A DNA stretch of 64,000 nucleotides from Chryseosolibacter indicum (lineage in GTDB: Bacteria > Bacteroidota > Bacteroidia > Cytophagales > Cyclobacteriaceae), in contig NZ_JAHESD010000003.1 in the NCBI RefSeq assembly GCF_018598585.1, positions 124,001 to 188,000 on the forward strand. Reading direction: 5' to 3'. The notes beneath the pieces were generated by a model, which worked only from the letters and a program-made list of their open reading frames with translations, ran no database searches and was not told where the DNA came from. Each line of letters begins with the position of its first letter. Positions within the stretch are counted from its first letter, which is position 1. Made by a program: the position numbers and the translations under genes. This document shows, one piece after another, positions 1-64,000 of this stretch.

Positions 1-2420
1 ATAATAGTAATGATGTAAATATTATCAATATCTACGATGACTCACAAACTATAATAATCAGAATTAAGGACGATAAAACGTTAAATCAGCTTTTAGAGTT
101 GAGTAATGTTGTTTTTGTAAAACCATATCAATCTGCTAAAGAAGAGTCACCTAATTCCTTTCAAGATAATAGTGTAAATAAAATTAATATCGTACATCAC
201 GAGAATCCTTTTATAGCTGGGGAAGATTTGACAGTATGTGTTAAGGAAAGGACTATTGATAAAACTGACATTGATCTTAAGAATAGAATTATTAATTCTG
301 AACTTGAAGATTCACAAGTTTCTTTACATGCGAATCAGATTGCAACTATGATTGCAGGAGGAGGAAATACCCTTCACACTGCTCGTGGTGCTTCATGGAA
401 AAGCCGAGTAATGTCATCGAGTTTTGATAATCTCTTTCCTGATAATATTAGGGAGTTACAGGGCAATGGTGTTACTGTACAGAATCATTCATATGGTGTT
501 GCTATCGAGAATTATTACGGACCGGAGGCGCATGCTTATGATGAAAGTATAAATAAAGCACCAGAGATACTTCATGTTTTTTCATCAGGAAATTCAGGTG
601 AGGAGATTCCTTTAACTGGCAATTATGCCGGGTTGGGAAGGTATTCAAATATTACTGGTAATATGAAGATGTCAAAAAATGCTTTGGTTGTAGGAGGACA
701 TAGTAGAGAACTTCAAGTAGATTCTCGTATTTCTAGGGGCCCCGCCTATGATGGACGCATAAAGCCTGAAGTAGTAGCATTTGGTCCCGAAGGTTCTTCA
801 GACGCAGCTGCGGTAGCTTCTGGTACTGCTTTACTTTTACAGGATGCCTACACGCAGATTAATGAAAAGATTCCTTCATGTGACTTGGTGAGGTCTGTTA
901 TGATTGCTGGGGCGGATGACGTAGGAGCCGTAGGGATAGATCATGTGACTGGATATGGTGCTATTAACGCTTACAGATCAATACAACTTATAAAGAATAA
1001 ATGGTTTTATCAGGACTCGCTTCAAGATAATCAGGATAAATTGGTATCACTTGATGTGCCTGCAGGAATAAAGTCTCTTAAAGTCACCTTAAGTTGGATT
1101 GATCCAGCTGCAACTGCCGGAGATGTTCAGGCTTTAGTAAATGACATTGATCTTAAAGTTATCGATGATGATCAAAACACAATATTGCCATGGTGTTTAA
1201 GTAGTTATCCTCACATTGACTCTCTATCTCTAATTGCAAAACGTCGTGAAGATCATTTGAATAATAATGAAATAATAACAATAGAAAATCCGCGGGAAGG
1301 GAAGTACATAATAAAAGTATCTTCTAAAGCCTTGGCTACATCTTATCAAAAGTACTCGGTAACCTTCTTCATGGATAGTATAGACAGCTTTAAATGGACT
1401 TACCCTACAGGTTCCGATCCTCATCCTACAAACTCTGAAAAGTATTTAAGATGGAATACGACTTACAATGGGATAGGAGATTTAGCTGTTAGCGTTAACG
1501 GATCTTCTTACGTAACTATTAGTAATAGTGTCAGTTTAAATGGAGGATTCTATAAATGGCTTACTCCGGATAGTACGGGAACAGCAGTGGTTAGAATGAA
1601 GATACATGATAAAACTTACTACAGTGATACTTTTTATATTACGCCGCCTGTAAATGTATCGATAGGATATAATTGTGATGATGAAGTAATGATAAATTGG
1701 AACGCCATCGAGAAAGCAACTGCTTATCGAATATATACTCTAGGGGATTTATTTTTAAAACCTTTGACAGAGGTTGGAGATACTTCATTCATTATTAAAA
1801 AAGGTCACTTAGTTGACGAGTACGTGGCGGTAGAACCTCTAATGGACAAAAAATCTGGCGGTGTAAGAAGCATTAGCTACAATGTGGGAACACAAGGAGT
1901 TAATTGTTATTACTTAACTTTTACTGCTCAAGCTGTTGAATCATCTGCCTTATTAACCTTAAATCTTAGCACTTCAACCCAGGTTCAGAAGATAATCTGG
2001 CAAAAGATGGTAGGTGGAATATATCTTTCATTAGATGAAAGTGCAGTCGTAAATGAAGAGTTGTTGTATAACTATACCGATCATTCTATTACTGGAGGTA
2101 TTACAGATTATCGGGCAATTATCGTTGTGAAAGGTAGAGGTGAGGTGTTGACTAATACAGCAAGAGTCTACTATGCGGAAAAGGAAAATGTCTATTTATA
2201 TCCTAATCCTGTTCGTACGACTGAGGAACTTGAAATCTTAACTAATGGCGACAATCTTTTATTGCAAATAATTGATGTACAAGGAAGAGTTGTAAAAAGG
2301 CAAATACTTAATACCCTCCTTTCCAAAGTAAGCATTAGCGATCTTCCACCAGGTTTATACATATATAGATTACAAAGGGGAAGTGATTTTTTTAGCTCAG
2401 GAAGGATTGTAATTAAGTAA
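1..2420 (+). CDS. S8 (subtilisin-like) serine protease with T9SS sorting tail, 5' partial
   Basis: Secreted subtilase-type peptidase. The frame is open from the left edge, so the N-terminus lies outside the window. Counting from the TTG codon at 99, the catalytic histidine is H77 (HANQIATMIAG), the oxyanion region is QNHSYG, and the nucleophile is S234 in GSSDAAAVASG, which aligns with GTSMAAPxxxG. The position normally held by the catalytic Asp (VxVxDTG) reads VCVKER, so it appears to be Glu50. After the peptidase come beta-sandwich and Fn3-like regions. The last ~75 residues (YLYPNPV... to GRIVIK) form a type A T9SS C-terminal domain, which directs export across the outer membrane by the type IX system. 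Family assignment is firm; the substrate is unknown. Confidence 0.9.
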   Translation, partial: NSNDVNIINIYDDSQTIIIRIKDDKTLNQLLELSNVVFVKPYQSAKEESPNSFQDNSVNKINIVHHENPFIAGEDLTVCVKERTIDKTDIDLKNRIINSELEDSQVSLHANQIATMIAGGGNTLHTARGASWKSRVMSSSFDNLFPDNIRELQGNGVTVQNHSYGVAIENYYGPEAHAYDESINKAPEILHVFSSGNSGEEIPLTGNYAGLGRYSNITGNMKMSKNALVVGGHSRELQVDSRISRGPAYDGRIKPEVVAFGPEGSSDAAAVASGTALLLQDAYTQINEKIPSCDLVRSVMIAGADDVGAVGIDHVTGYGAINAYRSIQLIKNKWFYQDSLQDNQDKLVSLDVPAGIKSLKVTLSWIDPAATAGDVQALVNDIDLKVIDDDQNTILPWCLSSYPHIDSLSLIAKRREDHLNNNEIITIENPREGKYIIKVSSKALATSYQKYSVTFFMDSIDSFKWTYPTGSDPHPTNSEKYLRWNTTYNGIGDLAVSVNGSSYVTISNSVSLNGGFYKWLTPDSTGTAVVRMKIHDKTYYSDTFYITPPVNVSIGYNCDDEVMINWNAIEKATAYRIYTLGDLFLKPLTEVGDTSFIIKKGHLVDEYVAVEPLMDKKSGGVRSISYNVGTQGVNCYYLTFTAQAVESSALLTLNLSTSTQVQKIIWQKMVGGIYLSLDESAVVNEELLYNYTDHSITGGITDYRAIIVVKGRGEVLTNTARVYYAEKENVYLYPNPVRTTEELEILTNGDNLLLQIIDVQGRVVKRQILNTLLSKVSISDLPPGLYIYRLQRGSDFFSSGRIVIK

Positions 2421-2439
2421 CATGTAAAAGCTGCAAGAA

Positions 2440-2470
2440 ATGTCAGATGAATGCCATCTTCATCTGACAT
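2440..2470. terminator. Stem-loop between convergent genes
   Basis: A perfect 12-bp inverted repeat (ATGTCAGATGAA at 2440-2451 and its complement at 2459-2470) has a 7-nt loop. It lies between the 3' end of the protease gene and the 3' end of the cytochrome gene on the other strand. There is no long T tract on the plus side and a short T-rich stretch on the minus side. It probably serves as a bidirectional terminator. Confidence 0.6.
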
Positions 2471-2476
2471 CAGTTA

Positions 2477-2884
2477 TTACTTTCTTGCTGAAGCTACTTC
2501 AGCTGGAGTTACTGCAGCACCTTTATTTCCCCACGAATTCCTGATGTAGTTAAGAACATCACTTACTTGTTCATCAGAAAGATCAAAAGCCGGCATCTCA
2601 CTATTATATGTTTTTCCGTTTACCTTCATCTCACCACTTACCCCATTTATTATTTGCTTGATAGAACGATTCTTGTCAGCCATTAGATAATCTGACTTTG
2701 CCAACGGTGGATATACGTCTTCTATTCCTTCTCCTTGTTCCTGGTGACAAGAGATACATTGTGCTACATAAATGTCTTGACCACGTGCAATGCTGGCTTT
2801 AAGGTCAAACTTTTGATTTTTATTGAATGAGAATTGAATTACAGCAGTTAAAACAATAAAGGTGCTTAAAAAATACTTTTTCAT
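2477..2884 (-). CDS. Class I cytochrome c, likely electron acceptor of the adjacent oxidoreductase
   Basis: Exported monohaem cytochrome c of 135 residues. The haem motif is C43-I-S-C46-H47, and the EMPAFDL segment supplies a plausible axial methionine. The start at 2884 is chosen because it gives a clean signal sequence (MKKYFLSTFIVLTAVIQF); the longer open frame to 2935 adds a charged, non-signal segment. It is the last gene of a three-gene minus-strand operon, 58 bp after the molybdenum subunit. By analogy with other cytochrome-linked aldehyde/isoquinoline-type oxidoreductases, it should take electrons from the 2Fe-2S subunit. The pairing is inferred from gene order. Confidence 0.88.
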   Translation of the reverse strand: MKKYFLSTFIVLTAVIQFSFNKNQKFDLKASIARGQDIYVAQCISCHQEQGEGIEDVYPPLAKSDYLMADKNRSIKQIINGVSGEMKVNGKTYNSEMPAFDLSDEQVSDVLNYIRNSWGNKGAAVTPAEVASARK

Positions 2885-2942
2885 ACGTGTTTTAATAGTT
2901 AAGAAAGCAATCTCCATACCGCGATTGCTTTCCAAAGTAAGA

Positions 2943-5108
2943 TTAAACTTCTTCTAAAGTAAAAGGTAAAGTTCGTATTCTTTTACCAGTTAAATCAAAA
3001 ATTGCGTTGGTCAATGCGGGAGCAAATGGAGGAAGGGCTGGTTCACCAACACCGCCGGCTTTCTCATCATTTTCCATGATGTGAACCTCAATCTCTGGAG
3101 TGTCGGTTATTCTCGGTAGTTTGTAAGTATCGAAATTTCTTTCAACAGCTTTGCCATCCTTGAAATGAGTCTCGTGTTTTATTGCAGCGCCTAAAGCCAT
3201 AATAATGCTTCCCTCTACCTGAGCCCTGATTGTATCAGGATTAACATACCACCCACAATCCATTACAGCCCAAACTTTATCGATTTTTAACTTACCGTCT
3301 GCCTTCTTGGATACTTTCACTACTTCACCTACTATGGAAGAGAAGCATTCTGTAATCGCTACGCCATAACCTGAATTCTTACTTTTCGATTTCCAACCAC
3401 TTACCTGTTCTAGCTTACTTATCAGTTCGTGATAGCGCTCATCCCAAATATGTTGTCTTCTGAATTCAAGTGCATCTTTGTTTACGCTTATAGCAAGTTC
3501 ATCCATGAAGCTTTCAAAGGCAAAAGCATTTGTAGAAGAATAAACAGAACGCCACCACATTACCGGAACCGGTGATTCTAATGGAACATCCCCAAAATTA
3601 TAATGAGGAAGACTGTTAAAATAAGTTTCTAAAAATCCTTCAGTTACGCTTGAGTTGTAACTGCCTTTGTTCGCTCCGGGGTTTTGATGATCCATGTTTT
3701 GACCTGCCATTTTCGTCTCAAATCCGCGAATCCTTCCGTCATCTGTCAAGGCAGCCTTGCATTGGTAAACCATGCCAGGCCTGAAAGGACCTTGTGTCAT
3801 ATCATCTTCACGTGTCCAAACTACCTGAACGGGTGTCTTAATTTCTTTTGATATCATTACTGCCTCATGAGGATAATCAGTAAATGCTTTTCTGCCGAAA
3901 CCCCCACCGAGGAAAGTCATGTTAACTGTTACATTTTCCAATGGAATACCTAATTGCGTACTAATATCACTTTGAATCCAATCAGGGCCTTGGATAGGGC
4001 CCCATATTTCAACCCTATCACCTGTAACATTTGCAATACAATTCACAGGCTCTATACAGCTGTGGGATTCATAAGGTGTTTCATATATAGCTTCCAGTTT
4101 CCTGGTCTCCTTCTCCATCACATTCTTAAAATTACCCTTTGTCTTAAACGATATCGGCTCTTCTTTAAGCTGATCTCTCATTTTTGAATAAAGTTGTTCT
4201 GTGCTGTGATGTTCAAATCCAGCATCATCCCATTCTACTTTTAGAGCCTTACGCCCCTGCATGGCAGACCAAAGGTTGTCGGCTACAACAGCAACACCTT
4301 CACGCTTATGAGAGAAAACATTCATTTGAACTTTTAAGACATGCTTAACGCCCGGTATAGCCCTTGCAGCGGTGTCATCAAAACTTTTTACCTTCCCTAA
4401 AAATCTTGGGTTACGCTCTACAACAGCATAAAGCATTCCGGGAAGCTTCTTATCTATACCAAAGATCGCTTTTCCATTGACCTTTAGTGGTGTATCCTGC
4501 CGTGGTAATGGCTTCCGTAGAATTTTATAATCCTTAGGATGTTTTAAGGCTACATCTTTTGGAGGCTCCAATTTAGATGCAGCCTCAACAAGCTCTCCAT
4601 ACCCTAACTTTTTTCCAGATGCTTTGTGAATGATAAAACCATTTTCAGCATAGAGCTCAGAAATAGGTACACCAAGTTTGTTAGATGCCGCAAGCTTCAG
4701 CATTTCTCTTGCTGTTGCACTGAGTTTTAAAAGCTTTTTATAGATGCCTCTTACTGTAGAACTTCCTCCTGTTATTTGATTTCCATATTTGGCGTTGTTA
4801 CCTACTCCAAAAACAATATTTACATCATTTAAATCTACTTCAAGTTCTTCTGCAATAATTTGAGGTACTGCCTGATATGATCCCTGCCCCATCTCTGAGC
4901 GATGATTAACAATTGTTACCTTTCCTGTTGTGTCAATTGTTATCCATGCATTCAATTCTATTCCCAGATTGTTTGCTGTGTCGGTGCTAACAATACTCCC
5001 TTCTTTAGCTTTTGCAGTTGAATAAAAGCCAAGTGATAAAGCTGCACCTGTCAAACCAGTAAGCTTTAGGAAATTTCTTCTGGATAAATTTTTAGCTGAT
5101 GTCTCCAT
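2943..5108 (-). CDS. Molybdopterin-dependent oxidoreductase large subunit (xanthine dehydrogenase family, IorB-like)
   Basis: Catalytic Mo-cofactor subunit of a periplasmic hydroxylase/aldehyde oxidase, 721 residues. A twin-arginine signal (SRRNFLK, residues 9-15) followed by a hydrophobic stretch shows Tat export. GGGFGRKAF is the Moco-binding loop seen in the family, and GGVGEPALPP near the C-terminus carries the expected catalytic glutamate (E689). It follows the 2Fe-2S subunit by 8 bp and precedes a cytochrome c. No FAD subunit is present, as in isoquinoline 1-oxidoreductase-type (IorAB) two-subunit enzymes. The substrate cannot be told from sequence; aldehydes or N-heterocycles are the usual choices. 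Confidence 0.9.
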   Translation of the reverse strand: METSAKNLSRRNFLKLTGLTGAALSLGFYSTAKAKEGSIVSTDTANNLGIELNAWITIDTTGKVTIVNHRSEMGQGSYQAVPQIIAEELEVDLNDVNIVFGVGNNAKYGNQITGGSSTVRGIYKKLLKLSATAREMLKLAASNKLGVPISELYAENGFIIHKASGKKLGYGELVEAASKLEPPKDVALKHPKDYKILRKPLPRQDTPLKVNGKAIFGIDKKLPGMLYAVVERNPRFLGKVKSFDDTAARAIPGVKHVLKVQMNVFSHKREGVAVVADNLWSAMQGRKALKVEWDDAGFEHHSTEQLYSKMRDQLKEEPISFKTKGNFKNVMEKETRKLEAIYETPYESHSCIEPVNCIANVTGDRVEIWGPIQGPDWIQSDISTQLGIPLENVTVNMTFLGGGFGRKAFTDYPHEAVMISKEIKTPVQVVWTREDDMTQGPFRPGMVYQCKAALTDDGRIRGFETKMAGQNMDHQNPGANKGSYNSSVTEGFLETYFNSLPHYNFGDVPLESPVPVMWWRSVYSSTNAFAFESFMDELAISVNKDALEFRRQHIWDERYHELISKLEQVSGWKSKSKNSGYGVAITECFSSIVGEVVKVSKKADGKLKIDKVWAVMDCGWYVNPDTIRAQVEGSIIMALGAAIKHETHFKDGKAVERNFDTYKLPRITDTPEIEVHIMENDEKAGGVGEPALPPFAPALTNAIFDLTGKRIRTLPFTLEEV

Positions 5109-5116
5109 AGTAAAAG

Positions 5117-5596
5117 TTATTTAGCAGAGGCTTTTTGATTCATGAGTTGAGATGCTGTTTTGATTGCTTTACGAATCCTTGGGTAGGTTCCGCATCTGCA
5201 AAGATGCCCTTGCATTGCTGAATCAATGTCTTTATCTGCTGGATTAGGGTTACGCTTCAGTAGAGCCGTGGCAGCCATAATTTGGCCTGATTGACAATAA
5301 CCGCATTGTGGTACTTGCTCTTGTATCCACGCCTGTTGTACCGGGTGAGAGTTGTCTTCAGATAATCCTTCAATAGTCGTGATGTTCTTGTTTGATGCTG
5401 CAGAAACAGGAATTGAACACGAACGAACCGGATTGCCTTCCAAATGAACAGTACATGCGCCGCATTGAGCAATGCCACAGCCATACTTTGTGCCAGTAAG
5501 ACCTATAAGATCTCGAATGGCCCATAACAATGGCATTTTAGGGTCAGCATCTATAGTAATGTTCTTGTCGTTGATTTTTAGGGTTATAGAAGCCAT
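5117..5596 (-). CDS. 2Fe-2S subunit of molybdenum hydroxylase (IorA-like)
   Basis: Small iron-sulfur subunit, 159 residues, that passes electrons from the Mo site. The plant-type cluster is bound by C40, C45, C48 and C60 (CGIAQCGAC plus a later Cys). The second cluster uses C98, C101, C133 and C135 (CGYC and CRC). It lacks its own signal peptide and is expected to be exported as a complex with the Tat-tagged large subunit. It is the first gene of the operon; the next start codon is 8 bp downstream. The stretch from 5597 to 5828, between this gene and the divergent DUF2141 gene, must hold both promoters, but only a weak plus-strand TATTTTTG at 5748-5755 is visible. Confidence 0.92.
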
Positions 5597-5828
5597 GAGT
5601 AAGAGGTTTGATTCTGATTAAAAATAGCAAATAGGACTGTGATTTTTTTAATATATGATTTAGCGAATGCGGTATATATTTAACAAAAGCACAATTTTAG
5701 TTCTCAGTGGTTGTACTATTGGTATAAACAACAGTTTTAACCTGATATATTTTTGCTTAGAATGCGGCTGTCGCCTAAGTAATCAGGAATAAGATTTTTG
5801 TAATAATGAGCAACGTTAGGATAAAATT

Positions 5829-6251
5829 ATGAAAAAGGCTGTCCCGTATGTAATAGTATTCCTACTCTTGGCTCAATCTGTAAAGGCGCAAACGACCTTG
5901 GAAGTTTCGATAAAGAATATCAAAGAGCCGAAAGGAACCATAAGAGTGGGCCTTTTTAATAATGAAAAGGACTTCCTGAAAAAGCCAGTCGATGGTAAAG
6001 TGGTGGATGTAACGTCTCATAGTGTAGCAGTTATGTTCGAAAACCTTCAGCCGGGCGATTACGCAATAAGCGTTATACACGATAAGAATTCAAATGGCGA
6101 TTTGGATACTAATATTATGGGAATACCGAAAGAAGGCTTCGGATTTGGAAATGATTCGATGGGATTATTTGGACCACCATCTTTTGATAAAGCAAAAGTT
6201 ACTGTTAAGGAAGGACTGGTAAAAGCAGAAATTACGCTAAAATATTTCTGA
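5829..6251 (+). CDS. DUF2141 domain-containing exported protein
   Basis: A 140-residue protein with an N-terminal signal peptide ending near VKAQ. The rest is a beta-rich DUF2141 domain, recognised by the pattern GTIRVGLFN...YAISVIHDKNSNGDLD...GIPKEGFGFGND. Proteins of this family are common in Bacteroidota and Proteobacteria and are presumed periplasmic; their role is unknown. It stands alone on the plus strand. Its stop codon lies one base from the end of the convergent cytochrome gene, so the two transcripts must overlap. Confidence 0.85.
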   Translation: MKKAVPYVIVFLLLAQSVKAQTTLEVSIKNIKEPKGTIRVGLFNNEKDFLKKPVDGKVVDVTSHSVAVMFENLQPGDYAISVIHDKNSNGDLDTNIMGIPKEGFGFGNDSMGLFGPPSFDKAKVTVKEGLVKAEITLKYF

Positions 6252-6252
6252 C

Positions 6253-6756
6253 TTAATTACAGTCTTGCAGCATGTCACTTGCTTCTTTAACATCAATAAT
6301 TCCCTTTTCATGACTCCAGGAATTGTAAATGTAAGTGGAAATCTCAGCTATCTCTAAATCGCTTAAAAGGGCCATAGGAGGCATGCGTTGGTTGTAGGCC
6401 TTTCCATTTACAATAAGCTCGCCTTCTTTTCCGTACCGAATAAGACACAATACATCTTTCAGATTCTTGTCCATGTAATCTGATTCGTTCAATGGGGGGT
6501 AAACTAAACCTAAACCCTTGCCATTTTTTTGGTGACAGTTACTGCAATGTTTAAGGTAGAGCTGCTCACCCTGGTTATAGTATTGTTGGAATTTAGTAGA
6601 AGAATTTTTGGATATTCTATCCTCGCTATTCTTATTACAAGAAACTAGCAACGAACCAAAAAGTAAAAAGTAAAAAGAAGAGAGCCTTATAAGGCTTTTA
6701 GCTTTCTGCCTTTTTCCTCTAAAGCTAGGCCTATTTACTTTCTCTCTTATACTCAT
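6253..6756 (-). CDS. Lipoprotein cytochrome c with a repeat-derived signal region
   Basis: Monohaem cytochrome c of 167 residues. The lipobox LVSC puts the lipidated cysteine at C40, and the haem motif is C71-S-N-C74-H75. QRMPPMALL offers axial methionines. It overlaps the SCO gene by 26 bp and is the third gene of the hemJ-SCO-cytochrome operon, which suggests a respiratory role. Codons for residues 15-34, the basic and hydrophobic part of the signal peptide, are made from a degenerate 7-bp repeat (see 6657-6713). No other ATG lies in frame before the lipobox, so this start is used although 14 residues precede the repeat. Confidence 0.85.
   Translation of the reverse strand: MSIREKVNRPSFRGKRQKAKSLIRLSSFYFLLFGSLLVSCNKNSEDRISKNSSTKFQQYYNQGEQLYLKHCSNCHQKNGKGLGLVYPPLNESDYMDKNLKDVLCLIRYGKEGELIVNGKAYNQRMPPMALLSDLEIAEISTYIYNSWSHEKGIIDVKEASDMLQDCN
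6657..6713. repeat. Degenerate heptamer repeat inside the cytochrome signal-peptide region
   Basis: On the plus strand, three A-rich heptamers (CAAAAAG, TAAAAAG, TAAAAAG at 6657-6677) are followed by a 12-bp palindrome GCCTTATAAGGC (6684-6695). T-rich heptamers follow (GGCTTTT, AGCTTTC, TGCCTTT at 6693-6713). The two arms are roughly complementary, so the element can fold. It matches the style and unit of the element at 18406-18475. Confidence 0.65.
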
Positions 6757-7375
6757 TCTTTAATCTTTCCAAATCTGCCATCAGCCTGTTTACATCCTCT
6801 TCTTTTGTTCCATCATATTTGCCACGTATTCTTCGCTCTTTATCAATTAACAGAAAAGCTCCGCTGTGAATAAATCCATCCGGTTCTGCTTTGTCTTCCA
6901 TTGCAGTAGCAAAGTAACTTGTTTGAGCAATATTGTAGATAGAATCTTTTTTGCCCGTTACAAAATGCCACTTGCTGCTCTTAACACCGAGGCGTTCAGC
7001 AAAGTCTTTTAGTTTCCCGACAGTATCATACTCGGGATCTATGGTATGAGATAGGATTAAAATTTCAGGATCATTTTCAATCGAATCATAAACACGTAGC
7101 ATCTGTGTTTTCATAATCGGGCAGATCGTTCTGCATGATGTAAAGAAGAAGTCAGCTACGTAGATTTTATCTTTAAACGTTTCGTTCGTTACTATTTGGC
7201 TGTCCTGATCGACAAATCTGAAATCAGCAATGGTATGATACACCGTATCACTACCCTCTACATTGCGTTCTCCGAGGATAGGTAAATTTTGCTCTTTCTT
7301 TCTAATGCAGGCACCGAACAGAAAGCAAAGTGCAAGGAACAATGCAATTGCATTTGTAATCTTAGATCTATTCAT
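6731..7375 (-). CDS. SCO1/SenC family copper-binding lipoprotein
   Basis: Thioredoxin-fold protein of 214 residues that helps assemble the CuA site of cytochrome c oxidase or acts as a thiol reductase. The signal peptide ends in lipobox FGAC with C23. The copper-binding pair is C81 and C85 (TSCRTICP), and the third ligand is the histidine in DGFIHSGAF. It overlaps hemJ upstream by 8 bp and the cytochrome gene downstream by 26 bp, so the three are translated from one message. Context fits maturation of a haem-copper oxidase, although the oxidase genes are not in the window. Confidence 0.92.
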   Translation of the reverse strand: MNRSKITNAIALFLALCFLFGACIRKKEQNLPILGERNVEGSDTVYHTIADFRFVDQDSQIVTNETFKDKIYVADFFFTSCRTICPIMKTQMLRVYDSIENDPEILILSHTIDPEYDTVGKLKDFAERLGVKSSKWHFVTGKKDSIYNIAQTSYFATAMEDKAEPDGFIHSGAFLLIDKERRIRGKYDGTKEEDVNRLMADLERLKNEYKRESK

Positions 7376-7904
7376 TTTTTCTGTACTTCTTATAAATTTT
7401 TATCCCTATCAATATCAGGAATGTTACAGCACCAAGGCCCAACAAGCCCCAAACCATACTAAGGGCATTCTTTAATACTATAATAAAAACAATACTTATC
7501 AGGAATAAAGTTGCAACCTCATTCCACATTCTTAGTTGCTGAGATGTATACTTAATAGTATCATTCCTCAATTGGTTAAAGATCCGGTGTATCGAAAAGT
7601 GGTAGATGTAAAGAAGGAACACGAGTGTTAATTTAATATGCATAAAACCTTGCTGTAAATATCCCGGTTGAGTGATAAGCAAGGAGGCGCCCATGCCAAG
7701 AGTAATTACTGCTGATGGCCATGTTATTCCATACCACAACCGTGACGCCCAGATTTTAACATATTTTAATAATACTGCCTTCTCTTGTTCAGGTTTATCG
7801 TATGCTTCTACCAGGTAAATTAAAAGCCGGGGCATGTAGAACAACCCTGCAAACCACGTTACAATAAAAATTATGTGTACTGCTTTTAGGTAGAGAAATG
7901 CCAT
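7368..7904 (-). CDS. hemJ: Protoporphyrinogen IX oxidase HemJ-type membrane protein
   Basis: Integral membrane protein of 178 residues with four to five hydrophobic helices. The N-terminal LKAVHIIFIVTWFAGLFYMP is characteristic of HemJ, with the conserved histidine in the first helix. HemJ oxidises protoporphyrinogen IX to protoporphyrin IX, the penultimate step of haem synthesis. Co-transcription with a cytochrome c and a SCO protein fits a haem-supply role. Automated pipelines may instead label it CopD family. The charged C-terminal tail (KIYKKYRKNE) is cytoplasmic by the positive-inside rule. Confidence 0.82.
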   Translation of the reverse strand: MAFLYLKAVHIIFIVTWFAGLFYMPRLLIYLVEAYDKPEQEKAVLLKYVKIWASRLWYGITWPSAVITLGMGASLLITQPGYLQQGFMHIKLTLVFLLYIYHFSIHRIFNQLRNDTIKYTSQQLRMWNEVATLFLISIVFIIVLKNALSMVWGLLGLGAVTFLILIGIKIYKKYRKNE

Positions 7905-7952
7905 GTTGCAAAAGTGGTTAGCAAAGCATCACTAACCAATACTTTTCTTGCT

Positions 7953-8771
7953 TTAATTCAAAATAATTGTATCGCCTACGTTAACAATGCCTTGATCTAG
8001 CGCTACCAGGTTCTGACCAAAATAGATTTTATTGTCTCGCTTTCTATACTTTGCCAGCGTTGCAAGTGGTTCCGGCCCCTTTACCGCAGTATCTTGATTT
8101 ACTGTTGTAAGAACACATCGCGCGCAAGGCTTTACAGCTACAAACCTATTCTTTCCTATTGAGAAATGTCTCCAGTTGTCTTCCTCATAAGGCTCGCCTC
8201 CGTCAAAAACAAAATTAGGACGAAACCTGTTCATCGGAAGGGGTTCTGCAAGCTTGTCATTTAAGTAGTCAAGACTCGCTTGGCCTATGATTAAAAATGG
8301 ATAAGCATCTGCGAGGCTTACATTCTCTTCATTAACCTTATACCTTGCATCAACAGCACGAGGCTTATTCTCAGGAAAATTAACAAGCTTACACTTAAAG
8401 TTTAGCAGAGAAGAAAACCACTCACTTATCTTGGTGTCAACTTCAACTACTTCTATATCATCATCCCATATTTTCGCTTTCAATACTTCTCCTAGGGCAG
8501 GAGCATTGGTATCAATTATTAAGGATGGACTTTCAGTAGATTGGTGGGGGTTCTTGTACGTTATTGTAATTCTATCGTGATCCAGTGAAAGTTTGAAGAA
8601 GGCCATCGTGGAGTATACGCGTTGAGTTAAAAACGTGCCGTACTCATCAACCAACATCCATCTTCTGTCCAGCGCCAATCCCTTTTCTAATACTTTTGCG
8701 CTGTTTAATTTAATTCCTCCTAAGGATTTGATTGGATATATCCAGATTTCACTTAATGTTAAAGCTTTCAT
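7953..8771 (-). CDS. MOSC domain-containing protein (MOSC N-terminal beta-barrel family)
   Basis: Protein of 272 residues from the preferred start at 8771 (MKALTLSEIWIYPIKSLGG); an upstream ATG at 8798 would add nine unlikely residues. The N-terminal beta-barrel has the family signature IYPIKSLGG. The MOSC domain holds the conserved cysteine in VKPCARCVLTTV, thought to carry sulfur or Mo cofactor. Relatives include mARC amidoxime reductase and YcbX. It is monocistronic here, but the nearby Moco-dependent oxidoreductase makes a role in Mo cofactor use plausible. That link is inference only. Confidence 0.88.
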   Translation of the reverse strand: MKALTLSEIWIYPIKSLGGIKLNSAKVLEKGLALDRRWMLVDEYGTFLTQRVYSTMAFFKLSLDHDRITITYKNPHQSTESPSLIIDTNAPALGEVLKAKIWDDDIEVVEVDTKISEWFSSLLNFKCKLVNFPENKPRAVDARYKVNEENVSLADAYPFLIIGQASLDYLNDKLAEPLPMNRFRPNFVFDGGEPYEEDNWRHFSIGKNRFVAVKPCARCVLTTVNQDTAVKGPEPLATLAKYRKRDNKIYFGQNLVALDQGIVNVGDTIILN

Positions 8772-9034
8772 CTCTGTACTCGTGCTGTTAATACGCAATG
8801 CCGATATTATTGTTTCAATTTAAAAAGGATGGCTCCTGGTACTCCCCTCTGAAAGTTATTTTAAAATTGTCCTAGCACCAACGCAATCTATTAACGAAAA
8901 AAATTGAGCTTACTAAAGAGTAAAAATGTTAATCTGGCCATTTTTTCGTATATTATTATGCATTTCTTGTAAGTCTGTAAGGTCTTATTCCCGGTCATTT
9001 TTAATAAAATATTAGATAAGCTAAATGTTAGTAG

Positions 9035-9078
9035 GAGAGGAGGATGAGTGGAGAAGGAGTGGAGAATGACTGGAGAAT
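9035..9078. repeat. Tandem 11-bp repeat, four copies
   Basis: Four adjacent 11-mers read GAGAGGAGGAT, GAGTGGAGAAG, GAGTGGAGAAT and GACTGGAGAAT. They lie in the ~500-bp non-coding stretch between the MOSC gene and the phosphorylase gene. The consensus is close to the reverse complement of the 11-mers at 54759-54791. The rest of this gap (8772-9034) is AT-rich with nothing recognisable. Confidence 0.7.
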
Positions 9079-9082
9079 GGGT

Positions 9083-9122
9083 CTGGCTATGGCAGAGCCA
9101 GGGCGGGCTTACGGCGAAGCTC
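9083..9122. other. Two adjacent GC-rich hairpins
   Basis: CTGGCT (9083-9088) pairs with AGCCAG (9096-9101), and GGGCTT (9105-9110) pairs with AAGCTC (9117-9122, one wobble). They directly follow the 11-bp tandem repeat and are clearly more GC-rich than the surrounding gap. Function unknown; either part of the repeat element or a small structured RNA. Confidence 0.4.
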
Positions 9123-9221
9123 GGGTTGACAAAAGCAGCCGGTGTCCGATCTGGAGAAAAAACTTAAAGTTGGAGTTAATTGGGCTAACCCTGATACGTA
9201 AGTGTATTATTTGAAAGAAAA

Positions 9222-9242
9222 AGGGCAATTGTTGATTGCCCT
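9222..9242 (-). terminator. Rho-independent terminator of the phosphorylase gene
   Basis: An 8-bp perfect stem (AGGGCAAT with its complement, 9222-9229 and 9235-9242) has a 5-nt loop. Read on the minus strand it is followed by a T-rich run. It lies about 30 bp after the stop codon of the phosphorylase gene. Confidence 0.8.
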
Positions 9243-9272
9243 CTTCTTCATTAAAGCTCGTTTTATTACCGC

Positions 9273-10979
9273 TTAAACAGCTTGCTTCAATTGTACGCGA
9301 TCGTTCAGTTTTACACTGTCATCAGCTTCAAAATGATAAAGCTTCTCATAGTACTCGTCTGCCATACGGCCCGAGTCAAAGAAAGGAGTCACTTCTCGCA
9401 TACTTGTTTTCACAAGTTCTGCCCATTTCTCAGGCTGATCATAATACATTGGTATAATCTCGTATTCTAAAACATCTAACAGATGTTGAGCCTCTATTCT
9501 ATCCTTCTCTTCCTGGCTTAAATGATCAGGCGCTGGCTGAATGAGGAACGAGTTACGACCATGTTTCGAAAACTCTGGTACCCATCCATCAGGTATAGAA
9601 AAGTTAACTGACGCATTCATGGCTGCAGTCATTCCCGATGTGCCAGAAGCTTCATGATACAGCTTCGGGTTATTCAACCATATATCAGAACCTTTTTTAA
9701 GATGACCTGATAACCATAACTCATAACCAGTAACTACGGTGCAGTTCGATAGTTCTTTTGTCTTCCAGTAGATATCGTTAAAGATATTTATTGCTCCGTA
9801 ATCCTCAGGGTAAGGCTTACCAGCCCAAATAATCTGAATAGGATATTTTTGATTCTTCGCAATTCTTAAGAAGCGATTGAAGTCAGCAAGGATAAGGTTC
9901 GCACGCTTATAAGCCGCAAATCTTCTTGCCCATACAATTGTCAGAACGTTTTCATCGAACAGTTTACCGGTTTGGTTGGCAACAATTCTGAAAAGCTTGT
10001 TCTTAAGTTCCTTTTTACGCGTAACAAGGTTTGCATTGTTATTCTGCTCTAGGGCCTTGTCTAATTCAGCGTCTCGCCAGTAAGTCTTATTCTGTGCATT
10101 GGTTATGGCAGTAATATCGCAAATGCCTTCATAGCTATTCCACATCTTCCGCGCTACTTCTCCATGAAGTTGAGAAACTCCGTTAGCTATTTTAGCCATA
10201 CGCAGTGCTGCCAATGTATAGTTTAAAACGCCATTCTCAGGTTTAACATGCTCTTCTACTACATCAAGCGATAGGCCGTTAAAAAAGCTCATGTTATTTA
10301 GCAATGAAACACTGTGCTCTTCATTACCCGCTTTCTCAGGAGTATGTGTTGTAAATACTACGCGTTTCTTTACTTCATTAATGTCTTTGTACTTATCCAA
10401 TAAGTAAAAGCAAAGCGGTAGGGCGTGGCCTTCATTCATGTGATAGATCTCTGTTTGTCTCTCTAGCACATCAAGTAGTTTTGCGCCACCAGTTCCTAAT
10501 AATATAGATTGTGCTACACGGGTAGTTTCATTAGGATCATAAAGCCTGTGGCTGATTGTTTGAGCAAGATAATCGTTCTCAGGAATATCAGTACTCAAAA
10601 GAAACAGCGGTGCACTTTTAAAAGTCTCTGGTTTTAGCAGGTATGCTTTAACCCAAACCTTAGCACCATGTATGGTAATAGGGAAAAGGATTTTAGTATC
10701 TACAAGAAAATGATAGTCTTTGTCTCTGAAGCTTGCCCGCATGGTCTGATCTTGGTTACGCTCCTGGTCATAGTACCCTTTCTTCCAAAGAATACCAATA
10801 CCAATAAGGTCCTGCTTCAATTCATACGCACTGCGAAGGTGAGATCCGGCAAGAAATCCAAGACCACCGCTATATATTTTTAGTGGTTGATCCACTGCAA
10901 ATTCCATTGAGAAGTATGCTACAGGTTTGCTATATTTTTTATCAAACTTGTAAGGGAATAGTTCTGATAGATTGAACAT
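9273..10979 (-). CDS. glgP: Alpha-glucan (glycogen/maltodextrin) phosphorylase family GT35 protein, PLP-lysine replaced
   Basis: Protein of 568 residues belonging to the short, Thermotoga-type alpha-glucan phosphorylases, which release glucose-1-phosphate from glycogen. Recognisable blocks are YFSMEFA and YSGGLGFLAG near the N-terminus, YHMNEGHA, WARRFAAYKR, IWAGKPYPEDYGA and EASGTSGM...DGW. In characterised phosphorylases the last block ends GMK or NMK, and that lysine holds the pyridoxal phosphate; here the residue is T451 (GTSGMTAAMN). I recall similar Thr variants in Bacteroidota, so it may be a clade trait. With Thr the enzyme may not bind PLP in the usual way. Monocistronic, with its own terminator. 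Confidence 0.85.
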   Translation of the reverse strand: MFNLSELFPYKFDKKYSKPVAYFSMEFAVDQPLKIYSGGLGFLAGSHLRSAYELKQDLIGIGILWKKGYYDQERNQDQTMRASFRDKDYHFLVDTKILFPITIHGAKVWVKAYLLKPETFKSAPLFLLSTDIPENDYLAQTISHRLYDPNETTRVAQSILLGTGGAKLLDVLERQTEIYHMNEGHALPLCFYLLDKYKDINEVKKRVVFTTHTPEKAGNEEHSVSLLNNMSFFNGLSLDVVEEHVKPENGVLNYTLAALRMAKIANGVSQLHGEVARKMWNSYEGICDITAITNAQNKTYWRDAELDKALEQNNNANLVTRKKELKNKLFRIVANQTGKLFDENVLTIVWARRFAAYKRANLILADFNRFLRIAKNQKYPIQIIWAGKPYPEDYGAINIFNDIYWKTKELSNCTVVTGYELWLSGHLKKGSDIWLNNPKLYHEASGTSGMTAAMNASVNFSIPDGWVPEFSKHGRNSFLIQPAPDHLSQEEKDRIEAQHLLDVLEYEIIPMYYDQPEKWAELVKTSMREVTPFFDSGRMADEYYEKLYHFEADDSVKLNDRVQLKQAV

Positions 10980-11007
10980 AGTAATAAAGGGAATGCTATT
11001 AAAGATG

Positions 11008-11015
11008 CAAACCTA
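11008..11015 (-). promoter_or_regulatory. Candidate -7 element for the phosphorylase gene
   Basis: The minus strand reads TAGGTTTG, a full match to the Bacteroidota TAnnTTTG element, 28 bp before the ATG. No clear -33 TTTG is seen at the usual distance, so support is moderate. Confidence 0.35.
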
Positions 11016-11084
11016 ATAAAGGGATGCCATCATACTTTTTGTTTTTTAAATATAAACTTACCTGAGTTATTCGCAATCGATTGA

Positions 11085-12053
11085 TCAAAGTTGTTGGATC
11101 AAAGCTTCGATCGAAGATAATTTATACTGCTGGTTGTATTTATTTAATATCCAGTGAGGCTTACTTTCCTCAACTATCACATAAACGGAAATTCCATAGG
11201 TACTAGCATCCTCAGCGTGTGAAATAATCTTAAAGCCCGTTCTCTCCAATGCATTTTTTGTCCAAAGAAACTCATGTCCTGTACCAGTTAAAAAAATAGT
11301 TTGTTCTCTGAATAATTGATGTTGAATCTTCCCTGTCTTCAAATCAAAACCTTTAAACTGAAAGATCTCATCAAAAGAACCATTAAGGACAAGATCTTCA
11401 GGTATTCCCTTGAGAATGTTCTTATTCTTACCAGCAAGCCAAATCAAATCAGCTGTCTGAAGAGCCAGGTCGAGTTCATGCGTTGCTACCAGAATAGCCT
11501 TGTTCATCTCGTGAGATAACGATCTCAAAAGTCTCATTATTTCAACGCGGTTATTCAAGTCCAGGTGTGCTGTTGGTTCATCCAGCATAATGATGGGAGT
11601 ATCTTGAGCAATAGCGCGGGCAATCATCGTCATTTGTAACTGGCCGTCGCTTAATTCTGCAATTCTCTTATCAGTAATATCGTAGAGACGCACTTTTTCA
11701 ATTGCTCCTTCAACCGCCTTTAAGTCATGTGACGATAGTTTAATATTCCAGTTTGTATAAGGATATCGTCCAAATGTTACTAATTCATACACGGTCATGT
11801 TGGCGGCAGTTACCTTGTTTGTAAGTACAACTGCAATTTCCTTCGGATGAAATGAAGAGTCATTACCTGAAAGATTCACTTCTCCAGCAAGCGGTTTCTG
11901 AAGACCAGCAAGGGTTCTTATCAGCGAAGACTTTCCAATGCCGTTAGGTCCCATAAAGCATACGAGCTGTCCCTTATTCAAAGACAGATTTATATTCTCG
12001 AAGAGAACCTGATTATTATAACCGATGGAGAGTGCTTTGGTATAGAGTGACAA
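11085..12053 (-). CDS. ABC transporter ATPase, iron-siderophore/cobalamin type (FecE/BtuD-like) with C-terminal extension
   Basis: Cytoplasmic ATPase of an importer, 322 residues. Walker A is GPNGIGKSS, the signature is LSDGQLQ, Walker B is IIMLDEPTAHLDL, and the H-loop is VATHELDL. The ATPase domain ends near residue 215-220. About 100 further residues, including FLTGTGHEFLWTKNALERTGFKI, form an extra domain that I do not recognise; typical FecE proteins are about 255 residues. It follows the permease gene by 48 bp on the same strand. No substrate-binding protein is adjacent; the receptor-like protein at 43834 is one candidate partner. Confidence 0.9.
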   Translation of the reverse strand: MSLYTKALSIGYNNQVLFENINLSLNKGQLVCFMGPNGIGKSSLIRTLAGLQKPLAGEVNLSGNDSSFHPKEIAVVLTNKVTAANMTVYELVTFGRYPYTNWNIKLSSHDLKAVEGAIEKVRLYDITDKRIAELSDGQLQMTMIARAIAQDTPIIMLDEPTAHLDLNNRVEIMRLLRSLSHEMNKAILVATHELDLALQTADLIWLAGKNKNILKGIPEDLVLNGSFDEIFQFKGFDLKTGKIQHQLFREQTIFLTGTGHEFLWTKNALERTGFKIISHAEDASTYGISVYVIVEESKPHWILNKYNQQYKLSSIEALIQQL

Positions 12054-12101
12054 CGTATTTAAGTTTACTGATACAACCGATATTGAGCATAGTTTATGGA
12101 T

Positions 12102-13115
12102 TTACACGTCTATTCTCTTATTCTTTAAAATAACCCATATAACTACAGGGGCACCTATCATTGCTGTAATTGCATTAATAGGTAGTACCGAATTATTGCC
12201 GGGAAGCTGTGTAAGTATATCACAGAGCAAAAGTAAAATCGCTCCTCCTAATAATACTGCAGGAATTAATACCTTATGATTTGATGTGTTAATTACAAGC
12301 TTCACCAGATGAGGAACAGCAAGGCCGACAAAGGCAATAGGACCACAGAAAGCTGTTACGCCTCCCGTTAAAACAGATGCGGATAAGATAATAAAGAACC
12401 TTGATCTGTTGATGTCTATACCAAGGCTTCTCGCATACAAATCTCCCAGCAGCCAGGTGTTTAGAGATTTAATACTTGCAGACGCTATAATAATTCCAAT
12501 GAATAATATGCTCGTTAATACCAGTAGCTCATTCCAGTTAAGTCCACCGAGGCTGCCGAATGTCCATAGCATATACGTCTGCATTTCTTCGGCTCTGCTT
12601 AAATACTGTAATACACTCACTATTGCCGAGGTGCCAGCACCAACCATTAATCCTATTATAAGTAATGATACGTTGTCCTGTAGTTTGCTTGAGAAAGCAA
12701 GCATGATTATAAATACAGATACACATCCAAGGCTTGCAGCAATAGCAATAGCCCATGGCGTACCAGTTGAGAAAAACGTAAAACTCACAGCGTTACTCAT
12801 CAAGATCAATGAAACGGCCAGGCTTGCTCCTGAAGTTAAACCGAGTACATCGGGGCCAGCCAGCGGATTTCTAAAGAGCGTCTGCATTTGTAATCCCCCC
12901 AGTGAAAGATCACTTCCCGCTAAAACACAGGTAAAAGCTTTGGTCATCCTAAAATCCATTAGAATTGAAGTCCATATTGGGTTTTCAGCCTCCTGCAATA
13001 ACAACATGCGGAAAATTGCTATTAAAGGAATATCTACGCTTCCAAAAGAAAGATTAATCAAAAACAAAAGAACAAGTATGAAGATTAAAAAGAACCATTT
13101 AAGGGTTGTTCCCAT
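12102..13115 (-). CDS. FecCD-family ABC transporter permease
   Basis: Inner-membrane permease for iron-siderophore, haem or cobalamin uptake, 337 residues from the preferred start at 13115 (MGTTLKWFFLIFILVLLFLI). The open frame to 13169 adds 18 residues without a membrane segment. About nine to ten hydrophobic helices are visible. FecCD hallmarks are FRNPLAGPDVLGLTSGA, LGGLNW, ARSLGI and CGPIAFVGLAVPHL. It is the first gene of a two-gene operon with the ATPase. Whether iron or B12 is carried cannot be read from the permease alone. Confidence 0.92.
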   Translation of the reverse strand: MGTTLKWFFLIFILVLLFLINLSFGSVDIPLIAIFRMLLLQEAENPIWTSILMDFRMTKAFTCVLAGSDLSLGGLQMQTLFRNPLAGPDVLGLTSGASLAVSLILMSNAVSFTFFSTGTPWAIAIAASLGCVSVFIIMLAFSSKLQDNVSLLIIGLMVGAGTSAIVSVLQYLSRAEEMQTYMLWTFGSLGGLNWNELLVLTSILFIGIIIASASIKSLNTWLLGDLYARSLGIDINRSRFFIILSASVLTGGVTAFCGPIAFVGLAVPHLVKLVINTSNHKVLIPAVLLGGAILLLLCDILTQLPGNNSVLPINAITAMIGAPVVIWVILKNKRIDV

Positions 13116-13233
13116 GTATCTTACTTTTATGAGCGGAATAAAAGGGCAAGTATAGGGTGATATAGGCAATTTGTGCTTAAATCCAAATTTATTCTATATG
13201 TTCATTTTAAGGATAAACATTACTTTGGACAAT

Positions 13234-13314
13234 ATGGCTCAACCAACAGAAAATCATGACAGCTCTATAGTTGAGGAATTAGACCAGATCGTTGAAAGCT
13301 TCACGGGAAAATAA
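13234..13314 (+). CDS. Possible 26-residue small protein
   Basis: A short acidic open frame (MAQPTENHDSSIVEELDQIV followed by ESFTGK) sits between the divergent permease and rplC genes. The frame is also open from an in-frame ATG at 13198, giving 38 residues. Composition looks protein-like, but there is no homology that I recognise, and the rplC promoter lies downstream of it. Low confidence. Confidence 0.25.
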   Translation: MAQPTENHDSSIVEELDQIVESFTGK

Positions 13315-13396
13315 TCTTTTGCCGGTTTAAAGCATTGATATTTAAATAGTAAAACCGTATTTGATGATACTTTCCTTAAAAATTTTAGAGCCCACA

Positions 13397-13427
13397 TTTG
13401 CTAACTAAAACTCTATTCCTATCTTTG
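13397..13427 (+). promoter_or_regulatory. Bacteroidota-type promoter of the rplC operon
   Basis: TTTG at 13397-13400 is separated by 19 bp from TATCTTTG at 13420-13427, a full match to the Bacteroidota primary-sigma promoter (TTTG-N19-21-TAnnTTTG). Transcription should start near 13433, giving a leader of about 78 nt before the rplC ATG. This places the operon head at rplC. Confidence 0.75.
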
Positions 13428-13510
13428 CAGTCCTTTTTGCGCCAAGAATCATTTTGTTATGATCTTTGAGGTGCAGAAATCCTGAAAAACAGCATTTAAA
13501 GGTTTCAACC

Positions 13511-14143
13511 ATGCCTGGCATTATAGGACGAAAAATAGGAATGACTAGCGTATACGGCCCACAGGGAGAAAGTATCGCCTGCACAGTGATCGAGGCCGGT
13601 CCTTGCGTAGTCACTCAAGTAAAAAACGAACAAACTGACGGTTATCGCGCTGTACAGTTAGCTTTTGGTGAAAAGAAAGAAAAAAACACCACGAAAGCTG
13701 AATTAGGCCATTTCAAAAAAGCCAACACAACCCCTAAGAGAGACTTAGTGGAGTTTCGTGATTTTGGCACTGAGTTCGAATCAATCGCAGAACTCGGTAA
13801 AGAAGTCCGTATACAGGATGTATTTGAAGAAGGCGATTTCATCGATGCAGTTGGTACTTCTAAAGGCCGCGGCTTCCAGGGTGTTGTAAAGCGCCATGGT
13901 TTTGCTGGGGTAGGAGGTCAAACTCACGGTCAGCATAACAGATTACGCGCACCCGGTTCTATGGGTAACGCCTCTTTCGCTTCACGTGTTATCAAAGGTA
14001 AGCGTCTTGCTGGCCGTATGGGTAATGCACGTGTTAAGCTTACCAACCTTCAAGTTGTAAAAATCCTTCCTGAACAAAATCTGATCGTGATCAGCGGTTC
14101 AGTTCCAGGAGCAAAGAATTCAACTGTAATCCTTCAGAAATAA
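13511..14143 (+). CDS. rplC: 50S ribosomal protein L3
   Basis: Large-subunit protein L3, 210 residues, which organises the peptidyl-transferase region. The start at 13511 ([16 protein letters not shown]) matches the family; the open frame from 13466 is an artefact. The signature region [21 protein letters not shown] is intact, including the glutamine that is methylated in other bacteria. It is the first gene of the operon, with no rpsJ upstream. Its stop overlaps the rplD start (TAATG). Confidence 0.98.
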
Positions 14144-14775
14144 TGGAAGTAGCAGTATTAAAATACAGTGGTGAAAAGACCAGCAAGAAAGTCAATCTTG
14201 CAGATACAGTATTTGGTATAGAACCAAATGACCACGCAATCTATCTTGATGTGAAAAGCATTCAGGCTAACCAACGTCAAGGTACTCATAAGTCAAAACA
14301 GCGTAACGAAATCGCTGGTTCATCTAAAAAGATTAAGAAACAAAAAGGTACTGGTGGTGCTCGTGCGGGTAACATCAAAAATCCTCAATTCAAAGGTGGT
14401 GGACGTGTATTCGGTCCTGCTCCTCGTGACTATTCTTTTAAGCTGAATAAAAAAGTGAAGGATTTGGCTCGAAAGTCAGCTCTCTCCTATAAAGCAAAAG
14501 ATAACGCAATAGCAGTATTAGAAGATTTCAATTTTGATTCTCCTAAGACTAAGCAATATGTTAGCTTGTTAAATGCCCTTTCATTAGGTAACAAGAAAAC
14601 ACTTTTGATCCTTTCTGAAAATAATAAGAACGTAGTTCTTTCAGGAAGAAACATTGAAAATGCAAAAATCACTACAGCAGATCAGGTTAACACCTACGAT
14701 GTAATGCATGCTGATAACGTGATTTTTGTAGAAAGCGCAGTTAGCAAAATTGAGAACTTATTAAATAAAGAATAA
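14143..14775 (+). CDS. rplD: 50S ribosomal protein L4
   Basis: L4, 210 residues, lines the exit tunnel with its long loop ([20 protein letters not shown]). Starts in a TAATG overlap with rplC and ends in the same kind of overlap with rplW, indicating coupled translation. In enterobacteria L4 represses this operon; no matching leader structure can be shown here. Confidence 0.98.
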
Positions 14776-15062
14776 TGAGTATCCTAAAGAGGCCATTGGT
14801 TACGGAGAAAGTTTCTTCCTTAAACGAGAAAGGTAAATACGGATTTATCGTAGATGCTGAAGCGAACAAGGTAGAAATTAAAAAGGCCGTTGAAAAGCAA
14901 TACGGTGTTAACGTAGAGAAAGTTAACACCATGAACGTAATGGGTAAATTAAAAACTCGTTACACTAAAGCTGGCGTACTAGCAGGACGCAAGCCTAACT
15001 ATAAGAAAGCCATCGTAACCTTGGCTGAAGGTGAAGTAATTGATTTTTATAGCAACGTATAA
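14775..15062 (+). CDS. rplW: 50S ribosomal protein L23
   Basis: L23, 95 residues, a tunnel-exit protein that docks trigger factor and SRP. The family pattern RPLVTEK at the N-terminus and VNTMNVMGKLK in the middle are present. Length is standard. The ATG overlaps the rplD stop codon. Confidence 0.97.
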   Translation: MSILKRPLVTEKVSSLNEKGKYGFIVDAEANKVEIKKAVEKQYGVNVEKVNTMNVMGKLKTRYTKAGVLAGRKPNYKKAIVTLAEGEVIDFYSNV

Positions 15063-15074
15063 AGGTTTATAATA

Positions 15075-15899
15075 ATGGCGTTGAAGAAATTAAAACCGGT
15101 AACACCAGGAACCAGACATAGGCTGGCTACTTCCTTCGATGATATCACGACTAACAAGCCGGAGAAATCATTGGTAACAACCTTAAAGAAAACCGGAGGT
15201 AGAAATAGTGGCGGTAGAATGACTATGCGCTACATCGGCGGTGGTCATAAGCAGAAGCTCAGAGAGATTGACTTCAAACGTAACAAGTTTGGCATTCCTG
15301 CCACTGTTAAGTCAATTGAATATGATCCAACTCGCTCTGCACGCATTGCGCTCCTTTATTACGTTGACGGATCTAAGTCTTATATCATTGCACCAGAAGG
15401 ATTAAAGGTTGGGCAGCAAGTTATTTCGGGGGCTGATGTAGCACCAGAAGTAGGTAATGCTCTTCCATTAACTAAGATTCCTGTAGGTACAATTATTCAT
15501 AACGTTGAACTTAAGCCTGGTAAAGGTGGTGCATTAGCACGCTCTGCTGGAACATTCGTTCAATTGCTAGCACGTGAAAATGGTCTGGCAACGTTAAAAA
15601 TGCCTTCAGGTGAGATGCGTAATGTGTTAGATGTTTGTATCGCAACAATCGGCGCAACATCAAATGCAGATCATATGAATGAAAGTGTAGGTAAGGCTGG
15701 TCGCTCTCGTTGGAGAGGTATCAGACCGCGTACACGTGCCGTTGCAATGAATCCTGTTGATCACCCTATGGGTGGTGGTGAAGGTCGTGCATCTGGTGGT
15801 CATCCTAGATCTCGTAAGGGGCTCTACTCAAAAGGTAAGAAGACTCGTCATCCGAATAAGTATTCAGATAATTTAATCATATCTAGAAGGAAAAAATAA
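15075..15899 (+). CDS. rplB: 50S ribosomal protein L2
   Basis: L2, 274 residues, needed for subunit joining and peptidyl transfer. The conserved C-terminal block [20 protein letters not shown] contains the histidine reported as important in other bacteria. It lies 12 bp after rplW, and its stop overlaps the rpsS start (TAATG). Confidence 0.98.
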
Positions 15900-16177
15900 T
15901 GGGACGTTCGATTAAGAAAGGACCGTACGCAGATTTCCGTCTACTAAAGAAGGTAGAGACAGCAGAGAAATCTGGAAAAAAATCAGTGATCAAAACTTGG
16001 TCAAGAAGATCAACGATCACGCCTGAAATGATTAGCCATACCTTTGCAGTGCACAATGGTAATAAGTTCATTCCAGTTTATGTTACGGAAAACATGGTAG
16101 GGCATAAACTTGGTGAGTTTGCGCCTACACGTACTTTCCGCGGTCACTCAGGTAATAAGAAAGATAACGCTAAGTAA
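15899..16177 (+). CDS. rpsS: 30S ribosomal protein S19
   Basis: S19, 92 residues, contacts S13 and the A-site tRNA region of the 30S head. [20 protein letters not shown] and the [20 protein letters not shown] block are typical. It overlaps rplB by one base and precedes rplV by 2 bp. Confidence 0.98.
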
Positions 16178-16179
16178 TC

Positions 16180-16650
16180 ATGGCAGAAGCTACAGCGAAA
16201 AAGACTAAAAAGTCAGTCTTAAAGAGAGAAAGACGCGATGCTAAAAAAGAGGCGGCAAAAACAGGTCCTGTTCTTGCCAAATTGGTAAACGTTCCTTCAT
16301 CGCCTCGTAAAATGAGACTTGTTGCTGACCTTATCAGAGGTGAGCGTGTTAACAAGGCACTCAATATTTTGAAGTACGAGCCAAAAATTGGTTCACCTAA
16401 GCTTGAGAAGCTTCTGCTCTCAGCTATTGCTAACTGGGGAAATAAAAACCAGGATGCTAAATTAGAGGAAGCTGATCTTTACGTAAAAGATATTTGGGTA
16501 GATGGTGGTCGTCAGTTAAAAAGATTAAGACCAGCACCTCAGGGAAGAGCGCACCGTATCAGAAAGCGTTCTAATCACGTAACGCTGATCATCGACAGCT
16601 TAAATAAAATTGGTGCAGAAGTAGTAACAGAACAAGAAACTAAGGAATAA
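16180..16650 (+). CDS. rplV: 50S ribosomal protein L22
   Basis: L22, 156 residues, forms part of the exit tunnel through its beta-hairpin ([20 protein letters not shown]). It has a Lys/Ala-rich N-terminal extension of about 25 residues ([20 protein letters not shown]...) compared with the ~110-residue E. coli protein. Two base pairs separate it from both neighbours. Confidence 0.97.
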
Positions 16651-16652
16651 TA

Positions 16653-17465
16653 ATGGGACAAAAAATTAATCCTGTAGGCTTAAGATTAGGCATCGTACGC
16701 GGTTGGGATTCTAACTGGTACGGAGGAAACACCTTCTCAGATAAGCTTGTTGAAGATCATAAAATCAGAGAATACGTTTATGCACGTATTCCAAAAGGCG
16801 GCATTGCTAAAGTAGTTATCGAAAGGACCTTAAAGCGTATTACGCTCACCATTCACACTGCTCGTCCCGGTGTTGTGATTGGAAAAGGTGGTAACGAAGT
16901 TGATAAGATTAAAGAAGAATTGAAGAAGATCACTGGTAAGGATGTTCAGATCAATATCTTCGAAATAAAGCGCCCAGAGCTCGACGCAAAATTAGTTGGT
17001 GAATCTATTGCTCAGCAAATTGAAGCTCGTATCTCTTACAAGCGCGCTATGAAGCAGGCAATTGCTTCAGCAATGCGTGTAGGTGCTGAAGGTATCAAAG
17101 TGAAAGTTTCAGGCCGTCTAGCTGGTGCTGATATGGCTAGAACTGAACAATATAAAGAAGGTCGTATTCCATTGCACACACTTCGTGCAGATATCGATTA
17201 TGCAATATCTGAAGCACAAACAGTATACGGTAAAATCGGTATCAAAGTGTGGATCTTCAAAGGTGAGGTTTATGGAAAACGTGATCTTTCACCAAATGTA
17301 GGCGCAACTGGCAATTCTTCTCAAGGAGGTCAAGGTGGTGGAAACCAACGCGAAGGAAGAAACGAGAGAGGTGGCGGGCGCAACAGAGGTGGCCGTGATG
17401 GCGGAAGACGCGGGGGCGACGGCGGAGGAAGAGGTCGTGGCGATAATCGTGGTGGAAACAGATAA
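16653..17465 (+). CDS. rpsC: 30S ribosomal protein S3 with RGG-rich C-terminal tail
   Basis: S3, 270 residues, a KH-domain protein at the mRNA entry tunnel. [13 protein letters not shown], the KH motif [14 protein letters not shown] and the C-terminal domain to [12 protein letters not shown] are standard. After about residue 215 comes a tail of roughly 50 residues built from Gly, Arg, Asn and Asp with several RGG repeats, absent from E. coli S3. Such tails usually bind RNA and are disordered. A small hairpin follows in the gap before rplP. Confidence 0.97.
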
Positions 17466-17474
17466 TTGAATTAG

Positions 17475-17496
17475 TAAGGACGTCCTCGACGTCTTA
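17475..17496 (+). other. Small hairpin in the rpsC-rplP gap
   Basis: TAAGGACGTC and GACGTCTTA can pair over nine base pairs with one bulged G and a 3-nt loop. There is no T tract, so it is more likely an mRNA processing or stability element than a terminator. Confidence 0.4.
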
Positions 17497-17516
17497 ATTA
17501 TAAAATAAACGTAACA

Positions 17517-17939
17517 ATGTTACAGCCGAAACGAACCAAATTTAGAAAGACACAAAAGGGCCGTGTAAAAGGTATGGCTACTCGCGGGCATTCAATTGCC
17601 TTTGGATCTTTCGCATTAAAAGCATTAGAAGGCGGATGGATAACAGCACGTCAATTAGAAGCAGCTCGTATCGCTGTAACACGTGCTATGAAACGTGAGG
17701 GTCAGGTTTGGATTAGAATATTCCCTGATAAACCTGTAACACGTAAGCCTGCTGAAGTAAGGATGGGTAAAGGCAAAGGTGCTCCAGAATACTGGGTAGC
17801 TGTTATCAAGCCAGGAACGATCCTTTTTGAAGCAGGTGGTGTAAACTTAGCAACTGCAAAAGAAGCATTAGGTCTTGCAGAAGGTAAGTTGCCGATTAAA
17901 ACAAAATTCACAGTAAGAAGAGACTACGTAGAATCATAA
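17517..17939 (+). CDS. rplP: 50S ribosomal protein L16
   Basis: L16, 140 residues, sits near the A site and helps tRNA accommodation. [16 protein letters not shown] at the N-terminus, [17 protein letters not shown] and the C-terminal [12 protein letters not shown] are family hallmarks. Preceded by a 51-bp gap holding a hairpin and followed by rpmC after 6 bp. Confidence 0.98.
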
Positions 17940-17945
17940 AAAGTC

Positions 17946-18140
17946 ATGAAGAATTCTGAAATCAAGGCTCTGAGCGTAGCCGAGTTAAAAGACAAGATCA
18001 GCAGCGAAAAAGAAGCATTGCGCAAGTTAAAGTTTGCACATAGAATATCTTCTATTGAAAATCCTATGCGCATCAATTCAACACGTAAGTTGATCGCTAA
18101 ATTAAGCACAGAACTAAGATCGAAAGAACTTCAAAAATAA
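17946..18140 (+). CDS. rpmC: 50S ribosomal protein L29
   Basis: L29, 64 residues, a two-helix protein at the tunnel exit. [18 protein letters not shown] and the [20 protein letters not shown] segment match the family. Length is normal and spacing to rpsQ is 5 bp. Confidence 0.96.
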
Positions 18141-18145
18141 TTCCT

Positions 18146-18400
18146 ATGGAAAGGAACGAACGTAAAGAAAGAGTCGGGAAAGTAATAAGCAACAAAATGC
18201 AGAAGACAATCACTGTTGCTGTTGACAGAAAGGTAAAACACCCGATCTACGGAAAATTTGTTAACAGAACTACAACGTTCAAGGCTCATGACGAGAATAA
18301 TACCGCGGGTATTGGCGATACCGTACGTATTATGGAAACACGTCCTTTGAGCAAGGACAAGCGTTGGAGACTTGTTGAGATAGTAGAAAAAGCAAAATAA
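18146..18400 (+). CDS. rpsQ: 30S ribosomal protein S17
   Basis: S17, 84 residues, a primary 16S-binding OB-fold protein. [20 protein letters not shown] and KHPIYGKF are typical. The following gap of 109 bp is unusually long for this operon and is filled by a heptamer-repeat hairpin. Confidence 0.97.
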
Positions 18401-18405
18401 GAATT

Positions 18406-18475
18406 GCTTTATGCTTTCAGCTTTAAGCTTTTTGCTTCGAAAGGGCAGAGGCACAAAGCAAAAAGCAGAAGGTTG
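18406..18475. repeat. Heptamer-repeat hairpin in the rpsQ-rplN gap
   Basis: Five heptamers read GCTTTAT, GCTTTCA, GCTTTAA, GCTTTTT, GCTTCGA (18406-18440). Complement-type heptamers follow: AAGGGCA, GAGGCAC, AAAGCAA, AAAGCAG, AAGGTTG (18441-18475). The centre holds a perfect 11-bp inverted repeat, GCTTTTTGCTT at 18427-18437 with its partner at 18456-18466. The element fills most of the gap and would be transcribed within the ribosomal message. Confidence 0.8.
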
Positions 18476-18509
18476 ATAATAAAGGCAAACGAGATAAGAT
18501 TTAAAGAAT

Positions 18510-18878
18510 ATGATACGCACCGAAACCAGACTTACTGTAGCCGATAATAGTGGCGCGAAAGAAGTGCTTTGTATGCACGTACTAGGTGGTACCCGTAAAG
18601 GTTATGCATCTGTAGGCGACAAAATAGTTGTTACTGTTAAGTCTGCTTTGCCAACAAGCCAGGTTAAGAAAGGAACTGTTTCCAAAGCTGTGGTTGTTAG
18701 AACCGTAAAAGAAGTTAGAAGAAAAGACGGATCATACATCCGTTTTGAAGATAATGCTGCTGTACTTTTAAATGCACAGGATGAGCCTCGCGGTACTCGT
18801 ATTTTTGGACCAGTTGCTCGTGAGCTAAGAGAAAAGCAGTTTATGAAAATTGTATCATTGGCCCCTGAAGTTATTTAA
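18510..18878 (+). CDS. rplN: 50S ribosomal protein L14
   Basis: L14, 122 residues, forms an inter-subunit bridge. [20 protein letters not shown] and the C-terminal [20 protein letters not shown] are standard. It lies 3 bp before rplX. Confidence 0.98.
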
Positions 18879-18881
18879 GCC

Positions 18882-19223
18882 ATGCAGAAAAAAAACACTA
18901 AGCAGCCTAAGCTGCATATCAAAAAAGGTGATACTGTAAAAGTAATCGCTGGTGATGATAAGGGTAAAGAAGGAAAAGTTCTTGATGTTATCCTTGATAA
19001 AAGACGTGCTGTTGTAGAAGGAGTAAATATTCACACAAAGCATGAAAAGCCTTCTGCTGGCAAACCTGAAGGTGGGATTAAAAAGGTAGAGGCTCCTATC
19101 CATGTGAGCAACCTGATGTTAGTTGATCCTGCTAGTGGTAAGACTACAAGAGTTGGAAGAAAGCTTAACGATAAAAGTAAGCTTCAGCGATATTCAAAGA
19201 AAACCGGAGAATTTATTAAGTAA
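18882..19223 (+). CDS. rplX: 50S ribosomal protein L24
   Basis: L24, 113 residues, an assembly-initiating protein with a KOW motif ([20 protein letters not shown]). The N-terminus has a short Lys/Gln-rich extension. The stop codon overlaps the rplE start. Confidence 0.97.
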
Positions 19224-19780
19224 TGGCAACTCCAAGATTAAAGGACAAATACTCAAAAGAAATTGTCCCTGCTCTAAAGCAGAAATTCAATTACAAATCT
19301 GTTATGCAGGTACCTAAGATCGAGAAGATCTGCATTAATAAAGGTATGGGTATAGCTGTAACAGATAAAAAACTGATCGATGTAGCAGTTGAGGAAATCA
19401 CTAACATCACTGGTCAGAAAGCTGTCGCTACTCGCTCTAAGAAGGCTATCTCTAACTTTAAGTTAAGAGAAAACATGCCAATTGGTGTGCGTGTGACCCT
19501 GCGCGGAGACAGAATGTACGAATTCATGGATAGACTTATGAATATCGCTTTGCCGCGTGTTCGTGACTTCCGTGGTGTAAGTGCAAAAGGATTTGATGGT
19601 CATGGAAATTATACGCTTGGCGTAAAAGAGCAAATCATATTTCCTGAGATCTCAATTGATAAGGTTAACAAAATTAGCGGTATGGATATTACCTTTGTTA
19701 CTACTGCTAAAACTGACGAAGAAAGCTATGAGCTCCTGAAAGAACTAGGGATGCCATTTGCAAATAAACAATCATCATAA
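19223..19780 (+). CDS. rplE: 50S ribosomal protein L5
   Basis: L5, 185 residues, binds 5S rRNA and contacts P-site t[38 protein letters not shown] and [20 protein letters not shown] are family patterns. One-base overlap with rplX; rpsN starts 1 bp after its stop. Confidence 0.98.
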
Positions 19781-19781
19781 C

Positions 19782-20051
19782 ATGGCTAAATTATCTGTAA
19801 TAGCTAGACAGGCAAAAAGAGAAAAGCTTGTAGCTGTAAAAGCAGCGAAAAGAAAGGCTTTGAAAGAAGCTGGTGATTATATCGGTCTGGATAAACTTCC
19901 TCGTAACGCTTCGCCGGTTCGTCTAAAGAACCGTTGTAAACTTACAGGTCGTCCAAGAGGATATATGGGTAAGTTCGGTGTATGCCGTAACATATTCCGG
20001 GAAATGGCCTCTGACGGCAAAATCCCTGGTTTAACTAAAGCTAGCTGGTAA
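19782..20051 (+). CDS. rpsN: 30S ribosomal protein S14 (zinc-free long form)
   Basis: S14, 89 residues from the ATG at 19782 ([16 protein letters not shown]). The in-frame ATG at 19758 lies inside rplE and is rejected. It is the long form without the paired CxxC zinc ligands. [20 protein letters not shown] is the conserved core. A 231-bp gap with repeats and a new promoter follows. Confidence 0.97.
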
Positions 20052-20060
20052 TCCTGATAG

Positions 20061-20139
20061 CTACGAACTTCGGGTCGCGGAGTTACGGGCAATTGGAAGC
20101 AGCGTTCTTTGCTGAAATCTAGCATCTGAATCAAGAAAT
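20061..20139. repeat. Degenerate heptamer repeats in the rpsN-rpsH gap
   Basis: Two runs with 7-bp period are visible: CTACGAA, CTTCGGG, TCGCGGA, GTTACGG at 20061-20088, and CTGAAAT, CTAGCAT, CTGAATC, AAGAAAT at 20112-20139. The CTGAAAT unit recurs exactly in the rpsK-rpsD gap. No coding potential is seen. Confidence 0.55.
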
Positions 20140-20198
20140 ATTGGTTGCTGAGTATCAAGGTCCGATTTGAAGATTTTCAATAGGAAACCAGATAACAG

Positions 20199-20229
20199 TT
20201 TGAATAATTAAAATTGTTCGATATCTTTG
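20199..20229 (+). promoter_or_regulatory. Internal promoter before rpsH
   Basis: TTTG at 20199-20202, a 19-bp spacer and TATCTTTG at 20222-20229 exactly match the Bacteroidota promoter and the element before rplC, including the following CAG. It divides the long operon into two transcription units, with rpsH onward able to be expressed separately. Confidence 0.75.
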
Positions 20230-20230
20230 C

Positions 20231-20265
20231 AGCCCGGTTTTAAAAAAACACGGGCTTGCTTTTTA
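20231..20265 (+). terminator. Hairpin with T tract in the rpsH leader (attenuator or terminator of upstream transcripts)
   Basis: AGCCCG (20231-20236) pairs with CGGGCT (20251-20256) and is followed by TGCTTTTT. It starts only 2 bp after the -7 element, so a transcript from that promoter would include little of the left arm. The hairpin is therefore better placed to end readthrough from the upstream rpsN segment, which would isolate the two halves of the operon. Confidence 0.5.
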
Positions 20266-20282
20266 AATAAAGGAATAAGAAA

Positions 20283-20681
20283 ATGACTGATCCTATAGCA
20301 GACTACTTAACCCGGTTGCGGAATGCCATAAAGGCCAACCACCGCGTGGTGGAGATCCCTGCTTCCAACCTTAAGAAAGAGATAACCAAAGTGTTATTTG
20401 ATAAAGGTTATATCCTTAACTACAAGTTTGAGGATACACAAAATAACCAGGGCAGTATAAAGATTGCCTTGAAGTACAATCCTGAAACAAGAGAATCAGC
20501 GATTACAAGCCTTGAGCGGGTAAGTACACCTGGTCTTAGACAGTATGCGAGCGCATCAACAATGCCGCGCGTAATGAATGGATTAGGAGTAGCCATTCTT
20601 TCAACTTCCCGAGGTGTTATCACCGACAAGGAAGCTAGGAATATGAATGTTGGTGGTGAAGTTTTGTGTTACGTTTACTAA
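20283..20681 (+). CDS. rpsH: 30S ribosomal protein S8
   Basis: S8, 132 residues, a central 16S-binding protein. [15 protein letters not shown] and the C-terminal [20 protein letters not shown] are typical. First gene after the internal promoter. In enterobacteria S8 represses the spc operon; the first-gene position here would suit a similar role, but no binding site is demonstrated. Confidence 0.98.
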
Positions 20682-20692
20682 TCCGATAAGCC

Positions 20693-21247
20693 ATGTCACG
20701 TATAGGTAAAAAAGCGATAACAATACCCTCAGGAGTTACATTCAATTTTGCTAATAACAAAGTGAGTGTTAAAGGCCCAAAAGGTGAATTACATCAAGAT
20801 ATTGACCCTGACTTTAAGATTACGAAGCAGGAAGATGGCTCAATATTGGTCGAAAGACCTACAGATCAAAAGCGTCACAAGTCAATGCATGGATTATACA
20901 GAGCGTTGATCGCAAACATGATCGAAGGCGTATCTAAAGGGTATAAGACAAATATGGAATTGATCGGTGTTGGTTATAAAGCAACCGCCCAATCAAACGT
21001 GCTTGAACTTAGCTTAGGATATTCACATAACGTTTTCGTTGCAATTCCATCTGAAATTAAGGTTACAGCTACCCAGGAAAAGGGGGGTAATCCAACAATT
21101 TCTTTGGAAGGTAACGATAAGCAGTTGATTGGTCAGGTAGCAGCAAAGATAAAGTCACTTCGTAAAGTTGAACCTTACAAAGGAAAAGGTATTCGCTTCG
21201 TTGGTGAATTTGTTCGTAGAAAAGCTGGTAAGGCTGCTGCTAAATAA
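20693..21247 (+). CDS. rplF: 50S ribosomal protein L6
   Basis: L6, 184 residues, at the factor-binding base of the L7/L12 stalk. MSRIGKKAITIPSGVTFNFA and the C-terminal signature EPYKGKGIRFVGEFVRRKAG are present. Follows rpsH by 11 bp. Confidence 0.98.
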   Translation: MSRIGKKAITIPSGVTFNFANNKVSVKGPKGELHQDIDPDFKITKQEDGSILVERPTDQKRHKSMHGLYRALIANMIEGVSKGYKTNMELIGVGYKATAQSNVLELSLGYSHNVFVAIPSEIKVTATQEKGGNPTISLEGNDKQLIGQVAAKIKSLRKVEPYKGKGIRFVGEFVRRKAGKAAAK

Positions 21248-21306
21248 TAAAATAAGTGATAAAAGTCCGTAAGGGCATTAAAAGCATCATAGATTAAGAT
21301 AGACCT

Positions 21307-21654
21307 ATGGCAGGCAAGAATAGAGAAAGACGCGCTAGAATTAAGTCCGGTATCCGGAAGAAAATCAGTGGAACAACAGAGAGACCAAGATTGTCAATCT
21401 TTAGAAGTAACACTGGCATCTATGCGCAAGTTATTGACGATGTAAAGCAAGTAACAATTGTTGCGGCTTCTACTATTGAGTTAGGAAAGAAAAATCTCAA
21501 TCAGGAGAATGCTAAAGACACAGGTAAAAAAATAGCTGAAAAGGCCATTGCTGCAGGTGTTCAGTCAATTGTCTTTGATCGTAATGGTTACCTCTATCAT
21601 GGCAATGTGAAAGCGTTTGCTGAAGGTGCCAGAGAAGGTGGTTTAAAATTCTAA
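21307..21654 (+). CDS. rplR: 50S ribosomal protein L18
   Basis: L18, 115 residues, binds 5S rRNA together with L5. [20 protein letters not shown] and [20 protein letters not shown] are family patterns. Separated from rplF by 59 bp of AT-rich sequence. Confidence 0.97.
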
Positions 21655-21675
21655 AGAATAAGAGAAATTTAAAAT

Positions 21676-22194
21676 ATGTCTGTAAGCAATATCAGCACAG
21701 TAAAAGCTAGTGAAATCGACTTAAAAGAAAGAGTCGTTGCTATAGAACGTGTTGCTAAGGTGGTAAAGGGTGGTCGCAGATTCAGTTTTGCTGCCATAGT
21801 AGTTGTAGGCGATGGCAATGGCGTTGTAGGTTATGGTCTTGGTAAAGCCAACGAGGTAACTGATGCAATCACTAAAGGAATCGACGATGCGAAAAAGCAC
21901 TTGGTGAAAGTTCCCATTATTAAAGGAACCGTGCCCCATGAGTCTATCGGTAAGTTCGGTGGTGGACTAGTATTGTTGAAGCCTGCTTCTCCTGGTACTG
22001 GTGTAATCGCCGGTGGTGCGATGCGCGCAGTATTAGAAAGTGCTGGAGTTCATAACGTACTAGCTAAGTCTAAAGGCTCATCAAATCCTCATAACGTTGT
22101 GAAAGCTACTTTTAAAGCTTTAACAGGAATGAGAGATGCTTATAGTATAGCAAGAAATAGAGGAGTGGCTTTGTCTAAAGTTTTTAACGGGTAA
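21676..22194 (+). CDS. rpsE: 30S ribosomal protein S5
   Basis: S5, 172 residues, involved in decoding fidelity and mRNA unwinding. [20 protein letters not shown] and the [19 protein letters not shown] helix region are intact. Followed by rpmD after 6 bp. Confidence 0.98.
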
Positions 22195-22200
22195 ATTCCA

Positions 22201-22380
22201 TGGCTAAAGTACAGATAACACAAACCAGAAGCACAATAAAGAGACCTGATACCCAGATCCGTACCATTAAAGCGTTGGGCTTAGGTAAGATTAATAGGTC
22301 AGTTGAGGTTGAGTTAACTCCTCAGATTGCTGGTATGATCAGAAAGGTAAATCATTTGATCACTGTAAAAGAACTTTAAA
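22201..22380 (+). CDS. rpmD: 50S ribosomal protein L30
   Basis: L30, 59 residues ([20 protein letters not shown] at the start, then a [20 protein letters not shown] core). Small ferredoxin-like-fold protein of the large subunit. It fills the rpsE-rplO interval exactly; the stop codon is directly followed by the rplO ATG. Confidence 0.97.
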
Positions 22381-22827
22381 ATGAAATTACATACACTAAA
22401 ACCTGCAGAAGGTTCGGTAAGAACAAATAAAAGACTTGGACGTGGTCAGGGATCTGGAGGTTCAACTGCAGGTCGTGGTCACAAGGGTGCTCAATCAAGG
22501 TCGGGTTATCACGCAAAGCCTGGTTTTGAAGGCGGTCAGATGCCACTACAGAGACGTGTCCCTAAATTTGGTTTTAAGAATAATAATAAAGTATATTATA
22601 AAGCGGTTAATTTAGACGCATTAGAAACTTTAGCTGCTAAAAATAGTGGAGGAAACATAAGCCTTCAGTTTTTAATTGAGAACGGAATCGTTGGTAAAAA
22701 CGATAAAGTTAAAGTTTTAGGAAGAGGAGAGTTAAAGTCAAAAATCAGCGTTGAAGCTCATGCGTTTTCAGCTACTGCAACAAAAGCAATTGAAACCGCT
22801 GGCGGATCAGCTACAATCGTGAAATAA
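22381..22827 (+). CDS. rplO: 50S ribosomal protein L15
   Basis: L15, 148 residues. MKLHTLKPAEGSVRTNKRLG, a Gly-rich GRGQGSGGSTAGRGHKGAQS stretch and GGQMPLQRRVPKFGF are diagnostic. It begins immediately after rpmD and overlaps the secY start by one base (TAATG). Confidence 0.98.
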   Translation: MKLHTLKPAEGSVRTNKRLGRGQGSGGSTAGRGHKGAQSRSGYHAKPGFEGGQMPLQRRVPKFGFKNNNKVYYKAVNLDALETLAAKNSGGNISLQFLIENGIVGKNDKVKVLGRGELKSKISVEAHAFSATATKAIETAGGSATIVK

Positions 22828-24152
22828 TGAAGCGTTTCTTTCAGACCATAAGGAACATTTTCTCAATCGAAGATCTTCGTGTAAGAATCCTCAATACAAT
22901 AGGATTCTTAATCGTCTTCAGATTAGGATCTTATATTGTTCTTCCAGGTGTAGATCCTACCCACCCTAGCTTAGCAGGTGGCGGAGCTACGGAAGGTATT
23001 CTAGGCTTGTTAAATACATTCTTAGGCGGATCATTCAGCCGTGCTTCGGTTTTTGCATTGGGTATAATGCCTTATATCTCTGCATCAATTATTGTTCAGC
23101 TGTTAACTTTTGCAGTTCCTTATTTTCAGAAACTTCAAAAAGAAGGTGAGTCAGGGCGTAAACGTCTTAATCAGATAACTAGGGTACTAACAATATTTAT
23201 TACCGGCTTCCAGGGATATGCTTACATCCGCGGAACTATCGACGCTGGTGCTATTATTGATCCGGGTTTCTTCTTCTTTTTCTCATCAATCACTACGCTT
23301 ATAGCCGGAACAATGTTTTGTATGTGGTTAGGTGAGCGTATCACCGATAAAGGTATTGGTAATGGTATTTCAGTACTTATCATGATCGGTATTGTTTCTA
23401 GACTTCCTTTGGCTGTTTACGATGAAGCAGTTAACAACCGTGGAATGAATGGTGCACTGTTATTTATTATTGAATTGATTGTATTGTTTGCTGTGGTAAT
23501 GGGGGTTATTATGCTTACTCAGGCGACACGCAGAATTCCTATTCAGTATGCAAAACAGGTAATAGGTAACAAGCTTTATGGTGGTAAGCGCGATTTCATA
23601 CCATTGAAGTTAAATTCAGCTGGTGTTATGCCGATCATCTTCGCTCAGGCTTTAATGTTTATACCTGTATTGTTAGCTGGGCTTTGGAGAGATACTGAAG
23701 CAGGTGCTTATATCGGGTCAACATTTTCTGATCCTTATTCATGGCAGTACAGCCTTGTGTTTGCATCATTGATCTTGATCTTTACATTCTTTTATACAGC
23801 GATTACAATTAACTCTAATGATATCGCTGATAATTTGAAAAGAAACGGTGGTTTCGTTCCAGGTGTAAAACCAGGAAAGCAGACTGCAGAATTTATAGAT
23901 ACTGTATTGTCTAGAATAACATTGCCAGGTGCACTGTTTCTGGCAATCATTGCAATTCTGCCCTCGTTTGCTGTGAAAGCAGGAATTGGGCAGAACTTCG
24001 CTCAATTCTACGGTGGTACTTCTCTATTAATTATGGTTGGTGTTATTCTTGACACCCTTCAACAGATAGAAAGTTATTTACTGATGAGACATTACGAGGG
24101 CATGATGAAGTCAGGTAGAGTAAAAGGACGTTCTCAATTTGCTGCGGCCTAA
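22827..24152 (+). CDS. secY: Protein translocase subunit SecY
   Basis: Channel-forming subunit of the SecYEG translocon, 441 residues with about ten membrane helices. The plug region (GILGLLNTFLGGSFSRASVF), LGERITDKGIGNGIS and the C-terminal NRNGGFVPGV-like segment (KRNGGFVPGVKPGKQT) are typical. Start overlaps the rplO stop; map follows after 7 bp. Confidence 0.98.
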   Translation: MKRFFQTIRNIFSIEDLRVRILNTIGFLIVFRLGSYIVLPGVDPTHPSLAGGGATEGILGLLNTFLGGSFSRASVFALGIMPYISASIIVQLLTFAVPYFQKLQKEGESGRKRLNQITRVLTIFITGFQGYAYIRGTIDAGAIIDPGFFFFFSSITTLIAGTMFCMWLGERITDKGIGNGISVLIMIGIVSRLPLAVYDEAVNNRGMNGALLFIIELIVLFAVVMGVIMLTQATRRIPIQYAKQVIGNKLYGGKRDFIPLKLNSAGVMPIIFAQALMFIPVLLAGLWRDTEAGAYIGSTFSDPYSWQYSLVFASLILIFTFFYTAITINSNDIADNLKRNGGFVPGVKPGKQTAEFIDTVLSRITLPGALFLAIIAILPSFAVKAGIGQNFAQFYGGTSLLIMVGVILDTLQQIESYLLMRHYEGMMKSGRVKGRSQFAAA

Positions 24153-24159
24153 AAGCTGA

Positions 24160-24972
24160 ATGATTAACTTAAAAACGGAAGAAGAGTTAGTAATTATTCG
24201 TGAGTCGTCCCAGTTATTAGGGAAGGCACATGGAGAGATTGCTAAAAGAATTCAACCAGGTGTAAAGACAATTACACTGGATAAGTTAGCAGAGGAGTTT
24301 ATCCGGGATAATGGAGGAATTCCTTCTTTTAAAAATTATCGTGGCTTTCCAGCGTCATTATGCATCTCAGTAAATGAGGTAGTAGTGCATGGATTCCCAG
24401 GGAGTTATGAACTAAAAGAAGGCGATATCATTTCTATTGATTGCGGTGTTCAGTTTAAGGGATACCATAGTGACTCTGCATATACCTATCCATTAGAGGG
24501 TGTAAAGAAGGAGGCGCTGCTGCTCTTGGAAAGAACTTATGATTCGCTTTACTTAGGCATTGCTCAAGCTAAAGCGGGTAACAGAATAGGAGATGTTGCT
24601 TTCGCAATCCAAAACTATGTAGAAAGCTTTGGATACGGAGTAGTGAGGGAACTTGTAGGTCATGGTGTTGGAAAGAAGCTTCATGAAGATCCTGAGGTTC
24701 CAAACTACGGTAAGCGAGGTAAAGGAATAAAGATAGTTCCTGGAATGGTATTCGCGATTGAACCAATGATTAATCAAGGAACCAAAAGTGTTGTTCAGGA
24801 ACGTGATGGATGGACGATCCGCACAGCGGACAAGAAGCCTTCTGCCCATTTTGAGCATATGGTGGCCATTCACAAAGACAGGACGGAAATATTAACAACA
24901 CACGAGTACATAGAAGAAAATTATAGCTATAAGTGGCGAAACAAAGGTCAATTGAGCAAGATGGAACTATAA
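24160..24972 (+). CDS. map: Methionine aminopeptidase type I
   Basis: Removes the initiator methionine from new proteins, 270 residues. Metal ligands are visible in [18 protein letters not shown] (two Asp), [11 protein letters not shown] (His), FAIEPMIN (Glu) and FEHMVAI (Glu). The conserved substrate-contact His lies in [11 protein letters not shown]. The last 40 bp overlap the infA coding region. Confidence 0.97.
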
Positions 24973-25151
24973 GTGAAGCATTGTCAAATGCAATGTTTCG
25001 GGTAACTCTGGAAAATGGCCATGAGGTGCTGGCCCATATTTCTGGTAAGATGCGCATGAACTATATTCGTATTTTGCCGGGAGATAGAGTAAGGTTGGAG
25101 ATGTCACCTTACGATTTAACAAAAGGAAGAATTGTATTCAGATATAAATAG
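24933..25151 (+). CDS. infA: Translation initiation factor IF-1
   Basis: OB-fold factor of 72 residues that blocks the A site during initiation. It begins with GTG at 24933 ([20 protein letters not shown]), 40 bp inside the end of map in another frame. The family N-terminus MAKQxxIxxDG shows that this start is correct, so the overlap is real. The GTG and overlap may lower IF-1 output or couple it to Map. Confidence 0.97.
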
Positions 25152-25186
25152 ATAGGGACTTCGTTGTCTCAACAAATTAAAAGAAA

Positions 25187-25303
25187 ATGAAAGTTAAAGC
25201 ATCCATAAAGAAGCGCAGCGCGGACTGTAAGATTATCAGACGCAAGGGCAAGTTGTATGTGATTAACAAGAAAAATCCAAGATATAAACAAAGACAAGGT
25301 TAA
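25187..25303 (+). CDS. rpmJ: 50S ribosomal protein L36 (zinc-free variant)
   Basis: L36, 38 residues ([20 protein letters not shown] at the N-terminus, NPRYKQRQG at the end). Of the four zinc ligands of the standard form (C11, C14, C27, H33 in E. coli-like numbering), only C14 remains; the others read Ser, Asn and Tyr. The zinc ribbon is therefore lost, as in C-minus paralogues. Lies between infA and rpsM. Confidence 0.96.
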
Positions 25304-25309
25304 CAGACT

Positions 25310-25690
25310 ATGGCACGTATCGCTGGTGTAGATATTCCTGATAATAAAAGAGGTGAAATCAGCCTCACCTATATTTTTGGTATTGGCCGCAAGTCAGCCC
25401 AAAAAATTCTTAGCCAAGCCAATGTAGATTGGGACAAAAAGGTTAAGGAATGGAATGACGATGAGTCAAATGCTATCAGGGCAATTATTGCGGAACAATT
25501 CAGAATTGAAGGTGTTCTTAAGTCTGAGATTCAGTTAAGTATCAAGCGCTTAATGGATATTGGATGTTATCGTGGTCTACGTCATCGCAAAGGATTACCT
25601 GTGCGTGGACAAACTACGAAAAACAATGCGCGTACTCGTAAAGGTAAGCGTAAGACTGTAGCCAACAAGAAAAAGGCAACTAAAGGTTAA
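25310..25690 (+). CDS. rpsM: 30S ribosomal protein S13
   Basis: S13, 126 residues, in the 30S head contacting P-site tRNA and L5. [20 protein letters not shown], the HhH-like [11 protein letters not shown] and the basic C-terminus [20 protein letters not shown] are diagnostic. First gene of the alpha-operon part, 6 bp after rpmJ. Confidence 0.98.
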
Positions 25691-25718
25691 TTGATATAAA
25701 GAGGTAAACTTTTCAATA

Positions 25719-26117
25719 ATGGCGACTGCTGATAAGAGAAAAGATAAAGCAAAAAAAAGAGTAGTAAACGTTGAGGCTGTTGGTCAGGCTCATATCCAGG
25801 CTACCTTCAATAACATCATCATTTCGTTGACTAACACAACAGGACAAGTAATTTCCTGGGCGTCGGCTGGTAAAATGGGATTTAAAGGTTCTAAGAAAAA
25901 CACACCTTATGCTGCTCAAACAGCCGCGCAGGAGTGTGCTACAAAGGCGTATGAGCTAGGATTGAGAAAAGTTGAAGTCTTTGTTAAAGGTCCAGGTGCT
26001 GGTCGTGAATCTGCAATCCGTACTATTCAAGGTGCAGGAATTGAAGTAACTGCAATTCGCGATGTTACTCCGCTTCCGCATAATGGATGCAGACCTCCAA
26101 AGAAAAGAAGAGTATAA
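25719..26117 (+). CDS. rpsK: 30S ribosomal protein S11
   Basis: S11, 132 residues, in the mRNA-exit platform. [20 protein letters not shown] and [19 protein letters not shown] match the family, and [15 protein letters not shown] ends the protein as usual. A 72-bp gap with heptamer repeats follows. Confidence 0.98.
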
Positions 26118-26126
26118 TAAGTTAAA

Positions 26127-26180
26127 ATTTCTAGTTCAAGTCTTAACGTAAATTGAGATTTAGAATCTGAAATCTGAAAT
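26127..26180. repeat. Heptamer repeats in the rpsK-rpsD gap
   Basis: TTGAGAT, TTAGAAT, CTGAAAT, CTGAAAT run in register from 26153 to 26180. A degenerate opposed arm begins ATTTCTA, GTTCAAG at 26127-26140; its ATTTC can pair with the final GAAAT. Same family as 18406-18475 and 20061-20139. Confidence 0.65.
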
Positions 26181-26189
26181 AATATAATC

Positions 26190-26795
26190 ATGGCAAGATA
26201 CACAGGCCCAAGGGTCAGAATTTCAAGAAGATTTAACGAGCCTATTTTAGGTGACAATAAGGCTTTGCAGAAAAAGAACTATGCTCCTGGTCAGCATGGT
26301 CGCGGAAAGAAGCGTAAGCAATCTGAATATGCTACGCAGCTTAACGAAAAGCAAAAGGCAAAATATATCTACGGATTATTAGAAAGACAATTTGCTAAAG
26401 TATTTAGTGAAGCGTCACGTAAGAAGGGTAAAACCGGTGAAGTTCTTTTACAACTTCTTGAAGCCAGATTAGATAATACTGTATATCGTTTAGGTATTGC
26501 TCCTACCAGAAGAGCAGCAAGGCAACTTGTATTGCATAAGCATATTCAAGTAAACGGGGAAACTGTAAATATTCCTTCGTTTACGCTGAAGCCTGGCGAT
26601 CTTGTAGGCGTGCGTGAGCGTTCTAAATCATTGGAGGTGATTACTAATACACTTTCAATTCAGGGCGCAAAAAAATACAATTGGTTAGAATGGGATAACA
26701 ACGAAATGGTTGGAAAAATTATCAACCTGCCTCCTCGCGAGGATATCCCGGAAAACATCAGCGAGCAATTGATCGTTGAATTGTATTCTAAGTAA
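26190..26795 (+). CDS. rpsD: 30S ribosomal protein S4
   Basis: S4, 201 residues, a primary assembly protein with an S4 RNA-binding domain ([20 protein letters not shown]). It is the zinc-free form. The mid-region [20 protein letters not shown] is conserved. In enterobacteria S4 represses the alpha operon; no matching pseudoknot could be assigned here. Confidence 0.98.
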
Positions 26796-26820
26796 TTTTA
26801 AAGTTAATCAACACAACATT

Positions 26821-27810
26821 ATGTCAATATTAGCATTTCAAATGCCAGAGAAGGTTGTAATGGAAAAGTCCGATGATTTTCATGGACTTTTTACATTCAA
26901 GCCGCTGGAAAAAGGATACGGAGTTACTATTGGTAATGCACTGAGAAGAATTCTGTTATCTTCGCTGGAAGGTTATGCAATTACAGGTATTAAAATTCCT
27001 GGTGTGTTGCATGAATTTTCTACAATAGAAGGTGTTGTCGAAGATGTTGCTGAGATTATTCTCAACCTTAAAATGGTTCGCTTCAAGAAGATTGCTGATA
27101 ATTTTGATAATAAGATTACAGTAACTATCAAGAAACAAAAGCAGTTCAAGGCTGGAGATATTGCAAAGTTTACATCAGCATTTGAGATATTAAATCCTGA
27201 TCACGTAATCTGTAATATTGACGAGGCTGCCCAGTTTGAAGTAGAACTAACCCTTGAAAAGGGTAGAGGATACCTTCCTGCGGAAGAGAATAAACCAGCT
27301 GAACAAGTCTTTGGATTTATTCCTATTGACGCCATTTTCACGCCAATCAAAAACGTGAAATACAGCGTTGAGAACACCCGTGTTGAGCAAAAGACTGACT
27401 ACGAAAAGTTATTAATAGATATTGAAACTGATGGTTCTATCCATCCTGAGAAAGCTTTAGAAGGCGCTGCTCATATCCTTATTCAGCACTTCAGATTATT
27501 CTCAGATAAGTCTATCGAGCTCGAAACAGGTAAGGATGCTGAAATCGAACAAGTTGATGAAGAGATGCTTCACATGCGCAAGCTGTTGAAAACTCCGCTT
27601 CACGATCTTGACTTATCAGTACGCGCTTATAACTGCTTAAAAGCTGCTGACGTTAAAACATTAGGTGATCTTGTACAGCTTGAAATTTCGGATATGATGA
27701 AGTTTAGAAACTTCGGAAAGAAATCACTTGCTGAATTGGAACAACTGGTAGCTGAGAAAAACCTTACCTTCGGTATGGATCTCGCGAAGTATAAACTTGA
27801 TGAAGATTAA
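26821..27810 (+). CDS. rpoA: DNA-directed RNA polymerase subunit alpha
   Basis: Alpha subunit of RNA polymerase, 329 residues from the ATG at 26821 ([20 protein letters not shown]). The frame extending back to 26776 overlaps rpsD and is rejected. The N-terminal assembly domain shows [21 protein letters not shown]. The C-terminal DNA-binding domain shows [20 protein letters not shown] and [12 protein letters not shown]. Lies 25 bp after rpsD. Confidence 0.98.
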
Positions 27811-27816
27811 TTAATC

Positions 27817-28347
27817 ATGAGACACGGGAAGAAAGTAAATCATTTAGGAAGGAAAACAGCTCACAGACAAGCGCTGCTTTCTAACCTCGCCTCTTCACTT
27901 ATTCTTAATAAGAGAATTACAACTACTGTAGCAAAGGCAAAAGCATTGAGAAAATATGTTGAGCCATTGTTAACAAAATCTAAAGAAGATACAACACACT
28001 CTAGAAGGGTAGTATTTTCCTACCTTGGAAACAAAGAATCTGTGAAGACTTTGTTTGGAGAAGTTGCTTCAAAGATTGCTGAACGCCCAGGTGGATATAC
28101 ACGCATTGTAAAACTTGCTGACACACGTCAGGGTGACAATGCTGAGATGTGCCTCATGGAACTAGTTGACTTTAACACGCTTTATACTAAAGACGGTGTT
28201 GCTAAAAAAGCGACAACAAGAAGAAGTCGCGCTAAGAAGAAGAAAGAAACTACTGAAGGTCCTGCTGCTGAAGGCACACAGGAAGCTACAGAAACTCAAG
28301 CAGAAGCTAAGCCAAAGAAAACTAGGGCTAAAAAAGAGAAAGAATAG
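27817..28347 (+). CDS. rplQ: 50S ribosomal protein L17 with long charged tail
   Basis: L17, 176 residues. The core begins [20 protein letters not shown] and ends about residue 120. The remaining ~55 residues are an Ala/Lys/Glu/Thr-rich, low-complexity extension not found in the ~127-residue E. coli protein and probably disordered. Last gene of the ribosomal operon, followed by a strong terminator. Confidence 0.97.
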
Positions 28348-28370
28348 TGTTTCAGATATTTATACAAAGA

Positions 28371-28403
28371 AGGGATTGGAGTTTAACTTCAATCCCTTTT
28401 TTT
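28371..28403 (+). terminator. Rho-independent terminator after rplQ
   Basis: An 11-bp stem (28371-28381 with 28387-28397, one G-T pair), a 5-nt loop and a run of T to 28403. It closes the ribosomal operon. Confidence 0.9.
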
Positions 28404-28466
28404 ATGTTCAGCTTATTACATAGATACTTTAATGGGTAGATGTCTATGAAAATGTTTCACAAGATT

Positions 28467-28474
28467 TATTTTTG
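28467..28474 (+). promoter_or_regulatory. Candidate -7 element before carA
   Basis: TATTTTTG fits TAnnTTTG and ends only 9 bp before the carA ATG, which would give a very short or absent leader. No -33 TTTG is visible at the usual distance. Confidence 0.35.
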
Positions 28475-28483
28475 TAACTAATT

Positions 28484-30900
<2,417 letters not shown>

Positions 30901-30922
30901 TCGAGCAGTCGATATATAACTA

Positions 30923-30960
30923 AGAGAGGTTGCCTCAAAAAAGGCAGCCTCTTTACTTTT
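30923..30960 (+). terminator. Rho-independent terminator after eno
   Basis: An 11-bp stem with one G-T pair (30925-30935 with 30942-30952), a 6-nt A-rich loop and a T-rich tail. It begins 22 bp after the stop codon. Confidence 0.88.
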
Positions 30961-31162
30961 TCAAGAACCAAAACCTTAATATTCAATCGACTTTCGCTTA
31001 TAGTGTTCTCTAAGGATAAGCAGGCGTAAAAAGCTCCCCTAAAGTATTTTCCCTAAAATAGCTGTCCAATCTGTGGTATTTTTCGTATCGTATATACCGT
31101 CTCACTAGCCCTTGTCGGGCAGAAATTCAGTTTTAAATTTCATTATCTCATTGCTTGGCAAG

Positions 31163-31195
31163 GAGCACCTGGAGACCACCACAAGAGCACCTAGA
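31163..31195. repeat. Degenerate 11-bp tandem repeat after eno
   Basis: GAGCACCTGGA, GACCACCACAA, GAGCACCTAGA lie in register, followed by GTGGAGAAATC. They sit in the 430-bp non-coding stretch between eno and the next gene. Period and G-A-rich composition resemble the repeat at 9035-9078. The rest of the gap holds the eno terminator, a small GCCC/GGGC hairpin near 31110 and the palindrome at 31279. Confidence 0.5.
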
Positions 31196-31278
31196 GTGGA
31201 GAAATCTACTTGCTAATCCATATCTAGCCCTTACCTTATCTCTGTTTTAACTATAAATTATCGCCTTGTAGAATACTT

Positions 31279-31297
31279 TTTGACACTACTTGTCAAA
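31279..31297. promoter_or_regulatory. Palindrome TTTGACA-N5-TGTCAAA upstream of the 190-residue protein
   Basis: A perfect 7-bp inverted repeat with a 5-bp spacer lies 35 bp before the start codon at 31332. Its size and position suit a dimeric regulator operator, but it could be incidental. No regulator is assigned. Confidence 0.35.
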
Positions 31298-31331
31298 GGC
31301 CTGTATCATATTGCTCTAAAAAAAGACATTT

Positions 31332-31904
31332 ATGGCAGTACTACGAACAAACTCTATGGTTAAAGGCTTTAGTGGGTCTATAGGCAAACTTGTGCTTAAA
31401 CAAGTGCGTGGCAAAACCATTTTAAGCCGTGCTCCGAAATTCACTGGTAAACAAAGCGAAAAACAACGGGAGAACCGGTTAAAATTCAAAGCTGCATCTG
31501 TTTATGCTAAACATATCTTAACAGATCCGCAGAAGAAAGCTTATTACCTCCAGAAAGCAAAGAAGCTAAAGCTTCCCAATGCCTATACTGCAGTAATTAA
31601 AGATTATATGAGCAAGAGCGAGATCAGAGACATCAATACCAGTAAATTCAAGGGCAAGGCAGGCGATACAATTAAAATAAAGGTGTTCAAGAAACATTTT
31701 GCCGTACACAAGGTTCGAATCATTGTCTGTGATGAACAAGGTTCGCTCCTAACATCTGCTATGGCTGTTAGAAGGGGCATGGATGAATTTGTCTTCACTG
31801 CAGCGGAAACACTCACGCTAAAACCTGCTTTTACGGTAAAAGCAATTATTGAGGATCATTCATGGAATAAGGCGCAGAAGCAAATTACCTTATCTAATCC
31901 CTAA
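31332..31904 (+). CDS. Conserved-looking hypothetical protein, 190 residues
   Basis: Cytoplasmic, strongly basic protein without signal peptide or membrane segment. The N-terminal half (VKGFSGSIGKLVLKQVRGKT, then RAPKFTGKQSEKQRENRLKF) resembles, by my recollection, a family of Bacteroidota proteins with a GxIGxLV...RGKT...K start (DUF6266-like); I cannot confirm this. The C-terminal half reads as alternating beta strands. It is monocistronic between eno and the FtsB-like gene. Function unknown. Confidence 0.75.
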   Translation: MAVLRTNSMVKGFSGSIGKLVLKQVRGKTILSRAPKFTGKQSEKQRENRLKFKAASVYAKHILTDPQKKAYYLQKAKKLKLPNAYTAVIKDYMSKSEIRDINTSKFKGKAGDTIKIKVFKKHFAVHKVRIIVCDEQGSLLTSAMAVRRGMDEFVFTAAETLTLKPAFTVKAIIEDHSWNKAQKQITLSNP

Positions 31905-31969
31905 GGATAAAGGATAAGTCCTGGTTGTCTTTGAGTTACCAATAACTGTTAGAAACATAATTTTTGTCT

Positions 31970-31977
31970 TAATTTTG
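31970..31977 (+). promoter_or_regulatory. Candidate -7 element upstream of the FtsB-like gene
   Basis: TAATTTTG matches TAnnTTTG, 142 bp before the ATG at 32120. No -33 TTTG is evident, so support is limited. The leader in between is AT-rich with no clear structure. Confidence 0.3.
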
Positions 31978-32119
31978 CACGAAGGTTACTACGTTCTTGG
32001 GAGGTTAAACCAGGAATTTAATATCCTTCTTAAGCTATTTTAAGAAACTTCTTCTGTTTATCTTCGTTCTAGTAAATAGCCGGAACAAGTTTTTTACTTT
32101 CGTAACCATTTTTTAAGCT

Positions 32120-32413
32120 ATGTTCAAAAAACTTCCTAAGGTCTTCCGAAACTTTTATGTGGTTAGTATAGCCATCTTTCTTATTTGGATGTTGGTTCTT
32201 GATTCTAACAACCTTATCGCAAGGTATCAGTTAGGTGCGAAGTTGAATAATCTTGAAGATGAGAAAGAATACTATCAGAATAAAATTAAAGAAGTTGAGA
32301 AGGATAGAGACGAACTCTTTGGCGATAAGGAATCCGTCGAGAAATTCGCTCGCGAAAAATACCTGATGAAAAAAGAATCAGAAGATATATACGTTATAGT
32401 TGAAGAAGAATAA
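32120..32413 (+). CDS. FtsB/DivIC-family septum formation protein
   Basis: Single-pass membrane protein of 97 residues. A short cytoplasmic N-terminus, one membrane helix (FYVVSIAIFLIWMLVL), a coiled coil (residues ~38-75) and the conserved tail EKFAREKYLMKKESEDIYVI match the FtsB/DivIC family, which links FtsL and FtsQ in the divisome. In E. coli ftsB also lies next to eno; here one gene intervenes. Followed after 11 bp by an outer-membrane protein gene. Confidence 0.85.
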   Translation: MFKKLPKVFRNFYVVSIAIFLIWMLVLDSNNLIARYQLGAKLNNLEDEKEYYQNKIKEVEKDRDELFGDKESVEKFAREKYLMKKESEDIYVIVEEE

Positions 32414-32424
32414 TAAGTAATCGT

Positions 32425-32991
32425 ATGATCAGAATAGCTTCCCTTCTTTTCTTGCTCGTTGTAGTCTCCAATGCGTTTGGTCAAGGAGAAGAAAATAGCC
32501 TGAAAGGAACTCCTTTTAAAGATCGAATAGTTTTCGGTGGTGGGCTTGGTTTAGGGTTTAGTAATGTACAGGATTTTATTTCTGTTTCACCAGTAGTTGG
32601 TTACAGACTTACCGAAAGGTTAATGGCAGGAGCAAATATTAGCTATAGATATACAAATTATAAATACTATCGTCCTTCTATAAAGCTTAACGATTACGGT
32701 GTAGGTCCTTTTGCGCGATTTACAGTTTATAAGAACATATTTGTTCAGGCAGAATACGAATACCTGAACTACGAATTCCCAACCTCATCCATTGGAGAAA
32801 ACACACGTAAAACCTTTAATAGCTTCCTCGCCGGCGGTGGCTTTATTCAACCTCTTGGGCCGAACGTAGGTTTCTACCTGATGGCGTTGTATAACTTTTC
32901 TTATAAAAATCCACCTGCGGGCGAATATCTTCCTTACGATAGTCCGCTTGTGTTAAGAGCTGGCGTTAATATTGGCAACTTTGGTTTTTAA
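32425..32991 (+). CDS. Outer-membrane beta-barrel protein (hypothetical)
   Basis: Protein of 188 residues with a clear signal peptide (MIRIASLLFLLVVVSNAFGQ). The mature part alternates hydrophobic and polar residues with aromatic-rich strands such as GYRLTERLMAGANISYRYTN, typical of small OmpW/OmpA-type eight-strand barrels. No enzymatic motif. Probably co-transcribed with the FtsB-like gene. It overlaps the convergent dehydrogenase gene by 4 bp. Confidence 0.75.
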   Translation: MIRIASLLFLLVVVSNAFGQGEENSLKGTPFKDRIVFGGGLGLGFSNVQDFISVSPVVGYRLTERLMAGANISYRYTNYKYYRPSIKLNDYGVGPFARFTVYKNIFVQAEYEYLNYEFPTSSIGENTRKTFNSFLAGGGFIQPLGPNVGFYLMALYNFSYKNPPAGEYLPYDSPLVLRAGVNIGNFGF

Positions 32992-34064
32992 AATTCGACA
33001 TTAAACCTTCCTGCCAGTTCTGTAAGATCATCAACTACTTTTGGATTTAAAGGAATACCACTTTTCTTTCTTTCGATACTCATTTCCCTCTCCGGATCTC
33101 CGGGAATGATTAACTTTTCCTCGCCTTCAACAGTCTTTGCAGACCTGAATCGGGTAATCCAGTTATCCATATGTATTTTAAATTCCTGGGCAGGACGAAA
33201 TGCATCAATGCGCATCGCACCAAAGAAATGACCTATCCCTTCACCTACTGGGTCTGCCGGTGGCGCCAGAAATGCAACAAAGGGAGGGACCCACGGGCCA
33301 TAATTTGCACCTGACAGTACAGCCGAAAAAATATCAACCCACGCTCCAAGGCAAAAACCTTTATGACTTCCATGCTCCCTGTCACTACCCAGTGGTATTA
33401 ACGCTCCGCCTTCTTTCAATTCATGTGGGTTAGTAGAAGCGCTGCCATCTTTTTTCTGAATCCACCCCTCAGGAGCATCTTTATTCTTCCGTTGTAGTAT
33501 TTCAAGTTTTCCATTCGCTGCGGTCGTAGTAGCAAAGTCGGCAACAAACGGAGGTTGTTTGTCAGCAGGTATGGCTATAGCTATCGGGTTGGTTGCAAGT
33601 AACCTTTCTACGGAAAAAGTTGGGGCTACAAGAGGACTTGCGTTTGTCATGGAAAGGCCGATCATATCATGTTCTAAAGCCATCATGGCATGATGCCCGG
33701 CTATTCCAAAATGATTTGAATTCTTCACTGCAACCCATCCCGTCCCTGCCACCGAAGCCTTCTTTATCGCTATCTCCATTGCTTGTGGTGCCACTACTAA
33801 ACCTAATCCACCATCGCCGTCAACTACTGCGGTACTGGGGGATTCATGTACAATTTTAACCTTCGGATTTGCATTAACACGTTTCGCCTCCCAAAGTCTT
33901 ACATAGCCAGATAATCGCGCAATTCCATGCGAGTCTATTCCTCTTAAATCAGCATTTAGCAGTACGTCCGTGGCTAAAACGGCCTGCTCTTCAGGGCACC
34001 CGATCTTCTTGAATATCTTATAGGTAAAATCCTTTAAGCGTTGTAGTTCAAATACTTTATCCAT
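32988..34064 (-). CDS. Ldh2/malate-lactate dehydrogenase family oxidoreductase
   Basis: NAD(P)-dependent oxidoreductase of the LDH2/MDHG2 fold, 358 residues from the preferred start at 34064 (MDKVFELQRLKDF); the frame to 34121 adds an unlikely N-terminus. The catalytic histidine is in RGIDSHGIARL, and VKNSNHFGIAGHHAM plus ATNPIAIAIPA are family blocks. Members act on malate, L-lactate, ureidoglycolate, sulfolactate or diketogulonate, so the substrate stays open. Monocistronic. Confidence 0.9.
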   Translation of the reverse strand: MDKVFELQRLKDFTYKIFKKIGCPEEQAVLATDVLLNADLRGIDSHGIARLSGYVRLWEAKRVNANPKVKIVHESPSTAVVDGDGGLGLVVAPQAMEIAIKKASVAGTGWVAVKNSNHFGIAGHHAMMALEHDMIGLSMTNASPLVAPTFSVERLLATNPIAIAIPADKQPPFVADFATTTAANGKLEILQRKNKDAPEGWIQKKDGSASTNPHELKEGGALIPLGSDREHGSHKGFCLGAWVDIFSAVLSGANYGPWVPPFVAFLAPPADPVGEGIGHFFGAMRIDAFRPAQEFKIHMDNWITRFRSAKTVEGEEKLIIPGDPEREMSIERKKSGIPLNPKVVDDLTELAGRFNVEF

Positions 34065-34197
34065 AGCACATGTAAAACCCAAAAGTAACTGAAAGTGTGG
34101 TATTGCGTTTGCATTAAGCAAACGAAATTCAGGTTTAGTTTATGGAATCCTAACTTTTTCGCATCTATTCCATATAAAATCATTATTATTAATCATT

Positions 34198-35808
34198 ATG
34201 AAAAATTCGCCTTTGTTGATTTTACTGCTATTCACTTCACTATCCCTTTCTGCCCAACAGGAAAGGAAAGTTGATTCGAAGATCACTAACGTTACTGTAT
34301 TCCTAAATAAGGCACAGATAACGCGTGAAGTTAAAACACGTGTAGAAGCTGGTAAAACAAATATTGTAGTTACCGGTGTTACTTCACAACTCGATCCACA
34401 AAGCATTCAGGTATCAGGAAAAGGAAACTTTATCTTAATTGGCATTACACATCAACAGAATTTTATAAACGAATTCAATTATCCACCTTCATTGCAGCGC
34501 TTAAAAGACTCGTTGGATTATGTTGAGAAACAGCTCATCATGGAAAACAACCAGAAGGAAATACTCACAAAGGAAGAACAACTTTTGTCAAGCAATCAGA
34601 AAATAGGAGGGGCTAATCAAAACCTTACCGTAGCTGAACTTAAAGCAATGATGGATTTTTATAAGGCTAGGCTCACAGATATTCTCACTGCAAAAATTAA
34701 AGTAGACGAGAAACTTAAGAAGTTAAATGAAACACGAGCAAAACTACAACGCCAGGTAAATGAAGAGCGTGATCTCTTCTCACGCAATACAGGTGAAATT
34801 GTAGTAAGCGTATCAGCAGAGCAACAAACCAATGTAGACTTAGAACTTAACTACGTTGTACAAAATGCTGGCTGGTATCCTGTTTATGATCTGCGCGCTG
34901 TAAATACAAAATCACCTGTGCAGTTAAATTATAAAGCTAATGTCTACCAGGCTACCGGCGAAGAATGGAAGAATGTAAAACTCAAACTCTCTACAGCCAA
35001 TCCATCACAAGGAGGCTTAAAGCCGGAACTTAATGCATGGTATGTAGATGTATACAATCCTGTAGTACGACAATTAAAAGGAAGAGCCCGGGGAGTTAGC
35101 ATGATGAAGAAAGCAGAAGCTGATATGGAGGTAACAGAAGAAGAAGTAATGGCCGCCCCTGCAGCAAGTTTGGCAGAACATGTTACAACAGTTCAAACTT
35201 CTGTAAACACAGAATTCAATATCAGTCTACCTTATACCATAACATCTTCCAATAAGCCCACACTGGTAGATATCAGGAAGCATGATCTCAAAGCAAACTA
35301 TCAGTACGCCGTTGCACCAAAATTAGATAGCGATGCATTTCTTATGGCTAAGATTCTCGGTTGGGAAGAATACAGCCTTCTTCCAGGTGAAGCAAATGTG
35401 TTCTTTGAAGGCACTTTCGTGGGAAAAACTTTTATCGATCCTAACCAGATTAAAGACACCCTAGCCGTTTCTATGGGAAGAGATAAACGAATCACTGTAA
35501 AGAGAGAAAAGCTTCAGGATTACACATCTAAAAAATTAATAGGCTCTAACCAACGAGAAGCATATGCTTACGAAATCTCTGTTAGAAACAATAAAGGCGA
35601 AGCTATACAACTCGTTGTTGAAGATCAGATCCCTGTGTCGCAGAATAGCCAGATTGAAGTAAGTGTTATTGATACTGCCAATGCAAAGTATAGCAAAGAC
35701 AATGGTAAACTAACATGGGAGTTTAACATCCAGCCAGGCGAAACAAAAAAGATGGTGTATAAATTTGAATTAAAGTATCCGAAAGATATTACCATTTCAG
35801 GGTTATAA
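34198..35808 (+). CDS. DUF4139 / mucoidy inhibitor MuiA family protein
   Basis: Exported protein of 536 residues. Signal peptide (LLILLLFTSLSLSAQ), an N-terminal DUF4140-like domain (ITNVTVFLNKAQITREVKTR), a coiled coil around residues 95-190, and a large DUF4139 beta-domain from LNYVVQNAGWYPVYDLRA to the end. The family is widespread, but its biochemical role is not established; the mucoidy-inhibitor name comes from one genetic study. Monocistronic. Confidence 0.88.
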   Translation: MKNSPLLILLLFTSLSLSAQQERKVDSKITNVTVFLNKAQITREVKTRVEAGKTNIVVTGVTSQLDPQSIQVSGKGNFILIGITHQQNFINEFNYPPSLQRLKDSLDYVEKQLIMENNQKEILTKEEQLLSSNQKIGGANQNLTVAELKAMMDFYKARLTDILTAKIKVDEKLKKLNETRAKLQRQVNEERDLFSRNTGEIVVSVSAEQQTNVDLELNYVVQNAGWYPVYDLRAVNTKSPVQLNYKANVYQATGEEWKNVKLKLSTANPSQGGLKPELNAWYVDVYNPVVRQLKGRARGVSMMKKAEADMEVTEEEVMAAPAASLAEHVTTVQTSVNTEFNISLPYTITSSNKPTLVDIRKHDLKANYQYAVAPKLDSDAFLMAKILGWEEYSLLPGEANVFFEGTFVGKTFIDPNQIKDTLAVSMGRDKRITVKREKLQDYTSKKLIGSNQREAYAYEISVRNNKGEAIQLVVEDQIPVSQNSQIEVSVIDTANAKYSKDNGKLTWEFNIQPGETKKMVYKFELKYPKDITISGL

Positions 35809-35942
35809 TTAAGAAATAGGGAAGGGCATAGTTACTTGTCCTCGTTATTCTTTTTTTTGTAAAAATCATACGTCTGGTGTTTAAGAATATTCTGTTGGAG
35901 ATTTTATTATTATCTTCAACAGTTTTTTCTAACCCACTAGTT

Positions 35943-37916
35943 ATGTCAACTACCTTAATAAGGGTTGTTATTCTATTTTTTATTTCCTTTTCTGTAGCTG
36001 CACAAGATCTTGATTCTTTGCTGAACATGAGCGCCTATACCCAGGAATCGGAACTTCAAAAAGTGCTAAACCAGAATTTAACGGTCTCATCTGCAAAAGC
36101 GCTAACTACCCGCGAAACACCCGGCATTATCAGCCTCATCACAGCAGAGGAAATTCAAAACGCTGGCGCTCGTGATATCATTGATATTTTACGACTGGTG
36201 CCTGGTTTCGAAATAGCACAAGACCTTCAGTTTGTATTGGGTATGGGCTTACGAGGAAGTTGGGCCAACGAAGGTAAGGTTCTTGTAATGATGGATGGCC
36301 AGCCATTCAATGAGCTGCTTTATCAGGGCGTGGCACTTGGTAACAGATTCCCCGTCGATGCCATAGAGCGAATTGAGATCATACGTGGACCCGGGTCTGC
36401 AATTTATGGTGGCTCTGCAGAGTATGGTGTAATTAATATAATCACCAAAGCTGCGGATAAGCTAAATGGTGTACACGTTTTTGGTGTGTCAGGGTTTCAT
36501 AGCAATAATATTGGCCGTATTAACGGTGGCGTGTCTGTTGCTCAAAAAAAGGATAACATCTCCTGGGATTTATCCTTTTTTAAGGGAAAGGGAATTGTCA
36601 GCGACAGGCCATTCACAGATTTCAATGGCGATACAACCCTGAGTTCCCTTGCCAATGTTGCAGATTCCGACCCAATGAATTTAAACGTCGGACTCAAGGC
36701 TAAAGGCTTTCAAATAAGGGGAATGTATGATGAGTTTAAAACCAGTGATCCCTTCACGTATGTCAACTTCAGAAATTATGCTGTTGACGTCAAGTACGAT
36801 TACAAAGCGAGCAAAAAGTTATTGATTACCCCCCAATTAAAGTATTATAATCAGATCCCTTTTCAATATGGATATTTCGATACATTTACTGATGTTGATG
36901 GTACCGTTTACGAAGCAGATGAAGATTACCTCAAGGTAAGAGCTGAACGCTATTACGGCTCTTTATCTTTTGTTTATGATTTATCCAGAAAGGTGAATAT
37001 CAATTTCGGTGGGTTATACTTTCAAGACAAAGCTACTGATCTTTTAAAATCCGATTACTTCGGAGCTAACAAGGTTTCGTTCAATAACGTTGGGTTCTTT
37101 GCTCAATCTCTGCTTAAGCACCGTTTGGTAAACGCAACACTTGGCTTTAGATACGAACGTAACAATGCTTACGGAGATGCGTTTGTACCACGGGTAGCAT
37201 TAACAAAGAAAATTGAGAACTTGCACTTCAAGATATTATATAGCCAGTCCTTCAGAGCACCTTCTATTGAGAATATCAACCTGGCGTATGAAGGGAAGAT
37301 TAAACCTGAACAGTCTCAGGTGTTTGAAACAGAAATAGGTTATCAATTTACACCGGAAATGCTCCTTGCAGTTAACGTTTTTAGTCTTCGCACGAAAGAT
37401 GTAATTGTTTACCTGGTTTCTGATGATGTTTACAAAAACTATCCCAAGTCAGGTTCTTATGGTGTTGAAATGGTTTACAGTGTTCGTAAGAGTAATTGGT
37501 ATACAAATCTAACGTACTCTTTCAGCAGAGCAGGAAAAAGCAGTGACGCCGATCCTTACGAAATACCCGGCCTACGAGATCAGTATCTTGCCATGACATC
37601 TCATAAATTTACGTTGAACACTAACTTCTACATTAACAAGAGCATCTCGCTTAATCCAACCTTTATAGGTGTAGGTAAGCGATATGCCTATACAGCACCT
37701 GATGTCATTACAAAGCTTGATCCTTACTTCCTTGCTAACGTGTTTTTGAATTTTAAAGAGATCTATAAAGGGTTTACTGCAGGAGTTGGGGTTTATGATT
37801 TGTTTAATGAGAAGCCCTCTTTTCCTCAAGGCTATAACGGAGATTATGCACCAGTGCCAGGAAGAAGCCGTGAGTTTGTTCTGAAACTATCATATCAACT
37901 TAATTTTAAGAAATAG
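35943..37916 (+). CDS. TonB-dependent outer-membrane receptor
   Basis: Energy-coupled outer-membrane transporter, 657 residues from the ATG at 35943 (MSTTLIRVVILFFISFSVAA), which gives a proper signal peptide; the frame from a GTG at 35877 is longer but less likely. The plug domain covers about residues 50-170 (TPGIISLITAEEIQNAGARD, VMMDGQPFNE, IEIIRGPGSAIYGG). The barrel shows FRAPSIENINLAYEG and a C-terminal aromatic-rich strand. A YfiR-family gene follows after 3 bp, so the two form an operon. Ligand unknown. Confidence 0.9.
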   Translation: MSTTLIRVVILFFISFSVAAQDLDSLLNMSAYTQESELQKVLNQNLTVSSAKALTTRETPGIISLITAEEIQNAGARDIIDILRLVPGFEIAQDLQFVLGMGLRGSWANEGKVLVMMDGQPFNELLYQGVALGNRFPVDAIERIEIIRGPGSAIYGGSAEYGVINIITKAADKLNGVHVFGVSGFHSNNIGRINGGVSVAQKKDNISWDLSFFKGKGIVSDRPFTDFNGDTTLSSLANVADSDPMNLNVGLKAKGFQIRGMYDEFKTSDPFTYVNFRNYAVDVKYDYKASKKLLITPQLKYYNQIPFQYGYFDTFTDVDGTVYEADEDYLKVRAERYYGSLSFVYDLSRKVNINFGGLYFQDKATDLLKSDYFGANKVSFNNVGFFAQSLLKHRLVNATLGFRYERNNAYGDAFVPRVALTKKIENLHFKILYSQSFRAPSIENINLAYEGKIKPEQSQVFETEIGYQFTPEMLLAVNVFSLRTKDVIVYLVSDDVYKNYPKSGSYGVEMVYSVRKSNWYTNLTYSFSRAGKSSDADPYEIPGLRDQYLAMTSHKFTLNTNFYINKSISLNPTFIGVGKRYAYTAPDVITKLDPYFLANVFLNFKEIYKGFTAGVGVYDLFNEKPSFPQGYNGDYAPVPGRSREFVLKLSYQLNFKK

Positions 37917-37919
37917 CCC

Positions 37920-38435
37920 ATGAATCGAATTAGATCAGTTATAAGTGCAATAGCATTTACCTTCGGTTCATTCTTTGCCGATGCTCAAACAACCAACTAC
38001 CAGGTTCATAGTCTTTTCATCATCAACATTGCGAAATACTCAACCTGGCCTGCTCATGGCACCGAGTTCCAGATTACTGTATTCGGCAAGTCAAAGCTTT
38101 TTGATGAACTCATAAAACAATCCACAGGAAAGAACATTAACGGAGCCACAATAAAAGTTACACTTACTGAGAACTTAATCGATATAGGCACGCCGCACAT
38201 AATAGTACTGGCAGATGGGAAAAGTGGTTCCTTAAGCGATATTCTTAAAACCACCCAGGGAAAACCAACTATGGTTATAGCAGAACGCGAAGGTCTTTTT
38301 AGAAAAGGTGCCGGGTTTAGTTTTGTGGTTATGGACGATAATACCCTAAGGTATGATATTAATAACGGCGAGTTGGAGAAGCGGCAGATAAAGGTATCTA
38401 AAAACCTTGTCGGCCTAGCGAATGCTACCTTGTGA
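37920..38435 (+). CDS. YfiR/DUF4154 family periplasmic protein (copy 1)
   Basis: Exported protein of 171 residues with a signal peptide ending at ADAQ. The DUF4154 pattern YQVHSLFIINIAKYSTWP and FSFVVMDDNTLRYDINNGEL is clear. In Pseudomonas YfiR is the periplasmic repressor of the diguanylate cyclase YfiN; Bacteroidota copies are often next to TonB receptors, as here (3 bp). No YfiN-like gene is in the window. It overlaps the convergent Ppx/GppA gene by 21 bp. Confidence 0.85.
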   Translation: MNRIRSVISAIAFTFGSFFADAQTTNYQVHSLFIINIAKYSTWPAHGTEFQITVFGKSKLFDELIKQSTGKNINGATIKVTLTENLIDIGTPHIIVLADGKSGSLSDILKTTQGKPTMVIAEREGLFRKGAGFSFVVMDDNTLRYDINNGELEKRQIKVSKNLVGLANATL

Positions 38436-39350
38436 GACATGAGCTAACACACCTTCTTTTAACGAGTAAGTTGAAACCCGTATTCTGTTAAAGATAAACT
38501 TGTCAAAAAGATAATTCACCAGGCAACAGGCTACTACAATCATATCTACCCGCATCTCAATCATGCCGGGTATCTTCATTCTGTCTTCACGTTTCTTGGT
38601 AAGGAGTTCCCGGTAGATATCATAAAATCCTTCAAGGGTCAATGGGGTTTCAACCTCTTCTGCAGTTTTGTGTATATCATGTTTAATACAGAAAATATCG
38701 CTGAGTGTATCAAATGTTCCTGAAGAGCCTACCAGAACCTGTGGCTTAAATTCTTCCATCGCTGTGAATAAAGGCTGTAGGGATTTATCGAAGTAAGCAT
38801 TCAACTCCAGTATTTCTTCCTGAAGAATAGGATCATGTTTCTGAAACCTTTCAAGCAGTCGCTGCGCACCTATTTCAAAGCTCTGTTTCCAGGATATCCG
38901 ATCCTGATTTGCGATTATAAATTCTACGCTTCCTCCCCCTATATCTACAATCAAAGCGCGGTCATCACCTAAGCCGAGCGCGGCTTTTACTCCCATATAA
39001 ATGTAATACGCCTCTTCATCCCCGGAGATAACATTAACTTTAATGCCTGTAAGGTCTTTGATTCGCTTAACTACTTCCTCGCCGTTCTTCGCATTTCTCA
39101 TTGCACTTGTGCCAAAGGCAAAAGCTTCTTGTACACCATGCTCTTTCATAATGTTCTTAAAGCTCTGCATGGCAAGCAAAGCGCGGTGAATGCCGCCTTC
39201 AGTGATGTAGCCGTCATTGATGCCTCCCATACCAATCTTTACAGCAAGGCGGTCACGGTAAATAATGTTAAACTGGTCACTTTCCCGCTGCGCAATAAGC
39301 AGGTGAAAAGTATTGGTTCCCATATCTATAATTGCAATCTTGTCCTTCAT
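38415..39350 (-). CDS. Ppx/GppA family phosphatase (exopolyphosphatase-like)
   Basis: Protein of 311 residues with the actin-like ATPase fold. [16 protein letters not shown] is the phosphate-1 motif, [12 protein letters not shown] carries the catalytic glutamate, and [10 protein letters not shown] is the phosphate-2 motif. Family members hydrolyse polyphosphate or pppGpp. It is the short form without the C-terminal HD domain. Its start is 72 bp from the divergent carboxylase gene. Confidence 0.92.
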
Positions 39351-39422
39351 CGTTTAAGCCGTGCGAATTTAATACTATATTTCGCACAAGTATTATTTAT
39401 TACGCTTGCACTTAACAACAAG

Positions 39423-40994
39423 ATGGCCAAGAAAAAACCAAACGATCCCGTGCTTCAGGAAAAATTTGCTGAGCTGGACAGAAAAAATAAAGAAGCGCTA
39501 TTAGGCGGAGGCGAACAAAGAATTGAACAACAACATAAGAAAGGGAAATTATCTGCACGTGAAAGAATTCATCTCTTGCTGGATGAAGGCTCTTTCGAGG
39601 AACTGGGAAAGTTTGTAATGCACAGAAGTAAAGACTTCGGCCTGGATAAGGAATACTACCTGGGCGATGGTGTTGTAACAGGGTACGGTACGATCAATGG
39701 TAGGCTCGTTTATGTTTTCTCTCAGGATTTTACTGTCTTTGGTGGATCATTGTCAGAAACACATGCCGAGAAGATTGTTAAGATCATGGATCTTGCCCTC
39801 AAGAACGGAGCGCCTATAATAGGATTAAACGATTCAGGAGGAGCCAGAATCCAGGAGGGTGTAGTTTCCCTCGGCGGCTATGCTGATATCTTCTATAGAA
39901 ACACACTTGCCTCTGGTGTTATTCCTCAGATCTCCGCAATAATGGGTCCATGCGCCGGAGGTGCGGTATACTCACCGGCAATAACGGATTTCATCTTCAT
40001 GGTCGAGAATACATCTTTTATGTTTGTTACAGGACCTAACGTCGTAAAAACTGTAACACATGAAAATGTAACTGCAGAAGAATTAGGGGGGGCAACAACA
40101 CATAGCACAAAAAGTGGTGTTACACATTTTGCTTGTGTTAATGAAGCAGAATGTATTCAGCAGATTAAAACATTGCTTAGCTACGTCCCTCAGAATTGCG
40201 AAGACCCGGCACCAAAGCTTAGCTACACACCCGGCGATGAACTTAGACCAGCATTAAACGATATCATTCCGGCTAATCCAAATCAACCCTATGATATGCG
40301 TGATGTTATCCATGGGGTGGTAGATGAAGGAAGCTTCTTTGAAGTACATAAAAACTTTGCTGAAAATATTGTGGTAGGTTTCGCTCGCATAGGAGGCAGA
40401 AGCATCGGTATTGTTGGAAACCAGCCTGCTTCTCTCGCAGGGGTTTTAGATATTCATTCAAGCATAAAAGGCGCTAGGTTCGTGAGGTTCTGCGATTGCT
40501 TCAATGTACCCTTACTTGTTTTTGAAGACGTTCCAGGCTTCTTGCCAGGTACAGACCAGGAGTGGAATGCCATTATAACCAACGGTGCAAAACTGCTCTA
40601 TGCTTTCTCTGAAGCTACAGTGCCTCGCATTACTGTTATCACAAGGAAGGCTTATGGTGGCGCTTACGATGTAATGAATTCCAAACACATCGGCGCAGAT
40701 TTAAATTATGCATGGCCTACTGCAGAAATTGCAGTAATGGGAGCTAAAGGTGCTGCCGAAATCATCTTTAAAAAGGAGATTGCTGAAGCACAAAATCCGC
40801 AGGAAAAGCTCAATGAAAAAGTTGATGAGTATACCCAGAAGTTTGCTAATCCATACCGTGCAGCACACCGCGGTTATATCGATGAAGTAATATACCCTGA
40901 AGAGACAAGGGCAAAGCTTATCCGTGCTTTTGCTATGTTAGAGAATAAAGCAGCGAAGCTGCCAAGGAAGAAACACGGTAATATGCCTTTATAA
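39423..40994 (+). CDS. pccB: Acyl-CoA carboxylase beta subunit (propionyl-CoA type)
   Basis: Carboxyltransferase subunit of biotin-dependent acyl-CoA carboxylase, 523 residues from the ATG at 39423 ([20 protein letters not shown]); the frame upstream runs antisense through the Ppx gene and is rejected. [45 protein letters not shown]-type ([12 protein letters not shown]) and the C-terminal [16 protein letters not shown] are family signatures. Biotin is carried by a separate alpha subunit not in this window. Methylmalonyl-CoA decarboxylase alpha is an alternative. Confidence 0.93.
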
Positions 40995-41040
40995 AACGTT
41001 CTATAACCAAAAGACGCCATATTCCTTATTCGATTTTAAC

Positions 41041-41048
41041 TATTTTTG
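41041..41048 (+). promoter_or_regulatory. Candidate -7 element before the M42 peptidase
   Basis: TATTTTTGCAG resembles the TATCTTTGCAG of the two ribosomal promoters and lies 36 bp before the ATG. No -33 match. Confidence 0.4.
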
Positions 41049-41084
41049 CAGCCTTCTGCTTTAATGTTTATTTAGTAAAACACT

Positions 41085-42155
41085 ATGGATAAAAAAAGTA
41101 AAGAGTTTCTATACGCATATCTTAACAATGCATCCCCCACTGGCTTTGAATCTTCAGGGCAACAGATATGGTTGGATTATATTAAACCCTATATACAAGA
41201 TCGTATTGTAGACGTCTACGGAACTGCTGTAGGGGTTATTAATCCGAAAGGCGCTTACAAGGTAGTTATCGAAGCACACGCTGATGAGATTTCCTGGTTT
41301 GTGAATTATATTACCGAAGAAGGTTATATCTATGTAAAACGCAATGGTGGCTCAGACCATCAGATCGCTCCTTCCAAACGCGTTAACATTCATACCGATA
41401 ATGGAATCGTTAAGGGTGTATTTGGATGGCCTGCTATTCACGTTCGCGATGCAGGAAAAGAAGAACCACCTTCTTTAAAAAACATTTTTATCGATGTAGG
41501 TGCAGAGTCTAAGAAGGAAGTAGAAGCAATGGGTATCCATGTGGGTTGTGTCATTACCTTTGAAGATGAGCTCATGGAGATGAACAGACGCTGGCTGGTA
41601 GGTCGTGCACTGGACAATCGCATGGGCGGATTTATGATAGCCGAAGTGGCACGTAGATTAAGCGAGAATAAGAAAAAGCTTCCGTTCTGTCTCTACATCG
41701 TAAATTCAGTACAGGAAGAAATAGGGTTGCGTGGGGCTGAAATGATTTCCCGACGACTAAAACCTGATTTAGCTATTTGTACAGACGTTACCCACGACAC
41801 CCAGTCGCCAATGTACAATAAAAGAGAAAGCGGTAATCTAAAATGTGGTAATGGACCTGTTTTATGCTACGGTCCTGCCGTTCAGAATAACGTATTAAAA
41901 ATGATCCTGGAAACAGCCCAGAAGCGCAAAATACCTTTCCAACGTCAGGCAGTTTCCCGTTCTACTGGCACCGATACTGATTCCTTTGCATATTCTGCTG
42001 AAGGAGTAGCTTCTGCATTGATTTCCTTACCACTAAAGTACATGCATACAACGGTGGAAATGGTGCATAAAGATGACGTCGAAAACGTTGTAAACTTGAT
42101 TTATGAATTCCTGTTGCAGTTGAAGGCAGGGCACGACTTCCGTTACATTAAGTAA
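41085..42155 (+). CDS. M42 family aminopeptidase/endoglucanase-type metallopeptidase
   Basis: Di-metal aminopeptidase of 356 residues. Metal and catalytic positions are seen in EAHADEISW (His, Asp), VGRALDNRMGG (Asp), VNSVQEEIGLRGA (catalytic Glu pair), ICTDVTHDT (Asp) and YMHTTVEMVH (His). M42 enzymes form dodecameric peptide-trimming particles in the cytoplasm. No signal peptide. Monocistronic, with a terminator downstream. Confidence 0.93.
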   Translation: MDKKSKEFLYAYLNNASPTGFESSGQQIWLDYIKPYIQDRIVDVYGTAVGVINPKGAYKVVIEAHADEISWFVNYITEEGYIYVKRNGGSDHQIAPSKRVNIHTDNGIVKGVFGWPAIHVRDAGKEEPPSLKNIFIDVGAESKKEVEAMGIHVGCVITFEDELMEMNRRWLVGRALDNRMGGFMIAEVARRLSENKKKLPFCLYIVNSVQEEIGLRGAEMISRRLKPDLAICTDVTHDTQSPMYNKRESGNLKCGNGPVLCYGPAVQNNVLKMILETAQKRKIPFQRQAVSRSTGTDTDSFAYSAEGVASALISLPLKYMHTTVEMVHKDDVENVVNLIYEFLLQLKAGHDFRYIK

Positions 42156-42195
42156 TTTCTACTTTAAATCTTACATTACTAAGGTTAAGCAGCTT

Positions 42196-42232
42196 ATAGG
42201 TTCTGGCAAACTGATGTCAGAACCTATTTTTG
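42196..42232 (+). terminator. Rho-independent terminator after the M42 peptidase
   Basis: A perfect 10-bp stem (ATAGGTTCTG at 42196-42205 with 42218-42227), a 12-nt loop and a TTTTTG tail. Confidence 0.88.
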
Positions 42233-42264
42233 TTATATCAAACAAACCGTAAAATCCTTAGTAG

Positions 42265-42777
42265 ATGAAAAGAATAATACTTGCATTATTTGTCTTTAGC
42301 CTGGCAAGCAATACAATAATGGCCCAGGACAGGCCAGTTCATGAGGTTTACTCCATGATGGTGTTCAATTTCACCAAATATGTTCAATGGCCTGATCATG
42401 CTTCTTCAGGAGAATTTATTATTGGCGTGATCGGCAATGAAGATGTATACAAAACACTTACAACCTGGTATGGCGGAAAGCCAAGAGGTAACAAAACTTA
42501 CGTTATTAAGAAATTCAGTTCCAACTCTGATTTAACTGATTGCCATGTAGTATTTATTGATAAATCGAAGAGTAACGAATTCGATGCGGTAAATACTAAA
42601 GTAAAAGGAAAAGGAACCCTTGTTATTACAGATAAAAACGGATTGGGTGAGAAAGGAAGCGCAATCAATTTCAAAACCGTCGACAATAAATTGAAGTTTG
42701 AGTTAAACCAAAAAGCTATTGAGGCTTCAAATCTCAAAGTTTCAGGTGCTCTTTCTTCAATGGCTATACTGATTTAA
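42265..42777 (+). CDS. YfiR/DUF4154 family periplasmic protein (copy 2)
   Basis: Exported protein of 170 residues. Signal peptide ends near NTIMAQ, followed by RPVHEVYSMMVFNFTKYVQW, the DUF4154 hallmark. It is very similar to the next gene along its whole length (for example YVQWP, YVIKK, SNLKVS, LSSMAI), so the two arose by tandem duplication. Unlike copy 1 it has no adjacent receptor gene. Separate terminators suggest independent expression. Role unknown. Confidence 0.85.
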   Translation: MKRIILALFVFSLASNTIMAQDRPVHEVYSMMVFNFTKYVQWPDHASSGEFIIGVIGNEDVYKTLTTWYGGKPRGNKTYVIKKFSSNSDLTDCHVVFIDKSKSNEFDAVNTKVKGKGTLVITDKNGLGEKGSAINFKTVDNKLKFELNQKAIEASNLKVSGALSSMAILI

Positions 42778-42792
42778 TGGGTTGTTTGAAAG

Positions 42793-42820
42793 CCTCACCT
42801 GTTAAAAGGTGGGGTTTTTC
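42793..42820 (+). terminator. Rho-independent terminator between the two YfiR paralogues
   Basis: CCTCACCT (42793-42800) pairs with AGGTGGGG (42807-42814, one wobble) around a 6-nt loop, followed by TTTTTC. Confidence 0.85.
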
Positions 42821-42861
42821 GTTTTTTGTCGTAAATTCGCGATAAGCCAAACTTTTAGACT

Positions 42862-43371
42862 ATGAAAAACATACTTGTTTTGTTGATGATGCTTGTTTTC
42901 GTAATGAGAACTGAAGCACAGGAGAGACCGCCGCACGAAATCCACTCGGCTATGTTATATAATTTCATTAAGTATGTTCAATGGCCTAATGAAAGCGATG
43001 GCGGAGAGTTTGTAGTGGGGGTATTGGGTGAAGAAAATGTGTTTAATACACTCAAACAATGGTACGATGGCAAGCCAAAAGGGGCTAAAAAATATGTCAT
43101 AAAGAAACTTGCTGCCCCTGCAGATGCAGCAGGATGCCAAGTTGTTTACATTGGTAAATCAAAAAGCAAGGATTTTGATGATGTGAAGAATATCATTACC
43201 GGTAAGTCTATTCTAACCATTACTGATAGCAACGGCCTCGGTCAAAAAGGTAGCTGCATCAACTTTAAAGTGGTTGAAGGAAAGCTTAGATTTGAGTTGA
43301 ATCAGGGAATGGTTAACTCGTCAAACCTCAAAGTATCAAGCCAGCTTTCCAGTATGGCAATTGTAATCTAG
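42862..43371 (+). CDS. YfiR/DUF4154 family periplasmic protein (copy 3)
   Basis: Exported protein of 169 residues with a signal peptide ending in RTEAQ. The mature part starts RPPHEIHSAMLYNFIKYVQW, nearly the same as copy 2, and ends SNLKVSSQLSSMAIVI. As in copy 2 and unlike Pseudomonas YfiR, only one or two cysteines are present. It has its own short promoter region after the terminator. Function unknown. Confidence 0.85.
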   Translation: MKNILVLLMMLVFVMRTEAQERPPHEIHSAMLYNFIKYVQWPNESDGGEFVVGVLGEENVFNTLKQWYDGKPKGAKKYVIKKLAAPADAAGCQVVYIGKSKSKDFDDVKNIITGKSILTITDSNGLGQKGSCINFKVVEGKLRFELNQGMVNSSNLKVSSQLSSMAIVI

Positions 43372-43482
43372 TTTTAATCTTAATCTGCCAACGCTGGTTT
43401 ATGTATTTCGTACACAATGACTAGAATATTTATAAGACTTCGAGAACAATTTTAGTACTTTGATTGTCTTATTGATACAGAT

Positions 43483-43503
43483 CGTATTACGAATTACATC
43501 TTA
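43483..43503. repeat. Three degenerate heptamers
   Basis: CGTATTA, CGAATTA, CATCTTA follow one another in the long gap before the receptor-like gene. Short and therefore weakly supported as a member of the heptamer family. Confidence 0.35.
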
Positions 43504-43731
43504 ACCGTTCATAATAAATTTGTTTTCAGATCCCCTATCCTTAGTGATATTTGAGGACATTATTTGAGCGAGAAATCAGTTTGAGTTTTAGATATAAGTA
43601 GAAGTAAATAAAGGGTAAGCGGAACAAAACGATAAACACTTAATGTTAAATAGTCGATGTGAGAGCTTCCTTATATTCTCTTCCAAAGAAATCAAAGATC
43701 AAATTTACTCCTTGAGGAGTTATTAAGATAC

Positions 43732-43796
43732 ACGCACAGGGGCGTAGAGTTTTTATAGAGAGGGTCTTTTCTCTACGTTTCCTGTGCGTTTTTTTA
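43732..43796 (+). terminator. Large two-part terminator hairpin ending an unassigned transcript
   Basis: Outer stem ACGCACAGG (43732-43740) with CCTGTGCGT (43781-43789) and inner stem CGTAGAG (43743-43749) with CTCTACG (43771-43777). A 21-nt apical loop caps it, and a run of eight T follows. The region 43372-43731 before it holds no convincing gene. The nearest upstream gene ends 360 bp away, so this may terminate a small RNA or a long 3' UTR. Confidence 0.65.
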
Positions 43797-43833
43797 TTCC
43801 TTCCTGTTTTAAAATCATCACCTATATTTGGAA

Positions 43834-44619
43834 ATGGCGTTGAAATCATTTCCGGATCAATTGGGTAACGAAACACTACTTTCGCAACCACCGCAAAGAA
43901 TAATTTCCCTTGTGCCTTCACAGACCGAGCTTTTACACGATTTAGGTTTAAATGAAGAAGTAATAGGTATTACCAAGTTTTGTATTCATCCTGTTGGATG
44001 GCTTAAAACCAAGACCATAATTGGAGGAACAAAGAATTTCTGGTTTGATGTAATTGGAGAACTTAACCCTAATTTGATAATCGGCAACAAGGAGGAGAAT
44101 TACATTGAAGGCATACAAGAGCTCAGCAAGAAATACCCCGTATGGATGAGCGATATTAAAAATCTATCAGAGGCGCTGGCAATGATAAATTCTATCGGAA
44201 ACCTTGTAGGCCGCTCCGAAAGCGCCGATGCTTTAATCCAACAAATCAACAGCAGTTTTACATCTGTAAAGAAGATGTTGTCAAAGCGGGTCCTTTACCT
44301 TATTTGGCGAAATCCGTGGATGGCTGCCGCATCTGAAACATTTATCCACGACATGCTCCTTCGGCTTGGACTGGTTAATTGCTTACAGAGCGAACAACGT
44401 TATCCTGTTTTGTCAAGTGAAGATATCACCTCGTTAGATCCTGACATTATCATGCTGTCATCAGAGCCATTTCCATTCCAGGAGAAACATATCGGGGAAA
44501 TAGAATCTCTATGTCCTACGGCAAAGGTAATACTTATAGATGGCGAGATGTTTTCGTGGTATGGAAGTAGGTTAAAGCTCGCTCCTGCTTATTTTAATAG
44601 TTTAAGTTTAGCTGAATAG
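43834..44619 (+). CDS. Helical-backbone metal receptor / BtuF-like substrate-binding protein, no signal peptide
   Basis: Protein of 261 residues with the class III periplasmic-binding fold seen in cobalamin and iron-chelate receptors. RIISLVPSQTELLHDLGLNE, VIGITKFCIHP and the DPDIIMLSSEPFPF region are typical of BtuF-like receptors. The N-terminus (MALKSFPDQLGNETLLSQPP) is not a signal peptide or lipobox, so the product may be cytoplasmic. ATG 43834 is preferred to the TTG at 43828. A TATATTTG box (43823-43830) lies directly before the ATG. It may partner the distant permease/ATPase at 11-13 kb. Confidence 0.85.
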   Translation: MALKSFPDQLGNETLLSQPPQRIISLVPSQTELLHDLGLNEEVIGITKFCIHPVGWLKTKTIIGGTKNFWFDVIGELNPNLIIGNKEENYIEGIQELSKKYPVWMSDIKNLSEALAMINSIGNLVGRSESADALIQQINSSFTSVKKMLSKRVLYLIWRNPWMAAASETFIHDMLLRLGLVNCLQSEQRYPVLSSEDITSLDPDIIMLSSEPFPFQEKHIGEIESLCPTAKVILIDGEMFSWYGSRLKLAPAYFNSLSLAE

Positions 44620-44633
44620 TTATCGCCATCACT

Positions 44634-44648
44634 TGACTTAACAAGTCA
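44634..44648. terminator. Short hairpin between convergent genes
   Basis: TGACTT (44634-44639) and AAGTCA (44643-44648) form a 6-bp stem with a 3-nt loop in the 56-bp gap before the end of aroA. Weak terminator candidate. Confidence 0.35.
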
Positions 44649-44675
44649 GTTAATAAGATATCTACATGCATTCTG

Positions 44676-45896
44676 TTACTCTGTTAAATGGAATCCCACC
44701 GCTTTTAAGTCATTCCAATAATTTGGATATGATTTCTTTACTACGCCGGGGTTTTCAATATCAACATCCATTAATGTTGCAAGAGGAGCAAATGCCATTG
44801 CCATACGATGATCTTTATAAGTAGCAAAGGTTACTCGTGTCGGAAGTTTATCCGTGGGCACTAAAGTCCATTGTGAACTCTCTTCGATAAGATCAGCACC
44901 TATTTTCTTTAGTTCATTTTGAAGGGCTGTAATTCTGTCTGTTTCTTTTATTCTAAGGCTTTCTAATCCTGTAAAGGATCCTTTAACACCTTTTGCTGCG
45001 CATACTACCGCAACAGTCTGTGCCAAATCAGGACAGTGTGTAAAATCCCAACGCAATTCTTTAGTTATACTCCCTTTCGATAGCTTTAACTGGCTTCCCT
45101 CGATTTCTGCTTCTACTCCTAAAGTTTTCATGATATCAACAATCGCCCTGTCTCCCTGAAGTGAATGAAGTGAAATTCTTGGCAATAGCACTTCAGCTTT
45201 TTCAGCCAACGCTGTTATGGCAAACCAATAACTCGCGGCTGACCAATCTGATTCTACTGTAAATTCAGTAGGGGTATAGGTTTGCGGTGTTACCGTAATT
45301 AAGTTTCCTACAAATTTGGTCTTTACTCCAAATTGTGCCATTAGCGATGCGGTCATTTCTATATATGGCCTGCTACCGATCTTACCTTCTAGTTCAAGCT
45401 TTATGCCCTGAGGTAAAACAGGTGCTACCATCATTATAGCAGAAATAAACTGACTACTTATGTCTCCGCGAATTTTTAATGACGTAGTCTTTTGTCCGTT
45501 AAATCCATTGATAGTAAGCGGAGGATAACCTTCTTTCTCCTGGTAATCAATATCTGCGCCTAATGTTCGTAAGGCATCTACAAGTATTCCTATGGGGCGC
45601 TCTTTCATACGTTGCGTTCCCGTTAACACTTTCCTCTGGTTTGTTATAGAAAAATAGGCTGTAAGAAAACGCATGGTAGTTCCTGCGTCTTCAACATCAA
45701 TAATCCGATCCTTTGAGTTTACCAATCGCAACATCAGTTGCGTGTCATTCGCATCTGATAAATTATGCAACTGCGATGCATTGCCCGCAAGTGCATTTAT
45801 AATCAGTACTCTGTTACTTATACTCTTTGAAGCTGGAAGAAGATTTGCTGTACCGTATATCGAAGAGTTTTTTTGGATCGTTATAGTGTTATTCAA
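44676..45896 (-). CDS. aroA: 3-phosphoshikimate 1-carboxyvinyltransferase (EPSP synthase)
   Basis: Sixth shikimate-pathway enzyme, 406 residues. It joins shikimate-3-phosphate and phosphoenolpyruvate. ASKSISNRVLIINALAG, the PEP-binding loop DAGTTMRFLTAYFS (family LxxxNAGTAxR) and LRIKETDRI near the C-terminus are present. The loop reads DAGTT where most enzymes have NAGTA. It lies downstream of aroB on the same strand, with a small antisense gene between them. Confidence 0.93.
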   Translation of the reverse strand: MNNTITIQKNSSIYGTANLLPASKSISNRVLIINALAGNASQLHNLSDANDTQLMLRLVNSKDRIIDVEDAGTTMRFLTAYFSITNQRKVLTGTQRMKERPIGILVDALRTLGADIDYQEKEGYPPLTINGFNGQKTTSLKIRGDISSQFISAIMMVAPVLPQGIKLELEGKIGSRPYIEMTASLMAQFGVKTKFVGNLITVTPQTYTPTEFTVESDWSAASYWFAITALAEKAEVLLPRISLHSLQGDRAIVDIMKTLGVEAEIEGSQLKLSKGSITKELRWDFTHCPDLAQTVAVVCAAKGVKGSFTGLESLRIKETDRITALQNELKKIGADLIEESSQWTLVPTDKLPTRVTFATYKDHRMAMAFAPLATLMDVDIENPGVVKKSYPNYWNDLKAVGFHLTE

Positions 45897-45991
45897 AGTG
45901 ATTTCAATTTAAGAATCGCAAATTAGTTGAATGCAAATATTTTTTATCGAGAAATGAAACATTTAAACCCAAAAAAAAGTTAAATTGTAGT

Positions 45992-46183
45992 ATGAGCAAA
46001 ACAAGTAAACTAACAATCGGAGTAAGTGTGGCATCCGGTGCCTTGTTAGCTGCATGGTTACTAACAGGCACTCGTAAGGAAGCTACCAAAAAAATCATTT
46101 CTAAAAGTACATCAACCTTAAAAGGATCCATGAAGAAGGTTTCCAATAAAGTGTATGATGATTCTGAAGTGCATTACGTTTAA
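45992..46183 (+). CDS. Small single-pass membrane protein, 63 residues
   Basis: Basic small protein with one hydrophobic helix (LTIGVSVASGALLAAWLLTG) followed by a Lys/Ser/Thr-rich tail. The layout resembles YtxH-like small membrane proteins, but I make no firm family call. It lies between aroB and aroA on the opposite strand and overlaps the end of aroB by 4 bp. Function unknown. Confidence 0.65.
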   Translation: MSKTSKLTIGVSVASGALLAAWLLTGTRKEATKKIISKSTSTLKGSMKKVSNKVYDDSEVHYV

Positions 46184-47211
46184 AGTGTACGGTAAAAAGA
46201 CAGAGCCCTTTCTACCTCACTTAAAGTAATCTCGTAATCCCAATTTGCTTTACCTATTCCGGTAAGTAAAACACTCAGAATCTTGTTGCCTTTATTCTTC
46301 TTATCCTGTGTGGTAAGTTCTGCAATCTGCTTCTCTTCCAGTGCAGAGAATTGGAGCTTGCCAAAGACCTTAATGATGTAATTGTTTATTTCTGTAAGCG
46401 AAGCTTTAGAAAGAAGATTTCTTTCAACTGCTATAAAGCCTTCAGCAATAAGACCTGCAGCCACGGCTTCGCCGTGCATAATAGTTCTGTTATTCGTGAG
46501 GAAATAAGTTTCTATTGCATGACCTATTGTATGGCCTGCATTTAAGATCTTTCGCAGTCCCTTTTCCTTCGGGTCTTCTTGTACAACTTTTGCTTTAAAG
46601 TCTACTGAATGTTTAATCAAAACATCCCAATTCTGATGTTCTAAATCTGAAGTTTTAACATGCTGCCACATGTTCTCATCAGAAATTAAAGTGTGCTTAA
46701 TCACTTCTGCAAAACCTGATCTTACTTCATGTTCAGGTAATGTTTTAAGAAATCCGGAATAGAGCAGTGTAAGAGCTGGTGTTTGAAATACCCCGATATG
46801 ATTTTTAAAATGATGAAAATCGATTCCAAGCTTACCACCAATGCTTGCATCAACTTGTGATAATAGTGTAGTAGGAACAAGGATAAAGTCGATACCTCTT
46901 TTATAAGTAGCGGCGCAAAAGCCACCCATGTCTCCCAGAACACCCCCACCAAGAACAATAAGAACAGAATGTCTATCAAGATGCTGTTCGGTCATCTTCA
47001 TCCAGATATTCTCACAACTTACCAAGTTCTTGTGTGCTTCACCGCTTTCTATCACAAATGTTGAATGGGAAGGAATGGTATTGATAACAGGATAGCAGTG
47101 TTTTGCGGTGTTTGTATCAGTAAGTACTAAAATCTTACTATATTTTTTTTCGGCTAAGAATTTATTCAGATCGCTTGCAGGATCCTTTGAAAACAAAATG
47201 TTATCAGGCAT
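46180..47211 (-). CDS. aroB: 3-dehydroquinate synthase
   Basis: Second shikimate-pathway enzyme, 343 residues, NAD- and Zn-dependent. GGGVLGDMGGFCAATYKRG is the NAD-binding block. RKILNAGHTIGHAIE and MHGEAVAAGL carry the metal-binding histidines, and EVIKHTLI the preceding glutamate. Together with aroA it supplies chorismate for aromatic amino acids. Confidence 0.95.
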   Translation of the reverse strand: MPDNILFSKDPASDLNKFLAEKKYSKILVLTDTNTAKHCYPVINTIPSHSTFVIESGEAHKNLVSCENIWMKMTEQHLDRHSVLIVLGGGVLGDMGGFCAATYKRGIDFILVPTTLLSQVDASIGGKLGIDFHHFKNHIGVFQTPALTLLYSGFLKTLPEHEVRSGFAEVIKHTLISDENMWQHVKTSDLEHQNWDVLIKHSVDFKAKVVQEDPKEKGLRKILNAGHTIGHAIETYFLTNNRTIMHGEAVAAGLIAEGFIAVERNLLSKASLTEINNYIIKVFGKLQFSALEEKQIAELTTQDKKNKGNKILSVLLTGIGKANWDYEITLSEVERALSFYRTL

Positions 47212-47304
47212 TATTTGAATTAATATCGCGGAAAGTTATAAAACGTCTTTGTTTGGTTCCAGAATCTTTGCTGAAATAGATTTAGACAAGGGATAATGCT
47301 ATTA

Positions 47305-47312
47305 TATATTTG
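47305..47312 (+). promoter_or_regulatory. Candidate -7 element before the proline dehydrogenase gene
   Basis: TATATTTG matches TAnnTTTG; a TTTA 20 bp upstream (47281-47284) is a three-of-four match to the -33 box. The ATG is 15 bp downstream. Confidence 0.45.
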
Positions 47313-47327
47313 CGCACTCATTAACCT

Positions 47328-48503
47328 ATGGCACCCGCAATATCTTTTGATGACACCTCAGTTGCCTTTTCCTACAAATCGGACTCGGCTCTAAAAAAAG
47401 CTAATTTTATCTTTTCCATGGTAAATCATCCATGGTTATCGGCAATGGCAACCAGTTCTGTTAAGCTGGCCTTAAAACTGAATTTGCCTGTTGAAGGAAT
47501 CATCAGGAAGACCGCTTTTGAGCATTTTTGCGGAGGCGAAACAATAGAGAACAGTGCTGCTGTTATAGATCAGCTAGCCAGCTTTAACATCGGTACCATA
47601 CTCGATTATTCTGTAGAAGGAGAGAAAAGCGAGAATGGATTTGATAAAACCATGCAGGAAACCCTGCGTACTGTTACTACAGCCAGTCAATCGGGTCGTA
47701 TTCCTTTTACCGTGTTTAAGGTAACAGGCTTGGCTTCTTTTGATCTCCTGGAAAAGATTCAGGCAAAAAAGGAACTGACAAAAGCAGAAGAAGCAGCATT
47801 TCAAAGGGTTCGTTTTCGCGTTAACAAAATATGCCTCGCTGCTCACAGAGAAGGCATTCCTGTGTTAATTGATGCCGAAGAAACCTGGATTCAGGATACA
47901 ATTGATTTGCTTGCTTATGAAATGATGTCATCCTATAACAAGGAAAAAGCAATTGTATTCAATACCTATCAGCTGTATCGAACACAGTCCTTATCAAACC
48001 TTAAAGAGGCCGTAGCGAAAGGAAAGCAACAAGGTTATTTTTTGGGTGCTAAAGTCGTTAGAGGCGCTTATATGGAGAAAGAAAGGGAACGCGCCTCTCA
48101 ATTGGGGTATCCAAGTCCTATCCAACCCGATAAAGAAGCCTCAGATAATGCATTTAATGATGCATTAAAGTTTTGCGTCGAGAATTTAGATCGGGTCTCA
48201 GTAATGTGTGGGTCGCATAATGAGCAGAGTAATCTTTTACTCACACAGCTCATGCATGAGCGCAGTATCGCCGCTGAAGATAAGCGAATCTGGTTTGCTC
48301 AGCTCTACGGAATGAGTGATAATATCTCCTTTAACCTCGCCAAAGCAGGCTATAATGTAGCCAAGTATGTGCCTTATGGTCCTGTAAAAGCAGTGATGCC
48401 TTACTTGTTAAGACGGGCAGCCGAAAATACTTCTGTGGCAGGGCAAAGCAGTAGGGAGCTCACTTTAATACGCAAAGAATTAAAGCGAAGAAAACTAGCT
48501 TAA
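47328..48503 (+). CDS. Proline dehydrogenase family protein
   Basis: FAD-dependent oxidation of proline to pyrroline-5-carboxylate, 391 residues with a TIM-barrel fold. YSVEGEKSENGF, IPVLIDAEETWIQD, GAKVVRGAYMEKERERA and the C-terminal YLLRRAAENTS correspond to conserved proline dehydrogenase blocks; the final RR pair binds the substrate carboxylate. It is the monofunctional form; the dehydrogenase for the second step is not in the window. Confidence 0.94.
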   Translation: MAPAISFDDTSVAFSYKSDSALKKANFIFSMVNHPWLSAMATSSVKLALKLNLPVEGIIRKTAFEHFCGGETIENSAAVIDQLASFNIGTILDYSVEGEKSENGFDKTMQETLRTVTTASQSGRIPFTVFKVTGLASFDLLEKIQAKKELTKAEEAAFQRVRFRVNKICLAAHREGIPVLIDAEETWIQDTIDLLAYEMMSSYNKEKAIVFNTYQLYRTQSLSNLKEAVAKGKQQGYFLGAKVVRGAYMEKERERASQLGYPSPIQPDKEASDNAFNDALKFCVENLDRVSVMCGSHNEQSNLLLTQLMHERSIAAEDKRIWFAQLYGMSDNISFNLAKAGYNVAKYVPYGPVKAVMPYLLRRAAENTSVAGQSSRELTLIRKELKRRKLA

Positions 48504-48535
48504 CAATTCTCATTTTTACCTCTGCCTAATTCCAT

Positions 48536-48543
48536 TATTTTTG
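48536..48543 (+). promoter_or_regulatory. Candidate -7 element before lysS
   Basis: TATTTTTG fits TAnnTTTG, 23 bp before the ATG, with TTTT at 48513-48516 in the -33 position (19-bp gap). Confidence 0.4.
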
Positions 48544-48566
48544 CCAGTCAATTGCAAAATAAGTAT

Positions 48567-50297
48567 ATGGCATTAAGCGAACAGGAAGTTATCCGCAGGC
48601 AAAAATTACAAGACCTTGAGAAATTAGGGATCAATCCCTATCCGGCAGAATCATTTGAAGTAAATGTTACTGCTAAAGATATTCTTGAAAATTTCGATCC
48701 GGAGAAGGGCAACTACAAGGCTGTTTCTATTGCTGGCAGAATTATGGGTACCCGCGTAATGGGTAATGCTTCCTTTGTTGAGCTTCAGGATGAAACAGGC
48801 AGGATTCAGGTATATCTTCGTCGTGATGACCTCTGTCCTGGTGAAGACAAAACACTTTATAACACGGTATTTAAAAAGCTTCTCGATATAGGCGATATTA
48901 TCGGTATTACTGGCTTTGTTTTTAAAACACAGGTTGGTGAAACATCCATCCACGCCACCAGTTTAAAGCTTCTTTCAAAAGCATTGCGACCTCTGCCAAT
49001 TGTAAAAACTACCAAGGATGAGCAGGGTAATGTTACAATGCATGATGCCTTTACAGATCCAGAGCAACGCTATCGTCAGCGCTATGTAGACCTGGTCGTT
49101 AATCCGCACGTTCGCGATACGTTTGTAAAAAGAACGAAATTGGTAAACTCGATGCGTTCTTACCTTAATAACAAAGGATACCTTGAGGTTGAGACGCCTA
49201 TTCTTCAACCTCTTTACGGCGGCGCTGCGGCACGTCCTTTTAAAACGCATCACAATACGCTTGATATGACTTTATATCTCCGTATTGCAAACGAGTTATA
49301 CCTGAAAAGACTCATCGTAGGTGGTTTTGACGGCGTTTATGAATTCTCGAAAGATTTCAGAAACGAAGGAATGTCTCGTTTCCATAATCCTGAATTTACC
49401 CAGATAGAACTCTATGTTGCGTATAAGGATTATAATTGGATGATGGATCTGGTAGAGGAGATGATTGAAAAGGTAGCCTTGGATCTTCATGGTACTACTG
49501 AAGTTAAGGTTGGTGAAAACATAATCAATTTCAAGAGACCATGGCAACGCTTTACCATGTTTGAGGCTATTCAGCATTTTACTGGTATTGATATAACCTT
49601 TATGGATGAGGAACAGCTTCGTGAGACGTGTAAGAAGCTTCATGTACCAATGGATAACACCATGGGTAAAGGAAAACTTATTGATCAGATCTTCGGTGAG
49701 AAGTGCGAGCCTAATCTTATTCAGCCTACCTTTATTACTGATTATCCGGTAGAAATGTCGCCATTGGCAAAGAAACACAGAAGCAAGCCCGGCTTGGTTG
49801 AAAGGTTTGAAGCGATCTGTAACAGTAAAGAAATTGCTAACAGTTTCTCTGAGTTAAATGATCCAATCGATCAACGTCAACGTTTTGAGGACCAACTTGA
49901 ACTGGGTAAACGTGGTGATGAAGAAGCCATGACACTCGATGAAGATTTTCTGCGTGCACTTGAATACGGAATGCCACCAACAGCAGGATTAGGTATAGGT
50001 ATTGATCGCCTTTCTATGATTATGACCAATTCACCTTCTATCCAGGATGTGCTGTTCTTCCCGCAAATGAAACCTGAAAAGGCTTCTTCCCCTGTTGCAG
50101 CGCAAGAGTTTGCAGAAGTAGGAGTAAGACCTGAGCTTATCCCTTTATTACAGAAACTCGGCATTACTTCAGTAGCACAGATGAAAGAAATGAAGGCATC
50201 TAAGCTTTTTAATGATGTTTGTGGTATTCGTAAAAAGATGAAGCTGGAGAATATTCAAAACCCGACATTGCAAGAGGTGGAAGGATGGTTAAAGTAA
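48567..50297 (+). CDS. lysS: Lysine--tRNA ligase (class II) with C-terminal extension
   Basis: Charges tRNA-Lys; 576 residues from the ATG at 48567 ([20 protein letters not shown]), preferred to the TTG at 48552. The N-terminal OB anticodon-binding domain includes [14 protein letters not shown]. Motif 2 is [15 protein letters not shown] and motif 3 [11 protein letters not shown]. The catalytic core ends at [11 protein letters not shown]. The last 72 residues form an extra helical, HhH-like region ([16 protein letters not shown]) absent from the ~505-residue E. coli enzyme. Confidence 0.96.
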
Positions 50298-50370
50298 TAA
50301 CCTTCGGGTTTACCTTATTGGCTTAAGTTCTGAAAGTCGTTAATTTAAAAGATATCACTAAAGGTTGTAA

Positions 50371-50958
50371 CTACATTGTAATTTCAAGCGTAGTTGCAGC
50401 TTTTTTTACGAGTTGTATAAAATCATTTTCAGTGATAGGATAATCAACTTCTGTAAGTGTTTCGCTTTCTTCAAAAGGAATTACTTTAGAACGTGCCTTA
50501 GATTTGGTTTTGCTTATTAGTGATCCTTCACCGTCAAAAACATAAACATTTAACTTGAAGATAGCATTGTTTTGACTTGCCTTGTTCATGTTTAGTTTGC
50601 CGAAAATCTTGATGAAATAATCAAAGTTGCCATTCTTTAGTATTTTCAAATCCGAACCGCTCATCGTGTTTCTTTTTTCTCTTTTTTGATGATTGACATA
50701 GTCATCAAACATAAGAACCACTTCAGGTGAGTGCATGCTTTTCATATCATTGGCATGTAATCCCCGTTTAATAGCCTCAACCACTACATTATATATGTAG
50801 TGCCTGTCAATATTGGTAGTGTTAAAGCCTAAGTTTTTATAGGGAGATTTTCTATCTAGCTTTATTTCAAAACTGGTAATACCAGAGCTTATTTCTGTTT
50901 GTTGCGCTATTACCTGAATAGCCATTAATGATAATATAAGTAGCAGCGCGGTTTTCAT
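50371..50958 (-). CDS. Exported hypothetical protein, 195 residues
   Basis: Signal peptide (MKTALLLILSLMAIQVIAQQ) and a mature region with mixed charge and no recognised motif. Alternating strands near DYFIKIFGKLNMN and FKLNVYVFDGEGSL suggest a small beta-rich periplasmic domain. Monocistronic. I cannot assign a family. Confidence 0.75.
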   Translation of the reverse strand: MKTALLLILSLMAIQVIAQQTEISSGITSFEIKLDRKSPYKNLGFNTTNIDRHYIYNVVVEAIKRGLHANDMKSMHSPEVVLMFDDYVNHQKREKRNTMSGSDLKILKNGNFDYFIKIFGKLNMNKASQNNAIFKLNVYVFDGEGSLISKTKSKARSKVIPFEESETLTEVDYPITENDFIQLVKKAATTLEITM

Positions 50959-51132
50959 GCCAGTACCCTATACAGAATAAAAATCGTGCCGCCGTTTTAG
51001 TAAAACGGTGAATGGTGATAAGTATAGCGGCGGTTTATTTGATCGCATTACCCGCAGGTACATCTGTTTTTTTAAGCCCCATTGTATATAGGGAACGATT
51101 TTGTTTGTAGAGATAATTACAAAAAATCAACT

Positions 51133-51546
51133 ATGAAACAGCAAGATAGGGAACAGGTGTCAGCGACAGAAAGAACAACGATACCGGTAGTTGAAGAGCG
51201 GTTAAGGGTTGGTGCGGAAGTGGTAGAAACAGGAAGTGTTCGTTTGAAAAAAGACGTGGAGGAAAAGGAAGTGGTAATTGACGCATCCTTGGCCCATGAT
51301 CATATTACAATCGAAAGGGTGAAAATTAATCGCCCGGTAGCTACTCCTCCGCCTGCTGTTCGGTACGAGGGCAATACGATGATTGTTTCGGTTTTAAAGG
51401 AAGAGGTGGTTGTTCAGAAACAACTTGTATTGGTGGAAGAGTTACACATATCTAAAGAGTCGGTACAGGAGCATTCTGAAACTCCTGTCAAACTCAGAAG
51501 AGAAAAAGTTTCAATAGAACAGGGGGAAGCGGGAGCAAATACTTAA
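51133..51546 (+). CDS. DUF2382 (YsnF/AvaK) domain protein
   Basis: Protein of 137 residues from the ATG at 51133 (MKQQDREQVSATERTTIPVV). A DUF2382 domain spans most of it: IPVVEERLRVGAEVVETGSV and IVSVLKEEVVVQKQLVLVEE, with the repeated strand-rich pattern of the family. These proteins are linked to general stress in cyanobacteria, Deinococcus and Bacillus. It forms a pair with the next, longer DUF2382 gene 62 bp downstream. Confidence 0.85.
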   Translation: MKQQDREQVSATERTTIPVVEERLRVGAEVVETGSVRLKKDVEEKEVVIDASLAHDHITIERVKINRPVATPPPAVRYEGNTMIVSVLKEEVVVQKQLVLVEELHISKESVQEHSETPVKLRREKVSIEQGEAGANT

Positions 51547-51608
51547 GCAAGCGTTGCGTATTTGAAGTGAAGAAGTAGTAATGGACAATTAAATCAAAAG
51601 TTAAAATC

Positions 51609-52493
51609 ATGTCACATACGATAATTGGAATATTTGATAGTTCAACAGAAGCACAGAATGCCGTTGAGAACTTAAGTGCTAACGGCTTTACAATAGACCA
51701 AGTAGATATTACCTACGATAACCAACACAGCGTGCTTGAAAACGTAGACAATGACAACGAGCCTAACGGGTTCGGAGAAAAGATCAGTAGGTTCTTCAAA
51801 TCTATGTTTGATAGTGATGAAGAATCAACACGTTACACAAATGTGGCTCGCCATGCAGCTATTGTGACCGTTGTTACTGATACCAATGAAGAGGCACTGC
51901 GGGCAGCAGAAATTCTAGACAGCAGTGGGGCTATAGATGTTGATGAACGTTCAAGACAAATCAGGGAGTCGACAGAAAGACCGCATCAGGATCTTGTTTC
52001 TTCTGCTGATGGTGCTTTAACTACCGACGCTTTAAATGATGATCCAGAACCTGAAGAAACTGTAGGGACAAGAGATAGAAATGCTATTGATACCAATCAA
52101 ACAATTCCTGTTATAGAAGAACAACTTCATGTAGACAAACGTGAAGTTGATAAAGGAACTGTACGGTTGAGAAGTCGTATTGTTGAAAAACCTGTTGAAC
52201 AGATTATCAGGTTGCGCGAAGAGCGTGTTACGGTAGAGCGTAACCCTGTGAACAGGCCAGTGCGTGAAGGTGATCTCAGTAATTTTCGTGAAGGAGAGAT
52301 TGAAATAAAACAGAGGGCAGAGGTGCCTGTTGTTAACAAAGAAGCTCGCGTTGTTGAAGAAGTGAATGTAAATAAAGAGATAAGAGACCGAGATGAAGTA
52401 ATCCGCGATACCGTGAGAAGAACAGAAGTTGATATTGATAATGATTCAACATTTAACAAAGGCGAGTCATCGCTTGATCAAAGTCGAAAATAA
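51609..52493 (+). CDS. General stress protein with YflT-like N-terminal and DUF2382 C-terminal domains
   Basis: Acidic protein of 294 residues. Residues ~1-115 (IIGIFDSSTEAQNAVENLSA, VDITYD, VTVVTDTNEEALRAAEILDS) resemble the heat-induced YflT/general stress 17M domain. After a linker, residues ~160-275 form DUF2382 (TIPVIEEQLHVDKREVDKGT, RLREERVTVERNPVNRPV). The same fusion occurs in B. subtilis YsnF-type proteins. Likely co-expressed with the shorter DUF2382 gene before it. Molecular role not established. Confidence 0.88.
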   Translation: MSHTIIGIFDSSTEAQNAVENLSANGFTIDQVDITYDNQHSVLENVDNDNEPNGFGEKISRFFKSMFDSDEESTRYTNVARHAAIVTVVTDTNEEALRAAEILDSSGAIDVDERSRQIRESTERPHQDLVSSADGALTTDALNDDPEPEETVGTRDRNAIDTNQTIPVIEEQLHVDKREVDKGTVRLRSRIVEKPVEQIIRLREERVTVERNPVNRPVREGDLSNFREGEIEIKQRAEVPVVNKEARVVEEVNVNKEIRDRDEVIRDTVRRTEVDIDNDSTFNKGESSLDQSRK

Positions 52494-52520
52494 CTAATAC
52501 CTTTTAAACTTTCTTAGATA

Positions 52521-52548
52521 AAAAAAGCGGTGGTAACACCGCTTTTTT
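52521..52548. terminator. Bidirectional Rho-independent terminator
   Basis: A 12-bp perfect stem AAAAAAGCGGTG / CACCGCTTTTTT with a 4-nt loop gives T tracts in both directions. It lies between the convergent stress-protein and SIMPL genes. Confidence 0.93.
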
Positions 52549-52570
52549 CTTTAGTGCGAATCCTTAAAAC

Positions 52571-53266
52571 CTACTTAATTTCAAACTGTGCTACAATCTG
52601 TGCCTGTAATTTTATCTTCCTGAATCCTGCCGAAGATGGTTCTGCTTCATCCTGACTTTGAGCACGCATTGTTACGTTTGCTTTATACTCCATCATTGGC
52701 TGAACAGGCTCTATCTCCCAATCTCTAACCATAAGTGGCTTACCTACTTCAGCACCTATAGCTTTAAGTAGAGTCTCAGCCTTCGCTTTTCCTGCCTGTA
52801 ATGCTTTTATTTTTAAGTCCATCTTAATCTTGTCAAGGTCAGAATGGCTTAACCGGGTAATATCTACAAAATCAATTTTTACTGACTGCAGTTTCTCAAC
52901 CAGTTTTTCAAGCTCTGCTGCGCTTGTTAGTTTAATCTGATAAGTCTTTTCTCTAAAAGCGTCTTTCTCTTTCTTGCCTAGCTTATCAAGTTTTGATCCT
53001 ACATCAGCCAACTCAAGTCTTTTACGATCAATGCCTGCATCTTTAAGCGCATTTAAAAAATCCTTATCTAATTTCTCAAGCGAAACTTTCTCCCGGTTTT
53101 CTTCGAATTCACGAAGTCTTATGGTAGTATATATTTCGTTAGGTTCTATTTCCTGTTGTGCTGTGCCAGTTACTTCAATAAAATGCTCACCTTTAAAAAC
53201 TTCATTTTGTGCTATACTCATGAATGGAATAATAAGGAATGCTAAAAGCAAGAATCTGATTTTCAT
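52571..53266 (-). CDS. SIMPL (DUF541) domain periplasmic protein
   Basis: Exported protein of 231 residues. The signal peptide ends near MSIAQ, and the SIMPL domain follows (IEVTGTAQQEIEPNEIYTTI, ALQAGKAKAETLLKAIGAEV). Relatives form ring oligomers in the periplasm or outer membrane (BP26 of Brucella) or act in oxidative stress (YggE). The next gene upstream, 424 bp away and divergent, encodes OxyR, so a shared stress theme is possible but inferred. Confidence 0.88.
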   Translation of the reverse strand: MKIRFLLLAFLIIPFMSIAQNEVFKGEHFIEVTGTAQQEIEPNEIYTTIRLREFEENREKVSLEKLDKDFLNALKDAGIDRKRLELADVGSKLDKLGKKEKDAFREKTYQIKLTSAAELEKLVEKLQSVKIDFVDITRLSHSDLDKIKMDLKIKALQAGKAKAETLLKAIGAEVGKPLMVRDWEIEPVQPMMEYKANVTMRAQSQDEAEPSSAGFRKIKLQAQIVAQFEIK

Positions 53267-53689
53267 AAAGAGATTTATAATTTATTATGTGGTTAGACAC
53301 AAATTAGGTGCCGGAAGTTGTAGTAGATGATAAAAAATAATTCAGTGCTTTATTAGAAAGAGAAAACAATTTCATTGACTTTTCGTAGCTGACAATCTTA
53401 CTACAACTTCAATAGAGCAGGTAACTCTCTAAAAACATTTTTCGATGTTCATCTCCATCAATACGTGACTATAATTTGAATTACCTTCTTCGAGTAAATC
53501 ATGATATAGCAATCCTTTCTGATAACTTCTTTATAGTTCCTGATAATGCGTATTGATTTAAGGTTAGTTTACTGTTCATAACCTTTTGCTATCGCCGAAT
53601 TAATATAAATGTTATATAAGCGATATCAATATTTATTAATGGTATATTAATTTTGTCTATCATCGGTTATATATAAAACTGAAATCGGG
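53267..53689. other. Intergenic region between the SIMPL and oxyR genes
   Basis: AT-rich, with no open frame of note. TAATTTTG at 53648-53655 is a -7 candidate for oxyR. TATCGC (53590-53595) and GCGATA (53620-53625) form a spaced inverted repeat about 65 bp before the oxyR start; LysR-type regulators often bind such dyads near their own promoter. This is suggestive only. Nothing else is seen. Confidence 0.35.
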
Positions 53690-54610
53690 ATGAACTTACA
53701 ACAACTCGAATACATTGTTGCTCTTGATATTTTTCGGAACCACGTAAAGGCTGCCGCACATTGTCATGTAACACAGCCAACATTGAGTATGATGGTGAAA
53801 AAACTTGAGGATGAGTTGGGTGTTAAAATTTTTGACCGATCGCAACCCCTTAAGCCAACACCATCGGGGGAAATGGTACTGCATCGTGCCAGGCAGATCC
53901 TCCAGGAAGTGAAAAACTTGAAGGAGTTTATCAAAAATGAAAAGGATTCAATTGAAGGAGATTACCGTCTGGCTGTTATACCAACGCTTGCTCCCTACCT
54001 GCTACCAAGGTTCCTCAATGAGTTTTTGAAAAACCATCCGGGAACATCTTTTACTGTGATGGAGATGCAGACGGATGAAATTGTAAAGCAGCTAAAGAAT
54101 AACCGACTTGACATAGCCATTCTTGTCACACCCATAGATGATAAGGACATTCGAGAGATCCCTATTTTTTACGAGCCTATTCTTCTATACACCTCAGAAG
54201 ATCTTAAATACTACAACCAGGAAAAGGTTGATCTGAAGTCACTAACTGCTGACAACCTTTTGCTGTTGGAAGAAGGTCACTGTTTCAGAGGGCAAGTAAT
54301 GAACCTATGTACGGCCAAAAGTAAAAAGTCCCATCATCAGTTAAATTATCAAAGTGGCTCCTTTGAAACGCTTAAAGCCATGGTCGATAATAACTACGGA
54401 TATACCTTAATTCCTGAACTTGCTGTAAATGCGAAAAATAAACACGTAAAACATTTTACCTCGCCTGAGCCTGTTCGGGAAGTAAGTCTTGTGGTAAGCA
54501 ATGGTTTTGTAAAAGAAACCTTACTTGAAAAGCTACGAGAGGCTATACTTAAGTCGATCCCCCAGCATTTCAAAAAGAACGACAAGTACATTCGCGTACG
54601 CTGGAATTAA
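53690..54610 (+). CDS. oxyR: LysR-family redox regulator OxyR
   Basis: Transcription factor of 306 residues. The N-terminal winged helix is MNLQQLEYIVALDIFRNHVK with the recognition region TQPTLSMMVKKLEDELG, and the rest is a LysR effector domain. Two cysteines, C198 and C207 in EEGHCFRGQVMNLC, sit in the same context and nine-residue spacing as C199 and C208 of E. coli OxyR, where peroxide forms the activating disulfide. A hydrogen-peroxide sensor role is therefore well supported. No catalase or peroxidase gene is adjacent. Confidence 0.92.
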   Translation: MNLQQLEYIVALDIFRNHVKAAAHCHVTQPTLSMMVKKLEDELGVKIFDRSQPLKPTPSGEMVLHRARQILQEVKNLKEFIKNEKDSIEGDYRLAVIPTLAPYLLPRFLNEFLKNHPGTSFTVMEMQTDEIVKQLKNNRLDIAILVTPIDDKDIREIPIFYEPILLYTSEDLKYYNQEKVDLKSLTADNLLLLEEGHCFRGQVMNLCTAKSKKSHHQLNYQSGSFETLKAMVDNNYGYTLIPELAVNAKNKHVKHFTSPEPVREVSLVVSNGFVKETLLEKLREAILKSIPQHFKKNDKYIRVRWN

Positions 54611-54758
54611 AGTAAGGCCTGTATAAGGCCCTAAAATCCCTCTAAACCGGTATTCGGATTTAGCCCTGTTTGTCTACGATAAAACCTTACGCGTGGGGAT
54701 GAGGCTGTTACAAGGCTGCCTTTTCTGTTAGTGAAGCTTTAGTATGGCTATAGTCGTG

Positions 54759-54791
54759 CTTCTGTCATTCTTCTGTAATCCTTCTGCCAAC
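54759..54791. repeat. Tandem 11-bp repeat, three copies
   Basis: CTTCTGTCATT, CTTCTGTAATC, CTTCTGCCAAC in register, then CTTC. The reverse complement (AATGACAGAAG and so on) resembles the GAGTGGAGAAG units at 9035-9078. It lies in the 316-bp gap between oxyR and the IMPACT gene. That gap also holds a weak GGCCT/AGGCC hairpin just after oxyR and nothing else I can name. Confidence 0.65.
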
Positions 54792-54926
54792 CTTCATAAA
54801 AACGCGTTTTTCATGAAGAATCATTGAATTTACAAAGCAGTATCACAGAATCTGCACTGATGCCACAAGCCAGCCATTCAGAACCAACAAGGCCTCATCT
54901 CCGCAATACCTATAATTTGCAATTAT

Positions 54927-55544
54927 TTAATCGATCGTCAGCACCTGGACGTTGGTGCCCATAGCTCGCATAAGCTTTACTTTGTCGAGAAATGGTTCTT
55001 TATTAGAAAGGTTTATTGTGAAAGAAAGTAAACATTCATTATTATACTCCTGGTTCATGATTGTAAGATCAAATTCTTTAACCAGACGCATTACATCCGG
55101 CGTAGCTTCGTAAGAGTATTGAATGTTCAATTGTACGGTTACCTGGTTCTCGATAATAATGGCACTAGCAATTGCATCTTCAGCAGCCGTTTTGTAGGCA
55201 GTAACTAATCTTCCTACGCCAAGTTTAACGCCACCAAAATAACGGACAACTACAATCAATACATCCGTGAGGTTTTTTGAGCGGATCTGCCCTAGAATAG
55301 GGTCTCCCGCTGAATGGTTGGGCTCCCCATCATCAGATGCGCGAAAGAGTTTCTTTTCTGGTCCTAATATCCAGGCATAGCAGTGATGCCGTGCATCAAA
55401 GTATTCTTTCCTTAAAGCCAGTAGTTTTTCCTTTATGTCTTCTTCTGTTTTTACCGGATAAGCAAATGACAAAAATTTGCTGCCCTTTTCTTTATAGATG
55501 CCTTGAGCAGGTGCTTGAATAGTTAAATAAGAAAAGACCGGCAT
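54927..55544 (-). CDS. YigZ/IMPACT family protein
   Basis: Cytoplasmic protein of 205 residues. The IMPACT domain has KGSKFLSFAYPV, RHHCYAWILG, RASDDGEPNHSAGDPILGQI and VVVRYFGGVKLGVGRLVTAY, all hallmark blocks, followed by a C-terminal ferredoxin-like domain. Bacterial YigZ has an unclear role, perhaps in translation control; the eukaryotic IMPACT protein inhibits GCN2 signalling. Monocistronic. Confidence 0.92.
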   Translation of the reverse strand: MPVFSYLTIQAPAQGIYKEKGSKFLSFAYPVKTEEDIKEKLLALRKEYFDARHHCYAWILGPEKKLFRASDDGEPNHSAGDPILGQIRSKNLTDVLIVVVRYFGGVKLGVGRLVTAYKTAAEDAIASAIIIENQVTVQLNIQYSYEATPDVMRLVKEFDLTIMNQEYNNECLLSFTINLSNKEPFLDKVKLMRAMGTNVQVLTID

Positions 55545-55653
55545 TTTGTAACGAAATAGCTTGATTTTGCGTCAAATAAAAGAAATGCGTTCAGGTGATG
55601 CAACCTTTAATCGCATCTACTGTCTTCTTATAAAATCAATCATTAATTCCTAT

Positions 55654-56472
55654 ATGAAAAAATATACACTTATAATTCTTGTGGCCTTGGTGGGGCTTAC
55701 AACTTCAGTTTTCGCACAAAACCGTGAAACGAGGAGTGTTGCCAGCTTTACAAAAGTAGCATTTCGTTTTCCGGGTAAACTTTATCTGAAACAAGGCAGT
55801 TCGCAGAAGGTAGAGCTTGAAGGTGAGAACGATGTGTTAAAAGAAGTGGAAACAAAAGTAGAAGATAATAAGCTAATAATTGGTAAGGAAGGCAAGTGGT
55901 CGGATTGGAAATTTGGGAGCGATGATAAGATTACTGTTTATATAACTATTCCTACTATTGAAGGTGTAAGTGTAGGCGGATCTGGAGATGTGATAGGTCA
56001 AGGAAAAATTACTGGAAATGATTTTGACTTAAAGGTAAGCGGTTCTGGTTCTCTGCAACTTGATATTGATGCAAAGGGAGAAGTAGAAGCCGATGTGTCA
56101 GGATCAGGAGATATAGATCTTAAGGGTAAATGCAGAAGTTTTGAGAGTTCGGTAAGTGGGTCAGGTAAAGTTGTTCTTGCCTCAGCAATTAGTGAACGAG
56201 CTGAGTTTGCTGTTTCGGGTTCAGGAAAAATACAAGCTAGTGGTTCTGCGGAAAGTGTAAAGACAAGTATCAGCGGATCAGGAAAAGTTCTTGCTGCAGA
56301 TTTGGAAGTAAAACGTTGTGTTGTAAAGATATCAGGGTCAGGAGATGTTGAAATAAGCGTTAAAGATGAACTTGATGCTTCAATTTCAGGAAGTGGAAGT
56401 GTTGCTTATCGAGGCAACCCGAGCAAAATAAACAGCAACGCATCAGGAAGCGGAAAGGTTAGAAAACTATGA
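55654..56472 (+). CDS. Head-GIN (DUF2807) domain exported protein
   Basis: Protein of 272 residues from the ATG at 55654 (MKKYTLIILVALVGLTTSVF), which gives a signal peptide ending at FAQ; the longer frame to 55561 lacks one. The N-terminal part (SFTKVAFRFPGKLYLKQGSS) is the head-GIN start. The remainder is a parallel beta-solenoid with about ten SGSG-containing turns (VSGSGSL, VSGSGDID, ISGSGKVL, ASGSGKV). Such adhesin-like solenoids are common on Bacteroidota surfaces. Specific role unknown. Confidence 0.88.
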   Translation: MKKYTLIILVALVGLTTSVFAQNRETRSVASFTKVAFRFPGKLYLKQGSSQKVELEGENDVLKEVETKVEDNKLIIGKEGKWSDWKFGSDDKITVYITIPTIEGVSVGGSGDVIGQGKITGNDFDLKVSGSGSLQLDIDAKGEVEADVSGSGDIDLKGKCRSFESSVSGSGKVVLASAISERAEFAVSGSGKIQASGSAESVKTSISGSGKVLAADLEVKRCVVKISGSGDVEISVKDELDASISGSGSVAYRGNPSKINSNASGSGKVRKL

Positions 56473-56585
56473 TTTAAACGTTAGTGATAAACCATTGAGG
56501 GCTGTGTAAAGTTTTACTTCGTTTTGTAAGAATGAAGGACTTTTACACAGCTCTTCTTTTTGATGTACTTCTCCAATGTAATAAC

Positions 56586-57779
56586 TTATGGTTTTACCAG
56601 TTCCTTGTGCTTCGATGTCGCAGGTTTTATAAGGACGTACAGAAAAGCCACTAACGAAAGGGAGCTGCAGATGATGAACACCACAGGAAGATTACCTGTT
56701 TGGTTACTGTAAATTAAACCGGAAGCAAAGGCACCAATACCTATTCCAAATTCCATGAAAATATAAAGAGAAGCAATCCCGCGGCCTTTGTGGTTCGTAT
56801 CACTTAAATCAGTAGACCATGCAAGTAGTGTTGGTGACGTAATACCCTGGCCTAATCCATATAGAAAGACACCTGATATTAATTGTAGTGGCGTCGCTGC
56901 GAAGGCGATGACAAGCATGCCTGCGGCTATAATAAAAGACGATACTTTCAGAACATTGGCGCGTCCATAATGATCGGAAGCTTTGCCTCCAATTAATCTT
57001 ACGGTAAGAGAAGCAATGGTCAAGCAAGTAAACAATAATCCCTTATTACGAATGCCAACATGTTCTCCAAAATCAGGGAGTAGCGTAAAAGCAGCACCAT
57101 ATGCATAAGCGCACAATGCCATAATAAGACATGGCATAAGTACCCGAGGTTCAAACAAATCATGTCTTTTTATTTTCAGTAGTCCTAATCTGAACCGCGT
57201 CTTCTCCGTTGCAGTCTCTTTTAAGTTAACAACAATCGTTATGGCTATAAGGGCAAACAATGATGAGCAGTAGAACATCCAATCCAACCCGAAATTATTA
57301 GCAATTACTCCGCCAATAGCAGGCCCGCTTGCTGATCCTAATGTTCCGGCTGTACCAAGCAAACCCATTGCTTCACCTCGTCTCTTTGCAGGAATAACAT
57401 CTGATAAATAGGCACTCTGCCCTGTAGGTGTAAAACCGGTAGAGAAACCATGGAGTAAACGTAATAAAAAGAATGCACCCACTGAACTTAGGATGGGATA
57501 GACGAGGCTGCAGAGTAAGCAGACTGCTGAACCTGCTATGATCACCGGCTTGCGTCCTATCCTATCAGCTAGCTTACCACTAAAGGGGCGTGAGAGCATC
57601 GCTGTAACAGTAAACAAAGAAATGATAAGTCCTTTGTATTCGGCGCCACCAAGGTGTGTAAGATACGATGGTAGTTCAGGAACGATCATGTTAAAGCTCC
57701 CAAAAAAGAGAAGAGAACTCAGGCATAACAGCCAGAATTCTCTCCTGTAAGTTCTTTCGCTCGTATTTAACGCGCTCAA
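56586..57779 (-). CDS. Major facilitator superfamily transporter
   Basis: Twelve-helix transporter of 397 residues. The motif A loop is [16 protein letters not shown], and a related [12 protein letters not shown] occurs between helices 8 and 9, as in drug-efflux type MFS proteins. The start is a TTG that overlaps the prfB stop (TTGA), pointing to translational coupling; the next ATG lies within the first helix. Substrate not predictable. Confidence 0.88.
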
Positions 57780-58874
57780 GCTTCTTGTGTTTGCTCCTGC
57801 GCTCCCAGTAGAAATGCCTTGATAAAATCATCAAGATCCCCATCAAGAACATTTTGTGCATCTGTTCTTTCTACAGCCGTGCGGGCATCTTTAACAAGCT
57901 TGTAAGGATGTAATACGTAGTTTCTTATTTGGGAACCAAAATCAATCTTCATTTTGCCAGCTTCTATTTTATCACGTTCTGCATTGCGCTTCTCCATTTC
58001 GAGCTGATAGAGGCGTGACTTTAACATTTGCATAGCCTTTTCTCTGTTGGCATGCTGAGAACGTTCTACCTGGCATACAATTACAATACCGGTAGGCTTA
58101 TGCGTAAGCTGAACTTTCGTTTCAACTTTGTTTACGTTCTGTCCACCAGCTCCCCCTGACCTTGAAGTTTGTATCTCTATATCGGCAGGGTTGATCTCAA
58201 TGTTAATGGTATCATCAACAACAGGGTAGACAAACACAGAAGCAAAGGAGGTATGACGTCTTCCATTGGAGTCGAAAGGCGATACCCGAACAAGTCGGTG
58301 TACACCTATCTCAGATTTTAGTTTGCCATATGCAAATGGGCCATCAAGCTCAAGTGTAGCAGATTTAATACCAGCAACATCACCTGCCTGATAGTCAACC
58401 TGTGTTACTTTATAACCACTCTTCTCGCCCCACATGATGTACATACGGTTGAGCATATCAGCCCAATCCTGACTTTCAGTTCCACCTGCACCGGGATTGA
58501 TTTCGATTACAGCACTCAGCTGATCTTCTTCCTTGCTAAGCATCTTCTTGAACTCGAGTTCTTCAATCGCCTTTGAGGTTTTTTCGTACTCGCGATCGAG
58601 TTCGTTTTCATCTACATCTCCTGCTTCATGAAATTCATTTAGCACCTCGAGGTCGTCCAGCATTTTGCTTACTTTTTCATAAGCGTCTGTCCAAACCTTT
58701 TTGGAGCGGATGTTTTTAAGAATGGTTTCGGCTTGTTTAGGATTATTCCAGAAATCGGCTTGTTGAGTTATTAGCTCTTCGTCTCTTACTTCTACGCTTT
58801 TACGATCGTAGTCAAAGATACCTCCTTAAGGCGCTCACACGAGCCTTCAAGTCTTTCAACTGATCTGTTGTCAT
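57776..58874 (-). CDS. prfB: Peptide chain release factor 2, programmed +1 frameshift
   Basis: RF2 of 365 residues, recognising UGA and UAA. The first 20 codons run from the ATG at 58874 to CTT at 58815 and meet an in-frame TGA (58814-58812). Reading shifts +1 at CTT-TGA-C to GAC (58813-58811) and continues to 57776. AGGAGG lies 3 bp before the CTT, as in E. coli, where RF2 shortage raises frameshifting (autoregulation). The stop-codon-recognition block is [18 protein letters not shown], and [10 protein letters not shown] holds the GGQ tip. A start at the in-frame ATG 58663 would lose the N-terminal domain. The MFS gene overlaps the stop. Confidence 0.96.
58811..58826 (-). promoter_or_regulatory. 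RF2 programmed frameshift site
   Basis: On the minus strand AGGAGG, TAT, CTT TGA C. The internal Shine-Dalgarno-like hexamer, 3-bp spacer and slippery CTT before TGA match the known prfB recoding signal. Confidence 0.95.
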
Positions 58875-59036
58875 TGGTCGGTTTTGTTAAATTTCTTGCA
58901 AATATAATCGAATTGTAATCAAATGACTTCAGTATTTTTTTACAGGCCAGCAGGCTGGCAAGTACAGATTCAATACTGCTGTTAAAGTGGCTACGATGTA
59001 GTAAAGAGCCATAAACTAGTAAGCAAGCAATTGACA

Positions 59037-59618
59037 TCAGTTGTCAATATAGGGAGAGATATAACCTCTCGTATCCGGCTGATAGAAAATAGAGCCTTTT
59101 TGCACCATTCTAAGCCTGTATTTATAGTTTATCTTTTGTGATTTCTTCCTGATTAACAGCATCGGCAACCCTACTGCAATGGCACTTAAGCTTGCAGCTG
59201 AAACACCGCTGTCAATAGAAGCATCATTTCCCTGTATTACGGTGTAGTTTAGTTGGTCGATCAGGAATAAGGCAGCACCACCAAATACCAAGGCACCGCC
59301 GATTATATTATACCTTCTCGTTTGTTTAAAATACAATTTTTCAATACGATGAAATGGAATGGTATCCCGGTGAGTTACCACAGATGTATCAGAAAGATTA
59401 TTGACATAACTGGTTCTCTTTATTTTGCTGCCCTTTACCCTAAATACAATTTCATCTCCGGGGTAGAGCCGAAGGATCACATCCTGCTTCCTTAACAATA
59501 CTAACTGTTTCTGGCCGTAGGCTGAAAATCCTAGCGGTAGAGCTAGCAAGACCAAAAGAAGTGTTTTCACGAAATTGAAATTATAATTGCTAAAGAAACG
59601 AAAAAATGAGAACTTCAT
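59037..59618 (-). CDS. Exported hypothetical protein, 193 residues
   Basis: N-terminal signal or anchor (TLLLVLLALPLGFSAYGQ), a basic beta-rich middle (LVLLRKQDVILRLYPGDEIV) and two hydrophobic stretches (IIGGALVFGGAALFLIDQL and SAASLSAIAVGLPMLL). This suggests a membrane-associated periplasmic protein. I recognise no family. It lies between the adenosyltransferase and prfB genes, all on the minus strand, with a 162-bp gap before prfB. Confidence 0.7.
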   Translation of the reverse strand: MKFSFFRFFSNYNFNFVKTLLLVLLALPLGFSAYGQKQLVLLRKQDVILRLYPGDEIVFRVKGSKIKRTSYVNNLSDTSVVTHRDTIPFHRIEKLYFKQTRRYNIIGGALVFGGAALFLIDQLNYTVIQGNDASIDSGVSAASLSAIAVGLPMLLIRKKSQKINYKYRLRMVQKGSIFYQPDTRGYISPYIDN

Positions 59619-59650
59619 TATCGGTAAAATCAGTATGTGAAATGGTGTCC

Positions 59651-60199
59651 CTACATTCTGGGTTTCCAGGGAGTTTCTTCAACTTTTAATTCAGCAGTCA
59701 TTTCTCGGCAAAGCATAAAAAGGTAATCAGACAATCTGTTGAGGTATTTTATTACTTGTAGGTCTACTGGCTCATGCTGGTGAAGGGCAATGGTTAATCG
59801 TTCTGCACGCCGGCAAACAGTTCGAGCTACATGGCCGAAAGAAACGGATTGATGACCACCGGGAAGAACAAAAAAACGCATGGGCTCAAGTTCTGCATCA
59901 ACTGCATCAATTTGCTTCTCGAGGTTGATAATGTCTTCTTCTGATAAATGGGGGATTTTTACTTTCGTATTTCCTGGTTCAGTAGCCAGAATAGATCCGA
60001 TGGTAAATAGCCGATCCTGAATTTCAATTAAAATGTCTTTTCTTGTTTCATTTACCGACTGGTCGCGCAACACACCAATCCATGAATTTAATTCATCGAT
60101 AGTGCCATAAGTATCTATTCTGAGATCAGCTTTTGAGACACGTTTGCCACCAAAAAGAGATGTTAAGCCCTGATCGCCCGTTTTTGTGTAAATCTTCAT
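59651..60199 (-). CDS. Cob(I)alamin adenosyltransferase, PduO/ATR type
   Basis: Makes adenosylcobalamin from cob(I)alamin and ATP; 182 residues from the ATG at 60199 (MKIYTKTGDQGLTSLFGGKR). The N-terminal TKTGDQG is the ATP-binding motif, and VCRRAERL and LNRLSDYLFMLCRE are the conserved helical blocks. A B12 cofactor would serve methylmalonyl-CoA mutase, which fits the propionyl-CoA-type carboxylase at 39.4 kb, though the genes are not linked. Confidence 0.93.
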   Translation of the reverse strand: MKIYTKTGDQGLTSLFGGKRVSKADLRIDTYGTIDELNSWIGVLRDQSVNETRKDILIEIQDRLFTIGSILATEPGNTKVKIPHLSEEDIINLEKQIDAVDAELEPMRFFVLPGGHQSVSFGHVARTVCRRAERLTIALHQHEPVDLQVIKYLNRLSDYLFMLCREMTAELKVEETPWKPRM

Positions 60200-60263
60200 G
60201 TAAATCAACGTTTAAAGGCTGGTATTAATAATACCATTGTCGTTAGACAATTTCGCCTTAAAC

Positions 60264-60983
60264 TTAATGATTTACTGCAACAGGTGTGCTTCGGGTGACA
60301 TTATCGTTCTTACGATCCCACTCTATCAGCCCATCACGTAAGCGAATAATACGGTGCGCGTAGTGCGCAATATCATCTTCGTGCGTAACCATGATAATCG
60401 TATTACCTTCATCATGAAGCTTCTGGAATAGATTCATGATATCATAAGAGGTTTTTGTATCAAGGTTGCCGGTAGGTTCATCGGCAAGTATAATAGAAGG
60501 ATTATTGACAAGAGCGCGGGCAATTGCCACACGTTGGCGCTGACCACCTGATAACTCATTAGGACGGTGATGTGAACGCGAAGCTAAGCCCACGTTTTCC
60601 AGGGCTTGCATTGCCATTTCATCGCGCTCGCTTTTGCTATAGCCGGCATAGATTAATGGAAGTGCTACGTTATCCAAAGCAGAGGCGCGGGGGAGGAGGT
60701 TGAACGTTTGAAATACGAAGCCAATTTCTTTATTCCTTGTTTCTGCCAACTCGTTTTCAGTCATCTCACTCACCAGCTTATTGTTGAGCATATACGTACC
60801 GCTGGTAGGTGTATCCAGGCAACCAACTATATTCATTAAAGTTGATTTTCCGGATCCGGATGGTCCCATAAAAGCGACATATTCTCCTCTGTCAATTGAA
60901 ATGGAAATAGATTGTAATGCATTAACAATCTGGTTACCCATCTTATAAACCTTCGAAATTTCTTTTGTTTCAATGATTTTCAT
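60264..60983 (-). CDS. ABC transporter ATPase, LolD/MacB-like
   Basis: ATPase of 239 residues. Walker [10 protein letters not shown], signature [15 protein letters not shown], Walker [13 protein letters not shown] and H-loop IIMVTHEDD. The sequence [13 protein letters not shown] and [11 protein letters not shown] is typical of the MacB/LolD/FtsE group, which drives lipoprotein release or macrolide efflux. No permease gene is adjacent, so its partner is encoded elsewhere. Confidence 0.92.
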
Positions 60984-61091
60984 GCTGGAATTATTGAGAA
61001 TAACTCGGTATTAACCTTTTTGAATTGGCAGTAATATCTGTCGGTATTTGAACCATTTAATTACAAAGATTCCATAAAATCTTTGAATTGC

Positions 61092-61964
61092 TTAATTTCT
61101 GGAGTTAAGACGACTTTCCCTGATAAAAGTTACACATCGATTGATTACCGACTCATCTTTAAGGATTCGAACATGGCCTAGCCCTTTTGTTTTGTATAGA
61201 ACAGCACTTGGATAATGCTTCATTAAATAATAAGCATTCTCTATATCCACCTCCTGGTCGTCTTCATCGTATACAAGCAGTAAGCTAAAGTCTTGTTTAA
61301 TATGTTTGATGAAATAACCAGAAGTAAACTCATCAAATGTTTTTCCGGTTTTCTGTTTAATGTAGTTTTTAAAGAAGGCAACTGTTTTTGCTGATCCTCC
61401 AATTATTCTGGAGTATATCTCAAGAATTCTATCACCTATACTTGGGCTGGCTATGTTAATAAAACATTTAACTTTTAATCCGTTCATAGCAGCATAAAAA
61501 ACAACGCCACCACCAAATGAGTGTGCGATAATTGCTTCAGGAGCTCCAACCTGGTCATGGAGAATTTTTAATACACTTTCAAATTCAATGATGTCAGTTG
61601 ATTTCCCTTCTGAGTTTCCATGGGCAGGACCATCAAAACCAACAACTTTATACCCTTCATCTACCAGAGCTTGAATTATCTTAATAAACTGAGACGCTCT
61701 TCCTGCCCAACCGTGTACGACATAAATAAGAGGGCCGCTGCCCCAGCAGTAACATTCTATTTTTTTATTGTTGACACTAATGGTAAATCTAGTGCTCTGC
61801 TTTTGAATCTCCTTCTCTTTCTCAGGAACAGGGTATCGTACAGGGCTAAAAAATATTTTGATGAAATAGCGATGTGCAAGGAATGGAGCAACTACTTCCA
61901 GCTTAGGGAAAGTCCACCTGACAAACCTTAAAGGCCACGGCGTTTTGTTTTTCTTCAGTTTCAC
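61092..61964 (-). CDS. Alpha/beta hydrolase
   Basis: Hydrolase of 290 residues. The oxyanion region is VHGWAGRASQFI, the nucleophile serine is in AHSFGGG, and the acid and histidine are probably in LVYDEDDQEVD and GLGHVRIL. A basic N-terminal stretch (MKLKKNKTPWPLRFVRWTFP) precedes the domain and may bind membrane. Substrate unknown. It lies 9 bp after the NRDE gene on the same strand, so the two may form an operon. Confidence 0.88.
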   Translation of the reverse strand: MKLKKNKTPWPLRFVRWTFPKLEVVAPFLAHRYFIKIFFSPVRYPVPEKEKEIQKQSTRFTISVNNKKIECYCWGSGPLIYVVHGWAGRASQFIKIIQALVDEGYKVVGFDGPAHGNSEGKSTDIIEFESVLKILHDQVGAPEAIIAHSFGGGVVFYAAMNGLKVKCFINIASPSIGDRILEIYSRIIGGSAKTVAFFKNYIKQKTGKTFDEFTSGYFIKHIKQDFSLLLVYDEDDQEVDIENAYYLMKHYPSAVLYKTKGLGHVRILKDESVINRCVTFIRESRLNSRN

Positions 61965-61973
61965 AATGGTATA

Positions 61974-62741
61974 TTACGATTCAATTGTAAATGTGAATTT
62001 TTTAACTGAGAAGGTGAAAGTAGTGGTGTCGTAAACCCGTTCCTGAAATTGCACATTGTTATTTTGATCAACCAGAATTACAGTTGAGCATTTGGTTCCG
62101 TAGCCAGGACTTTTTATAAACATAGAAGACAGCGCACGTTCCCTTTCAAGTCCTACTCCTGTATCAGGTAATTCAGTATCAACGGCGAGTACATCGTCAT
62201 AAAGAAGATTAAATAATTTTTCAGGAGAAAGCTCCTTTTCAAGAGCAGATGTGAATTTTTGTTTTCCCTTAACAACTTTCGGCCACGGTGTATCTAACAG
62301 ATGATTACTTAGTCCAAAAATTCCATCTGAGAGATGTTGTACGCCATAGCCATAATTAGAGTAGTACCATAAATCATCAACGGTGCCAGTGATTAGGTTA
62401 AACCCGTTATATTGTTTCCCCCTCGTTGAAACATCTTTCATGTATCGAGATGCATCTATATTCTTTTGCTCAAGAAAATCCGATACAAGATGACCCCGTG
62501 AAGGAGCTTTTGGATTAATGTTCTTAGGATCACGGTAATTGGTTACCATACTTATCTTTCCATAGCGATTTAATGCCAGCCATGTTCCTCCAGCTTCAAG
62601 ATCTCGTCCACCAAGAATGGAAGGATGATCAACCCAATAATCAGCGGGAGCAGTCTTTCTCTGGTAAAACTCATCGCGGTTTGCGGCAACTACCAACTTA
62701 TACTCAGGATGATTTTTAATAGCAAGAAAAATAAGGCACAT
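61974..62741 (-). CDS. NRDE family protein (TANGO2-like)
   Basis: Protein of 255 residues of the Ntn-hydrolase-like NRDE family. It begins MCLIFLAI with Cys2 as potential N-terminal nucleophile and has the eponymous N21-R-D-E24 motif (VVAANRDEFY). ILGGRDLEAGGTWLALNRYG is the second family block. The animal homologue TANGO2 is linked to haem and lipid handling; the bacterial role is not known. Confidence 0.92.
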   Translation of the reverse strand: MCLIFLAIKNHPEYKLVVAANRDEFYQRKTAPADYWVDHPSILGGRDLEAGGTWLALNRYGKISMVTNYRDPKNINPKAPSRGHLVSDFLEQKNIDASRYMKDVSTRGKQYNGFNLITGTVDDLWYYSNYGYGVQHLSDGIFGLSNHLLDTPWPKVVKGKQKFTSALEKELSPEKLFNLLYDDVLAVDTELPDTGVGLERERALSSMFIKSPGYGTKCSTVILVDQNNNVQFQERVYDTTTFTFSVKKFTFTIES

Positions 62742-62815
62742 GGTGGTGTGTTAGAAGGGCGAAATGTAACAGTATTCTGTTGAGGAATACAATTTCAATA
62801 GGATATAAAATAAAC

Positions 62816-63418
62816 CTATCGCTCGAATAAGTCCAATTGTTCTGGAAAAAGAGTAAATGATCTGCGATGATAAGGTGTAATGCCTAATAGTTTAATGCCC
62901 TCGCGATGCTGTAAGGTGGCATAGCCAACGTTGGTTTCCCATCCATAACCTGTAAATTGTTTGGCTAAATTTGACATTAATTGGTCGCGATATGTTTTAG
63001 CAAGAATGGAAGCAGCGGCGATTGAGAGATATTTGCCATCACCTTTAATTACGCATTCATGTTTTACATCCCGAAAAGGCTTAAAGCGGTTTCCATCAAC
63101 GAGGATGAGTTCAGGCTCAATAGAAAGTTTTTCAAGCGCCAAGTGCATTGCCTTAAAAGATGCATTTAGAATATTGATTCGATCAATTTCTTCATGGTCA
63201 ACTTCTGCAACAGCCCATGCAAGCGCATCACGTTCAATGTCAAGTTTCAGGACTTCCCGCTCCTCGCGCGTAAGTTGTTTTGAATCGTTGAGTTTCTTGT
63301 GCTTGTATTTTTTGGGAAATACAACAGCTGCGGCAACAACAGGCCCGGCAAGACAACCTCGTCCTACTTCATCACAACCTGCTTCAATTAAGTGTTTTGT
63401 AAACGATGACCGCAGCAT
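62816..63418 (-). CDS. rnhB: Ribonuclease HII
   Basis: Removes ribonucleotides and RNA from RNA-DNA hybrids; 200 residues from the ATG at 63418 (MLRSSFTKHLIEAGCDEVGR). The longer frame to 63463 adds a hydrophobic stretch uncommon in the family. Active-site acids lie in CDEVGRG, ILVDGNRF and SIAAASILAKTYRD. Monocistronic. Confidence 0.95.
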   Translation of the reverse strand: MLRSSFTKHLIEAGCDEVGRGCLAGPVVAAAVVFPKKYKHKKLNDSKQLTREEREVLKLDIERDALAWAVAEVDHEEIDRINILNASFKAMHLALEKLSIEPELILVDGNRFKPFRDVKHECVIKGDGKYLSIAAASILAKTYRDQLMSNLAKQFTGYGWETNVGYATLQHREGIKLLGITPYHRRSFTLFPEQLDLFER

Positions 63419-63565
63419 ACCATTTAAGAGGAGTGTAAAAATAAATGAAAAGAAACGACTCAAAAACAGAAATTCTTTTCGTTGCCGAAAGATTTTTTGA
63501 TGTAAAAAACTTTGTTACTTGTAGCCAATTCAGTTTCAGTAACATAAGTATCAATTGTTAAAGAC

Positions 63566-64000
63566 ATGCAAAACCCGGAAAAAATTAAAAATCCATGGAC
63601 AACACTTTCAGGCGAAGAGAAATATGATAATAAATGGATAACCGTTACTGAATACCAGGTTATTAACCCTGGCGGTGGAGAAGGAATTTATGGTAAAGTC
63701 CACTTTAAAAACAGGGCTATTGGTGTTATTCCCCTTGATAAAGATTTAAATACCTGGCTGGTCGGACAATTTCGATATACGCTGAATGAGTGGCATTGGG
63801 AGATTCCTGAAGGAGGAGGTCCTCTGGATCAAACTCCCTTGGAAGCTGCGCAACGCGAGTTGCTTGAAGAAACTGGTTTAAAAGCAAGGCGTTGGAAACA
63901 GATAATCCGTTTGCATACTTCCAATTCTGTAACAGATGAGGAAGGCTTTGTTTTTCTTGCAGAAGATATTGAAGCAGGTGAAAGTAATCTTGAAGAAACC
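63566..64000 (+). CDS. Nudix hydrolase (ADP-ribose pyrophosphatase-like), 3' partial
   Basis: The first 145 codons of a Nudix enzyme that runs off the right edge. The Nudix box region reads GGGPLDQTPLEAAQRELLEE, with the catalytic REL-x-EE core intact. The earlier glutamate of the Gx5E part seems to be Gln. IPLDKDLNTWLVGQFRYTL and WEIPEGG are typical of ADP-ribose or nucleoside-diphosphate-sugar hydrolases. The exact substrate cannot be told from a partial sequence. Confidence 0.88.
   Translation, partial: MQNPEKIKNPWTTLSGEEKYDNKWITVTEYQVINPGGGEGIYGKVHFKNRAIGVIPLDKDLNTWLVGQFRYTLNEWHWEIPEGGGPLDQTPLEAAQRELLEETGLKARRWKQIIRLHTSNSVTDEEGFVFLAEDIEAGESNLEET

Follow-up and report, generated by a model that had tools for sequence, protein, structure and literature searches.

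The window (the whole stretch of 64,000 nucleotides that was analysed) carries a cytochrome c lipoprotein gene whose 5' part contains a repeat built of 7-base units, located at an overlapping junction with a SCO1/SenC gene. The features concerned are given below, with residues numbered in the cytochrome.

6253..6756, minus strand: cytochrome c lipoprotein gene, 167 aa (ORF; Pfam Cytochrome_CBB3 4.6e-9, Cytochrom_C 4.3e-8)
6637..6648, minus strand: lipobox LVSC, residues 37-40, just beyond the repeat, read from the sequence
6657-6713 as first described, better limits about 6654-6718: whole repeat, encoding residues 13-34
6657..6677, minus strand: pyrimidine arm, CTTTTTA x 2.9 on the coding strand, residues 27-34, the hydrophobic core
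6684..6695, no strand: palindrome GCCTTATAAGGC, residues 21-25
6694..6718, minus strand: purine arm, residues 13-21, GCTTTNN class (coding strand NNAAAGC)
6731..7375, minus strand: SCO1/SenC gene, upstream neighbour of the cytochrome gene
18404..18476, no strand: second heptamer element of the window, intergenic, pyrimidine arm first

On the coding strand, the repeat runs from the purine arm AGGAAAAAGGCAGAAAGCTAAAAGCC through the palindrome GCCTTATAAGGC to the pyrimidine arm CTTCTTTTTACTTTTTACTTTTTG; on the window strand it reads as TAAAAAG units at 6657-6677, the palindrome at 6684-6695 and then TTTTAGCTTTCTGCCTTTTT. The TAAAAAG units, palindrome and pyrimidine units reported by an earlier note on this DNA are therefore all present as written. 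Read on the minus strand, positions 6657-6713 correspond to residues 34 to 15, and the full repeat encodes the basic and hydrophobic core of the signal peptide (residues 13-34) directly before the LVSC at 37-40, in agreement with that note. The N-terminus, MSIREKVNRPSFRGKRQKAKSLIRLSSFYFLLFGSLLVSC, consists of a basic n-region, a hydrophobic h-region and a lipobox with Cys, and passes a crude script rule for lipoprotein signal peptides. SCO1 overlaps the cytochrome gene by 26 bases at its 3' end, and the repeat begins 12 nt past the SCO1 stop. The genome contains no second full-length copy of the element, contrary to a MITE or palindromic mobile element with conserved ends; the best other match, which falls on the array in the gatB-downstream gene described below, covers 30 bases (E 0.06), and the one other exact copy of the palindrome lies, by eye, without heptamer arms. 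The claim that elements of the same type occur elsewhere is borne out in the window by the one at 18404-18476, where the downstream gene is presumably rplN and the flanking genes are taken to be ribosomal protein genes.

The only common in-frame start codons before the lipobox are an ATG at codon 1 (6756) and a TTG at codon 36. The sole ATG sits within the SCO1 3' end, with an in-frame stop two codons upstream of it, and a start at codon 36 leaves no signal peptide. Because no usable start lies beyond the repeat, any signal peptide of this protein requires translation of the repeat. Hereafter, G000 denotes this genome, G001 and G002 two congeners, and G017, G019, G026 and G035 members of other genera. 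By eye, the orthologues of G002, G017, G026 and G035 likewise start inside the SCO1 3' end and that of G019 probably does so too, with a GTG; the G001 orthologue starts 96 bases past the end of the upstream gene.

The repeat belongs to a class of units found throughout the genome. The pattern GCTTTNNGCTTTNNGCTTT (three GCTTTNN units, at most one mismatch) gives 28 overlapping matches at 17 places in G000, including the purine arm of the cytochrome repeat, and the reversed pattern gives none. Sorted by hand, the 17 places comprise five in signal-peptide coding sequence (four genes, both arms of one counted), six intergenic and six in other genes or unclear, and some of them fall within ordinary coding sequence and may be chance matches. 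Four units of GCYTNNN match 8 times in G000, 127 times in G001 and 8 times in G002 (reversed control: 0, 10 and 3). Segments scoring at least 14 at lag 7 number six in 464 kb of G000 and 48 in 400 kb of G001; lags 6 and 8 in the same samples give 0 to 5, and lag 11 gives seven in G000. The 7-base units are dispersed at many places and specific to period 7, as in the STRR of cyanobacteria, which are heptamer repeats.

Samples of 858 kb of G000, 400 kb of G001 and 386 kb of G002 were surveyed for arrays with a lag-7 score of at least 12, and arrays outside ORFs account for 9/14, 55/61 and 68/85, respectively; judged by the counts per sample, heptamers are more abundant in both congeners than in G000. 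Within 220 nt, an inverted partner accompanies 42/61 arrays in G001 (reversed control 8/61) and 50/85 in G002 (control 8), counts that take in both arms of an element, and none of the 14 arrays in G000 at the threshold used. At 68 G001 places among the matches listed (merged by eye), neighbouring GCYTNNN pairs are purine-first in 15 cases, pyrimidine-first in none and on the same strand in four. When all arrays are ordered by overall purine content, the arm order is mixed (purine-first versus pyrimidine-first 29:10 in G001 and 21:25 in G002), which, together with the pyrimidine-first element of the window, indicates that purine-first order holds as a rule for GCYTNNN units in G001 but not for arrays in general. 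The distance from an array end to a stop codon is at most 5 nt in 14/63 cases in G001 and 30/89 in G002 (0.22 and 0.34, against 0.06 and 0.10 under random placement within the same gaps), and the same holds for start codons in 10/49 (0.20 against 0.06) and 7/63 (expected 0.07), respectively. The G000 figures, 3/7 stop boundaries (expected 0.26) and 4/13 start boundaries (expected 0.14), are too few. An almost pure array of ATTGATT-type heptamers, 171 bases long, lies at G001:C5:1034843-1035013 (lag-7 score 153) and is likely a marker of variable length.

Arrays of period 11 (e.g. ATAACCCGTAG, TGGCACGGTGC) occur in the window at 9030-9079 and 54728-54795. In 1.24 Mb of G000 there are 24 of them, 21 lying beyond called ORFs, compared with none in 400 kb of G001 and one in 386 kb of G002. 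The window arrays at 54759 and 9033, considered as members of the heptamer class, were excluded on account of this period.

Across the contig collection, four units of GCTTTNN form at least 117 stretches, at 80 loci among the matches listed. Of 84 array rows at those listed loci, 60 lie outside kept ORFs, 15 beyond residue 60 and nine within the first 60 residues. Among these nine, L235 (titled Mucilaginibacter) encodes a lipoprotein signal peptide by the script rule, and L274 (95 aa) and L282 (136 aa) pass the crude SPI rule only. Among 30 loci from the draw on the phylum described next, L138, L145 and L153 were dropped, L145 being a repeat-made frame, L153 antisense to a 733-aa frame and L138 ambiguous. 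A related-protein scan of the collection gave 17 pattern stretches and no confirmed relative. A plasmid search matched 59 records, but identity stayed below 60% throughout and no match spanned 80% of the query. In a draw from the phylum, the pattern occurs in 22/395 genomes and the reversed control in 16/395, nearly as often, so no inference is drawn from its spread.

Protein matches to the cytochrome were found in 48/59 genomes and represent orthologues only in part. Thirty loci were read: 25 have a lipobox by rule, four of the remaining five have, by eye, a Cys behind a run of hydrophobic residues, and the fifth was read in the wrong frame. The same arrangement is seen in the orthologues whose junctions were compared. 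Orthologues have signal peptides without the repeat, indicating that the repeat replaced an existing signal peptide and that export was not created anew, contrary to the idea that insertion could have produced a new signal sequence. The lag-7 score is 14.6 in G000, 14.2 in G001, 18.6 to 20.6 in G002, 7.6 to 8.0 in G019, and does not exceed 6 in the remaining 21 loci with a lipobox. The G001 signal peptide is made from TGCCTAC units encoding FCLLPIAYCLLCLGC, its score being reached in 33/5,000 recodings, and TGCCTACTGCC occurs at six sites in 400 kb of that genome (reversed control 0). The G002 N-terminus is made from AGGAGTA and AGTCAGG units (20.6 reached in 0/5,000 recodings); here, the heptamers lengthen the N-region, and the hydrophobic core is not repeat. 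The expectation that orthologues would carry unrelated signal peptides and lack the repeat held in part: the signal peptides of all four other genera are unrelated, and three of them (G017, G026 and G035, score 4) lack the repeat, but G019 shows a weak lag-7 signal (7.6, reached in 163/5,000 recodings). No empty site with clean ends was found, the orthologous cytochrome junctions being, by eye, too diverged to show ends.

At the G002 locus L030, an insert, GCCACCCACCTTTGCCAAGGCTACGGCGGGCAAGG, lies between two heptamer arrays and is read as part of PPTFAKATAGK. The core of this insert occurs once in the 386 kb sample, and the peptide string PPTFAKATAG has no match in the literature searched.

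Two further lipoprotein genes were followed across genomes; both were picked for their G000 arrays, so that their G000 rows are non-independent evidence. GldD (TIGR03512) has a match in 38/39 genomes, and 27 of the 30 loci read have a lipobox; its presence points to the Bacteroidota as the phylum of G000. Its lag-7 score is 57.4 in G000, where GGCAGTG-like units are followed by GCTTT units forming the h-region before LTAC, 17.8 in G002 (GTCCACT units) and at most 7.4 in the other 25/27, in which control lags reach up to 9.8. The second gene encodes a thioredoxin-like lipoprotein (NCBIfam matches below cut-off) and lies downstream of what we take to be gatB. Thirty loci were read, 26 with a lipobox, G001 being unreadable by rule, and the scores are 11.6 in G000, 12.6 in G017, 7.8 in G002 and at most 6 in the other 23; as a single control lag scores 11 in the orthologue L380, the values of 11.6 and 12.6 are weak. 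In G038, which belongs to the same order, the heptamer-made GldD N-terminus is matched 13 times, 12 of these being short frames elsewhere in the genome, so the GGCAGTG class may be abundant there.

Four further exported-type proteins of G000 share the anatomy of the cytochrome: GldD, the thioredoxin-like lipoprotein and the products of the following ORFs, presumably a metal-efflux adaptor and a TolC-like protein.

C95:90919 and C95:92168-92327: two candidate metal-efflux ORFs, starting 23 and 17 bases before the upstream stop

All five G000 genes with translated arrays begin inside the ORF upstream of them. In 1.24 Mb of G000, which contains 309 signal-peptide-type genes, same-strand overlap with a neighbour is found for 22 signal-peptide genes and 77 others, and in-frame arrays occupy 3/22 of the former junctions compared with 0/77 of the latter (Fisher 0.0098, or 0.044 with the cytochrome gene left out); these figures are optimistic, as contigs with known matches were sampled first and only C95:90919 is new among the three genes. 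The GldD array (score 100.4) is left out of the 3/22 because the stretch ends inside the gene. When the three species are pooled at a score of at least 12, arrays occur in 5/407 signal-peptide N-termini and 5/958 others, a slight excess, and the latter five were judged by eye to reflect start codons called too early. Similarly, where ORFs lacking a signal peptide carry in-frame arrays at the N-terminus (one row in G000, five in G001, five in G002), the start codons look by eye to have been placed upstream of the true ones. We interpret this distribution as tolerance, in that arrays settle at junctions and can persist in translated form where charge and hydrophobicity suffice and the N-terminus is cleaved off.

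A signal peptide rich in Lys and then in Phe/Leu could mimic heptamers by chance in an AT-rich genome. The tandem part is by itself weak (2.9 units, TRF score 40, lag-7 score 14.6), and a palindrome with up to two mismatches is not rare (4 matches, 2.6 expected). Among 20,000 synonymous recodings of residues 1-40 with the codon use of this genome, the lag-7 score is equalled in 52, the three-unit GCTTTNN match is reached in 105 and the palindrome in 191, so that each feature taken singly is modest; given the 309 signal-peptide-type genes in 1.24 Mb, about one case would be expected from the lag-7 score alone. However, the lag-7 score and GCTTTNN match coincide in only 5/20,000 recodings, and all three features in none. 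Furthermore, in the first 858 kb of the genome, with signal-peptide type assigned by a crude script, 221 signal-peptide-type N-termini contain three lag-7 segments scoring at least 14 and none at lags 4, 5, 6, 8, 9, 10 or 11, and among 502 other N-termini lag 7 yields no such segment and lags 10 and 11 yield one apiece. With the units matching a genome-wide class that has no control matches and heptamers at the same site in both congeners, chance is a very improbable source, and the heptamer repeat described by the earlier note is confirmed as real.

How the heptamers came to lie there admits several readings. Slippage may have built the arrays locally, in sequence past the stop that is under little constraint, the signal peptide drifting into repeat form without any insertion. 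This would suit the different units at the same site in each congener, as well as the presence of AGTCAGG only at the cytochrome site and of AGGAGTA at two sites in 386 kb of G002, and slippage is the cause proposed in PMC4679880 for the abundance of heptanucleotide repeats. However, GCTTTNN (17 places in G000) and TGCCTAC units recur within one genome, the arms in G001 form inverted pairs far more often than in the reversed control, and the units are degenerate at two positions; plain slippage accounts directly for none of recurrence, pairing or degeneracy, and it appears rather unlikely. An RNA hairpin acting in processing or attenuation between SCO1 and the cytochrome gene, with translation as a by-product, would be consistent with the palindrome and its T-rich tail (one terminator-like match, minus strand, 6696-6683) and with the paired inverted arms in G001 and G002. 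The predicted fold, however, is no better than that of shuffled sequence (-17.6 versus -16.5 kcal/mol, z -0.41, 66/200 shuffles as good), terminator matches number 1 against 2.2 expected, and the G000 arrays lack inverted partners at the threshold used, making this role improbable. A contingency locus is conceivable, in which heptamer number would shift the frame between start and lipobox and turn the lipoprotein on or off, in the manner of the Neisseria CTCTT-repeat gene that we take to be opa. Seven is not a multiple of three, the units do lie between start codon and lipobox, and CTCTT repeats in the signal-peptide region switch surface genes in Neisseria (PMC3899988). Nevertheless, just 2.9 units are identical and the other G000 arrays are degenerate, so that a switch of this kind seems extremely improbable.

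The reading we favour as probable is that an element of the dispersed heptamer class moved in and took over the role of an older lipoprotein signal peptide. Beyond what the earlier note described, it takes in the overlapping junction, the other heptamers in the congeners and a class that is dispersed, mostly intergenic and often beside stop codons. The position of the repeat, its class and its difference between species are observed directly, as is its translation from the sole usable start if a signal peptide exists; arrival of the element from elsewhere, as opposed to growth on the spot, is our inference, and the peptide that it encodes is predicted from sequence to be a working signal. A degenerate element would have come to rest 12 nt 3' of the SCO1 stop and, since the cytochrome gene starts 26 bases before the SCO1 end, would have fallen within the cytochrome reading frame. 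Its purine arm would supply the Lys/Arg-rich n-region and its pyrimidine arm the Phe/Leu-rich h-region, replacing the older signal peptide with the lipobox Cys kept downstream. A purine-first inverted repeat could in principle read as basic and then hydrophobic from either strand; the cytochrome element has stops on its other strand.

A 7-base unit encodes the same cyclic 7-residue peptide in all three frames; GCTTTCT, for instance, gives AFCFLLS in every frame and CTTTTTA gives LFTFYFL. On a given strand, therefore, a pure array has either three open frames or none, and the frame in which it lands does not alter its chemistry, which may make such an array an unusually safe sequence to translate at an exported N-terminus. 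The values for being hydrophobic on one strand, observed versus shuffled units, are 0.41/0.36 in G000, 0.15/0.18 in G001 and 0.07/0.06 in G002; observed units are no more signal-like than shuffled ones, giving no sign that arrays were selected as signal donors. Such repeats seem to rewrite export signals occasionally. Tentatively, heptamer arrays might even be a recurrent, frame-proof source of signal peptides, settling by operon stops, being translated at overlaps, persisting only at export N-termini and repeatedly rewriting conserved lipoproteins within one genus, a generalization that we regard as possible and somewhat short of an even chance.

Signal peptides evolve quickly, and where they came from can seldom be seen; here, the source sequence is still legible. 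The same junctions differ between congeners, and the frame-independent peptide of 7-base units makes the idea testable. The case also cautions that annotation can readily misplace gene starts and N-termini at junctions of this kind. No prior description of heptamer or heptanucleotide repeats as signal peptides was found, as judged by titles and abstract openings in a search of mainly freely available literature.

Among known systems, the Yersinia palindromic sequence/RU-2 repeat fused into YPO1552 (Delihas) forms part of a predicted signal peptide (PMC2229807), and likewise is a small repeat supplying such a part; RU-2 appears there as a 168-bp element in one putative exported protein, whereas the present case involves short degenerate heptamers, several conserved lipoproteins and species-specific arrays. 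Rickettsia palindromic elements (105-146 bp) also lie in frame in protein genes, of which many are conserved (PMC2229807), but the arms here are short heptamers and the translated cases found are N-termini of exported-type proteins. The Neisseria CTCTT repeat resembles the present one as a short tandem unit, not a multiple of three, that encodes signal-peptide residues; it differs in consisting of pure pentamers that switch expression (PMC3899988), compared with 2.9 pure units in the G000 cytochrome repeat, where no sign of switching is seen. TAACTGA heptamers of Beggiatoaceae, some Cyanobacteria and five Bacteroidetes (PMC4679880) and STRR are similarly dispersed, mostly intergenic 7-base arrays near gene ends, whereas the arrays here comprise many unit families, often degenerate, inverted-paired in G001 and G002, and in some cases translated as signal peptides. 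With precedents known for repeats within signal peptides, palindromic elements in genes and dispersed heptamers, a signal peptide made of heptamers is, on this comparison, best regarded as a variant.
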